A DNA stretch of 64,000 bases, from the NCBI RefSeq assembly GCF_964204865.1, contig NC_135252.1, forward strand, positions 15,273,383 to 15,337,382. The letters run 5' to 3'. The translations under genes were made by a program, and so were the position numbers. Shown piece after piece: positions 1 to 64,000 of the stretch. The notes below the pieces were generated by a model that made no database searches, was not told where the DNA came from, and worked only from the letters and a program-made list of their open reading frames with translations. How positions within the stretch are numbered: the first letter of the stretch is position 1; every line of letters begins with the position of its first letter. Source of the stretch: Styela clava. Lineage: Eukaryota > Chordata > Ascidiacea > Stolidobranchia > Styelidae.

Positions 1-599
1 TTTGTACATTATTTTGTTCCGTCAGAATCAACGCAATGACAGGATTTTCTTTTTCTTTTAGTTAGTTTTATATTGAATCTGTTTGAATAAGAAACAATCA
101 CGGATCAGATAAAGATTGTAAAATTAACTTAGATCATCAGTAAAGTTTAGTCTCTTATATTTTCCGAATCAAACAATGCGTTACTAGCTGTTTTTGCTAC
201 TATTCTGTTACAGTCTTCTTAGCTGCTTTGATAACAAGTTTCGAGTAGAATTTATTTCACAGATGTAACTTTGAATGACTATTAGATGCTATATCCTTCG
301 GATCTTGAGTGGAAGTAAAAATAAGTTATCAACATGATTACCACGTAGAATGCCCCATGAACACAACTAGTAATGGTGCATTGTGGCATTCGTGAGGCTC
401 AATGCAAGCAAAATATTTCAAAATTGATTTGTATTCAAATTTGAGAGAAAAAGAATTATATTTTACGCATATTCTCGACAATTTTGTAATAATATCTATG
501 ATTCAGATCGAATTCTACAGTTATACTCATAATCAAATAAAGTCATAATACCTTCATTTCGAATATTCGGATCTTCACTTCGTATTTTGTGAAACTCTT

Positions 600-1870
600 C
601 GTTCTTCGTTCGTGGTAATCGCATACGAAACGTATCTGCATCTAATATTACATGTAAGAATAAATAGAGCCTTGCTTATCAGTTTGTGTGATGGTATATA
701 TATAGAAAGTATAGAACATTTTGCGATTACTAAAATACGATTCGCGCTATTTGAAAAATTCAATATTCCAATATATATACCCAACAAATTTTAGCAGGTA
801 AAAATAGACTTTATAAAAAGTGAGAACATTCTTAGAGCGGGTATCAATAGTTTTTTTTTTATCAAGGGTGGGCACGGTTTTTGAACCAAGGGCCAAAAGT
901 TTTGCACTCCTAGACTGGCGGGCCATGTGAGTGGGTCATAAAAAGTTACATTTCATGAACAATATATACAGTGTTACAAAAGAAAAAGTGAAAAACAATA
1001 AGCTTCGCTCGATAAAAAAATTTAATCGCAACCTCAACAATTTCATTGAGGTATTTTTTAGCTAAAACTTTATAAAATTTGACTTTAATTGGGTTGTGGC
1101 AGCATCAGGCGGGCCATATTGAATTACCCAAGGGCCGTAGTTTGACCATGTCAGTTATATAGGTTCCCAAGTACTAGTTGCAGACTCTTTTAAGTCTTGT
1201 TTGAGGAAAACTATGCAATTTAAAATTTTCTAGAATAATATACGATATATCACCTTGACATTGGTAATCGCATGCAAATCTTCTTGGCGATGGATAAGTT
1301 CTGGTCTTCGGTGCCTGTTCGGGACAAATGTTGTTAAAATGGTACTATTGAACAGATAGTGTAGATTGTAGATATAGATTATGTTGCGTTTACTGATATG
1401 CAATTTGCGCAATTTAAAATATTTTTTAAAGTAACATTTCAATATATATCGCCCAACAAATCTTGATAGAAGTCTAAATGAATTCTACATAAAATTTAGG
1501 AACATTTATTTTCATCAGTCCAAGAACAAATCTTATATTATAGAGACCGCGGCGTGTCACTGTCATAGTTTTTTTTTCCGAATACTAGTTGCTCTTAAGT
1601 CTTGTTCGGGGAAAAGTTAAATTTAATTTTTTTTTAGATTGATAATTACTCTTGGCAATGAATAAGTTGTAGTCTTCAGCGTCTGGTCGGGACAAATGTT
1701 GTTGCGACGTCCGTGTTTGGACATGGGATATTATTATATGTACTGATAACGAACAGCGAGTTTTTCGAAGAATGCAGAGTTCAATCTCTAACATAAAAAC
1801 ATCCAAACAAAGGACATGAGACAGATCTACAAGGGCACCATATAAGAGTATTTGTGTTCCAGGTAACATC
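600..1870 (-). pseudogene. Decayed, tandemly duplicated gene fragments
   Basis: Three diverged copies of one sequence lie in a row at about 600-850, 1165-1500 and 1578-1760. Copies two and three share the text around 'actagttgc...taagtcttgtt' and a minus-strand peptide fragment: TTFVPNRHRRPELIHRQED in copy two, TTFVPTRR-stop-RLQLIHCQE in copy three. Copies one and two share 'ggtaatcgcat' and the stretch running into 'cccaacaaat'. The third copy carries in-frame stops. I do not recognise the family. The pattern suggests an old local duplication of an exon or small gene that has since decayed. It could equally be a non-coding repeat unit, because the coding reading rests on a single conserved stretch. 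Confidence 0.4.
863..1150. mobile_element. hAT-like non-autonomous element, degraded
   Basis: The left end reads CAAGGGTGGGCACGG and is followed by GGGCC. The right end, on the reverse strand, reads CATGGTCAAACTACGGCCC. This is the style of the widespread CAGGGGTGGGCAAACT-type hAT termini. The body repeats 'gcgggccat' near both ends. No matching 8-bp target duplication is visible, so the borders are approximate. It has no coding capacity. Confidence 0.5.
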
Positions 1871-3372
1871 TTCCGAATAAATTCATATCTTGATATTGTA
1901 TTGCCACATCCTTTTTGATAGACACTAGCAGAACTATTAAGTCATCGAAAATGTCTGCTGCATAATATTACACATTGAATTCGATGTGTAATAATGATGC
2001 CATAATTTATTGTTTCTGACACACTTGTGGGAACTTCGTGATTCGTTTCGCTTTCGAAACACTAATATTTTTAAAGTGCTCAGCACAAATATCAGCCGTT
2101 CTGTTCGGTTGACTGGAATGATTTCCTGAGTTTGACAAAAGGTGACCCTTAGTCGAGTCTATCTTGTCTCCCCAACACCAGCAGTGACGCCCGTGAGTGG
2201 AGAACCGTTTATACGAGCAAAAAATGATCGTACAATTGCAGTTTAAGTTTATAAGAAGGATGAGTTTATTAATACGATCGCCTCGAAAGGTAAGATATTT
2301 ATATCTCTTGAGGTGATATCGTAGACAACACAACATAATGACACTCATTGAGACCCAGCTGCAAACAATTATATTCCAATAAACACAGATTCCTAAGTAA
2401 CGAACACTTCCAGGTCCGATCTCTGAAACCTTAACATTACCCTGTGCATTGTATATATTATAACAATATTCACAATTTGTAAAAACTCAATTTTACGATT
2501 GAAATTGATACTTCAGTTGCAACGCATAGAAAGAACAAAAATAAATAACAACAGAGCAATACATGCACACAGTTGATATCCCTTACCAAAAACTATTTAT
2601 CATTATCATTAAATAATTCTCGTTATGGCCAGTAGTTTGATATTCTTTAACGTTACGATAAGTGTCAATTTGGCCTACTTTAGGAAGAAGAGATAGATAT
2701 ACATGGTGAGCGAAAAACAAAATTCATGAATTTACAAATTATTTCCACGGAAATGAAGAAATTTTATTTAATACTTATGTTTGTGTGTTATTGTACCTCA
2801 AAATTCTAATATGTTCAAAATAACTGGATTCTGTTTTTTTGTATTTTATTTAACGTATTACTCAAATATTTGGCATGATAAAAAATGAAGTTGCTTTAAT
2901 TAAAGAAATGGGTATAACAAACGAAACGAACAACGAAATACTGGACTTCACCCAATCAGGTTGTTGACAATTAATATTGCTCCGATATGTGGTAATTAGT
3001 AGGGATCTGAGAAAAAATAGAAACGTCATATCTTGCACCATGTGCATAGACGAGACCGAGTTGGTGGATCCGGGGCGTATATATTTTATTAATGGCATAT
3101 TTTATTTATTCACAAATGCAATTCTCAAACTATTTGATGACGGGACAACAGGTGGTACAACACCTTGGTAATGTTGGAAGGCGTCAATTTGATTACCGCA
3201 GATAAATATAGTTTTGTGATTTAAAAGTGCGACTTTGTGTTTAGATTTGAAGACTATTCGAATTTCATTTTTCATAGATGAAATATCATAAATCTTCTGA
3301 AAGGCGAGATTTATTGTTAGTTTTCGACAAGTGTAAAATGTAACTGTAAATTTTTCATTGTTTCCTCTGCAG

Positions 3373-3873
3373 ATGACGAAGAAATATTACAGATTGAGAG
3401 TGCATTAAGCACATGGAATACTAATTTACAAACTTCATTTTGTACGATGTATCCATGTTTATGTGGTGGCAAGTGTGCCTTGATTCCAATATCGGAGTAA
3501 TTTGATGACGACGAAAAGAATTTAGTTTTACAAGATACATTTGCCACGTTTGGACATAGTCCAAGCACTGCCGAATTACAAGGCGTAGGACAAACGATTC
3601 CTGGACTATTCCCCCAAGCTTCCGAGCTTTTACTTCATACGTCAGTTCTGAAAACAAAGAAACGTTGTTTGAACCAGCCAATCCATCATTGACGAGTATT
3701 CATACAGCAAGACGTTTACAATTCAATATTAGGATTTTAACACAAATTAATGAAGATTTAAATGAAGCAACTACAGCACCCGTGGTGGACTTGAAAACAA
3801 TTGCATTGAAGCAGAGAAGATGTACGTGCCTTCTGGGTCTTACGGGTCCACGATGTGAAAAATGTGCCGAGTG
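3373..3873 (+). pseudogene. Broken EGF-like gene relic
   Basis: A splice-acceptor-like tract (tttcctctgcag) precedes an open frame with a cysteine-dense stretch ending CLCGGKCALIPISE, then a stop. The same frame continues after the stop to about 3660. From about 3580 a second frame carries PPSFRAFTSYVSSENKET and runs to RCTCLLGLTGPRCEKCAE, a good match to the C-terminal half of an EGF-like module (CxCxxGxxGxxC). Reading the region as one protein needs a stop read-through and a frame change, so I call it a pseudogene or relic. The parent family is not identifiable. Secreted or extracellular function is inferred only from the EGF pattern. Confidence 0.45.
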
Positions 3874-3932
3874 AGAATTCTATATGCTGAATTCTTTGTT
3901 TTCTTAATTTTAATAAAAAAACAAAAAAAAAA

Positions 3933-4125
3933 CACGGCGTGTCCCACGTGCCCCACGTGTCACTTTTTTTAGGTTTAGGCTGTTGATGGGCGCCAGATGC
4001 TTCCAGTCACTTCTTTGCTCCTTTTTTTTATTGGTCTTAGCTGCTGCCTTGGTTTCTTTCTTTCCCACGTGTCACACTTGCCCCACATGTCCCACGTGTC
4101 CCATTTGTACACAGTGCATCCCCCT
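3933..4125. repeat. CCCACGTG-type short tandem repeat
   Basis: Degenerate 9-10 bp units of the form TGTCCCACG / TGCCCCACG / TGTCACACT occur in two clusters (3935-3963 and 4064-4125) separated by about 100 bp of unrelated sequence. Read as protein the second cluster gives repeated CPTC, but the frame is short and unsupported. A weaker trace of the same words (GTGTCTCACTTGTCTCACTCGTCCCA) is at about 26793. Confidence 0.6.
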
Positions 4126-4512
4126 TGTACGACAGAATATTAAAAAAACGCTATTCTCTGTGATAAATATTGCTAAATGGTTCGAATCCATCGGAAATTA
4201 AAGCGAGGTCATACACTTTAAAACGTGTAGTACTAACATGAATACCCGTTTGCATTTATAGATGTCAAATAAACAATTTGCTATTATTAACAATTTCCGC
4301 AAGCGCCGATGGAAAAAATTATGATTATAAGAAAAAGTCGAAATGGGTATTCTATTGTTATTATAATACAGGAAATTGCAATCACTTAACTATACTTTCA
4401 AACAAATTTATATCGCAGTCGGTATCTGCGCAATGTCCATCAGAAGTTTTGAACTTTGTTCAACACTTGAGAACACTACCAAGAAACAGGTGGAAACTAA
4501 AAGTACAGAAGC

Positions 4513-4770
4513 GTTATTGGACACGTTTAGTGGCCATAACGATCGTTTCAAAATTTTGTTGTTATTGTTATTGTTATTTGTCTCCGTCTCCATTTTTAAA
4601 AAATCGCTTTTCTCTTCGAATACTGGACCAATTGCTTTGATATTTTCAGTGGTTAAAGATAAAATTTTTCTCCAGAAGGCTATTACTTTTTTTTTCGCTA
4701 TGACATCATCAAAATTATTGCCACTGAGTGGCGCTACGTGTCCATATATTTGAGCATAGCTCTCATGTTA
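4513..4770 (+). repeat. Dispersed repeat, family R1 (copy 1)
   Basis: Begins TTATTGGACACGTTTAGTGG, contains CCATAACGATCGTTTCAAAATT followed by a TTG/TTA microsatellite, then the conserved words TCTTCGAATACTGGACCAATTG and ATCATCAAAATTATTGCC, and ends near GTGTCCATATATTTGAGC. GGACACG at the start and CGTGTCC near the end are inverted, suggesting a MITE-like element. Other copies: 11663-12052, 51187-51293, 51397-51655; partial relics at 5555-5640 and 5970-6015. Confidence 0.75.
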
Positions 4771-4854
4771 ATTATCGTTAGCTTTACCTTGACTGCTGTA
4801 GCACATCTTTTGGCCGATCCAGAAGTGTCCTATCGATTCGAGTTTATTCCATTT

Positions 4855-4985
4855 ACCAAAGACTCGATGTGAATCAAGTCATCTAAATGAAATGACTCAA
4901 CTAACCGCCAGTGAGATTTAGCTCGTCAGTGACTGGATTCGAAACTAGGATGACCTCGACTCGGGTCATAATCGACACAAGCATT
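4855..4985 (+). repeat. ACTCG-rich repeat, family R2 (copy 1)
   Basis: Carries the words CAAGTCATCTAAATGAAATG, ACCGCCAGTGAGATTTA and GACCTCGACTCGGGTCAT, which recur at 21243-21457, 24769-24972, 39345-39475 and, inverted, at 62632-62817. Termini in better copies are CAGTGTTGGG-like, pointing to a hAT-type non-autonomous element. Confidence 0.65.
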
Positions 4986-7367
4986 GTTGAAAAAGGGAAA
5001 TTAGCTGTGTTATGTTTAGTTACACAAATGTGCAATTTTCAGCTTCCTTTTTCACTGTTTTTTCAGGGAGGAAAAAGAATGATTTGGCGGTCGCAGTCTG
5101 AACTATGGCTATACAATGATCACAAATGTTGGCCTTGTTCAAACAATTATTCTAAAGTCTAAGCCAGGAGTAATATTGCGCCCGAGGACGGCTATTATGT
5201 CAGTTACAAAATTAGCCCAGTCAGTATTTTATTAAGTGAACAAATAGCCCGCGAAGCCCCAATGCCCCATATGATGCACTTTGAGAACCAATGGTCTTAA
5301 CGGACTTTTTTTTGTCCAGGATGGATGCCCTATTTTCCCACAGCTTAGTTTAGAAAATTATAATGACTTCCAATAAAACTCAGTCTTACGTCTGCGATGA
5401 ATAATTATGCCGTATCAAAGTTGTGTGAAGCATTTGGTGAAGTCACAAAAGATCACTTCAAAATTCACACCATTGTTGTACACAAAGTTGACGTTTATAC
5501 CGTTTTAATACTATGTTGTTGTTAGAATTCTTCCTCTTGACGTCATGAAAATATCGCTTTTCACGTCAATCACTGGACCAATTGCTTTGATATTTTCATG
5601 GACTAAAGATTGTTGTTGTCGCTATAGGGCGAGAGAGTAACTATTCCATTTTCAAAACCAAGAAAACACAATATATACATACTATATATAGATTTAAAAA
5701 AAATGTCTGAGAGGCAACGATACGACTTTTGGAGGCCATCAGAGTCCGTTGCCATCTAAACAAAGTGATTCGCCATCCAACAAGATATTACGTTTATTTA
5801 TTTCTAAATTTTCTATGAATCCTATGCGATCTAATATTTCATCCAAAATTTTGCTGTATTATTTTTTATTCATGGCAACGCGGTTATTATTGTGCAAGCG
5901 TGACGACTGTTTTTTTTTATTTATTTTGCTACGCGAAACTCGAGTTTTATCAAACCGGTGACGCATTTGAGCCCATGCAGTGGCTTTTGTGTCCATATAT
6001 TTGAGAGAGCCTATAGTTATAACAATATGCATGATGGATGACTCGGGGTAGCCATATATACTATGACCATGTATTGTGAAAACTAAACAGAGCTTTACCT
6101 TGGCGATCTAAGAGAATCAAGAAATGGGCAGCACCACACTATTTGCTGAAATACTTCCAATGTCGTATGATGTTAGCACGACAGCGCTCTTAGGATAATA
6201 GATCTTTGTCTATTACGAGACCCAGAACTCCCCAATTTTTTTGAGATTTCAAAGGGGGCAACTATGCTAGTTGAAGGGCCCTGTCTCCACCTCGACTGTT
6301 GTTTTTTGCGTATTCAAATTAATGGTAGGCTATGCCTTTGGATGAAATAGCGATGCCACATGTGGACTTGGAGACTGTTTGAAACTGCTTCGAAAGAGAA
6401 GATTGCGATTATTTTTTGTTTCCATTCACAAACCTTATGCTTGATTTTGCCAGAGTATGTTACCGCTATTGCGGTTTCAAAATATTTGAGCATGGATTTT
6501 TTGTTCATAGCAAACTTTGTTCGCCTAGATCGCCACCTTGTGAAAATCCCTTTTTCCGTTACTCTGTCAGTTTTGACTTAATCTGCTTATGACCTTGTTC
6601 TAATCGTTACATTTCTGTCGCAAGGATAACTTAAGTGTATATAAACCGTGATCACAGAAAGTTGTTGTACCATCACCATATTCAAATGAGCTTATGTTTA
6701 TTATTTTTCACATTATTATTATTATTTTATAAACATTATTATGACGTCATCTTCGTGCCTCGAACCTTTTCCAGTCCAATTCAAACCTATTATTTCACTG
6801 ACTAAATATTTGAAATTTCTGTAGCGTGTGCAAGCAAATACGGTGAGTCCTATTTGTAAACACAAATGCCATATGTCGTAAAACGTCCCAAAATAATCCA
6901 CAAACGGTTAGGATTATGTTATCTTACCATTAAGTCATCAAATGCCAGCTCCGCTGTTGAAAAAGAGCCAATAATTGAATACTGCTGTTTCTATATCAGG
7001 AATAAAAACATATCGTGATGTATTTTACCAAATAAGAGATACAACTTTGAGGCATTTGAGGTTAAATAGCGGTTGACACATAGATGTAGATAATTCCATT
7101 CAGTCGATTCATTTTAAACAGGCAATAGTTGTGCAATAAACAGGCTCGAATTGATCTTACTTCGATCGTAAAACGCAGACGTGAAAGGCTGTGCTTTAAG
7201 TGTATAGTGTAGCACGGAATAGTGTCATTTTGTGGCTTAGCCTTAGCATATACTAATAAATGATATTTATCATACTGCAGTGTTGATTATGTCTACCATA
7301 TAGTAACAAAGAATTAGATCTTGACTTTAGGACGCACTCTTGTTGAAGATCTGAACGCAATAGTGAA
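4986..7367. other. Non-coding stretch with repeat relics
   Basis: No supported gene. It contains two partial R1 relics (5555-5640, sharing CACTGGACCAATTGCTTTGA with the full copies, and 5970-6015, sharing TGTCCATATATTTGAG) and otherwise AT-rich unique sequence. The open frames here (for example 5749-5961 and 6314-6581) have no recognisable motif or splice context. Confidence 0.5.
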
Positions 7368-10300
7368 ATGACCGATGCGTTCGAAAATAACTACACTTTG
7401 GGAGTAACGGATGCTGATTCACGTAAGCTTTAGATTTTTAGTAGGCTACTAATTTCTCAATTCGTTTTTTTTAAAGCTATGTTAATTTGCGTTTCCTTGG
7501 TATTGTCCTACTTATAAGCTTTAATTAGTGACAAATTTAATTTGTTGGCTCTTCCTATTCATAGCAATTTCACGCAGCGGAGAAAAAAAATCGCTAAAAC
7601 GCTAAAAAATGTTAATTAACGCATAGCAGCGCATTGCAATTCATTTGTCTGGCACGTTTAACAATCAGAATGTGTTAATCAATGATGAGGTAAATTGCAC
7701 TAGAGAAGTAGATTGTAAATTCATCTAATAGTGATAATTTGTACATGGCCAATTGTAGTCGCAGATGCAATTTCGTGTCATAAACGCACTATAGGCTATA
7801 GTCAGAAATTGAATTTATACAAAATACATGGGATATAAACTAACTTTGCAAACCTTGAGTTTTTGTTCTTCATAATATGGTAATAAATGTAAAGTAAGAT
7901 TTTGTCATCGTTTTACGTTTGAAGTTTGCTCTCAGAATTTATTTTTTGTAGATTTACCGAATACCAAGCATGTGTAAAGCTTCAAATTATCCTATAGTTA
8001 ACCTTGTCGCCAGCATTGTAGTATTCCACACGATAAGTTTATTAATAAAACTTCATATCGGAATTTTTTTTCCAATGGGACTATAGTTGTTCAATCGGAA
8101 CTTCTAAGGTAAGTAAGTCAATAGATTGGCTTAGACTCCCTAGGGTTCATTGAAGTATCCGCCTTTAAGCGACGAAGTCATAACAACTGCCTGTCTTCAT
8201 TCAGGGCAATATCGTATTATATATATTATATTCGACACATTCTGCTTCTGTGTTATGGTGAATTCTGAATTGACGAATAATTTGGCGAATCTTATAGCAT
8301 TGCCAACAAGAAAGCACTGTAGTGTTTCATTGTATTAAAGTTTGTAACTTTAAAACTGTTTATGACTCCATACATATACATACCAAATCACAGACATATT
8401 TTTTTAATTGAATGGGAAAATTTCAAAATTATTTAAAGAAACATACGAGTAAAATATTTCATAGAGCTAAATTAATAAATACCCAAATAAATATATACCA
8501 CTTTAGAAATCAACTGAATCAAACGGGGACATATGGAGATCGTCGTTGTTTTTTGTGGCTTCAATTATGAAATGACGAGATCATCGTAACGAAAATGTGT
8601 TTTCTGTGTAACTTACTTCAAAACAAATTAAGAATTCAATGTAAATTTATTATTGAAAAATTGTGACTAAAATATTAGCTTTGACATAAAAATCGATGAG
8701 TCGTAAGTAATCGTTGGTAAATAACGTTGTAAACGGGGTTAAAGTCCCAGCAGTTTCTGAGACGCAATAAGTCTTCCATAATATTGACATAACTATATAC
8801 TTAGTTACATAAGTTTAACTAAATTTATTTTCCCAGTTTGAATTTTAATTAATTAATCTTCGCGATTATATTATCATGATATGTCAACCTGTTAAACGAT
8901 TATTCATCAGTGCTGAATACGAGTTAATAGTAACATAGAAGTAGTTGTAATGACAATTCGATTCAACTAGAAAGATAAAGGCCTAAATTTGCTCTTTGAT
9001 TCATCACAATCGAAGGCGCAAAATATTTAACGAGCAAACATTATTCATTTATAGCGTAACAATATGCCAAATAGTGTCGAAATTTGTGGTCGTAAATCGT
9101 GTCAGACGACATCTTGAAAGCGATACAAAGGGAATGTTCCCTGGACTGATTCATTGTTGAATTTATTTCCCTCAAGTATGATGTTCCAGTTATTAGTCAG
9201 GGCCAATTATCGCCCAACGAAAATTTGGGAATTCACTTTTGGGAGAATAATATTTCATTCAGCTGTTTGTTCAATACGTCATCATTAGTGGTATTTGGCT
9301 ACCATGACAAAGAACTTATCTGACCGCTCAGATTTCTCCCTCGCGAACCCTCATTGAAGGTCTGACCCCCAACAAGCTGCAAACAATTGCAAGCTAGTGC
9401 TTCAAATACTGTTCAAATGCCATACATTTGTTAACACTAAAGATTTCAACCACAGATAGTATGCTGATGAAATTCTTATGAAACGTACTTTCGTCAAGGT
9501 AGATTTATTATTGGAAGCGAGATGTTATGGCTCTGATCGTGAGATAATATTTGTTGTTGAAGGTCACGGCCTTTTGACATGTCGTGTGTCAATTATCACA
9601 TCTTCGCTTTATTTAAACATCTCGCTTTGACATTACACATGCATTATACGACATTGAGTAAATTCCTAAAGTTCAACCTACACTTTTATAAATAAATACC
9701 TTGGTGTCAAAGGCGACACTTCAACATTTTTTGAGTATCGTGAAGAGTCAATGTCTAGTGTGTTTATCGTTGGTGCCGGAGATGGAGGTGAAAGTAAAAA
9801 AAATCCAATTAAAACATAACAAGTTTGCAAACCTTAGATTTTTTGTAATTGAAATATTGTTAGAGTCGAGACTTCTTACCCGTTTTGGTGCTTAACTTTA
9901 TAGCCCCGACCCAGTTGCCCGTTAATTAAGAAACATCCGGCAATTATTTCTGAATCATTACGATTATTTATATGTTTTCATAACTTTCTCTAGAATGCTC
10001 GGGACCAACTTCATACGAATCAAACATCGTCATCACTGTTTTTGTTGCCTTTCTCCTCATACTTGGTGTCGTTGGAAACGTGATTACTCTCTGTGTCATT
10101 ATGAAGAACAAAAATCTAAGAACAAATTTCAACAGATTTCTCATGAGTTTGTGCGCGTCAGATTTAGTTTCTGCCTGCATTTGTTCGCCATTGTGGTTGT
10201 ACAGAAGGACATGGGGATTTAGCGAATGGAATTTAGGTCCTGCCATGTGTAAGTTCTTTATTTATACTGAATTAATAGCTCCCATTGAATATATCTGAAA

Positions 10301-13300
10301 TAGGGCTGTCTCTATAATAACACATTGTCAAATTTCCCCGATCTTAACCTGATCTCAATTATAAAAGTTAAGTAAAACCCAGTGCTCTCGTAGAAAACTA
10401 TATCATTCAACAAAACACAGACAACAGAATGATATTTAATGTGTAGCAAGTATTCGTGGCAAACCTAACGGGTATTTGATTATATTTAAACAATATACAT
10501 ATATTAATAAATACTCTCGGAAAGGGGGAGTAATCATAATGGGCAATTAAAAAAAAATGAATTAGCAGATATTGACATTAGAGCACCATGCCGAAAAACC
10601 GAATTAATATTATAATAATAATTATTAATATACCTGACAACATTGTCAAACAATTCTTTGAATCCATTACCACGATATAGCAATCGGAGATCACATCATG
10701 ATTTTGGTTCCACACAAATTTCAATGGATTTTCCATAAAGACAAAAATTTCAAACAATAAAATACAACACAGTATATATGCGCTGATAGAGTGTTAAATT
10801 CATATATATATATTCATCAATTGAGTAGTGAAAAACTGTGAAAAATCATCTAACTGCATGATTTCTATTTCAGGTAAATTTTATTGGGTATCCGATTTCG
10901 CAACTGATTTCACAACGTCCCTTCACATACTATCATTCTGTCTGCTCCGATTTTTTGCAATATCATTCCCATTCACCGCACCAACAACTAGATTCAAAAG
11001 CAATAAATTTCGATTGTACATTGCATCGTTATGGTTTTTATCTCTTTTGCTTGCTGCTCCTCACGCCTATTTTATGGATGTCAGACAGAGTAAGTAAAAA
11101 ACTAGTTGTTCTCCAATCTCCATGTGTAAGCTTGTAATGTTGTGAAAGACCTTGCTAAAGAATGAAGAAGGGGTGAGGAAAGCTTGGCTACGAGACGAAA
11201 TCGATATATGAATAAGAGGTTAATTATTAGGATATCACAGTATAGTGGATTTGATTTGAGACCATTTTCTCAACTTATTGTTGAGAAATTGTTCATTCAG
11301 GATTATCGGGTTCAATTGAATGTAGCAATGTTAAGATAGCCAATTACTGGTAATAAAAGAGGCATATATGGATCGTTTTGTAATATTGTTATTGTTTGTG
11401 TGTTCACGTTGTTGTTGTTTTCAAATTGCCAGTAAATGAAAACGCGTCTCATAAGACTATTATTTTCTATATTTTTCTTCCTAAATCTGCGCCGAGGCTC
11501 GTTTGAATTAGTAATTTACATGATGCGATTTCCTGATATTTTTGGGCAAAACCAGAATGCCATAGACCCTACGATTTTTCTTATAATTCGAAATATTAGG
11601 TTTTCAGCACTAATATTGAAACGCACAGTTCGAGGTTTCTGGTGCTTCCCCCAAGCCAATCTTGTTGGACACGTAGTGGACATAACGATCGTTTCAAAAT
11701 TTTGTTGCTATTGTTATTATTATTTGTCTCCATCATTTTAAAAAAAATCGCTTTTCTCTTCGAATACTGCACCAATTGCTTTGAAATTTTCAGTGGTTAA
11801 AGATAAAATTTTTCCCCAGAAGGCTATTACTTTTATTCATTTTAAATATTTCTGTTAGCTCTGTGAGATTTGTTTTTGTTTGCTATGACGTCATTAAACG
11901 TTCTTCGACAATCGGACGCCATTTTGTGTCCTACTGTACTACTTCGCTCGGTGTGAATATATTTGTAGACTGTGATCTGACGGTACGGTAAACCATACTG
12001 TACTGCGAACAGACGTGTCCATATATTTGGGCGTAGCTCTCTTGTTTATATGTATACACTGATGAAACACGTTTGGCGTTTTTAAAATTGCTTACTTTTT
12101 AACTTTGTTATTAATTATAAAACTTATCGTAACAAGGAGTTTCAATACAAAAATTACTATTTATTATACCGAAATATATGAACTTCATAAATCATAAGTC
12201 CTTATTTCCAGGTAATTACATGTGATTTAAAATACTATACCGTTCGCAATTATTGTTTTAGATGAAGGTACAGGCAGTGACAAGTGGCCTTCTTGTTCAA
12301 TAGACAAAGACAAGAAACATCAATATCATATTTACAGTGTTGTTGTCTATTCATTATTCTTCTACGTTCCTGCAGTTCTAATCATCATTCTGTCGTTTAT
12401 TACTACAAGGAATTTACTGAAAATGACTCAGTACGTATGGACTATATTTATTAATTAAACACATTACGGTACTTGTTATAACCGAGAAATAAATTTCAGC
12501 TAATTTGGTTTTAAAACAAAGTTCTTATTTTAATTTCTGCAATTTTTTATTTTGCAAAGTTGTTGAAAATATCTTTTTGAATCAATTTTGAAGTTGTGAA
12601 TCCGAAACATAGCACATAAATATTGGCGTCTGGTTAGAATAATATTTTTCATACATATATTCTTTAAAACTAGCTCAGAAAGTTCTTATTTGTTGATTGT
12701 TTCAAGATTAATATGAATTTGATTTTCGTCTGCATAACACCTTTCGTCATCGATGAACCCGCAATTATGAAAAGAAGTCGGAAGCATTGTATATGAAAAG
12801 TGTAAATATTAACGTTCAAATAGAACCTCTCCATTATATATTAATCTGTAACATCTGCTTTCATGATTATCCACTCAAAATGTGCTCGGATATTCAGATG
12901 ATTTTCATGCTAATATAAGTACTTTATCTGTCTTCAGTATTGTTATCAAACACATTTCCGAAAAAGGATTACTAAGCAAATGTTAGTCCAAACCTCCATC
13001 ACGTTTAATATGTATCATATATGCCATATGCATTATTTTACACCTTGCTTTGTTGTTTTCACGAATTGGCCTTATTGCCGTAACTAAAATTAAATAATAT
13101 TGTTAACTAAATCGACGTGTTAATTTCCCTTTTTATCAAATCAAATTCCAAATAACACACGTGTTTATATTTCTATGTATATTTACAGAAATCTATTATC
13201 AATAAATTAAAGTATACCCCAATTATTGTCATTGGGGACTGGAATGCGGAAAATCCATGAATTAAATTTAGCTATATTGATTACGCTATGTTATTTTCAG

Positions 13301-13886
13301 CTCTAAGAGTACCCATTGCGATAAGAACATATATTATTTTAAAAGGTTGATTTTGAAGGTTCTCTCACGAATGTACTATCTGCCACCTAACTAATTCCAA
13401 AATAAATATATCGATTTATTTTTTATACCGCATATTAAAGCGCAAAATTTACTTTTCAGGAGCGCTGCACTATCTCGTGTTAACGATGCCGCCCGAGCAT
13501 CTCGTATTCGACGACGAAACAAAGCAGCTTGCTTGCAGCTTCGACTCATTTGCGCCTCCTTTACATTCGGATACGTTTTAGTTGCGGCATATTTAATATG
13601 GACTTCTGCTAATGAACCTGACCCAACAGATTGTCGATTAATGACAGTGGATTATTGGTTTGGTGTGACGTCGTATTTACTGCTCCGGATTTCAGAGTGT
13701 GTAAATCCGGTTATGTACAATTTAGGGTGCTCCGAAATGAGAGCGTCTACATTTGACTTTGTTAAGCATTCCGTTTTCAGGAGAGCTTCTCGTGTAGCAC
13801 GAGCACACAGTCAACAAAGAGAAAGAATATTTACAATTTTTCATTCCAGATCTGGGGCTCCACCAGAAGACTATATTGAAGAATAA
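7368..13886 (+). CDS. Class A (rhodopsin-like) G-protein-coupled receptor, orphan
   Basis: Five exons: 7368-7422, 9994-10248, 10874-11089, 12262-12430, 13460-13886. Together they encode 373 residues with all intron phases closing. Seven membrane segments can be followed. Landmarks are N47 in GN of helix 1, D75 (2.50) in SLCASD, C104 (3.25) paired with the loop-2 cysteine in PSCSI, a helix 5 proline in FYVPAV, and N314-P315-V-M-Y318 (NPxxY) in helix 7. R129 is exactly 25 residues after C104, as 3.50 should be, but its triplet is L-R-F instead of D/E-R-Y. Helix 6 (CASFTFGYVLVAAYL) has neither the CWxP tryptophan nor the proline. Intracellular loop 3 is basic (RASRIRRRNKAA). Exon 1 is the weakest part: it was chosen because its phase fits (C+AA) and it supplies a Met and an N-glycosylation site (N8-Y-T). 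It probably signals at the plasma membrane; the ligand is unknown. Confidence 0.88.
7423..9993 (+). other. Proposed long first intron of the GPCR gene
   Basis: This runs from a GTAAGC donor to a ctctag acceptor and is AT-rich. No other convincing gene is seen within it; the frames at 8150-8338 and 9701-9895 lack any recognisable feature. If exon 1 at 7368 is wrong, this is plain upstream intergenic sequence. Confidence 0.45.
10395..10515 (+). repeat. Dispersed repeat, family R3 (copy 1)
   Basis: Lies in a GPCR intron. The core GTGGCAAACCTAACGGGTAT, then TTTGATTA and a run of ACATATATTA, recurs with few changes at 38520-38615 in an ALDH intron (GTGGTAAACCTAATGGGCAT). Ends were not resolved. 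Confidence 0.6.
11663..12052 (+). repeat. Dispersed repeat, family R1 (copy 2)
   Basis: Sits in the third intron of the GPCR gene. It starts TTGGACACGTAGTGGACATA and shares CGATCGTTTCAAAATTTTG, the TTG/TTA run, TCTTCGAATACTG and the terminal CGTGTCCATATATTTGGGC. It is longer than copy 1 by an internal segment (about 11835-12005) with no obvious partner in the window. Confidence 0.75.
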
Positions 13887-15245
13887 TTTCATATATAACT
13901 CCCTCATTACTCGATATATTTCAATGCAATGTTTATTCAATCAAAAACAAAAGAAATCAAATCAAAAATCTACACTCTACATCTACACTTCTTTGTGTTA
14001 CTGGCGCGAATAGAGTACATACATTTTTAATATTATGGTGTATTTCTATGCCGGATATCTTTTTATTTTATTTTTCATTTTTTACAAGTTTTTTTTATTG
14101 AATCCGTTAAAATTCTGAACCATTCGCACTACAGGAAAATTGGAAAACATGCTTCAAACGGGAGATTCAAAAAAGTATTAAAATGGTGATTACTCAAATA
14201 TAAAATAACTTTCACTCCAGCTGATAATGTCTGTAGTTACTTTTGACAAAAGTTGTATTTTTTTCATCATCCTTTATTACTTCATACTACCTCAAATTAT
14301 ATCTGACGAGTTGCGGTACCGTTTTTATTACTTAAGTCAAATACGTAAAAATAATTAATCAAAGAAAAATAATTTCTATATTATATTCAAAAGGTTCATT
14401 ACGATTACTTGAGAGATGCCAGAAACTGATCGTTTTTTAACGTAAAGTAATTTGTATTTTTGAAAATTTGCCTTCGATTGTTTTTAAAAGACTTAACGAA
14501 ATTGGGACTGACGCTTCTCTATTTGTTGTATTTTTTATTTATTTATATTACACGTATTTAAAATTTAACAAGTTGAATTACATAAACGCCAAAAGAAAGA
14601 AATAGGCAGCAGTTAACCAACATAGACAGTTGGCAAACGTGTGCAATGTGGAGACGATGTCGCAAACAGAAGACCAAGTGTGCAACTATTAGATTGGAGA
14701 TTTGAATTTTAAGTGAGTAAAATGTTGATTCGGTTGTTTGTTTTCATTCTAAAAGTCATGAGGTTCGCTATAGCTTACAGTAATACTCATTCATACATAG
14801 TTATATACAAAGGACACATTCATAGAGTTTTGTTTCTTATCAATTCTAAAAAAACATCGTGTTTTAAAACAAGGGCTTGTAAAACAAGGGCGTAATGGCT
14901 TATCGGTTGCCTCTTACTGCGCCAACCACTGAACTACAGCTTGAGAAGGTGTGCATGAGCCTCTATCAATATTTGTGGCGTTTTAAAAGATTTATTGCAA
15001 ATAAGAAGCGCTTGGCAAGTTTTTACATCCATATTTCTTCAACCTATTTAATACAAAAAAATCAAATAGTACAGCCATTTTGAACAGAACAGGCAAAAAA
15101 AACTTGATTTGAAACAATTGTTTTAAAACATTTCTTTTTGAACAAATCCCTATTCAAATACGTGCCACAAAACGAAATGGCCATAACGACGTTTTTTTTA
15201 ATTTGTTATCGAATTCTACTTTTGGTTTTGTGATACCAAATTAGT
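13887..15245. other. Intergenic, GPCR to lectin-like gene A
   Basis: AT-rich, with no supported gene. On the minus strand at about 14900-14945 there is a box-A-like word (TAGTTCAGTGGTTGGCGC), as in tRNA-derived elements, but no box B can be found, so it is only noted. A TTTATT at 14991 could be the minus-strand AATAAA for gene A. Confidence 0.4.
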
Positions 15246-17183
15246 TTACTCCGGATTGTATTCGCACAATGCTCCTCTTCTCAAAGCACCCCTTTGGGGA
15301 GAGTTGTGAACGAACGATTTCTTACTTGATAACCAATCAATGTTAATTGCCATCTGTGTAAATGATGAGTTCGAAGAAAAAGTTGTTGGAACTAGTGCCA
15401 TAGCAGCATTTGCAGTCGGTTCTCCCGTCGAATAACGTAGAATTTGCATCTGAATCGCATTCAAATATTTTATATTTTATAAATATATAAACATTGATTT
15501 TGTGACTAGAACGATACAATTTCATTTATTTGGAAAATTTCTGCGGGGTCTATGGGATTCGTTTTCACTTTGAAGTTTTGTGTGATGACGTCACTATGAG
15601 TAAAAATTGCGCACCGTGGGGCGGTTACACAATCGCATTTCAGCGATGCGGTAGTGAGCCAAGTAGGGCGTTTTTTGCTCAGATAGACTGTCGGTACTGC
15701 AGAAGAGTTGATACCGGTACTACTTCGTTTTGGTCTTCATAGCTATATGTTTAAACTTTTCTCGAATTTTGACTTCGAGCACAAAATCTTACTCACCTGA
15801 GTATCATAGGTCATTCCAAGCCAGGCCGTTGTGTATTGTACTTCTGGAGTCGGGAATTCATCTCGTAGATATTTTGCAACCTTCACATAATGTGCGCCAT
15901 CATATATATTTGCAAGTTGCCATCCAATTTGGGAACAAAGATTTGAGGCTGCAGCATACAATACGTCATCAGTATCATGCAGTATGGCTCGGAAACATTT
16001 ACCGTTGTGTGAAACATCTGATGGTAGAGGACATGAAAAACCTGTAACAAAGCTAATTATAATTAAGCATATCTAAAGAAAATTTGCAGAATTTGATTAT
16101 AAAAAGTATATAAATATATATATTAAATAAATTGTACAAATGCTTATTTATATCTAAAGTATTTAATTGGAATTCAACTTTGGGCCCAGCGAAACCAATG
16201 GAAGAAATATTATAAGAAAAGGAGAACGTATTCCATGCAAATTTTTTTTTTTAAAGAAAATGTTTTACGTACGTATTTTGTGCAAAATCGATACAATTTG
16301 CCAAATGTTGCAAAAATAAAATATCATATAATTTTTGATATTTTTTGTAACGTACAAGATATCTTCAAACTATTTTTGGATTGCAGATAGTATTAGGAGA
16401 ACAATAATAACAACAACTTAATAACAAAACGATCCATATCCAGCTACATTTCGTGTATATATTTCGTGTCCAATAACTATGTTAGAAAGAATTAAAAAAA
16501 AAAGAGGGTTGATCATCTACTACCATCATTAAAATTTGTCGAACTTTTGAAGATGCAATGCTTCGATATTTCTTCCAAATTTGCTTTCAATCTGTACATC
16601 TTTGTATTAAGTCCTAAATTCTCTGCGAAATATCAGGTATAAGTGTAATAAGAACCACAGTATATGTGAAACAACGTATGAGATTACATTTAGTCCGGAA
16701 TAATGAAATAAGCCAAGCGATAGATCAAGCTATAGTGGCCAACACCGACACAGTATAATGCAGTCAGGTGCAAATATTTATCGATGAAAATACAGCTTGT
16801 TTTTAGCAATTAAGCAGAGCGCAAGATTATGAACAAATCAACAATTTTCTATTTTAAATATACTAAAAAATATATTAAAATATAGAATATAAGAAAGCAT
16901 ATTATGGCAACTCACCATATGAGAAATTCATGGCCAGAGATCCAACTATTTGTTCATAAATAACCCACGGAGGAGGGGTTGCTTTTCCATATGGAAAAAC
17001 GTTTTTTCTGCGCCATTTTCGAGTTCGTTCAGAACGAGTGGAAAAAGAAAATGCCAGTCGAGCTTCCAGTACGAGTTCCCTGTATCCCCGATTTGGACAT
17101 AATAGAGATGCTATTCTTCTATCCTGTTGCTGGGATAAACTTGACGCTGACAACAACATCAAAAGCACGAGAGAGAACAACAT
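15246..17183 (-). CDS. Secreted C-type-lectin-like protein, paralogue A
   Basis: Four exons on the minus strand: 17183-16916, 16622-16524, 16041-15797, 15449-15246, encoding 271 residues. Exon 1 encodes a hydrophobic signal peptide (MLFSLVLLMLLSASSLS) and a basic segment with RKWRRK, followed by PPPWVIYEQIVGSL. Exons 3 and 4 form the C-type-lectin-like domain: CPLPSDVSHNGKCFR, LCSQIGWQLANIYDG, TTAWLGMTYD and the terminal GALCEY. Like its plus-strand paralogue it has six conserved cysteines. It lacks the EPN/QPD and WND calcium-site motifs and the inner cysteine pair of canonical sugar-binding domains, so carbohydrate binding cannot be assumed. Exon lengths 99, 245 and 204 match paralogue C exactly. 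It is likely extracellular. The start is the first Met that opens a signal peptide. Confidence 0.85.
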
Positions 17184-17873
17184 GTCTGAAATCCGACCTC
17201 TTTGAGTTTTGACAGCAACGGTTTATTGACCTAGGCACTAAACAACTAAAATGAAACAGTAAAATGAAATGCATTTATTCTATGAGCAAATAATATTCCG
17301 ATAGTATAGTATGTAAGCTAATCATAATGTTTCATCGCTATAATTCAGGTTGAACTGCCCGACTGTTTTAATGCAGCAATAAAAGGATCACAACTCTTTG
17401 ATCTTTCATCAACAATTACTGGGGATATATTCAACATCAGTAGCGGATTATAATTATGTTCAGCTGTCTCGGGGGAATAAATCACTGTTGTCGACAAACA
17501 TTTATAGTACAATTATAAGGAACGGGGTACACGTAAAATATATAATATCATTTACTTTTTGTTTTTCAAATTTTGTAAATGACTCACTTTACCAATTTAT
17601 TTCATGCTTATTGGTGATTATTTTATTTAGTGTTAAATTCATCAGTATCTTAGTTAGAAAAATTGTTGAAAATTGAAAATTATGCTCTTTTAGATAATAT
17701 CTGAGGGTATTGTATCAACAATACCAAATAAAACCTTCCCTGTTCATTCAAAAAAAATCTAATTCATTATTTTCTCGACGTTGATAAATCAAATAAAATT
17801 TGTGCTTTCGCGTTGGACGTGGAATAACGTCGATGGCCATATTTATAGGAAAAGCAGTTTTGATGAAGTTTCT

Positions 17874-18934
17874 CTATAAGGGCTCATATTCGCATAAAGC
17901 TCCCCTTCGTTCTGCATCTCCGGGAAAATTGTTAATAAAGGAACGGCGGTTGGGCACCGTATCGATAACTATGCCCATATGAATGTAGCTTGGTTCGGGT
18001 GTTAAAATCCATGGAATACTAGATTCATTCACGTTGGCCATCTCTGCACCAGAAGAATATCGAAGAACTTGTGCCTAAAAAAAGAAAATATTATACACGT
18101 AAAAACGGACGGAATACTTTAGCAATTTATTGTATTCCGAGCAGATGGTTAGGTTAACAAAATCGGAAATGAATCTTACTTCAGGATCCCACGTCATTCC
18201 AAGCCAAGCTGTCGCAAAATAACTTCTTGAGGATATAAAGTCGTTTCGTAAATATTTCCCAACTTTTGCAAAAAGAACACCATTATCAATATCAGCAAGC
18301 CTCCATCCTATATCATCACACATTTCAAATGCATCGTCAAATGTGATGTTGGTGCTTTTATGCAAGATTCCTCTATAGCATTTACCATTGTGAATAACAT
18401 CGGTTTCCTCGGGACATTCTATACAAAAAAATATCAATATTTGATTAGGAAATTGGGAATTGTATTTATATTTTTATGATTTATCAAAAAAACTTACCCA
18501 CTAATACTTGGCGTGTGTGGCGATGTGGCGAACACTTATTAAAGCAAAGAACAGACATTTCGTTAAATTCCGCGTTTAGTTTTTGTATCTCCTGCTCTAC
18601 TTGATTCAATCCTACAAAAAATTGTCACATTCAGGAAAAAATTTAATTCAATATTCCATGTTGGCAAATATCAAATATATTCAATATTCTTATTGGCAAA
18701 ACCATAAAAACATACGTTGAACATTCCAATTGTGAAATCGGTTTTGTATGCTTCAGCAATTTTTTCCAGATCAAGTAACCGCTTTTCTCTTAATTCTTCC
18801 CTTTTAGAACTTCTCTGTTTTTGAGGGATATTCTGTAATCTTTTGAAACGTCCATTGCGTGCTGTTTCTTTAGTACATATACCCTGCGCAACTACTAAAC
18901 TAACAATAAGTGCAATATACATTGGCCAACTCAT
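17874..18934 (-). CDS. Secreted C-type-lectin-like protein, paralogue B
   Basis: Four exons on the minus strand: 18934-18716, 18591-18498, 18418-18180, 18074-17874, about 250 residues. Signal peptide MSWPMYIALIVSLVVAQG, then a charged, probably helical segment (QRSSKREELREKRLLDLEKI). The lectin-like domain reads CPEETDVIHNGKCYRG, MCDDIGWRLADIDNG, TAWLGMTWDPE, RYSSG and GALCEYEPL-stop. The exon 1/2 junction is uncertain. A strong GTATGT donor at 18715 pairs in phase only with the AGCAG acceptor ending at 18592, while the more usual acceptor ending at 18613 needs a phase-1 donor such as the weak GTTTTG a few codons downstream. It is the most diverged of the three paralogues and has extra cysteines around exon 2. 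Its promoter region faces that of paralogue C. Confidence 0.82.
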
Positions 18935-20155
18935 TGTATTTAACTGTGTTTTTGTTAAGCTACATAAACAAACATCCTGTGGACGATATTATTTTCGATA
19001 ATAAATAGCGTTAATCTTTCTATGATCACAAGAAAACTTATTCATATCAATCTCTATAAATCATAACACCTAAAATTTAGCTGACGTACAGCTCAGCCTA
19101 AAACGAATTTGGAAATGGTTAATGCACTCTCTTGATCAAATATCAACATTAGGCATTGCGTGAGAAGACAAATCTATATTTTCTGTCTATCAACATGTTA
19201 TTTCATTTTTTACCACAAACACAACTAATTGTTGGTGTATTAAAGGTGCTATATTTTATGTCAATCATCAAAAACTAATTGTTGATGTGTTAATGGTGCC
19301 AAACTTTACATGAGAAATAAAATATATTAGCGCGCTCCTTTATCTTTTCTCAAGAGACTGTCGCATACTCTGTTTATTGAAGACACCTTTACATCAATCA
19401 CCAACAGTTAACTGTTTGTTGTTTGCTGTGTTCTTAGTACGCCACGATTCACAATTATGAATAAAGTACCGTGATGAAAGATTTAAAAGGGAATGCTGTG
19501 TTTTGATGTCGCTACTTTCACATCAGAGCAGGATCTAAAATAGAAAAGGAATTTCTCGTCAGCAGCAAATCACAGTAGTAATACAGAGGAAAACAAATTA
19601 AATCAGTAAAAAAATTACATATTCATATGTTCCTTCCGAGGAAGTTAGATAGACGTAATTTCTTGTTGCCAAATAGGTAATTTCAACATAGCACAAAGAG
19701 TTGTTAGCAGTGATAGAGTAAAAACGAAGGACTTTTGTTTAATATTGGTTGTTTATGTAGGCGCTTCTGAAGATATTATTTACAGTAATCTGTGTTTTTG
19801 CCAAGTTCTAGTTAATATGTATTCGACTTAAAAGCGCTCGTTTATTAGTAACAAAACATTGTCAGAAACCACCATGATCTACATAAGTGAACTCATAACT
19901 TAACAGCGCGTTAAAGAACTGAAAAAGCAAAATATTTAGCTAATGCGTCTGTTTTTTCGATACTCCGTTTCTAACCAACGTTTTTCCCACTTGAAGATAT
20001 CTAATCATGAATCTTATTGAGGTCGGTCTCACAACTCTTCTATTACAACTTTACAGTAGAAATGCATGCAGCTCATACTTTTTCTCTTTAAAGGGTGGAG
20101 ATAATTTACTAGTGTACAGTATTAATATATATTTTCATACATTGCAAATAGAGAT
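18935..20155. promoter_or_regulatory. Divergent intergenic region between lectin-like genes B and C
   Basis: Genes B (-) and C (+) start on either side, so this 1.2 kb presumably contains both promoters. It contains a short tandem repeat of about 50 bp (ACTAATTGTTGGTGTATTAA at 19223 and ACTAATTGTTGATGTGTTAA at 19273). No TATA box or initiator can be assigned with confidence. Confidence 0.4.
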
Positions 20156-21712
20156 ATGCGGCGCTTTATTTTGTTGTTCCTCGCCGTGACTGTGTTTTTA
20201 TGGGCAACGCCAGGCTTTCCATTGGATCAGGATGGAAGAAAAACATCTTTCTTATGTTTAAATGAAGAAAACAAGCCAAAATTGTTGGAATCTCCACTGA
20301 GACCATCCAATGATAATGTATTCAAACAAATTCGGAAATGGCGCAAGAAGATTAAAAAGTCTGGTAGAAGAAGACCAAAACTTCCTATTTGGATTGTTTA
20401 TGAAAGTATTGTGGAATCCCTACGCAACAAATTGACATATGGTACGAAAAAGGTTGATTGCATTATGTCCGTAATAAATTTTGCTTACAGCACTCGTGTT
20501 ATTTTGCAGACGAATACGAACTTAATGTGAGATTGTTGAAGTTGAAAGCAAACATAGAAGAAGCTTCAAAGTATTGCATCTCCAAGAATTCACAAACTCA
20601 TCAAAATGGTAAAAATATTTTTAGTGTTATTGACAATATACATAAGCTATTTTTTTGCCTATTAGTCAAGATTAGCTCGTGATCCCACATGCCCAACAAT
20701 CTCATTGCAAATTGATTTGCAGTGACGATTTGCCACTTTTGCTTGCAATTAGATCTGACTAACTATTGATGTAGGATACCAAAGTTTAGATCACATTGTT
20801 TGTGTCTAATCTCGATTATACTTCGTTATGCTCAATCACATCCTGAGCTTTCGATTATCTTTAAATGTTCAGATTTCCAATGTCCACTTCCAACTGATAT
20901 TTCCCACAATGGCAAATGTTTTCGCGGCATAATACACAAACTCGATAACGTTACGTATGATGTGGCATCGAAATTTTGCTCTAAAATTGGATGGAAGCTA
21001 GCGAATATTTATGATGGTACACATTATGTGAAGATAGCAAAGTATCTACGAAATGAATTTACAACTGCGGAGGCACTGGACACGACCGCCTGGCTTGGAA
21101 TGTCTCACGATCACCGAGTAAGTTGGCATATATCCAACAATGTTTACAAAAGTCGATAATACTGTACATATCGACTCTAGATACGTACAATATTTAGATT
21201 TAGACAGCTGATATCATGTAGCTAATTTAATGAACACGCCATCAGTGCTGGGGTAGCTTGAGTCATTGACCCGACTCCAGTTGGACTCAAGTCACTAAAT
21301 ATCAAACACTCGAATTGAATCGTGTCATCTAAATGAAACAACTCGGACTCGTCATCAACAAACCGCCAGTGATTGACTCGAGTTGGGGTTCGACTCGAGA
21401 ATCGGATGTCCCGTGACTCGACTTGGCTCGCAATTGAAGGACTTTACCCAAAACTAGTAGTTATCATTTCACGAACATAAGTTTATAGTTTAAATTTGAT
21501 GAATTCAGATGCAAACTCTGCGTTATTCATCCGGGGAACCTGCGACGAAAGTTGAGATGGCATTAGTACCGATCAATTTGTCCGTGAATGTTTCATTTGC
21601 CAAAATGGCAATTCACATTCATCGTTTATCGAGCGAAGATTCTTACGTTCATGATTCTCCAAGGGATAACGCTGTAGGAAATGGAGCACTGTGTGAATAT
21701 CCACTAGAGTAA
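20156..21712 (+). CDS. Secreted C-type-lectin-like protein, paralogue C
   Basis: Four exons: 20156-20441, 20510-20608, 20873-21117, 21509-21712, encoding 277 residues. The signal peptide MRRFILLFLAVTVFLWATPG is followed by a strongly basic segment (RKWRKKIKKSGRRRPK) and LPIWIVYESIVESL, which parallels paralogue A. Exon 2 gives LKANIEEASKYC. Exons 3-4 give CPLPTDISHNGKCFRG, FCSKIGWKLANIYDG, TTAWLGMSHD, RYSSGEP and GALCEYPLE-stop. The likely cysteine pairs are CP..GKC and FCSKIGW..ALCEY in the domain, with FLC..YC in the N-terminal part (inferred). The basic segment could be a processing site or a surface-binding patch. Introns are phase 1, 1 and 0, identical to paralogue A. Confidence 0.86.
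21243..21457 (+). mobile_element. R2 element in last intron of lectin-like gene C
   Basis: The left end CAGTGCTGGGGTAG and right end CTTTACCCAAAACTAG form a rough inverted repeat of the CAGTGTTGGG type. The interior is rich in ACTCG/CGAGT words and shares GTCATCTAAATGAAA and ACCGCCAGTGA with the other copies. No clear target duplication. Confidence 0.6.
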
Positions 21713-21829
21713 CTTGATTATTTGAGGAAAATACAGGATTATAGTCAGGCGGTATGCCCGGATTTATTGTCTTTCGTTAAACGCCTATTTTGTATTTTTG
21801 TAAATACTTTCAATGAAAATGAATGAGAA

Positions 21830-21835
21830 AATAAA
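21830..21835 (+). terminator. Candidate poly(A) signal of lectin-like gene C
   Basis: AATAAA 118 bases after the stop codon, the first such hexamer downstream on the plus strand. Confidence 0.5.
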
Positions 21836-22792
21836 CGCAAGGTTATAGTCATCTTCGTCGTTGATTATTCATAAATGTTAGAAAGATGCAGCTGGACAAA
21901 ATAACATGATGAAAATATAGTCAAAAAATTTTTGAGAAGAAGAAAGTTGGCTCATTTTCATCCTATAATATGTAGATGTGCTATTGACCACTGCTTTTTA
22001 ATGAGAAAAAAAATGCAAAGTTAAACATTTATTCGATAATAATTAAACAAAAGCTCGATTTAACTTTTGTACAACTTAAATTTATCGTCAGCAGTTCACG
22101 ACTTACGACATTTGTATATCAATAATCTTCCCCGATAATAGATCGGGCTATTTTATTCCGGACAGCTCTGTATCAATATAGATCGGTCGATTCTTTGCAA
22201 TAAACTGAAAATCTGTTACACATTTGTTCAATAATTATATACAGATAGAATTTGATTGCACAGAATAGTATTCACAGAACAAATTATCAAATATTTAAAT
22301 CAATTTCAAGTAATATTCACAGAAAGCAGACAAGAGTATTAAAAAGTGAGTAAACATTGTGCAATCCCGTGAGTGATGACGTCATAAATTCCATAAATAT
22401 TTAAATTCTTTTAATGAAATCAAAATCCTCAATAGATTCAATTTTTTCAAGAATTTTTGAAAAACCTGTTTGAAGTTTAATCAAATCGATAGTTGTTGAA
22501 AGACTTGACTAAAACACAGATAATTGTGAAAATAAAATCACTTATACCTGGAACGTGCACTTTTTTCAGAGAATTCATCATCTCTGTCACAATGATATTA
22601 CTTAACTGTTACACAACAATCGTTCGTGCCAGTTGGTGTCAAGTGAAAGCAATTGACATTCGAGCAACGCCATGATATATATATATATGTGTTTCCAATT
22701 TTTTTTCGAATCAGACAGCATGAAAATGGAAAGAAAAATAAGTTTTATCTGTTGATAACATTCAGTCACATATTACACTTAATAAAAATATA

Positions 22793-25700
22793 TTAGTTAT
22801 AATAGCCCGGCAGTGACGACCAATGGACCCATGGGAATCCGTTGTTACATTGTTTATCCCATTTGTCTAAAAGGTTTTCGTATCTGGCGTCGACCCAAAA
22901 CATGATGTAAAAATTGCACATTTCATCCGTGTGTCTGTATCCAATACTTGTCGGAACGTTTCGAAAGTTATCCATGACACATCTTGCTGCCTAAAAGTTG
23001 AATACAATTGAACGTTAAGTACAAATAAGAGAAATCTATATATTAAACCTTAGTTTATGTGCCACTTGTTTTTAAATTCGTCGTAAATTTCACTTAGCAT
23101 TAATGCGTGCTTTAACTATAGTTATGTGAACGCAGAGAAATTAATGTTAGACATCTGCAGCCGCAATTCTACATTGCAATTCCCTTTTCCCGGATACTTT
23201 TCGCCACTTGAGTCATTGTAGGTGTTTGTAGAAGTGAAAATTCATCGAGTTGAAATCCACCATTATCACTTTTTACTATTTTTTATGATAAATTGGTTGA
23301 AGGTTGACTTTAAAAATGGTTCGTTTTATTTTTAAACTATGTTGGATTTATATATTATTTATGTATTCACGTGGTTTTGAAACGTCGGTTAATTAATTGT
23401 TAGTACGTTATTAAAAGAACTAGTTCCCTTTAATTTCGTAAAAAGGGGAAGAAAAACCTTTTTCATATATTGACAATATATGTCATACTTACAAGTATAT
23501 CATTATATCTTATTGTCATGTTCTTCATTGTAACTGGATAAAATGCTTCTGGTAACTGAGGACTTTTTGCACCAATCAACGTCCATTCTGCATCGCGAAT
23601 TCTGAACCCAAGAACTTCGACACCGAGTGCGTGAGCGTGAGTGCGAAAGGCGAAAGGATGAATAGAGTAAGGTTGCTTGTACCTGAAAAGTAATGAACTT
23701 TGATATTCTTCATTGTGTTTTCCACATTATTCGTTAGTTCTGTGTCAAGATTCGGTAACAAAAATATTTGAATATATTAGTGATAGGGCAAATTCACTCA
23801 CACTTCTAACACGGAAGAAAAATATCCTATAAACTTTCGGGGGCATTTCATATTGAAACTACATTACAAAGTTAGATTGGGTCTAAAAATTATATAAAAT
23901 AATAATCGAGCTGATTTTTTTAAACAAATTCCACATTTGACAATCTTGTCATTAGGTCTAGATTACTGTTTCACAAAACTTTTGTGCACATTTTAATGAT
24001 TTTTTTTTCCTATAATATATATATCACCATCGGCAATTATATATCGTTATTGGTAGTTGTTCATTTATCTGAGACAGCATTATATGGCGTATATTATGTA
24101 ATAAAATTTTTCAAAACCTAAATTCGTTGCAATTTTAATATATGACAAGAGTCTTATGGGAAGAATACAGAAACTAAGAACTGATAAATAATGTCTTTGT
24201 GATACCATAACTTCAAATAAAGACTATCTACTTGCCACGTTACATATCAATCAGCTTCAAAATTGAGTGTTATTGTAATTAACAGGAAAATGATTTTATA
24301 TTAAATGTGCGCACATTACCTGCAAGATATATCAAAGTTCCGTGTCTTATGTGGGGGAACCGTTCCCATTGATGACGCTAAAACGTAGACTCCAGCCAAA
24401 TAAGGTTTTCTTTCATATGTTGAAATCACACTCACTGCAGAATGATCTTTAAATCCTCCTGAAATGACCAAAAAGTGTTACAGTGGAAAGTTGGGGGTAA
24501 TTTTGCAATGTTTGAATAGATTTTTAAAAATTATAGATAAATTTGTCGATATTTTATCGAACTGTTACTCCTTGCAAACTAAACTCTGAGTTTGCGGTCG
24601 GTAAACAGAATTTTTATTCATATTCACAAGCTGGCAAATATGATAAACACACATGTTCGTCGCGGTTTCAAACATTTACGCTAGGTGCAATCTGCAAAAA
24701 GTGAGTAAAAAGTTTATACATTTGGTCAGATTGATGATGCATATGTGCAAAATCTTCACTATTTTGGACAGTGTTAAAAATTTCAAGTCCAATATTGACT
24801 CGGCACAAGTAAGCATTCATTGAAAATTGACTCGAATCATCGAAATGAAATGACTCGGACTCATCATCAGCTGCCCGCCAGTGAGATTTAACTTAGATAT
24901 TGACTCGGTTGGCTAGTGACTCTACTTGATTCGCGACTCTGGTCTGGGTTCTGGGACTTCTACCCAACACCGATTCTGCGTATGGGAAAAGTTTGAATAA
25001 ACTTAATGTAACCCAACCACAAAGCTAAACCTTGCATACAAGCACTTTTAACAATTAAATCTTCCCTAATCCTACCTCTGAACACACTGGCGCTTTTGTA
25101 ATGGACTTGCAACACAAAATATTGTATTCCTGTTCCAGGTCCAATTTTAAATCCAACATCCTTTGGTAATTTGAAGAGCGGGGCGTCTTTTGCCCACGCC
25201 CACATTATTGTTGGAGGACCACCACTTCCGCATAAAGGTGCATTTGGAAAACCGTCAGAGTTCTTCTTGGCTCCTTCCATTACACCGCCACAGTTCCTTC
25301 AAAGCATAATAAAATATATATAAACTATCATGTTCCAGGAGCTAACGTATTTGGAAATTTTTCATTCCATCTGTTTGAAACCCTAAATTCTCTATCAAGG
25401 GGGCTAATTTTAGATATATATATTCGGAACTTTGCGTACGCAAGGAATAACTGATGAGCCATACTCGTAGCTGGCATTTCGGTAAACACGTCGCGGGCTG
25501 ATTTGATTTTAATTACAGTCAAAGCGAATGCTTGTAAATATCGATTAAACCTGTTCCAAAATATAACTAATTAATTTTTCATAACAGAAATTTTCTCCTC
25601 GCGACGTTGATTCTTTTTTCCGATGAAAGGCATCCGTAAAGCTATCCCAGAGGGAAATAAAAACGTTATTAGGAGTTTTCGTTGACTAAATATAAATGTG

Positions 25701-28700
25701 TATCTGAAAATTAGATGTCGTTCACATGGTAACAATAAACTATTGTGTGTTTTCTAAAAATGGACGTTAGGAGAATTGCAGCGCAGATATTGAAAAAATA
25801 TGCTGATTTATTGTTGGTGGTACTGTTTGTTTATACGAGCGGGTTGGCGATTTCGCTGAATCCTAATCAGAGCGCCGTTATGACATAACAACATGATTGT
25901 ATATGAACTTCAAGAATCCAGTACAATAAGATGTGGCACCTTATGAATGAAAAGTGTTTTAATTTCTACATAAGCATATTCCAATACTTGTGAGTACTGG
26001 GAACACATTGTATTGGTGGTTGCAATCAGGAATAGTTAAGCGGAAGTAAGAGCGATTTGGAGCAGCACACCAACGTTCATAAAATGTTAGTTTACAGCAT
26101 TGAGTCTAAAAAAATTAAACGTATGTTGCTCATATATATTTTGTGGATCTTATCATAAAGATTGCATGTTTTCAAAAAATATTATTCAAAATGACGTCCA
26201 GAATGCCACTCGACAGGTGACACGCCGTTGGCACGGAACCTTTGTGCTCAGTTCAAGTCATGAAAATAAATTTCGTTTTCGTACAAAGTCAGATGTATTA
26301 CTTACTGTCAGACCATGTCTACTGTAAGGTTCGAATTAAATTTGAAATTTCATATTCCGAACAGTCATTTGTTGAAATCAATACTGATTTTAAAGTTTTT
26401 GCATTCTGGTTTTGAAAGGTTATGCATATTTGCATCGATAGGTAATTTATTTGATCGTATGCCATACACACCTGAAAAATTTAAACTCCTATTGATTTGT
26501 TAAAACAATACCATTTGTATATATAATTGTATAATGTATTATAAATGATCTTACCATACTGCTCCTGGCGTTACAATGCCCGGGGATTTGCAACCATACA
26601 ACAACATGTGATGAGCTACCGTTTGCTTTGCGTGAGGTTGATATTCAACTTAAAATGAAATAAAAAGTATTAAAAAATGTAAAAAAGCGTAACGCGTGTT
26701 CGAAATATTAGTCGCTCAACAAACGTATTTTTCATATATTATCATCCCAATTATGACTTTGTCGACTATATGGCTAGCGTCGTGTCTCACTTGTCTCACT
26801 CGTCCCAATTGTATGAATTTCACTCCTCATGAATGAACAAATCTCTATTCCAAAGTATCATAACGTGGACTCCACTTCATATATATATACAGTATATACT
26901 TATTTTAACAATTTGCCCGACAATATATATATATTCTAAGTCAAAATAATGCGACAACTATGAGGCAAGTCTAGCAAAAGTACAAAAAGGGGGAAATATG
27001 ATTTTAAGCGCACAGATGGCTGGAGACAGTGATCAAGTTGGGCGTCTTCAAGAGCAAAAGGTGTATGTTTATCACTGTCGCCCTACAGTTCTTAGCGGCA
27101 TGATGTCGTGTGTCCAATCACATCATTGAATACCAACTTCCGCTTGACTGCACTTTCCCGGGGCTGATTACGTAAATAAGTATTGATGTGATTATCGCCG
27201 CCGCGCGGAAGATGGTCCCTGGTGACTGAGTGAAGTCAACTTTACTTTTGCTATCAAATCTTTGGACTTTCAGCCCGTAGTTAGCTATGTGGATAAGTCG
27301 CGTCATCTCTGAGTATTTGAACGCAAATAAATCCATTCGGTTGGGTTTAAAAATTACTCATTCATGGTACTCACCGATGTAAGCTGATTTGTTAGTTGCA
27401 TTTGTATAATCAGCTATTTTCGCTCCTGTGCACAGATATGTATCGTCCTAAATAAAATAAAAAGTATATGGTACACGATAAACTTGAATTAAACTTACTA
27501 GAGTGGCAATTCTGGCCATAAAAGACACATTAGCTTTCCCTTGAATAGCGTGCATTGGTAATTACAATTAGATTTCTAAACGTCCTATCGACCAAACGTT
27601 GCGGCGAAACTTGATAAATATTTAATACATAACAACAATAGAAACAAACGCTACGCATTGCCGAATATATTGTTTGTTATTCTGAGCAGGTGTGGTACAC
27701 CTATTTTCATATGAAACGAAATTGAATGTATATTTAGTTTTCTTATTTTCTCTCCAAAGATAACCGCCTATCTTATTTACTTCACAGAGATTAGGTGCAT
27801 AACAAACTGATAAGAGCTGCGCTCATTGACAATAAATTTTTTATCTGAAAAAATGTGTCAATAATCTGAGCGACATATATTTCTCTGATATTTATAGAAT
27901 GAAGAAATCATAATTCAATTTCTGACCATTATGTACCAAATGATGGCATTGTATTTAAAAATTGTTGATTACCTGGGACCAAACTACCCAGATATTAAAA
28001 TTCGAATTTACCTCTCAAGCCTCACTAAACCAACTCCAAGAACGGAGAGGAATAAGAAAGGACAAACATGAATACAGTAAATGTATAATTATGTATATCA
28101 TGTTACTTCTATTTGAATAGAGTATTTTATCAATTTCCCGAAAATTATTATATTTTCATTCAGCGAAATCGAGTCAAAAAAATTAGTAAAATCTCACAAT
28201 AATTTACATATCTTATAGGGATATAAAAGTTAAAATAGTTTGTGTATAGAATTTAATCTTCGTTTATTCTTCCTACAGTCTCTACTTAACACCTAAATGT
28301 CAAACCTTCTGATTAGATTAAAATCGAATGTTACTCAACACTAAATGGCGTAAAAATCGATTTCCCTCCATGCAAGAAGTCGAACTTTGTCCCAGGAGAA
28401 ATAATAAACCCGGGCAATGTTGGAAAGGCTGTTGAAACGTTAAAACTATATCTAATTTAATTTTAAGAAAAACACAATCAAAGACAACATATGTCTTGAT
28501 TTAGATTTCATGGAGGAAAGCTTACACAATATCCATTAAAGACAACCTATAAAATCATGGAACTCTTTTTTCAATGCGACCTGTAAAAATAGCATTTCAG
28601 GTATGTTCAGAACGATTCGGATACATTCGACATTCATTATATTCCATATAGTATATTTTGTGAATCAAGGAATATTTGAGAACATTTATATTTGAAAATA

Positions 28701-31700
28701 AAGAATGTTAAGTCATCAGACAAGCAGATCAAAGCATACTATATCTCAAAAAAATACATGACCCTAATGTTTGTGTCGTTTTAGGTGTGATCAACAAGAA
28801 ATAACTAATGTAATTTCGACATATACTTGGCCCCGAGTTACAATGTAATCAAAATATTTCTTCAGAATGTATTTGAAATAGTGAAATATTCGGTTTGTTT
28901 GGCCATATCTGAGCATATGCTATTGATGTCAGCTATGACCAATCAAAAAAGATGGATTCTAATTTATCACTTGGTATTTGTGACGTAAATGTTTGCGAAA
29001 GTTTCCGATATTTGGGAAAAGAAATTTCATTAAAATTGCGTTCAAATTTGGTGTATTGAATTATCAATCGAATTAGAATGAATCTCGGGAGACCAATTTC
29101 GCGACCGCGACCGAAGTTCGTACAAACACAAGTTTGACATGATACTCTTTTATGTAGATTTTCACCAAACTAGGAATGTTTGCCTCGATTACTGTGCTAA
29201 TTAGAATATTCGCCGCTGAGCTAGTCATTATAACAGATTAATGACATCGGAGTGTCAATAAGCAATGAGGAAATCGATCAGATTTCTTCAATAACGAAAA
29301 AAAGCACACAAAAGAGAAGTCATTGGTGCCACAGAAAACCAAATTGCTAACGGAAAAAAATATTTACTTTTGGTTCAAGCCCGTAATCCAGATTATTGAA
29401 ATCAATAAATCTATCTATAGGTCATGTAAACAGCCAGTTGGAGCAGAAAAAAGCGAAAATGTCGCACTGCATTACATTTTGAACATGAAGTATTATTTTT
29501 ATTTCCAATTGCTCAAAATTTACTCAGAAATAATTTTACAACCAAAATTCCACATTTACTCGAAATATTAATAAAACAAAATTATAGCAAACCAAAATAA
29601 AGAAATAACCCAGCTGTTTTAAAGGTACCGGTATTATTAAATTTATTGCAATTGTTTGCGTCCCCCTTTATTTGAGATGTCGGTCACATTTAGTTAAAAG
29701 ATCCGACCTTTTAATCTAAACTTAAAGTGAAGTTATTTTTCAAGTATTCTGAGTTTACTGGAGAAATTCATTAATTGCGTAGTGACATTCATTAATTATT
29801 AAAATCAAATATACCATTTTGAATATGACTCATATTTGAATGGCAGAAATAGAGTAAATACAGACATATATCAGTGTGAAAATACACTCGAAAGAATAAT
29901 TTTAAATAGAATAAAAATCGGTCAGAAAATGTTCAAAGCAAAAAAAGATAAAAAATGGTAAAAATGAAATTAGACTATAAACAAAAAAGCAAAACAGAAA
30001 CTGACTGTTCTGGGGCCAACACTCGTTTTGAAATATTAGAGAATGCTACCTTACTGAGGACTGAATTTTTAGGTTTTGATGGATGTGATGAATATCGATA
30101 TTATCGTTACTTTAAATTACCCCATTTTAAGAGCACTATTATATTTGCTGTATTCTATACGCCTATATTGCTACGTAGTTCAACTGCAGCATATCGGAGT
30201 TTTATTCAAAGCGAAATTATGCTGCCTGTTTACATTGTAGTCGATAATAGAATGTGATTTATCACCAGCTTCGACATATTGAGATAATCTATGATTGTTA
30301 AACAATTCGTCACTCATAACAGACGCTAATGAGAAATATGAAAGCTCAAATATTTGGAGAACAACAATTCAATCCATGAATTTTGGGGGTTTGTGGTAGT
30401 TTTATATTGGGCTTTTGTTTGTTTTTCGGGAAAGGATGTGAAATTTCGAATTTATTTGCAGAGGATGTTAAATATTAACCCATTGGCAACGCCAGTCAGA
30501 CGACATAATCAATAGATCATTAGTAAGATAAACCAGGGACATCGTCATCAACATGAAAAATTCATGGATGTTCTGATTCTATGTTGGAAGCTGAAAGTTC
30601 ATGTGCTGAAGCGATAAGCGTTTTGTGGCCAATTTGATTGACTCGTACAATAGATGGATTGAAAATAACTATTATCTAACTTATAACTATTATGAAAAAT
30701 TAATTGGAGAATACTAAATTGTCATGTGTGAACCAAAAATCAATACGGAATATTTTGAATTACTGGGAGTATTCTTATGCCTTCAAAATATAGGAATAGC
30801 AACGCAAATTTTTTCAAGAAAATTTGTTTCCAGCATAGAGTTGCTGGAAAAAGTTATCTCAAACGACTCACTAATGAGACGTTAGAATCATTCTGAATCT
30901 GCACTGAAATAGGTTGGAACTATGGAATTATTGAACACCACTGGCGGCACACAACTAAATTTTTGGAGAAAACTATCGACATAATACCCTCTTTGACGAA
31001 AAGTTACATTTCCGGTAAGAGAAGCATGCGGTCAGACATACCCCACTTACCTTAGATACCGACACTCCAGGAAGCCCAACGTCAATTTTTATCTTCTTAT
31101 CATCGTTTTCTGTGACTTCTGTATCCTTTTCTTTCTTCGCATCATCGATACGTTTGTCTTCATCAGCAGATCTACAAAAATTGAAATATGTAAATGTAGT
31201 TAGATATTTCCACACACCAACACGAACAACAGATAAAACAAAAAATAATATAGGTCCGAATATTATGAACAGAAATACTTTTGTTGAATCAATTAGAATT
31301 TATATTGAATGTATATAAGGGTGGGGATCGGCATATATTGAAACTGAATGCGTGATCTCTTTAATAATAGATTGTCGAATGAATAAACTGGTGAATTATT
31401 TAGGTGCGGTTTTAAGCAGTCGCCATATTAAAATGTGATTGATTCGGAGAAGCATCCAAACATTGTAACAGAAAATAGAATTAATATTTTATTTTGTAGA
31501 AAAGAAATTTATCCATTTTTAATAAAGACGTTTCATCGTAAACATTCGTAGACTGTTCTGACGTAGGAAAGGTTATTTCACAACATCAAAGATATCGACA
31601 GCGCGGCGATTTTCAGTTTGCAAATTAATAAAGAAATATTCTCACTTTTTTTTCATTTCCGAATTCGTCATTTCTTTGAGGAGAGATCGCAATTCGTCAA

Positions 31701-33023
31701 CATCGTTACTTTCAACGTCAGACTTTTGTTTGTCGTCTTTTTTGTTATCAAGAAACTCTCTTTTTTCGTTCATTGTTTCGTCGCTGTTTTCATCTAAAAC
31801 TTCATCCAGTTCCTGCTTTTGTTTCCGTTCTTTCTTTCCATCGGAGTTTGGCGAATCCACTGTAAAATAAATTTCACGCTGCAGAATCACGATACCCGTG
31901 ATAATAATATGTGATACCAATATCACAATGCTGGTATTGTTTATTCTATTTATTATTAATCAGTCCCGATTAAAATTACAAATTGTTATCAAGTTTTATC
32001 AACCGGTATTCTGCGAACCTTGTTGCCATCATCATTCACTGAATATGCAAATGACAGCTGCTTTTGGATTAGAACTAATAGCTCAGTGGAGAAACCTACT
32101 GATAACAACGAGACAGTGAGACAATCACTGACATTTTGCGAGGGTAATTTACAAAATTATAATCAATAATTACAATTAATTGTAGATGGAGGATAAATAG
32201 AAAATAAAAAAAGCGGAGAAATGATCAAATGAGCGCCTATAATTTTTTTAATTTTTTTCCGGCGTTTGGTGAATTCAATGAAATGGGCGTCATCAGCCCA
32301 ATATTCATATTTCATCAATTCTTGATCCATTTTCAAATTGAATACTGCTAGGTGAGTATGCATAGGCCGCTTGGTAAATAATTACTTGCTTATTGGATAC
32401 ATACCTCCGCTGTTAACATTTTCCATCAAATTTTCTTTTTGTAAAAAATCTTTTTGAGCGTTTGCTCTATCGTCACCGATATCTTCTTCGTAGTAATTGT
32501 CCGGTGTAAATTCATCCCATTTGTCTTGAGAGTTTTTCATGGAGTTGTCAATCATATCTTCCAACAATGCTGTAACCAGAAGTTGTTGTTTGTCTTCCTC
32601 GCTAGCCGGATACTTCGTTCGCGGTGAGCCGTCCCAATCTTCTGAAGATTGTTCAAAATCGACATTGTCGTCTTCTGGTTCTAGGAAATCATACAAGAGT
32701 TCGTAATCTCGATTGTCTTTCAAATTCGAATCTGGAATTGGCCGAGTATAGTCCGCTTCATTTTGAAGCAATCCTGCTTCGAAATCATTGTTGAGGTCTC
32801 GAAAAGATCCCTGTTCATCTAAGGCTGGATGTTGCGCTTGGCGCGAAGATGAATAAATATCTTCGAGAAACTTGAGAAAATCGTAATAATTTTCATTCCT
32901 ATTTTGTCCATTGCCATAATCGAAATCATCTGATAAATATTTTGATGATTGAGTGGATAATGTAGTTGGACACTGATTTATAATTCCAACAAGGAACATG
33001 AATATCAAATGACCGAAATTCAT
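22793..33023 (-). CDS. PHM: Peptidylglycine alpha-hydroxylating monooxygenase with long acidic N-terminus
   Basis: Nine exons on the minus strand: 33023-32405, 31859-31646, 31171-31051, 27447-27375, 26648-26555, 25296-25076, 24458-24320, 23682-23493, 22990-22793, totalling 622 residues with every phase closing. The enzyme hydroxylates the alpha carbon of C-terminal glycine in neuropeptide precursors, the first step of amidation, in the secretory pathway using copper and ascorbate. The core starts near residue 305 (KIDVGLPGVSVSK). All copper ligands are present: H355-H356 (VAHHMLLYGC), H439 (LQVHY), H509 and H511 (RTHAHALG), M587 (CNFYIMFW). The protein stops at LPGYYN, so the lyase (PAL) domain is absent. 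Residues 1 to about 22 look like a signal peptide. Residues of about 25-300 are an Asp/Glu-rich, low-complexity extension that I cannot match to known PHM proteins. Confidence 0.92.
24769..24972 (+). mobile_element. R2 element inside a PHM intron
   Basis: The left end is CAGTGTTAAAAATTTC and the right end is GGACTTCTACCCAACACCG, whose reverse complement is CGGTGTTGGGTAGAAGTCC. The interior shares GAAATGAAATGACTCGGACTC and CCGCCAGTGAGATTTAAC with the other R2 copies. It lies between PHM exons six and seven and does not touch splice sites. Confidence 0.65.
25329..25545 (-). other. Unassigned open frame in a PHM intron
   Basis: A minus-strand reading of about 70 codons follows an acceptor-like AACAG and includes RDVFTEMPATSMAHQLFLAY. 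It is not part of the PHM fold and its phase does not let it be inserted between the flanking PHM exons without an extra change. It could be a decayed transposon fragment or chance. Confidence 0.2.
27448..31050 (-). other. Large PHM intron
   Basis: A 3.6-kb intron separates the acidic pro-region exons from the catalytic exons. It is AT-rich. A plus-strand frame of 100 codons at 29955-30257 has no recognisable motif and is not called. Nothing else is supported. Confidence 0.6.
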
Positions 33024-35318
33024 TCTTATTTTATCGCTGAACTAGATATTACTGTAAATGACGAAGATTTTATTTATAAGTTTGATGCTAACAGAAGAAA
33101 AATAAAAAGTTTGCCGAAATACAAATGGTGCAATGTGAATAAAATACATTTACGTGAATTCACATCTTACGGACGCGTATTCAAACATTTCGCCTGACTA
33201 GACCTTAAAATTCAAGATAACGGTAACATTGTTATTCTCTGTATTCATAATCTGAACATTTACAACTCCATTAAAGCACATTAGGCCTGTACTGTCTCGT
33301 AGGATAAAAAGAGTAGTTATGTGAAAAACTAACAACAGTCAATATGTGTATCTAATCCATGAACAGATTTATTTATACTTCAAATTTTTCTGTTCAAATT
33401 TCAATTTCGACTGTTTTTCTGTTCCTAATTTTATAGCTTCGCGCATTGGCAGAAGGTCAAAGAAACTGCTTCTTGTGTCTACGTAAGTTTTACACAATCT
33501 AACATATCTGACCTGTAACTTTAGCAAGTCGTTGTTTTCGCGTCATATTGCAACTGAACCCAAACATTATTTTATAACTATCACTTTCGATTTAGTTTTC
33601 CCTGCAAAGCATGCTGAATAATAACGCACACACGTTCCCTTCCTACTTCCAAGCATTCAATAAACAAACATATGGGGGAAATTATTTGTATTCAGCATGA
33701 CATAATCGCAACGTATGGCGGCGTATTGTATATTTGTAAAGATAAAAGATATTACGCGAAATGACTCACAAATTTTAGTCCATGAGCTCCACAATTAGTA
33801 CTAGTTGTTATGCAACATGAACGGCGATAGACATGAATAATGTTCAAACGAAAAAGATGGCGATTTTTTGTACAATACTCTAACTAACGTATATATAGCA
33901 TACATTTAATTCTAACTTTTCAAAAGAGTGTACAATGTCCACCCACCCCCGCCTGGCAACGCCGATATCATTCTGACGAATGCTGTACAACTCCGGTCAG
34001 AAAAATTACCACCGCAGCGGCGTCTTGCTCTCTTCCGAAAATCGATTTTTCGATCGTGGGCACAAAATAATTACCAACATCATTTACATTAACGCTGAAG
34101 GTAATACGATTTGACGTTTGCCATTTCGCATGTTATGAAAAATTGAATCATATGTCAGTATTCGTTTCTATGGCGAAGGTGTAAAAAAAATGGGTACATG
34201 AATCGAACTCTGTGATTTAAATTTTGGTGCGTTGATGCAAATGCTTCGCACCTTAATTTAATCAAATACTAATCCAATTCAAAACTAATAACACTTCTGA
34301 TCCTTCAGCCTTGCAAATTTTCAGCCTTTTTCCTTACTTATTCTCATATATCCAATCTACCTACTATTGCCAGACTGAAAGCCTGGGAAATCTGAAGTCT
34401 GTCGAGTGTGATGCAGCTTCCGCTCCCGCCGTTTGTGCTGAATAGGTTTATTTGTAGAATACATCCGGTTATTGTATTCAGAAATACGACAATGCATCAT
34501 AGACCTTTTGCGTATATATATATATAATACGTGGAATATTTTTATGGAGAACATATGCATAAATTTAGGAAGGTTAATATAAAACGTATTTCGCGCTCAT
34601 ATTCAGCACTTTGTTTTTTCGATACGCGGAAGCCTACAGCTTGTAAATGTATTAAAGCCGTTATTGTGGTTTTTATCCATTCCATGGTAAATACATACTT
34701 ATACCTTACTATTCAAAAATAAATTGATAGTCAGCCTGAATACATTTTCTTGGAACAATCTTACCAAGCTAGTAACGGTACAAATAGGTTTAATAGAAAC
34801 CCTCCAATATATAGTTATGAATACAACCTGCGCTGAAAATCCAAATCCTTCGCAACATATCCCTGAAATAGCTTTATATATATGTATATATACCTCAGTA
34901 CTTCAAATATTTATATGTACAATATAATACACAAATAACTGTTTCTCTGTAGTCTGTATCGTGTGTGATGACACGAATGAACATAAAGAGTATGATGCAT
35001 AGGAATCTCTCGCTCGCCGAGAATTTAATAAAAGCTCTTTAATAATGCATGAAATGTCGCGCAAATGACATGTGCGGAATTTCAGAACGAAAATAAATAG
35101 CGGTTGTTTATGGGGGTGTTTCTCCGCCACACTATATATAGGCTATCCTTTGTATAATTGGAGTCATTTGTTCTAAATTTCCAATTTCAATATCACTTAA
35201 ACAAACCTCAATACAGTATTCAAAAAGTATCATTGTTGGCCATAGACGAACAGAACGTATTTTATTTTTGACCGATCGACGTAAAACAAAATGAAAAAAT
35301 GGATAAATTTGATGTATC
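33024..35318. other. Intergenic upstream of PHM
   Basis: The first few hundred bases should include the PHM promoter and 5' UTR, but no clear core element can be assigned. Small frames at 34357-34927 show no motif. A GC-richer patch at about 33945-34060 (CCACCCCCGCCTGGCAACGCC) stands out from its surroundings and is unexplained. Confidence 0.4.
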
Positions 35319-35326
35319 CTCTAATC

Positions 35327-35587
35327 CAGTGGTTCTCAAACTTTTTAAGGCGCGTCCCCTTTTTAGAATTTGTCAGTCCTTTGTCCAACCTCAAAAATAA
35401 CTAGCTAACAATAAGCTCAAATAACAGATAGTAAGGCGAAAGTATGTTTTATTCAAAAACACGTTTAAACTACATGGACGGAACGTAAATATTCACAATA
35501 AAAAATGTAAATATCCAAAATAAGGTGGGCCAGATCAGAAATTGTCTACGCCCCCGCGTGGCGCAACCCACCGTTCGACAAACGCTG
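35327..35587. mobile_element. hAT-like non-autonomous element, 261 bp
   Basis: The left terminus CAGTGGTTCTCAAACTTTTT is a textbook hAT end. The right terminus, reverse-complemented, begins CAGCGTTTGTCGAAC. The flanks are CTCTAATC (35319-35326) and CTCTAGTT (35588-35595), a diverged 8-bp target duplication. It has no coding capacity. Confidence 0.8.
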
Positions 35588-35595
35588 CTCTAGTT

Positions 35596-36091
35596 CAGTG
35601 CTCTTCAACCGGGTATACGGTATACCCAAGTGTATACCGGACCATAAATTGGGTATACAACTGATAAAGGGTATACAGCCTAAATCAGAGATTCTAAACT
35701 CTAATATAATAAATTATAGAATATTCAAGCGGAGACAATGCAAACGCGGCGCACATAAAATTTAAAATGTTATTTACGCAAAGAACCGACGTGAGCACAT
35801 TGTTACATCACAAATTATATGGATAATGCGGCCACATGTCTGGTTCGGCTGCCATTCACTTCGTTTGATTTATGTTGAACATTATTTCCGTTAACCCAAG
35901 ACTGTCAGTCAAATTTTAAATTGCGGACACTAGCCTATTAGATTGCATGGTGATATTGCAGTACAATATGTGCTTAAAATTTTATGTTTATTCAAGCCTT
36001 AAATTTATTGGTAATTCGTAATTGTAAGGTATACAAAGTTCTTGAAAATTTGTAAAAGGTATACCACGATAAATAAGGTTGAAGAACACTG
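35596..36091. mobile_element. hAT-like non-autonomous element, 496 bp
   Basis: Termini CAGTGCTCTTCAACC and GGTTGAAGAACACTG are inverted repeats. Both flanks are CTCTAGTT (35588-35595 and 36092-36099), a perfect 8-bp target duplication. The ends are rich in GGTATAC words. It inserted immediately beside the preceding hAT element. Confidence 0.88.
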
Positions 36092-36099
36092 CTCTAGTT

Positions 36100-37753
36100 C
36101 ATTTCAGGTATCCTAACATTTTCGTAGGTAGCTTCGCTAGACCGTAGCTCATGATGCTTTCGATTTTCTACACTGTCGACAACTGTGAAGCTATGGTTTA
36201 AAGTCGCGTATAGTTCGTCCTACTATCTTCATTCGAGAATCTCATCCTCACTACTTCGCGCTATTCTTGTATTTTTTCAACAAGCATAGGGGCATTGCAA
36301 ATTCAGCTCCAATATGCCCTGCGAAACCATCGCCGTTCAAATCAACAAAATTGAGTCGATAGTCAATTAAACGTCTACGCACAGCGACGCGCTATCTCTG
36401 CGGTAAAAAAAATAATTCATAACCTCGAACACGCCAATATATGAACTTACGTCAAGACCATGTCCTAGGGACCTAGGACACTGTTGAATAAAATCCAAGA
36501 CCACGGTCGACAATAGCTTAAATAAATAACTCAAACATGAACGGCAAATATATACTCATGTTCAACATAATTTTGGTTTCTTTATAATATAACATATTTG
36601 AATCTTTATCAGATATTACATTTTAAGAATCGCAGTGGCCATGAAAAAGTAAGATACTTGCTACAGCAGATTTAAAACAACAGTGAAAAAATCACGAGCG
36701 ATGATTAGAATTATTGCATACGCTTTAAAATTAAGAATTACGTAAGGTATAAAATTGCTCACAAAGATATATATAATAGGTAGTATTAGCCACCATTGAT
36801 AGAAATTAAAACAGAAATTTGAACTTTGAGAACAGTGGCGCAATCAGGGGGATTTCGGGCCGAAAGGAAGTTTCGGGGATGAAAAATACAGTGTGCCCCG
36901 TAAGACATTATTCATTATAAACGAGCCCCATTAAAATTACTGCGGCGAATTTCTCCCGGATCAGGAAGATATATAATCTAATCATTGAAATAGAAGTTTA
37001 ATCAATTTTCTTTTCTACTACGAGTTGGTCTACGTTAAATTCAATTATTATAATAGGATATTTTAAAGGTTATTATCGACTATAAATTGTATATTTTTCG
37101 CAATAGGAAAATCAATATCATCCAAAAAAATTAGCTCTTTCAACGAGCGCTGTGATGGAAGGGATGTTTTCAGAATTCGGTTTTGAGGTAATTTTGGAGT
37201 CCTGGAGTAAGAATTTTTGATGGCCAGGATGCGCCACAAATTAAAATATAAAAAAAATTATAAATACTCCATTTAAATAGCAGAGAATTATTCGAATTTT
37301 ACATAGATTACATTTATATATGATTGGATCTGTGAGTTTCTTTTTTACCCTGCTTCAAAATTGTATATGAACTGATTATGTTGGATCATTGCATACAACA
37401 GGAGCCTGCGCCAGGCTTTTCTTCAATGAGAAACTTGTTCTGAAAATATAGAATAATTTATTTCAAACACAAGTGTGAGCTTAGCGAATGTTTGATGAAA
37501 ATATTGATCATATTGGTGAATTGTCCCTTTTTTTGTTAAAAGAGAATTTGAACAAAAAACAAGGTCACACGCACCGCACACCACTGAAACTCCATGAGCT
37601 ACTGAAACTACATAGATTATAATGGCGCAACACATGCCTGAAAATGCCAAGAAAATCTCAAGACTTGAAGGGGTACGAGTCAATATACTCAGACCAACAT
37701 CTGTGGTAATGAATTCTTAATTACTGAATTTCTTGCGAGTATCAGGCAGTATA
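36100..37753. other. Intergenic between hAT elements and ALDH 3' end
   Basis: No gene is supported. At 36836 a CAGTGGCGCAATCAGGGGGA sequence resembles the end of another DNA transposon, but no partner end was found. A minus-strand frame at 37423-37690 contains a hydrophobic stretch (IFLAFSGMCCAIIIYVVSV) that might be an alternative membrane-anchor exon of the ALDH gene. Confidence 0.4.
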
Positions 37754-43240
<5,487 letters not shown>

Positions 43241-46049
43241 TTTTTTCAGACAGATCTGTATTATACTGTAATACTAAAAATACAGTCTATAGCACTGAAT
43301 AAATATAAATCAAATCACAGTAAACAATAAGTACAAAAAATATATGGGTATATTGCATTAGTAAATTAGACAGTTTTTTAAATATTCATAAAACGATACT
43401 TACTACAGAAAGCCATTGCATTGGGTTTTAATTTTAAGATATTCAAACATTTTCAGTTTCATCCAATACAGTTAAAAATGGCTGCATAAAAATTCTAGGC
43501 ATCATATTTATAAAAAAGGATAAAAAATAAAGTTTTCCAGTGTACAGTACTAAAAATGAGTTATTATTCATTGTCTCAATATCTAAATTCTTAATAATAC
43601 AGTACTAAAATATTAGGCCTAATAAGCTAAAGAAGATAACACGTCTCTCCATCCAACACCTATCACAACACTGGCTACATCCCGAGTGTTAACCTATAAT
43701 ATACCGTTAACAATAGTTACGTAGATTCCATTAGTCAAATAAATCATAGACATTCAAATTTGCTTTATCAAACACTTTGTCATGAAGCACAATGAAAAGT
43801 TGTGCAATTTTACAATAAAGTATAAAACCTAAAATTTGATAAATCACATTCTTGAAATCTATCCGTATTCTATTGAAAACGCACAATGCCATTACCCACT
43901 TATTGCTGCAACCTTATTACAGCCTTTATGCTTAATAACGACAACACCTTGTGACAACATACATATTATGCACATAGATAAGTACTAAGTACACAAAACT
44001 GTCATTGAAGAGAACGAGAAATAAGCTATCCAAAATTGTCAATTATTACCAAACATAGTTTATACCATTGCTTTATCTTGTGAAGAAGATATAACACTCA
44101 ACAAAAATTTTTGATATTTTGTTCATTAGTTACTGTACGCATTACAGGAATGCAACATAATCATTATACAGAGAAGTATTTTACCCACTAACATGCTTCG
44201 AATATTAAGTCAATAGGTAAAACTATACTATATAATAAGCCAACGGTGAAAGGCCCAATGTATTTAAACCTTATAACCATGATTCCATTTATTCTGGAAT
44301 ACTTGTGTCATCCTGACTCAGCATCTTTAGGAAAGTTGCTTACCTTTGACGAATGAACTTCAATGGGGGAAGCTATACCATATAATAAGCCATTGCTGAA
44401 AGGTCAAATGTACTTACTCCCAATATCCAATTGCTTCATTTATTCCCAGAATACTTATGTCAGCATGACTCAGCATATTTCAGGAAATTTGCTTACCTTT
44501 ATTAATAGAAGAATTGCTACCACTAGTATCTCTTCATGTAACTTTCCATTTGGTACAGATGACAGGACAGCAGCATTCCTTCTTACTAATTTTTTTTCTA
44601 AGGAGAAAAAGCACCACATTCTTTGAGTTTGGCAATTTTCCTTGAATTTTGACAATATTTTCTGAAATAGGCACTTTGCAAAAACGCACGAAATATAAAA
44701 TTTGAAACATATTAATTCATGAAGTTCTATCTATGCATATAAAAAATAACAAAAATTGCATATTGAAGAAATAAAATAATAGCAAAATATATTGAATGCA
44801 ATATCACATAAAAAGAAATTTTATTATTGATAGCAGCAGAACCATGATTTCTCTTTAATGGTTGAAGACTTTAAAATTCTTCTTCTTCACTTCATTACGG
44901 CATCCTCAGTCTAGGAGTTGATTAACTTCAAATGTTAGTGTCCATAATTTACTCATCTTCATACAAGCTTCTTAGGGCAAACATCTTTATACCTGTGGTA
45001 GTGTTTGCTTATGAATAGCAATTTACAAATTGCTCAATAGTTTGTGTGTGTTTTCATATGTCATGCAACAATATCTGTATCAATCATAGCAAATAAGCCG
45101 TGGACTTGCATTCCATAAATTACCACCACAGGTATTTGAAGCAAGATATTCAGAGCCCAAAGAATGATTGCAAGTCACAAAATTCCGCATCCAATCTTCT
45201 CCTGAAATATGTTCAAGATTACTTCGTCATTATTTCAGATGTCGATAGATTCGATTCCACCTCAAAGAACTAGGTATTCTCAATGATACAATATTCTAAA
45301 TACAACTCTAAAAATGAATTGCGAATGCATTACAATTGTCCATTCATTTATCACAAGCAATAATATACCACCACCAATCACCTCTATAAACATGTTATCA
45401 AAAATAATTGTAAATGCATTTCAACAAATGAAGCACAATAAATTTTGAAAACCAGAAATAAGATCGGTCTAAATCTTGAAATGGAATAACATAAATGTAG
45501 TATAAAATATGTGTCAAACTAATTCATCATCAAATTTTTGGAAACAAGAATTTTGTACAATTTCTCCATTTAAAGACAACTAGACATTGGCCCAAAACTT
45601 AATTCAAATTCAGAAAAGTTTTCAAAACAGTTCCTAAAATCTGTCATTTATGTGGTGAAAAATTCCATAATTTAGCAAAAAAAAATAGGAATGCGACAGT
45701 TTTGCTGTTTACAAAATCAATTTAGAATACGGACAGCAGAGAAATACAAAAAAAACCATACACAAATGTCTACACATTGCCTATATACCAAGTAATCAAG
45801 ATTGTAGATAGCCAGATGAGAAAAAATGATTATTATTGCTTTTCTAATTTAAAAGACAAGACTATTGACAGCCATCTTTTTGTAATGGATTATTTGGTAT
45901 AACCCACCTTGAATCGATATAAAATTCTGAAACTCACACACGCACAGCAGTGGTTAGACCAACTCGAATAACAAATGTTACAAAAAGGATGGCGCATAGA
46001 TGCCTCCCTCGAATGAAGAAACCATAGTATCACATGATTGTTCTTGGAT
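43241..46049. other. Intergenic between ALDH and CHTOP
   Basis: No supported gene. Contains a 150-bp tandem duplication (44215-44512) and one copy of the segment also found in an ALDH intron (44655-44815). The two minus-strand genes are arranged head to tail: CHTOP lies upstream and its 3' UTR should lie in 45500-46049. Confidence 0.5.
44215..44512. repeat. Tandem duplication, unit about 150 bp, two copies
   Basis: Copy 1 (from 44223, CTATACTATATAATAAGCCA) and copy 2 (from 44373, CTATACCATATAATAAGCCA) share TGAAAGG, ATTTATT, GAATACTT, GTCA, TGACTCAGCAT, AGGAAA and TTGCTTACCTTT in the same order, with moderate divergence. Confidence 0.75.
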
Positions 46050-46667
46050 TCAATTGTTTATTTCGGCCATGTAGCTGTCCAACTCAGCATTCATTGCACC
46101 TTTTGTTTTAGTCATATAACTGTCAAGTTGTTCATCAAGTTTGTCTTTGTCTGCAGGTTCTCGTCGATTAGCTCCACCTCTTCCTTGACGACCTCCCCGA
46201 CCTCTGCCACGACTTATGCCACGCCCTCTACCTCTCATACCCGTTCCACGCCCTCTACCAGTTCTCGTAGGACGAATAAATCCACGTCTTCCTGGATTGC
46301 GGCCTCTATTTAACGAATTGCCGCGAGGACTGGGAAACCCTCCACGACCACGACCACCTCGAACGAACTGTCCACGGCTTTGAAACCTTCCGCCTCTTAT
46401 TCCCCGTCTTCCTCGTGCTGGAGGACTTCCTAATCTGTCACGAATCGACACCGGCTTATTATCAAGCGCAGCAGCAACTGCTGGCCGTCTTTCCATTTGT
46501 TGTGCGAGTCGACGATTCTTTTCACTTGCCATTCTCTCATTGGACATTTGAGCTCGCACAGTTTGGGAAGTTGTTCGTTGTGTTTTCATGATCGTAGAAA
46601 AACGGTCATTAAGACTGACCTTGGTTGAGCTTTTGAGAACGATTTTGGCAGGTGGGTTGGACGCCAT
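46050..46667 (-). CDS. CHTOP: Chromatin target of PRMT1 (CHTOP) homologue, intronless
   Basis: A single open frame of 205 codons. CHTOP is a nuclear RNA-binding protein methylated by PRMT1 that works with the TREX mRNA-export complex. The N-terminus (KIVLKSSTKVSLNDRFSTIM) and NRRLAQQMERRPAVAAAL match the conserved N-terminal region. The middle, roughly residues 83-168, is dense in RG/RGG (substrate for arginine methylation). The C-terminus has two LDSYM motifs (LDEQLDSYMTKTKGAMNAEL), the FOP-duplication signature. It is somewhat shorter than the vertebrate protein. No intron interrupts it. No genomic poly(A) tract follows, so a retrocopy origin is not shown. The Met is at the conserved start. 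Confidence 0.93.
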   Translation of the reverse strand: MASNPPAKIVLKSSTKVSLNDRFSTIMKTQRTTSQTVRAQMSNERMASEKNRRLAQQMERRPAVAAALDNKPVSIRDRLGSPPARGRRGIRGGRFQSRGQFVRGGRGRGGFPSPRGNSLNRGRNPGRRGFIRPTRTGRGRGTGMRGRGRGISRGRGRGGRQGRGGANRREPADKDKLDEQLDSYMTKTKGAMNAELDSYMAEINN

Positions 46668-47421
46668 TCTACTTCTGGAGTATACGCCAAAAATAACTGG
46701 ATAATAAGTAACAAAACTCTAATCGTCACTAAACTATCTCATTCCAAGCGGGTCAATAATTCAACTTTAAATCTTACAGTACACACAATTCTGCAAAATA
46801 TTGAGAAAATAAATCTTGTCCAAGTAAATACACAATAATATCTGGCAATGAATAAAATTAGTATAATAATTAGGCTATATATATATATAAACAAATCTTC
46901 TGCAAAAAATAGAGCGAAATTTTTTCATTTTTTGCCGCTATTCTAAGCAAGGCTCCATTTTTTCGATTATTTTGATTAGGCCAGATTCGTTTCCCAGAAC
47001 AATTTTGCAATATTGGTATCAGTAATTATAAGTCCGTAAGTGGCTGAAATTATTTGAGATTTAATGAGATTCCCAATGATTCCATGATTATAATGCAAAC
47101 TTAGCAAAGAAAACAATGTGGTAATTTTATGAATAAATCAATGACATCTGCAAACATGATGTCATCACTGCTGACTTTTCTAATTCATTAATCAATGTAT
47201 GCCAAAATCACTCTCATTTGATTATACTTGCACTTGCTCTCGGAGAGCCCGTAAAAGTGACAGACATCAAACATGGTAATCTCAGCCGACATATTCAGAA
47301 TAAGTAGACGATGAAACCTCACAACGAAATCTCATTAATGCACAATTTTCGCGTTTTTCATCTCTACTATAAAAGTAACATCTGAACATATAATAATCAT
47401 TGGTGCCAACTTACTGGCAAT
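46668..47421. other. Intergenic upstream of CHTOP
   Basis: This should hold the CHTOP promoter. AT-rich with no clear core element and no supported gene. Confidence 0.45.
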
Positions 47422-48236
47422 AGGGTGGCGTAGCCAGTCTGCGGTCGATTTCATTCAAACCGCTATGAAACAAAAACCAATATTTCTAACCTGGTAATTT
47501 TTTCACAGTAGGTGCATGGGCATTTCTTCTACACGCTAAACCTCGAATTAACTTTCTACGACCAAAGTACGACACTCTGAAGACCTATTTGCGACCGAAC
47601 GACCAGTTTGCGACCACAAATTTCAAGCCTTGAACATCATTTCTGCTGCGTCGAGACTAGGGCATACGCAGCCATGCGTGAAAAAAATTAGCTTCTAATT
47701 GCATTTCTGACCGTCATATATTTTAAGAACAAGGTTATTTCGAACAAAACTCGTCAAATTATAAATAAAGCACCGCATTACAGCAATCAAACAAACAAAA
47801 ACACGGTGGTCGCGAATTGGTCGACAATGCTATTATCGACGTATTGGAAATGCGCACCCTCCTATTCCCCCTCCTTTGAATGTGGAAACGTAAAACTTTA
47901 AAGATGGTTGAAAGAAACAGAACTCTACCCACCTGCCAAGTTTCATCTTTTTATCTCTTATATTTGTATGGATTTTCAAGCTTTTTCAAAGGGACAATGG
48001 GTAGTTGGCGACATGGAAAAAGGGTCCGTTTTTTTTCCTCGGTCGGGTTTTCGGTAGTAACTTTTTTGTTTGTGGCCGCATTTTAGTGTAATTTCGCAGA
48101 GCTACGAGGGATACGGTAAGTGGACGATAACGCGTGAGAAATATCGTCTCGGTTCGTTAATTTTTTCGACATTAATTTAATCGATGAAGTTGATGGTCGC
48201 AAATAGGTCTTGGCCGCAAAGTGGGTAAGCCACCCT
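47422..48236. mobile_element. Inverted-repeat element, about 815 bp
   Basis: The left end AGGGTGGCGTAGCCAGTCTG and the reverse complement of the right end, AGGGTGGCTTACCCACTTTG, match at most positions and are both followed by CGG. Interior words TTTGCGACC/GGTCGCAAA occur several times near both ends. No transposase and no clear target duplication, so the exact borders and superfamily are open. Confidence 0.55.
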
Positions 48237-48598
48237 CTATTCCAATTACCATACTCCATTTTACATAGACAATTTTTAGCGGCCTACGATTTCTCTCGAA
48301 AAAATGATGTGAACCAAAAGCAAGGCATTAAATGTTATAACATTATTTGTGATAAATTTCGATCAAATATTATTAGTTTACTATTAAAATGTATAATGCG
48401 AGTCCTAATTTAGCATATCAGTATCTCTCTATCTAGGGATCACATGAATTTCGAACAATTCTAGAATTTTATTGTCCTGCTGTCCTGAGGAATGCCTGTT
48501 AGGTATCAAATAAAAACCAATGCTCAGGTAATTTCCAATAAATACCAAGACAGTAATATGTTTGAAATTTTGCTTAAATTTCAATCCAGCAATGTCTG

Positions 48599-50094
48599 GG
48601 GTCTAGTATAGTTTGGTACCACAAGTACTTCCAGTGGGCGTAGCATAACGAATTTTGCATATGTTATTCCTAACCCCCACCTGACTATGCCATCCAAAAA
48701 TTACGTCACCACGACCCAGACTGGATTCCATGGCAGGTGCACGCCCGAGGGCGCTAGCGCTCCGCAAAAATGCACGCGAGCGAAAACAATTTTGCACGCC
48801 GAAAATTTGCAATTGCTCACCAATGTAAATCGGTTTAAATGGTTTTAAAGTCAATAATCCAGTAATATAAAGATGCCAAAATATTATAACTCCACAATTG
48901 TCGACAAATACCAGCTTGCAAGATTTGGTCTGATCGAAATATTGCGAAGCAAAAAGACCATGGACCTTTCCCCAACCTTTGAACCGCGAAAAATTCCTCT
49001 CACGTCCTTTTTTGCATCTTGCTGATTGGCCAATGTCACGAAGTAAACAAGGAAGTCGATGCTCGGGGAAAGGTCCATATCGTGTTGAATGATAGGAAAT
49101 ATGAATCCCGTGAGAATAGTTATGGACGAAAAGATCGCCTCCGCACCAATGGCCAAGTACGGCTCTGATTCAGCGTATTTTTCATACAATAATTTTACAC
49201 GAATGTACTGAACAGTACCGGTATTTAAAGTTGCTCAAACACTCCCAAAATTAGTGACAAAGTATGAAAATAATGTTTGGGGTCAAAGGTCAAACGTCCA
49301 TTTTGCTCTAATTTGACGTATTTTTTATCCATTAATTCTACGTAAATACACTACCAAAATTAATGACAAAGTATGTCCATTTTGCTCTGGTTCAACGTAT
49401 TTTTTATCCAATAATTTTACACGGATGTACTGAACAGTACCGGTATCCAAAGTCGCACAAACACTCTCAAAATTAGCGACAAACTGTAGAAATAATGTTT
49501 GGGGTCAAAGGTCAAACGTCCATTTTTTCTGTGATTCAACGTATTTTTTATCCGATACCGGTAATTTTACGCGGATGTATTGAGAGGTATCTGATGTCAA
49601 AGTCAGTTGCACGCGAGTGCAGTTGTTTTGCACGTCGTGAGCTATAATTGCACGCCAGGAATTCTTATTTGCACGCGGGAATTTCTGATTGCACGCCCGA
49701 TTTCTCGTTCAAAAAGGCCATGAAATCCAGACTGGACCACGACGTCATCATCACGTCATACTCATAGGGCTTGTCAAAGTATAATTACGATCGCCCAAAA
49801 TGGCATCTGCGCCGCTGATAACGAACTCGCTAACGCCGGCGATCTCTCTGGTATCGGGATCGTTGTGACGAAAAAACGAGAGAAATAGCTTGCTCGATTT
49901 CGGATGATCGTCTGCGCGTTTTGGACTACCTTCCGCATACTTTGGTGGGCCTTATTACGCCACTGTGACGTCGAAATGACGTAATTTTTCGGTGACGTAG
50001 CCAGGTAGGGGTTACTGGGTTAGGATTGACATATGCAAAAATAGTTGAGCCAGGCCAACTAGAAGTGCATGTGGTACTAAACTATACCAGACCC
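48599..50094. mobile_element. Non-autonomous DNA transposon, 1,496 bp, long TIRs, 8-bp TSD
   Basis: The left end GGGTCTAGTATAGTTTGGTA and the reverse complement of the right end GGGTCTGGTATAGTTTAGTA start imperfect inverted repeats of roughly 120 bp that also share GCATATGT, CCTAACCC and AAAAATTACGTCA. Both flanks are AATGTCTG (48591-48598 and 50095-50102), a perfect 8-bp duplication. The inside holds an internal repeat array (49171-49600) and many GCACGC words. No transposase-like frame was recognised. The 8-bp duplication fits hAT, P-like or Mutator-like mechanisms; the GGGTCT terminus does not decide between them. Confidence 0.88.
49171..49600. repeat. Internal tandem repeat of the 1.5-kb element
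   Basis: Units anchored on CAACGTATTTTTTATCC start near 49172, 49315, 49394 and 49538. Full units are about 144 bp and include TGTACTGAACAGTACCGGTA and TTTGGGGTCAAAGGTCAAAC. The second unit is shortened to about 79 bp. TACCGGTA words recur. Confidence 0.75.
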
Positions 50095-50102
50095 AATGTC
50101 TG

Positions 50103-51083
50103 AATGTGGTGGCACGATCTTCACATTTGAATAACAATAAAAACAGAAAAATAGAACTGTAGAATGGGATTCAGCATTCTCAATTCAAGTATTCTAGAAT
50201 AGAAAATTATTCTACATCCCTACACTCACTCAATCCAACACTTGCCACCTACCTATCCATGTAATCTCAACAAAATTTCCTTCAAATGGCTCCAGGCTGG
50301 TCCACCCGTCTGAGATTGAACCATAGACAGATAGAAGTAGACTATTTAAATTTTATATTTGCCAATGGCCGAATACTACCGGTACTGTACTAGGTGTGGT
50401 ATAATAAAAAATTATCTTAGTTTACTCATATCTTCACATTTCATATTTTTGTTTTAACTATACTGGCATCGCCCCCGAGGTAAATAATCCTAAAAATGGT
50501 GTGAGTACTGTTGAACATTTTAAGCATCAGAGCTTTCGAATTTCAAAGTGACTACGGTACCGGTATTTGTCGAATTTGCAGCACGAGCGCTAGCATTGCG
50601 GATATCCCCAACCCTTGACCCTATAATATTTTCCAATATTGAAATATTTAGAGAGAGATTTTTTTTTCCGACCAAAACCAAAATAGAATAGCAGTCATCT
50701 TATAATAAAAATAATAACAAGTGATAAATTAGTTTGGTATAGACAGGAGGGAGTGATACGACCAAAAGGCCATCAAAGTCAACCCCCCCCCCCTCCAAGT
50801 CAAGCTATTGTTTAAGGTTTACAATTTCAGATGACTAAATATTAAGGTAGAACATTCTATAGTTTAAATTATATTCACAAAATGGAAGAATAAAATAGGT
50901 GAGGAGTATGCTAGAGCGAATCATTCATATTTGTGTTTGTGGAGAGGGGTTTCAAAATTTAAGACATTCCAAAGGGTCTCCACATTCAAACAGGGATTTC
51001 ACAGATACCATGTTTCACCAAAAATAAGACCTAGCGCGAATTTTGAAGATGATTTTAGTACAAGCCATCCCTATAAAATAAGA
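50103..51083. other. Intergenic, no gene seen
   Basis: AT-rich sequence with a poly-C tract (about 50785-50793, CCCCCCCCC) and scattered TACCGGTA words. No supported gene. Confidence 0.5.
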
Positions 51084-51655
51084 CCTAGTCAACAACGTAA
51101 ATTTTTTTTTGACATTGTCGATAGCTAGCAAGAAATCTCTCCTACACGTTTTAATTGATAATCTATGTTTTGCAGTTATTTTGAACAAAAACGTGTTATT
51201 GGACACGTTTAGTGGCCATAACGATCGTTTCAAAATTTTGTTGTCATTGTTATTTTCTTTCGTCATTATCATTAAAAATCGCTTTTCTCTTCTCCTAGTC
51301 AACAACGTGAATTTTTTTTGACATTGTCGATAGCTAGCAAGAAATCTCTCCTACAAGTTTTAATTGATAATCTATGTTTTGCAGTTATTTTGAACAAAAA
51401 CGTGTTATTGCACACGTTTAGTGGCCATAACGATCGTTTCAAAATTTTGTTGTTTTTGTTATTTTCTTTCGTCATTATCATTAAAAAAGCGCTTTTCTCT
51501 TCGAATACTGGGCCAATTGCTTAGAAATTTTCAGTGGTTAAAGATAAAATTTCTCTCCAGAAGGCTATTACTTTTTTTTCGCTATGACGTCATCAAAATT
51601 ATTGCCATTGGGTGGCGTGTCCATATATTTGAGCATAGCCCTCTTGTTTATAAGT
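51084..51655 (+). repeat. R1 element partly duplicated in tandem (210-bp unit)
   Basis: The unit CTAGTCAACAACGT...TCTCTT starts at 51084 and again at 51294. The two copies are nearly identical over about 200 bp, so the duplication is recent. Each contains the R1 head (ACGTGTTATTG, CACACGTTTAGTGGCCATAA, CGATCGTTTCAAAATTTTG). Only the second continues through the R1 tail to GTGTCCATATATTTGAGCAT, at about 51650. Confidence 0.8.
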
Positions 51656-54019
51656 AAATAGATAGCCTGTGAGTTTTCATATTTTAAAATCTCAGTCTTA
51701 TTTTTGGGGAAACATGGTAGTTACACTTAACGAATTCAAATAATTTATACCGCATATGTGATTACTTAAAATATACGGATGCCATCTATCGGATGTTTCC
51801 CCGAGCATCGTTTTCCTAGTTTATTTCCATAATAATGACCAATCAGCAATAAGTCAAGCATCGCTGTGAACATTATTTCGTTTTTGCGATTTTTCTCGTT
51901 ACTTTTCATTTTTCAGTCGTTTTTTCACAAATTAGTTATACATCAAATAATTTAATTGTCATTATGTCTTCCGAGGAGCTTTAGTTTAGTTGCAATGATC
52001 GAAAAGTAGTCCCAAAAACGCTAAGATGGACTAGGCTAAAATTAGCTATCAATACCTGTAAGCGGCACGTGGTTGAATATTTTTAATAAATATGGAGATT
52101 TCAAACACTTAAATCAGTTTGTAAGTGCCAATTCAACACTCACAAAAAACGCTCTCAAAATAAGCATAAAAGGGTCGGGACTCGGGGTGGTTCAAATCAT
52201 GGCACGCGAGCCAAAATTTAAATCTTTTCCTAATCCCGGTGTCGGGAATGATATTTGGTAAAATAACGGAAGGTTGTATCCAGGGGCGGAGCCAGGATTT
52301 TCAAAAGGAGAGGGGGGGTCAAAATCGGAAATTTCCAGTGCCGTCTGTAACAGTCATCACGATCACGCGCTCGTTAATAGAGCCGCCTTTTCAGCGTATA
52401 ATGAATTTTCTGTTGCGTAAAAGATTCAATTCATGACCACTACGAGATTCTATATATATATATATTAATTTAAATGTGTCCAACGTAAGTAACGGTTGCG
52501 ACTTCTTCCGTCAAAAAAAAAACATCACTATTATATATTAATTTAATTGTGTTCAACGTAACTCGCGGTTGCGACTTCTAACGTCAAAATAAAAACATTT
52601 CTGCAGTTAAATACCACGGCGATAAGCTGCCTGGTGTATTTAATTTTGATACGTATTTTTGCAATCTTGCGAACCCGTTATCGTCGCTAGTAAAATCTCG
52701 ATATCTAATATAAAATCCCGTTTAGTACAATTTTACTTCATACAATGAAAATATATATAAAGTATACCAGTAAATCAAAACTACAAATTCACCACCGCGA
52801 AATCCACGCCGAACAGTCGCCGCGATTCCGCCACTTGTTAAAAGAGCCGACTTTTCCAACAAAAATGATTTTTCTCGGTGCAAAGTAATCAATCCATGCT
52901 ACCGATACGATAATATTTAAAACGTTCTGCTTTATTAATTTAATTGTTTCCAATTTAACTTGCGGTTGCGTCGACATAACAACTCTAAAACACCACGGCA
53001 ATCCGCGGAAACAAAAATGTGTGGTAAGCTGCCCGATTGATTATTGTTTTGATACGTATTTTTTCTATTTTGCGAATTCGACAAATTTGAGATGTACTGA
53101 CTCCGTCAAATTGCAATGCTGCCACTCCGATTATTTTTAAAAATAAAATCTTTCGAAAATCCGTAAATTTGATGTAAAATTTCACGGAGTGAAATGTATT
53201 TCAGTAAAATAAAAATTGATCGATATGTTTTAGATTGATTATATTATACATCATCACAAACCGGGAAAAATCGTGTTTCCAACCTTGTTCAATGATAAAA
53301 CGAAAATTTTCTACGAGAATGTTAAATTAATGGATAAAAAGGCAAATTCCTCCCACAATTAACCGTGTTTCTATTTTAGTAGCGGCATGTTTCTAAACGG
53401 CGACCAAACATAATGTGTGACTACGGCACACGAAATTTTGCGATTTTCAATGCCTAGAAAAGCGTTTTTAGACTGTCGCGGAACTTAACAAAACTTATAT
53501 TGTTCAATTGTTTACGGTTTTATTTTCAGTATTTTATATTGCCGCTTTTCAATCAAAAAATTTAGATCGTGGATTTACTCCTTCATTTGTCTTTAGAACC
53601 TCGCCGCCGATAAACGTCTAAAAACTCTCACCGAATTCACCATTTTGTGCGAGTACAAAAATAAAATAAGTTATCATGTTTATCGTGACACAAATTTGTG
53701 ATTTAGAAAGAATAAACACCAATGTAGAGACGATTACGGCCTAAATAACACGCTGATGAAAACAATCGGCGTTCTTAGCAGAAGACAATTGCACGCGTTA
53801 TTGCCGGCTTTTTCAGTTTTCACAATTCCGTGCGAGTACAAAAATAAAACAACTGTCATTGTTACCGTGGCACAAATTTTGGGAAATTTGTGATTCCATG
53901 TCGGGTATGAAATTAGTTAGCCAGTTTTTTGCTTCAGATGCATGAACTTGACAAAAACAAAATTTAAACTGCTCTATCATCTAATTCTAATGAATGGAGA
54001 TCTAATGATAGTCGAAAGG
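51656..54019. other. Repeat-rich intergenic region
   Basis: No supported gene. At 52279 GGGGCGGAGCCAGGATTTTC looks like the end of a common animal DNA transposon, but no partner end was found. Three copies of a sequence containing GTTCAACGTAACTCGCGGTT lie at 52470, 52535 and 52935. A further pair built on GTGCGAGTACAAAAATAAAA lies at about 53648 and 53832. Confidence 0.5.
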
Positions 54020-56793
54020 TTACCGACTTCTCCGATAGCTATTAAAATTTGTACCCTTTAGATGGGCTAGTGAGTGAGATCTACGCCTATAAGATGATGG
54101 GTGGATATTTATCATCAAATTGTGATTCCAACACGACTTTTGGATAGGATGTACGCGCAAACTGATGCTTTTTCGGCCTACGTTTAGTAATGCAAACAAT
54201 TGAGTGCGGCGAACGATTAGCGTCGTTTGTTTTCCAGGAAATTTTTGGCATGGGAAACTAGAATCATTGCCACATTCAAGAGTTATCATTAATGATCTTC
54301 GCAATCTTCTAGTAACTAGTTGATTGTCAACTGCGTACCCTATGTGAAAACCCGAAAACTTAACTAATATTGGGGTGCGCCAATTCAGCGATTCGATATT
54401 TGTTCTTAACGTGTCGACGAATATGCGAAAATTTTTTGTTTTTAATTGACTTGACCACATAGTAGAAATATTATTTTTTTAAATTGCTGAAAGGAATAAC
54501 GGGTGGATGTCCTAAGTACGTATTACCATGGCAAGTCGCGCAATACCCCAGTTTATTAAAAGATGACGTTCAGAATTGATGAAATGCCAGGGAAATTCGA
54601 AATTCAGGCTGGCCCTATTATATCTCTACGTAAACAAAAAACTTCATGTTCTCGATGCAAATTAGATCATCGCCCGCTGGTACATCGCTCTGAGTGACTT
54701 TGTACCGCCGATGATGTTTACGAAACAGTCGGGTAATTTCGTTTTCTTCTTGCATATTGTTTTTGGGTCCCAGTTAGGAACGAAATAGTCCATGTCGAGG
54801 TGAGTTACAGTGTCGATTCTACGTAGTTTAATACCTAATTATTTTGAGATTGTCACACACTATCGAAATGAATTGATTTCCTGGTAATTTATTTTTCTTA
54901 TTTTGCAAATAATCATTTTTCGTATAAACACAACTGTTTTGATAGATTGTTTATTTTCATTTTTAAGTATTGTTTGATCAAAATATATTGGTAGACTAGA
55001 ATTCATTTGCACGTCAATTGTTGTGAATGATATCGACGACGATTGGCAGATGAACATCGTTTACGAATTGTAATGTTTATTAATCAAATGACTGTTTTAA
55101 TTGCCGCTCCCCATATACTTTATCGTTGAACGTTTTATATTTGTATTTTCGTTGTGCGCAAAATAGAGTCAACAACAGAATTTTATATTTCCCGCCAATC
55201 TATGTAATATAGAGAAGTTGAAATTCGCACACAACCAACAAACATCGGCGTCCGCTTAGTTGTAGCTCGGATTTCCGTTCGTTGCCAAATCACGCTGGCG
55301 CGAATACCCGCCAATAATTACATTCGATGTGGGCCCTACGGGCCGATATTTACTTGAATATTTTGACTAGGAATTAACTGTATTAATGAGCTCTTGTTCC
55401 CTTTTGAAATGGTTTTCGAATTTATCATATTATTTCCACATGCATTGCATCGTGGCCTGGACGATTGACTTGCGCACGGTTAATAACACGGCAGTGCGTT
55501 TCCTATTGGATTTCCGGTAATTACGGCGCACAGTGTTGAATGACGTAAGAGCGTAAAATTCAAAGATCTTGGACTTGAGGGAATTTGGCACGCGGCGTTA
55601 TAAAGCCACGCCTAAATGTGTTGCAGATATTGAATGTTTTTATTCCGAATTCGAAGACGTCGTGATCTCGACAGACGCTTATAAGGGAAATCATAGTTGG
55701 CGTCCGTACTCGGGGACAGGATGCATGAGCCATCAATTTCAGGGGTGGCTTATTTTTTCATATCATGACGTGCATGTAGGGCACTTATCTCTTCAATAAA
55801 TATCATGCAACAATCAAACATTTCACATTATTCAATTTGCAACAGCTCATTGCAGAATGCAACACGAAAGAAGTCAGATAGCGCTTATCGTCTATGATTT
55901 TATACAGTGTTAAATTATGTCAATTACCATAGCATACAAGAAGCTGTATAATTTGAGTTATACTGCAAGTAAAAATAATAAAAACAAAATATGTGCGGCA
56001 GTAAGGGAAGCACCGTTCAACAATTCCAAACTTTTATGAAATTACAAGTTAGTCTGGCTCGCAATGAGGATGGTCTATAAATTGAACATATTTATTTATG
56101 TATCTCCAAAACGTAATAAAAGTGTTTTTTTATTTATTTTATATCAAAAATTCATTTTTCAAAAGTCAAAAATTTAAATCATTTTCACGATCAAAATGGG
56201 CTACTATTGTCTATTCGCAATTATTGAGTGAGATTCATAATAATATTTTTTCAATGGCTTCAACGTAAAACAAATACAGAAGACTGTTATTTTGATAAGT
56301 GCGCCGGCACAAAACAACTATCGTCGCGCGCTACTGTTGAGCGGCAACCATTTGCACTGACGAGGAACTGTCGTTGTTTACCGCCACACTAACAGAAGAC
56401 CTTTCGCTTATAAATTAAAAACATCTCAATATGCCAATTCACATGTTGCTGCTTAGCTGTGGTAATGGTATAATAAACATATCTTTTAAGATATCTACCG
56501 CAGAGTTGAGCTTTGCCATAAACGTATTAGGAATTGAATTAGTACTGTAACCGTACGGTAGTAGTTGTAGAACTAAAGTTCAGACAGAAAGCAAATGTGG
56601 AGGAATAAAAGTAGATTACCAAAATTAGACGGTTCAAATTAGTGATGACGTTCGTTAACGGTACAAGACGCATTTCGACTCGAAAAAATCAGACGGTAAG
56701 ATTTTTACTAACGTTTTTCTCACATTGTCATCAACAATTCTTTTGAAATTCGACAACACTTTTAAAGCCATCGCATTAAAAAATACACTAGAT
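54020..56793. other. Intergenic, no gene accepted
   Basis: Contains the longest unexplained minus-strand frame of the region (54020-54460, 146 codons), which has no recognisable motif and an unlikely composition for a conserved protein. The sequence at 55200-55620 is visibly richer in CpG than its surroundings. Nothing else is supported. Confidence 0.35.
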
Positions 56794-57020
56794 TAGGGTG
56801 ACCATATTTGAAAAAGCAAAATTCCGGACAGTGCATGACCGCGTAGTGAAAAATATGCGCATGGTACGAAATAACAATGTTCCGTATCAGCAGTGTGCAC
56901 AGTACGATTGCATTTGCAGTAAAATTCCGGATTCCGGACATTTGAGCATTTTTTAAACTCCTCCCGGACGCAAAATTTAACCCTAAATTCCGGACATGTC
57001 CGGACGGTATGGCAACCCTA
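56794..57020. mobile_element. 227-bp MITE with TAGGGTGACCATA ends
   Basis: The left end TAGGGTGACCATA and the right end TATGGCAACCCTA are inverted repeats. Both sides are flanked by CACTAGAT (56786-56793 and 57021-57028), a perfect 8-bp target duplication. The interior repeats ATTCCGGACA several times, in keeping with a foldback structure. No coding capacity. hAT-type by duplication length. Confidence 0.88.
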
Positions 57021-57395
57021 CACTAGATTATATTTTCGTTATGTTCGTTTTTCATTACGAAGTACACCCTGGTTTCTCCAACTCCGCGTTAATAGGAATA
57101 TAACGGCTTTAATTTTATGCAAACGTGAAAACTGGGAAAATTACAGTGTTTGTCTTTTCTATTTAGTTTTATGTAAGTTAACCAAATCAAACTTTAATAT
57201 GTTTTAAATAAATTCGCAATTCAGTTTCAAAATAGGCATGAAAATGAATCGATGGGGCAGGCTGGCTAAGTTTATTCGTGTAATAATAATATCCTTGTTA
57301 TGAAGCCTGTATATCGCATACTGAATTTACCATTTGTCGATTAGGAGTCTCTAATAAACTAAATCAGAAGTTGACGAAGAGTGCGGAACTGAATC

Positions 57396-57499
57396 GTCGT
57401 CAAGAAATTAGTAACTGAACATCCATACTATGCGAGTTATAAATGTTGTCGTCAAGAAATTAGTAACTGAACATCCATACTATGCGAGTTATAAATGTT
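57396..57499. repeat. Perfect 52-bp tandem duplication
   Basis: The unit starting GTCGTCAAGAAATTAGTAAC at 57396 is repeated at 57448 without a visible change. Recent slippage or an assembly artefact. Confidence 0.9.
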
Positions 57500-58672
57500 C
57501 TATCCGCCAGATCAAAATCCTGGGACAGTCGATGATCACTTCTACAGATAAGCAAAATGATATAAAGTGGACGCGCAAATGACCTCTCCGATATATAACG
57601 GACCTACGCTGGCCATAAATATTAATTCGTTTATTCAGAAAGTACGGGTGTCAGACACCTAAGTGTTATGCCGACTGATTCATGTAACACCTACCCAGTG
57701 CGCGCTTTTCTTTCTAACAGCATTCATTCTAAATAATCGGATGATTTGTAAAATGAAATCTGCCCCTCAGAAGTTTACTAGTGAGTAACGGGTTAACCAT
57801 ACCACCCGACCTTTCTACGCGTTTGTAATCATTGCTGGCCAGGACTTCGCGGAGTATTCTGGTAACATCATGAAACTGCCGTACATGTGCCGGCGAAAGT
57901 GTATTGAAACTACGCACCTACACATGAACTGCGGTTCCAATCTTATTGTGGCCAACCGACACTATACAAAGAGTTGAATATTTTTAAAAACTGCGTTGTG
58001 AGGACTACATACTATCAAAATATACCGAACTATAAAGCTATTGATTAGTGAATAACTTGCGAAATGCTGAGGGCATGTGTCCGTTCATATGATCACCTAT
58101 GAGCTGTTCAGATAATAAAATATTTCCTCCAATAATAATTGAAACTTCATTTTGTTTCGAGAAATCTTTAATTATAGATTCTTTAGGCTGCAAAATTCCA
58201 AATACCTGGGCAAAAGTAGTTAAATAGGAAAAGACAAATAACTCCAGAAACAATAGAAAATTAAAACAAAAGATTTTTCAAGTTATTGTTCTTAATTCTA
58301 TTGTAGAAAGAACAATTGTAGTAAAAATTGACACGGTGGCCTTTTGATTACCAGATGAACAGTACCAGACAGGAATCTGAGTACAATAGTACGATCGTCC
58401 CACCTTGGTAAAGTATAAAGAAAATACAATCCACAGTACATAGCAAGGCTATTGTGCGTGCAAATCAACTTTTCCGAATTGGTGAAATTGAGACTAGGGT
58501 GTTAGGTCAAACAAAGACCGAAAATATTTTAACATCCGATTCATTAAAAATCAAAAGAATCCACAAGTCGTTAGTAGTCCTTCATTTCAGTCAATAAGAG
58601 TTAAATGTTGAACCTAGTTACTTGCAGTGCAGGTAGAAGAAAGTATTGCAGCCTGATGGAAATGGAACAAGC
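57500..58672. other. Intergenic downstream of RPL39
   Basis: No supported gene. The minus-strand frames at 57729-57917 and 58038-58253 have no recognised domain; the latter starts with a hydrophobic stretch but has no splice or homology support. The RPL39 3' UTR should occupy the right end. Confidence 0.4.
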
Positions 58673-60015
58673 TTAAAGTCCAAGCTTTGTTCTCCTCCAG
58701 TGACGCCTTTTAGCATTGTATCTGAAATTCATAAATATGCGTGTTAAAGTTAAATTGTAAGAGATATAAGTGAGTCCGGGAGAATCATGTTATGAAATGG
58801 AATGAAAATATTAATTGGAAGTTTGGTGTACACATGTACGATAAAAGCTTCAAAATCAGATACGCTGTCAGCAAACTATATTGGAGATCATTCAACTGAT
58901 GATGATGAATCATATTCGAACTATGCAAATTCACAATATAAAACAATTTTTTTCAGTTACCATGTTATAGTGAATTTAGGTCATGTTCCTCTATTAATCT
59001 GGCCTGCAGCATTATTAAAACCATACAGTTTTTACTCATAAATCAGTAAATAGGTATGCAATAATTTCTATAAGGGTCCATATTTTTCCCTGTTACTTGG
59101 GAAGAGTATAGAGTTAATTTGAGTATTTGAGTGTAGCCAACAATGATTAAACTTTGTTATGAATGACCAAGCATGGAAAATATCCTGCTATAATCGAGCA
59201 ATGAAGCTAAGACAAAAAGCTTTCTCCGTCTAGCAAAACTCGTGTTGTAGGTGAGCCTAGTGTCAGAGTGTAAAATATGCGGTACTGTAACTACATGTCA
59301 CCCATTTTTATATGATAGATGAAAGGCTGGTTGGCATAATATTCTCGAATAAAAAATCTAGCCTACAGAATACGAGAATGTGATAAGACATAATTTGTTC
59401 AGAAATGAATAAGATTTCACTAATTGCAGGGTTTGGGGGGCGAAGAGTCACCTTGCAATGAAAGAACAAAAGTTCAATTTGGATTTACGATATGACTTTA
59501 TGAGTGACAGAGCGATGGTATCGCAGATCAGTAAACTAGCTTCTACTTTTTAGTACGATACAAGTTATTTCCACCCCTAGTATTACATTTGTATACACAA
59601 ATATAGATGGAACAATGTCAGAAGGTACAGGGACCGTAAAACAGTAAGTTCTGAAATTTATTCCAGTATTGATTGTGTCCAGTGTCCTCACCTTATTTTG
59701 TTGCCAGTCTTCATCCTCACCCATTGCGGGATTGGTCTGTTCTGGTTTTGCTTCTTAGCCAAATGTTTCTTGATCTTGAACGATTTGTTCGCCGACTGTA
59801 ATCAGAGAAACATTCTTAGCAAATTGAAGCTGCCTGGGAAAATTCTATCATATCCACTTTAATCGAGCGTAATGACATTTCTCGTAATCTAATGTTAGTT
59901 TTAAAGCAACTACTAGTTTATATACTATTTTCACAAATATTCTTTTCATCTTCTAACGAAGTAAAATCGGCGAGAATTAAAATAAAATAAGCCAGGGCAT
60001 AGCTGCACTAACCAT
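58673..60015 (-). CDS. RPL39: 60S ribosomal protein L39 (eL39)
   Basis: Three exons on the minus strand: 60015-60013 (ATG only), 59795-59692 and 58721-58673. Joined they give exactly 51 residues, the standard eL39 length: M + [20 protein letters not shown], then [15 protein letters not shown], then [15 protein letters not shown]-stop. eL39 is a tiny basic protein lining the ribosome exit tunnel. The first intron begins directly after the start codon (ATG|GTTAGT). The second is 970 bp and carries an antisense 79-codon frame with no recognised identity. The leader begins in a pyrimidine tract typical of ribosomal protein genes. No sign of pseudogenisation. Confidence 0.97.
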
Positions 60016-60023
60016 TTTGCCGT

Positions 60024-60040
60024 CCTGGTGTAAAGAGAGC
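60024..60040 (-). promoter_or_regulatory. Candidate 5' TOP tract of RPL39
   Basis: On the minus strand the sequence GCTCTCTTTACACCAGG lies just upstream of the start codon. A C followed by a pyrimidine run is the terminal oligopyrimidine element of ribosomal protein mRNAs, so transcription probably starts at one of these C residues. Confidence 0.55.
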
Positions 60041-62159
60041 GTCGCTGAAGCGCGTCCTGTCTTCGGCAGATATATTTTGCAACAGCGCAAGCACGCGGCC
60101 GATGTTATGTGTTTGCATCATCCGGTGGGTATCGCTAGAGATACTTCAAAAAAATCCGTTGTAATTTAACTTTTTTTGACGTCCCACATATTCAAAAATT
60201 GAAACAAAATCATCAACTCTCAAGTACGATTGTATTTTTTGCATTTAAGTTTAAAGCAGATCTCCAACTTTGTTTCGAGTCCAAAATAAATACGAAACTC
60301 TTTTCTAAATTTTGTCGAGTCTTCTGCAATTTGCGACTTGATCTCAATCAATTTCAAGTTACAAGTAAGATAGTTATGTAATAGAATTCTCTAGATAAAA
60401 CCAAACTAAACAATGTATTGATTTGTCCCAGCACCGCGCCGGGAGCTACTGCCTATTCAGACGATGTCGGCGGAGTTGCAATTTTGGTCTGTAAATTACT
60501 GCGAATCAAAAAGCAGAAAATTTCCATTGCAACAAAACATCTATAAATTGTTAGCTCGCGGGGTTTAAGCAATCGCTGATGTCTCATCAGTCACTATTAT
60601 ATATAGTTCCTGGATCTAGATTCTTGTGTTTGCTATAAATAATACTCAAGGGTTATTTTAAATCAGCGAAATTAGTGCCAATTTCTTTCGATAGACTCAC
60701 TTCAGGGTGGATGAATGTTAGGTTAGTTCAATAATGAATAAAAAAAATATATTTACCAGATTCATATTTTTATTGTGAGTACTTTCCGACAACATAGTCG
60801 AGCGACGTACCAACCGTCAATAAGTGCTTATACAACGTAATCATTAATTCAAACAGTCATAGATTTGATGAATCACCGCGATTGTGATGAAAATATTTCA
60901 ATACTTTTCTAAAGTGCGTTATTTGGAATGTATTTGGTTTGGAATATTCTATCGTATTTGCGAATTTTTATTGTTTTATACTTCTAAATGTAGCAAATTA
61001 CCATAGCAAAAATAAGTTTCGTAATTTTTTGCATAGCGAGATGTCAAAAATGAAAAACTAATATGAGTGTTAGGACACTGCTTTTTGAAATTAGGCCTAT
61101 ATCCTTCAGTCAATGCGCGCAGGATTAGTTCATGTTCTTAATATACACTCCAGTTTCTTTCTAATCGTTACTATGCTCGTTATTATATGTTTTTGCCGAT
61201 AAGTATAATACATTCTTTTCGTTGTGATATATATTTGAGCTACAATATCGAAAGTTATGTGGAATAAAATTATTCTGTTGTTATTAAAAAATGTAAATTC
61301 AGATTATTAGATTTGACTCATTGTGAGTACTCAATGCATTGCATATATAATGCGATACATTATTGTGAGTGACAAAAATCCATTTTTAGTAATATGGCCG
61401 AGTATGCAACAAACATGGTATGGTATCAATACTACGGCTTCATGGCAAAGGTCTTCGCTAATTCGGTAGACAGGATAGTTACGGTCGAATTCATTTCTCT
61501 CTAACTCGGTTCGAGAGAGGTCCTTGTGCCTCAAGTTCCCATTGAAATGCGATAACACCTGCCGACAAAAACAATACCGTCAACCAATGGCGTTGAAGAA
61601 CGGGTGTCACGTGGTGGTTGCCCGGAAATTTTAAAATGCGCTATTCGAATTTAAATGCCCTATCTGTGTTTACTTTTTATACGTTCTCTGCACATGTTGA
61701 GTCTTGTCTGAGAGCGATTAAAAGTAACGAACAAGATGAATATGTAACGAGAAACCGATTTCATAAAAAAAGAAAAAGTCCCTCACACAAATACTCACAG
61801 TTACTATTTCAAAAACATCCTGGTTCTAAAGCCTGTACTAATTGTGTTCAGTGTACTATTGGCATGAAGTCAGCATTGGTTTATCTGCCAGGTGTTCGTT
61901 TTTGAACAATTGATTATTTTGGTTGAAAATATAATATGTAGAAAACAAATTATGGCCAAATTTAAACTGGACCTATAAATCTAAAATGTACATGACACTA
62001 TGAAAGAATATTAAAAACTTATACCAGTTCAGGGCAGTGGAATATATTAGATTACTGAAAGAACTTTTTGAGTCATTGACAAAAGCTTATTAGCAAAATA
62101 TATTTAATAAGTTTTGGTAAAGATTAGGCAAATACTGTTTTTAAAAGCTGTGATAGAAA
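60041..62159. other. Intergenic upstream of RPL39
   Basis: The RPL39 promoter lies at the left edge. At 61618-61905 there is a plus-strand open frame of 95 codons (in-frame ATG at 61636) with a basic middle (HKKRKSPSHKYSQ), a CTNCVQC cluster and a GT donor-like CCAG|GTGTTC near its end. It could be a first exon, but no downstream partner was found, so it is only noted. Confidence 0.35.
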
Positions 62160-62260
62160 TCGGCACGATGGCCAGGTGGTTAAAGCATTAGGGGATGGAC
62201 TTATCTATGTTAAATATGACAAATACAAGTTAAAAATCTAAATTCAAATCCCACGTCCAA
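62160..62260 (+). repeat. tRNA-derived SINE-like sequence
   Basis: GATGGCCAGGTGGTTAAAGC carries a good polymerase III box A (TGGCCAGGTGG). About 85 bases later AATTCAAATCC is a decayed box B. The spacing and the lack of a foldable acceptor stem argue for a tRNA-derived element or pseudo-tRNA, Leu/Ser-like in its long variable region, and not a working tRNA. Confidence 0.5.
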
Positions 62261-62631
62261 GACCTCACCTGGGGTTCAATAACTTGATTATGCAATGCCA
62301 AAAGATTACACTTTTGTCTAACTATAGTTGATCTTTGCCGAGTAGTAGCTGCTTGTATAGAGCCTTGTTCAGAGTGGAAGATTTATTAATATGTCTCATA
62401 TAAAAAGGGTATAAAAATCAGAACAAGATGCATAAATATGAAAAAATTCCCTCCTCTATCCTGTAGTAATATGCCAAGATTTAACTTGACAATGTAATGT
62501 GGACTAAACCTCTGATATGAGGTAACTAATGAGATATGAGATATCTATAACATCTAGCATATTCAGAACGTAAATGAGGAAGGAATTTTCAAAAACGTGA
62601 TATCATATAAAAGAAAGCCTAATGTCATAAT

Positions 62632-62817
62632 CAGTGTTCTAAACCACAAGTCATGAGTTAAGCCACAGGCCATCCGAGTCTTGTGTCAAGTCTCGAAGTT
62701 AAGTCAGTCACTCAATTAAGTCTCACTGAGGGTAGTTGAGTACGATTCGGAGTCACTTTGAGTCTTTGATAAATTGTGATTCAAGGCGAGTCATTGAACT
62801 GAGCCTTCCCAACACTG
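62632..62817 (-). mobile_element. R2 element, best-delimited copy (186 bp)
   Basis: Ends CAGTGTTCTAAACC and CCTTCCCAACACTG, inverted relative to each other. Flanks GTCATAAT (62624-62631) and GTCATATT (62818-62825) differ at one base, a slightly decayed 8-bp target duplication. The interior is rich in GAGTC/ACTTGA words like the other R2 copies but lies in the opposite orientation. The ends and duplication length suggest a hAT-type non-autonomous family. Confidence 0.75.
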
Positions 62818-63100
62818 GTCATATTATATAAAATTAACATCACAATTCTCTTTGATGAGAGGCAGGCGGCATTGGCAAATTTTCTTGAAGATACACCTGT
62901 GTAAATATTCAATCTCATTAAGCACAAATTGAATTCATTAACATTATATTTACTTATTTCATAGCTATATTAGGTTTAAATTTGAGTCCCGATAAATTTA
63001 TCTCATCATTGAGTAATAGTGTATCTATGGCCAAAACAAACTTGCTGAAAATTCGTTTTTTTGCAACTAGTTGAAAACTGATCTCAAATAAAGTTGAGAT

Positions 63101-63978
63101 ATGGATTTTGATGAGCCAGACTTAGAAGAACTTATTCAAAATGACCTCAGAAGCGAAATGAACAAAATTTTAAGCCAATCAGAAGTTGATGAAATAGAAG
63201 CTGCTGCTTCACATGGAGTTGTTGATCATGATGCAAGACATTCACCTCATGAGATTTTTCCATCTTCAAGGTTAGAGAACTAAGTGTTGTATGCACTTCA
63301 GAAATTTCGATCTGTGACATCGCTTGTTTGAAACGGGGTCCAAATTTAAACTGCTTATAATATATGCTTGATCGGGCTTTAGAATATTGCCAACCGTAAT
63401 CTTTCCATTAGCTCATTGAGTGAATAACATCTCTAGCTGATAGAGAAGAATTTTGATGACGTTCAATTTTAAATATTATTTTTCTGATCTATTTTAACTT
63501 TAAATAATTGAAAATTATCAAATATTTGCAGAATTATGCATCATGGTTATCGGAGGGATTTTCCAATCAAAGCTGAACCATGTGAAAGAAATTTAGAAGA
63601 GGTAATCAATAGTTCTCAGCAAAAGTTCTCACCAAAGATATAAATATACTTGATTATCATTAATCGTAAGCATAATAGGCTATATAACGACATATCCGTC
63701 TAAGATAAAATATTTATAAAATGTTATTTTGACTATCTAGTAATATTTTATTCCTGTTTCTAGTCTCAAGCTGTTCATGGAGAGTTTGATGTTATGGAAT
63801 CTTCATTACTTCAAGAGCTCCAAAGTCAACACAGCCCGTTGCCTCGAGGCCATCACGAAATCAGGTCAGTAAGGAATATCTCTATCTTTGAATACTTAAT
63901 TTAAAATTATAAATTGGTACTTTATACTTTATTACCAGTCTTCAAGAATCCAAATTTATGGAGAAATCCACACATTAA
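63101..63978 (+). CDS. Unrecognised acidic protein, probable gene start
   Basis: Exons 63101-63270, 63532-63601, 63764-63864 and 63939 onward join in phase. The product starts MDFDEPDLEELIQNDLRSEM, continues NKILSQSEVDEIEAAASHGV and, across introns, RIMHHGYRRDFPIKAEPCER and MESSLLQELQSQHSPLPRGH. In the fourth exon the phase-consistent frame stops at 63976-63978, giving 126 residues, but this exon could be alternative or end differently and the gene may continue beyond the window. The N-terminal part is acidic and helix-prone. No family is recognised; a nuclear or cytosolic role is likely only because no signal peptide is present. Confidence 0.6.
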
Positions 63979-64000
63979 ATTACTATTGAGAGTGTTTAAC

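Follow-up and report, generated by a model that had tools for sequence, protein, structure and literature searches.

Three neighboring collectin-like genes in Styela clava lack a collagen stalk and belong to a large, divergent family

What are the proteins encoded by three neighboring genes of Styela clava that pair a lectin-like head with an N-terminal part that an earlier reading could not place? A preliminary description of the DNA analyzed here (a stretch of 64,000 nucleotides, hereafter the window) placed a three-gene cluster at 15246..21712, and re-deriving the gene models by sequence returned exactly these coordinates. Each gene of the trio has four exons joined at GT-AG junctions, with intron phases 1,1,0: gene A (minus strand; exons of 268/99/245/204 nt) encodes 271 aa, gene B (minus; 232/114/239/201 nt) 261 aa, and gene C (plus; 286/99/245/204 nt) 277 aa. 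The lengths of exons 2–4 in A and C (99/245/204) and their identical intron phases agree with what had been reported. The sole uncertain point in these models is the first donor of gene B, whose frame is open only with the weak site TATG/GTTTTG (exon 1 = 18934–18703); an alternative, AAC/GTATGT (end 18716), looks better but disrupts the frame. A tblastn search found no fourth copy in the window, and folding of the short first intron of gene C gave nothing of note (z 0.30). The features of the trio, with CTLD standing for C-type-lectin-like domain, are as follows.

16916..17183, minus strand: gene A exon 1, with putative signal peptide, Cys29, RKWRRK and PPPWVIYEQIV helix; phase-1 end, donor ATG/GTGAGT
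17004..17021, minus strand: RKWRRK of gene A, a basic segment that aligns where relatives have the collagen stalk
16524..16622, minus strand: gene A exon 2 (99 nt), which probably encodes a neck helix, with Cys112 at its end
15797..16041, minus strand: gene A exon 3 (245 nt), N-terminal half of the CTLD (C0, C0', C1, WLG)
15246..15449, minus strand: gene A exon 4 (204 nt including the stop codon), C-terminal half of the CTLD, GALCEY being C4
18703..18934, minus strand: gene B exon 1, with putative signal peptide, basic segment containing REKR, and LDLEKI helix; donor uncertain
18498..18611, minus strand: gene B exon 2 (114 nt), putative neck helix, heptad-bearing and including Cys100 and Cys104
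18180..18418, minus strand: gene B exon 3 (239 nt), N-terminal half of the CTLD
17874..18074, minus strand: gene B exon 4 (201 nt including the stop codon), C-terminal half of the CTLD
20156..20441, plus strand: gene C exon 1, with putative signal peptide, Cys34, basic segment and LPIWIVYESIVESL helix; phase-1 end
20333..20380, plus strand: gene C basic segment RKWRKKIKKSGRRRPK, where relatives have PGKRGPKG-type collagen by alignment
20510..20608, plus strand: gene C exon 2 (99 nt), which probably encodes a neck helix, with Cys118 at its end
20873..21117, plus strand: gene C exon 3 (245 nt), N-terminal half of the CTLD
21509..21712, plus strand: gene C exon 4 (204 nt including the stop codon), C-terminal half of the CTLD, with GALCEY

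Gene B shares this four-exon layout and has diverged, as had been claimed: over the BLAST-aligned parts, protein identity is 41% for A/B and 39% for B/C versus 50% for A/C. Between A and C, dN and dS were 0.36 and 1.05 by NG86 and 0.37 and 1.44 by YN00 (dN/dS ~0.35), and since dN lies well below dS with both methods, the proteins appear constrained. The six matching cysteines described for A and C are present, as are RKWR[RK]K and P-x-W-x-x-Y-E-x-I-V. The protein of gene B has the same six cysteines plus Cys75 and Cys104, and C..IGW, WLGM and GALCEY are invariant across all three proteins.

Judged by profile comparison, the C-terminal half of each protein is a C-type-lectin fold. A profile of 28 family members matched seven canonical CTLDs of the same genome in hhalign with 96.6% probability (E 5e-10, 106 columns), bearing out the earlier lectin-like reading. 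Of the outer disulfide, formed in CTLDs by C1 and C4, the cysteine C1 was retained in all 15 rows examined. Scored singly against Pfam Lectin_C, the proteins fall below the cut-off of 22.6 bits (C 17.7, A 13.1, head of B 12.6). Full-length B had no Lectin_C match at E 1; its weak zf-Tim10_DDP match in the neck (15.0 bits, below the cut-off of 22.3) we took as chance. Sequence searches for PDB relatives returned nothing of weight (best E 0.09). The absence of EPN/QPD, WND and the inner disulfide noted earlier for the trio extends to every family member examined: the two motifs occur in 0/28, and a cysteine within exon 4 ahead of the last one, as the C2-C3 disulfide needs, also in 0/28. Loss of the Ca2+ ligands is thereby established at the level of sequence. 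The same genome also encodes collectins with GRPGKRG collagen, two with WSDG and EPN (L001, L008) and one with WSTG and EPS (L003). Elsewhere in it, a GH6 exon (G000:C9:16179895, E 1.5e-6) is in keeping with the cellulose synthase of tunicates, which carries a GH6 domain, whereas a search of the assembly for mitochondrial COX1 gave no match.

The family to which the trio belongs is large. Exon-3-like places number at least 242 in the genome, trio included. The first list held 140 hits, from which five (exons 1, 2 or 4 of the window genes) were subtracted to leave 135, three of them exon 3 of A, B and C. The totals of 242 and 150 are lower bounds, since roughly 150 candidates are scored per search. 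Ordinary collagens may be present among the weakest entries of the collagen list (E up to 8), and a few places in both lists contain stop codons and are possible pseudogenes. Of the at least 242 places, 79 were checked against 149 Lectin_C places, and none lay within 600 bases of one. Splice phases around exons 3 and 4 are shared among the 28 members (acceptor 26/28, donor 28/28, exon-4 acceptor 28/28). The proposed lineage-specific expansion is supported, with a family far beyond the three genes first envisaged. It is the size of this divergent collectin-like family that surprises; A, B and C themselves are probably a variant on the known collectin plan.

That plan can be read directly in relatives that carry collagen. 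Scanning for exons with at least four Gly-X-Y triplets placed a collagen exon 0.2–5 kb upstream on the same strand at 48 of the at least 242 places, compared with four downstream and none on the opposite strand; for the first list alone (n=135), the counts were 20, 0 and 0. We read 20 collagen exons by eye (L054-L073). Each has 6–14 Gly-X-Y triplets, and 19 have a signal peptide and Cys at the start. A candidate phase-1 donor directly follows the helix in 16 and is not in the expected place in four (L054, L055, L059, L069). PGK occurs in 17 of the 20 and PGKxGP in nine, where X is Arg in eight and Ile in one. The collagen-bearing relatives thus run from signal peptide and Cys through Gly-X-Y repeats to 'VDYExI' and then a phase-1 donor.

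No Gly-X-Y collagen-like domain is present in A, B or C, which retain the signal peptide, the Cys and a [Y/L]E-x-I helix and have a basic segment in collagen's place. The phase-1 end of exon 1 in A and C coincides with that in L042, L046 and 16/20 collagen exons, and SGRRRPK in C and YGKATPP in A align to the relatives' PGKRGPKG. Direct sequence similarity of exon 1 to the collagen exons is weak, most of all for A. On a profile of the post-collagen helix (22 segments, 19 non-redundant, chosen by the pattern [VN][DN]Y and so omitting L069, which has no VDY motif), C is equaled or bettered by 15 of the 52068 window positions, B by 67 and A by 301 (0.6%). A second register for B scored poorly (37850/52068), and only the register given by the alignment fits. 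A search with exons 1-2 of A clearly matched A and C only (C at E 9e-6), with weak C4 hits at E 0.03 and 1.8, and exons 1-2 had no Pfam match above cut-off. The N-terminal module that the preliminary description could not place matches, in the order, place and phase of exon 1, the N-terminal exon of collagen-bearing relatives. It is probably not new, and we dropped a new N-terminal domain as an explanation because these relatives share the exon end.

The same exon could have arrived by shuffling, an unrelated basic exon 1 replacing the collagen exon and the Y-E-x-I helix match being convergence. At one place (L041), the sequence upstream of exon 3 shows no collagen but an open frame that encodes a signal peptide and an acidic stretch, a hint that exon 1 as a whole may be replaceable, and A scores only modestly on the helix profile. 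We nevertheless regard replacement as unlikely, given the order common to both kinds of exon (signal peptide, Cys, linker, helix), the shared phase-1 end of A and C, and the alignment of their SGRRRPK and YGKATPP to collagen sequence.

In a tree of the family, A, B and C formed a single clade (support 100/99) nested inside it, which makes loss of collagen the simplest reading. Topology tests rejected holding the collagen-bearing rows and the outgroup together (p 0.002) and also placing A/B/C with the outgroup (p 0.024, a test picked after the tree was seen). The tree omitted near-identical C18 copies, L028 (internal stop), L038 (= L037), and L077, L080 and L081 (exon 3 or 4 incomplete or not found). 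Among the labels used, L036 and L037 were called collagen-free after ~1.5 kb of upstream sequence had been read, within which collagen could be missed, and L015 was called collagen-bearing though its collagen exon contains TGA.

The resemblance of exon 2 to a neck helix is suggestive only: out of 1000 shuffles, 52 match or exceed the heptad score of A, 5 that of B and 133 that of C. The best register puts the second Cys at position a in all three proteins, with the window extended for A and B. The first Cys lies ahead of the stalk place in A (Cys29) and C (Cys34); in B it is Cys20, so close to the end of the signal peptide that we are unsure of it. The two cysteines had been proposed to form an internal FLC-YC link. 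In the portion of PMC2592599 describing MBL, however, N-terminal Cys form interchain bonds, a precedent that makes bonds between chains more likely for both.

These cysteines also bear on whether a furin-type cut in the basic segment frees the neck and head, perhaps with a cationic peptide. Gene B has REKR and RFKR (R-x-K-R). In A and C the segment contains RKWR but no complete R-x-[KR]-R site, and cleavage there would remove the N-terminal Cys, making such processing distinctly improbable. That exons 1-2 form an independent folded module, new to science, closed by an FLC-YC disulfide and joined to a lectin-like head would fit the pair of conserved Cys that each of the three proteins has beyond its head and the Pfam result, but is highly improbable given the N-terminal Cys and collagen in the relatives' exon 1, the second Cys at heptad position a, and the interchain bonds of MBL.

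We consider it likely that A, B and C derive from collectins and are secreted, and that they lost the Gly-X-Y stalk, associate through neck and disulfides, bind non-sugar ligands and are uncoupled from MASP. Secretion is supported by N-termini that, by eye, look like signal peptides. The ancestor would have run from signal peptide and N-terminal Cys through a short collagen stalk, helix and neck to a C-type-lectin-like head. The Ca2+/sugar site and inner disulfide of the head would have gone earlier, at the level of the whole family; the A/B/C lineage would then have lost the stalk, leaving a short basic linker and retaining the remainder. Chains may associate via the neck helix, with the two N-terminal Cys forming disulfides from chain to chain, and the heads may rely on avidity to bind proteins or charged ligands rather than sugars.

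Collectins start the lectin pathway of complement. The MASP-recruiting motif given in the relevant part of PMC2592599, Hyp-Gly-Lys-X-Gly-Pro with X aliphatic, is absent from A, B and C. Having no collagen, they could not recruit MASP in the manner of MBL and so would serve as agglutinins, opsonins, or else decoys or regulators of collagen-bearing paralogues, probably in blood, gut or tunic defense. By analogy, an immune role is plausible. A broader proposal, which we hold as doubtful, is that secreted, sugar-blind collectin-like proteins, a few hundred in number, encoded in tandem clusters across at least 15 large contigs and fitted with interchangeable collagen, acidic or basic stalks, might serve as a diversified non-self or allorecognition system in which A, B and C are collagen-free, MASP-uncoupled regulators or competitors. 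A collectin frame copied hundreds of times, its sugar motifs lost and its collagen sometimes lost, offers a test of how recognition proteins are uncoupled from proteases, and of whether gene number, rather than rearrangement, can broaden an innate repertoire.

Like vertebrate MBL and other collectins, A, B and C have an N-terminal Cys region, a putative neck helix and a C-terminal CTLD in the order cysteine, stalk place, neck, head; unlike them, they lack the Gly-X-Y stalk, the Ca2+/sugar motif and the inner disulfide, and a phase-0 intron divides their head between two exons. In the same genome, collagen-bearing genes such as L042 and L046 share exons 3-4, splice phases, the [Y/L]E-x-I helix and the loss of sugar motifs, but retain Gly-X-Y triplets where A, B and C have a basic linker. 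Halocynthia roretzi GBL, likened here by description and not by sequence, is an ascidian CTLD protein said in an excerpt of PMC514892 to be without a collagen domain, whereas a figure legend in PMC9835746 contradicts this by placing MBL/GBL among collagen-bearing proteins; GBL is named for glucose binding, unlike the trio with its missing sugar motif. A C-type lectin of H. roretzi interacts with MASP, according to a passage of PMC5465252. The same paper reports that secretion of collectin-like proteins of Styela plicata goes up in inflammation. These are collectin-type and styelid, again a likeness of description and not of sequence; a title in the reference list of PMC5465252 calls one of them a collagenous lectin. 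Ciona CiCD94-1, in the section of PMC5465252 that covers it, is grouped with a type II membrane CD94-like protein, unlike A, B and C with their signal-peptide-like N-termini (by eye), and is a tunicate CTLD protein without carbohydrate-binding capability that is thought to bind peptides.

The preliminary description placed three neighbouring four-exon genes, A, B and C, at window positions 15246-21712, and those positions proved correct: all junctions are GT-AG with phases 1, 1 and 0, and exons 2-4 measure 99, 245 and 204 nt in both A and C, as it had claimed. A and B lie on the minus strand and C on the plus strand. B stays in frame only if its exon 1 ends at a weak donor. Sequence identity between A and C is 50%; NG86 gives dN 0.36 and dS 1.05, and YN00 dN 0.37 and dS 1.44, so their reading frames look to be maintained by selection. 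The three open frames cannot reasonably be put down to chance. No additional gene copy was found within the 64-kb window, and we saw no link between the lectin genes and their PAM-like, 7tm_1 or Friend-of-PRMT1 neighbours. Other features noted in the window are as follows.

4408-4767 and 51015-51350, minus strand: open frames sharing the peptide ILKRSLWPLNVSNN, probably a dispersed repeat
13395-13883, plus strand: 7tm_1 receptor exon, under cut-off
22796-25298, minus strand: copper type II monooxygenase (PAM-like) exons
46053-46718, minus strand: Friend-of-PRMT1 domain gene

Searched singly, A, B and C each gave a Lectin_C score under the Pfam cut-off and returned no solved structure of weight. 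We then compared a profile of 28 family members, that is, exon-3-like relatives in the same genome with A, B and C, with seven C-type lectin-like domains (CTLDs) of that genome, and it aligned over 106 columns (96.6% probability, E 5e-10). We take the cysteines of CP....HNGKC to be the optional N-terminal hairpin pair of the CTLD, and those of C..IGW and GALCEY to be its outer disulfide pair; these two head pairs and the two cysteines left over in exons 1 and 2 make six. The reported absence of EPN, QPD and WND, and of the inner disulfide, extends beyond the trio: none of the 28 members has any of these motifs, so their loss is a family-wide trait, and none has an exon 4 cysteine ahead of its last one. 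One CTLD elsewhere (L004, G000:C8:11696392-11699739) carries a run of basic residues, RQNRKKRKRRRED, at the expected EPN position.

The family is large. Exon 3 of C matched at least 135 places in the genome, the A, B and C exons included, and a distant member's exon 3 at least 150; merged, the two lists hold at least 242 places on 15 contigs. None of the 79 places checked lay within 600 bases of 149 Lectin_C places, so the family is not the ordinary lectin set recounted. Acceptor phase at exon 3 was consistent in 26 of 28 members, and the exon 3 donor and exon 4 acceptor in all 28. Eight near-identical collagen-bearing members form a tandem array with a ~6.96-kb unit at G000:C18:16032045-16082414 (L022-L030, L042), with a ninth copy at C1:25784083. 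Members at C18:46570, C16:105270, C14:261135, C3:25564326 and C13:22424974 lie ~20-260 kb from contig ends and are perhaps subtelomeric.

Upstream of exon 3, the relatives L042 and L046 have an open frame encoding a signal peptide, a cysteine, Gly-X-Y repeats and VDYE-x-[IV], with a phase-1 donor coming next; the collagen and VDY stretch of L039 occupies a separate frame of its own. Searching the genome with the collagen/VDY piece gave at least 150 places. On the same strand, 48 of the 242 listed exon-3-like places had a collagen exon 0.2-5 kb upstream, compared with 4 that had one downstream and 0 with one on the opposite strand; conversely, 48 of the 150 listed collagen places had exon 3 downstream. 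Among 20 collagen exons examined by eye, 19 had a signal peptide and cysteine in the open frame (exception L062), and in 16 the helix was followed by a candidate phase-1 donor (exceptions L054, L055, L059 and L069). Dense collagen-exon clusters occur at G000:C6:13267165-13603594 and C6:23137822-23312266. Nearly all of these copies are without a match in the two exon-3 lists, so the heads there may be even more divergent.

When exon 1 was aligned with the collagen exons of relatives, SGRRRPK of C and YGKATPP of A occupied the place of PGKRGPKG, and IVYESI of C and VIYEQI of A that of VDYExI. In scoring of 52068 window positions against a profile of this helix, 15 equalled or exceeded C and 301 equalled or exceeded A; for B the count was 67 in the register given by the alignment and 37850 in a second register. 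These scores support, rather than prove, a putative kinship of exon 1 with collagen exons, weakly for A. Two loci, L084 (G000:C4:25050600-25052000) and L085 (25266300-25267700), resemble the PPPW..[YF]E segment of A (E 0.03 and 1.8); neither list has an exon-3 match nearby, and they are possible relics of an A-like exon 1.

In a tree of the 28 members and three outgroup CTLDs, A, B and C formed a single clade (support 100/99) nested in the family, whose base was poorly resolved. Collagen appeared on several family branches, the group nearest the root among them, and in the outgroup collectins L001 and L003 it begins GRPGKRG. Grouping the collagen-bearing rows with the outgroup was rejected (p 0.002), as was grouping A, B and C with it (p 0.024, a test picked after viewing the tree). 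The simplest account is that the collagen stalk was lost in the A/B/C lineage. The main rival, that exon 1 was instead swapped for another exon, draws its standing from L041, where the upstream open frame is acidic, carries a signal peptide and contains no collagen. At this locus (G000:C13:12525000-12534000) the signal peptide precedes a long Asp/Glu-rich stretch without Gly-X-Y, then a neck-like coil frame ahead of exon 3. Stalk type may thus differ among family members.

A, B and C are collectin-derived by descent, and because they have no collagen they are not collectins in the strict sense; judged by motif, they stand outside the sugar-binding lectins. By collectin precedent, the N-terminal cysteine and neck would link chains. 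Coil scores were suggestive only, and the best heptad register put the conserved cysteine at position a in all three, in A and B through extension past the scored window. Recruitment of the protease MASP in the manner of mannose-binding lectin (MBL) would not be expected without collagen, nor sugar binding without Ca2+ ligands. On these two absences we propose that the products would be short, basic-linked oligomers for non-sugar ligands, acting as agglutinins, opsonins or competitors of their collagen-bearing paralogues; we infer these ligand-binding and immune steps.

At the level of titles and passages, the literature searched gave no description of a divergent tunicate collectin family of this kind. 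Passages of PMC5465252 describe collectin secretion in Styela plicata, a Halocynthia lectin that interacts with MASP and a Ciona CTLD without sugar binding. The collagen status of the Halocynthia glucose-binding lectin (GBL) differs by source: a passage of PMC514892 says it is without collagen, whereas a figure legend in PMC9835746 places MBL/GBL among collagen-bearing proteins. The latter paper also sets lectins with collagen against those with a coiled coil as possible initiators of complement. PGK was present in 17 of the 20 collagen exons of the relatives and PGKxGP in nine; the MASP motif, as a passage of PMC2592599 gives it, is Hyp-Gly-Lys-X-Gly-Pro with aliphatic X, whereas X is Arg in eight of those nine.
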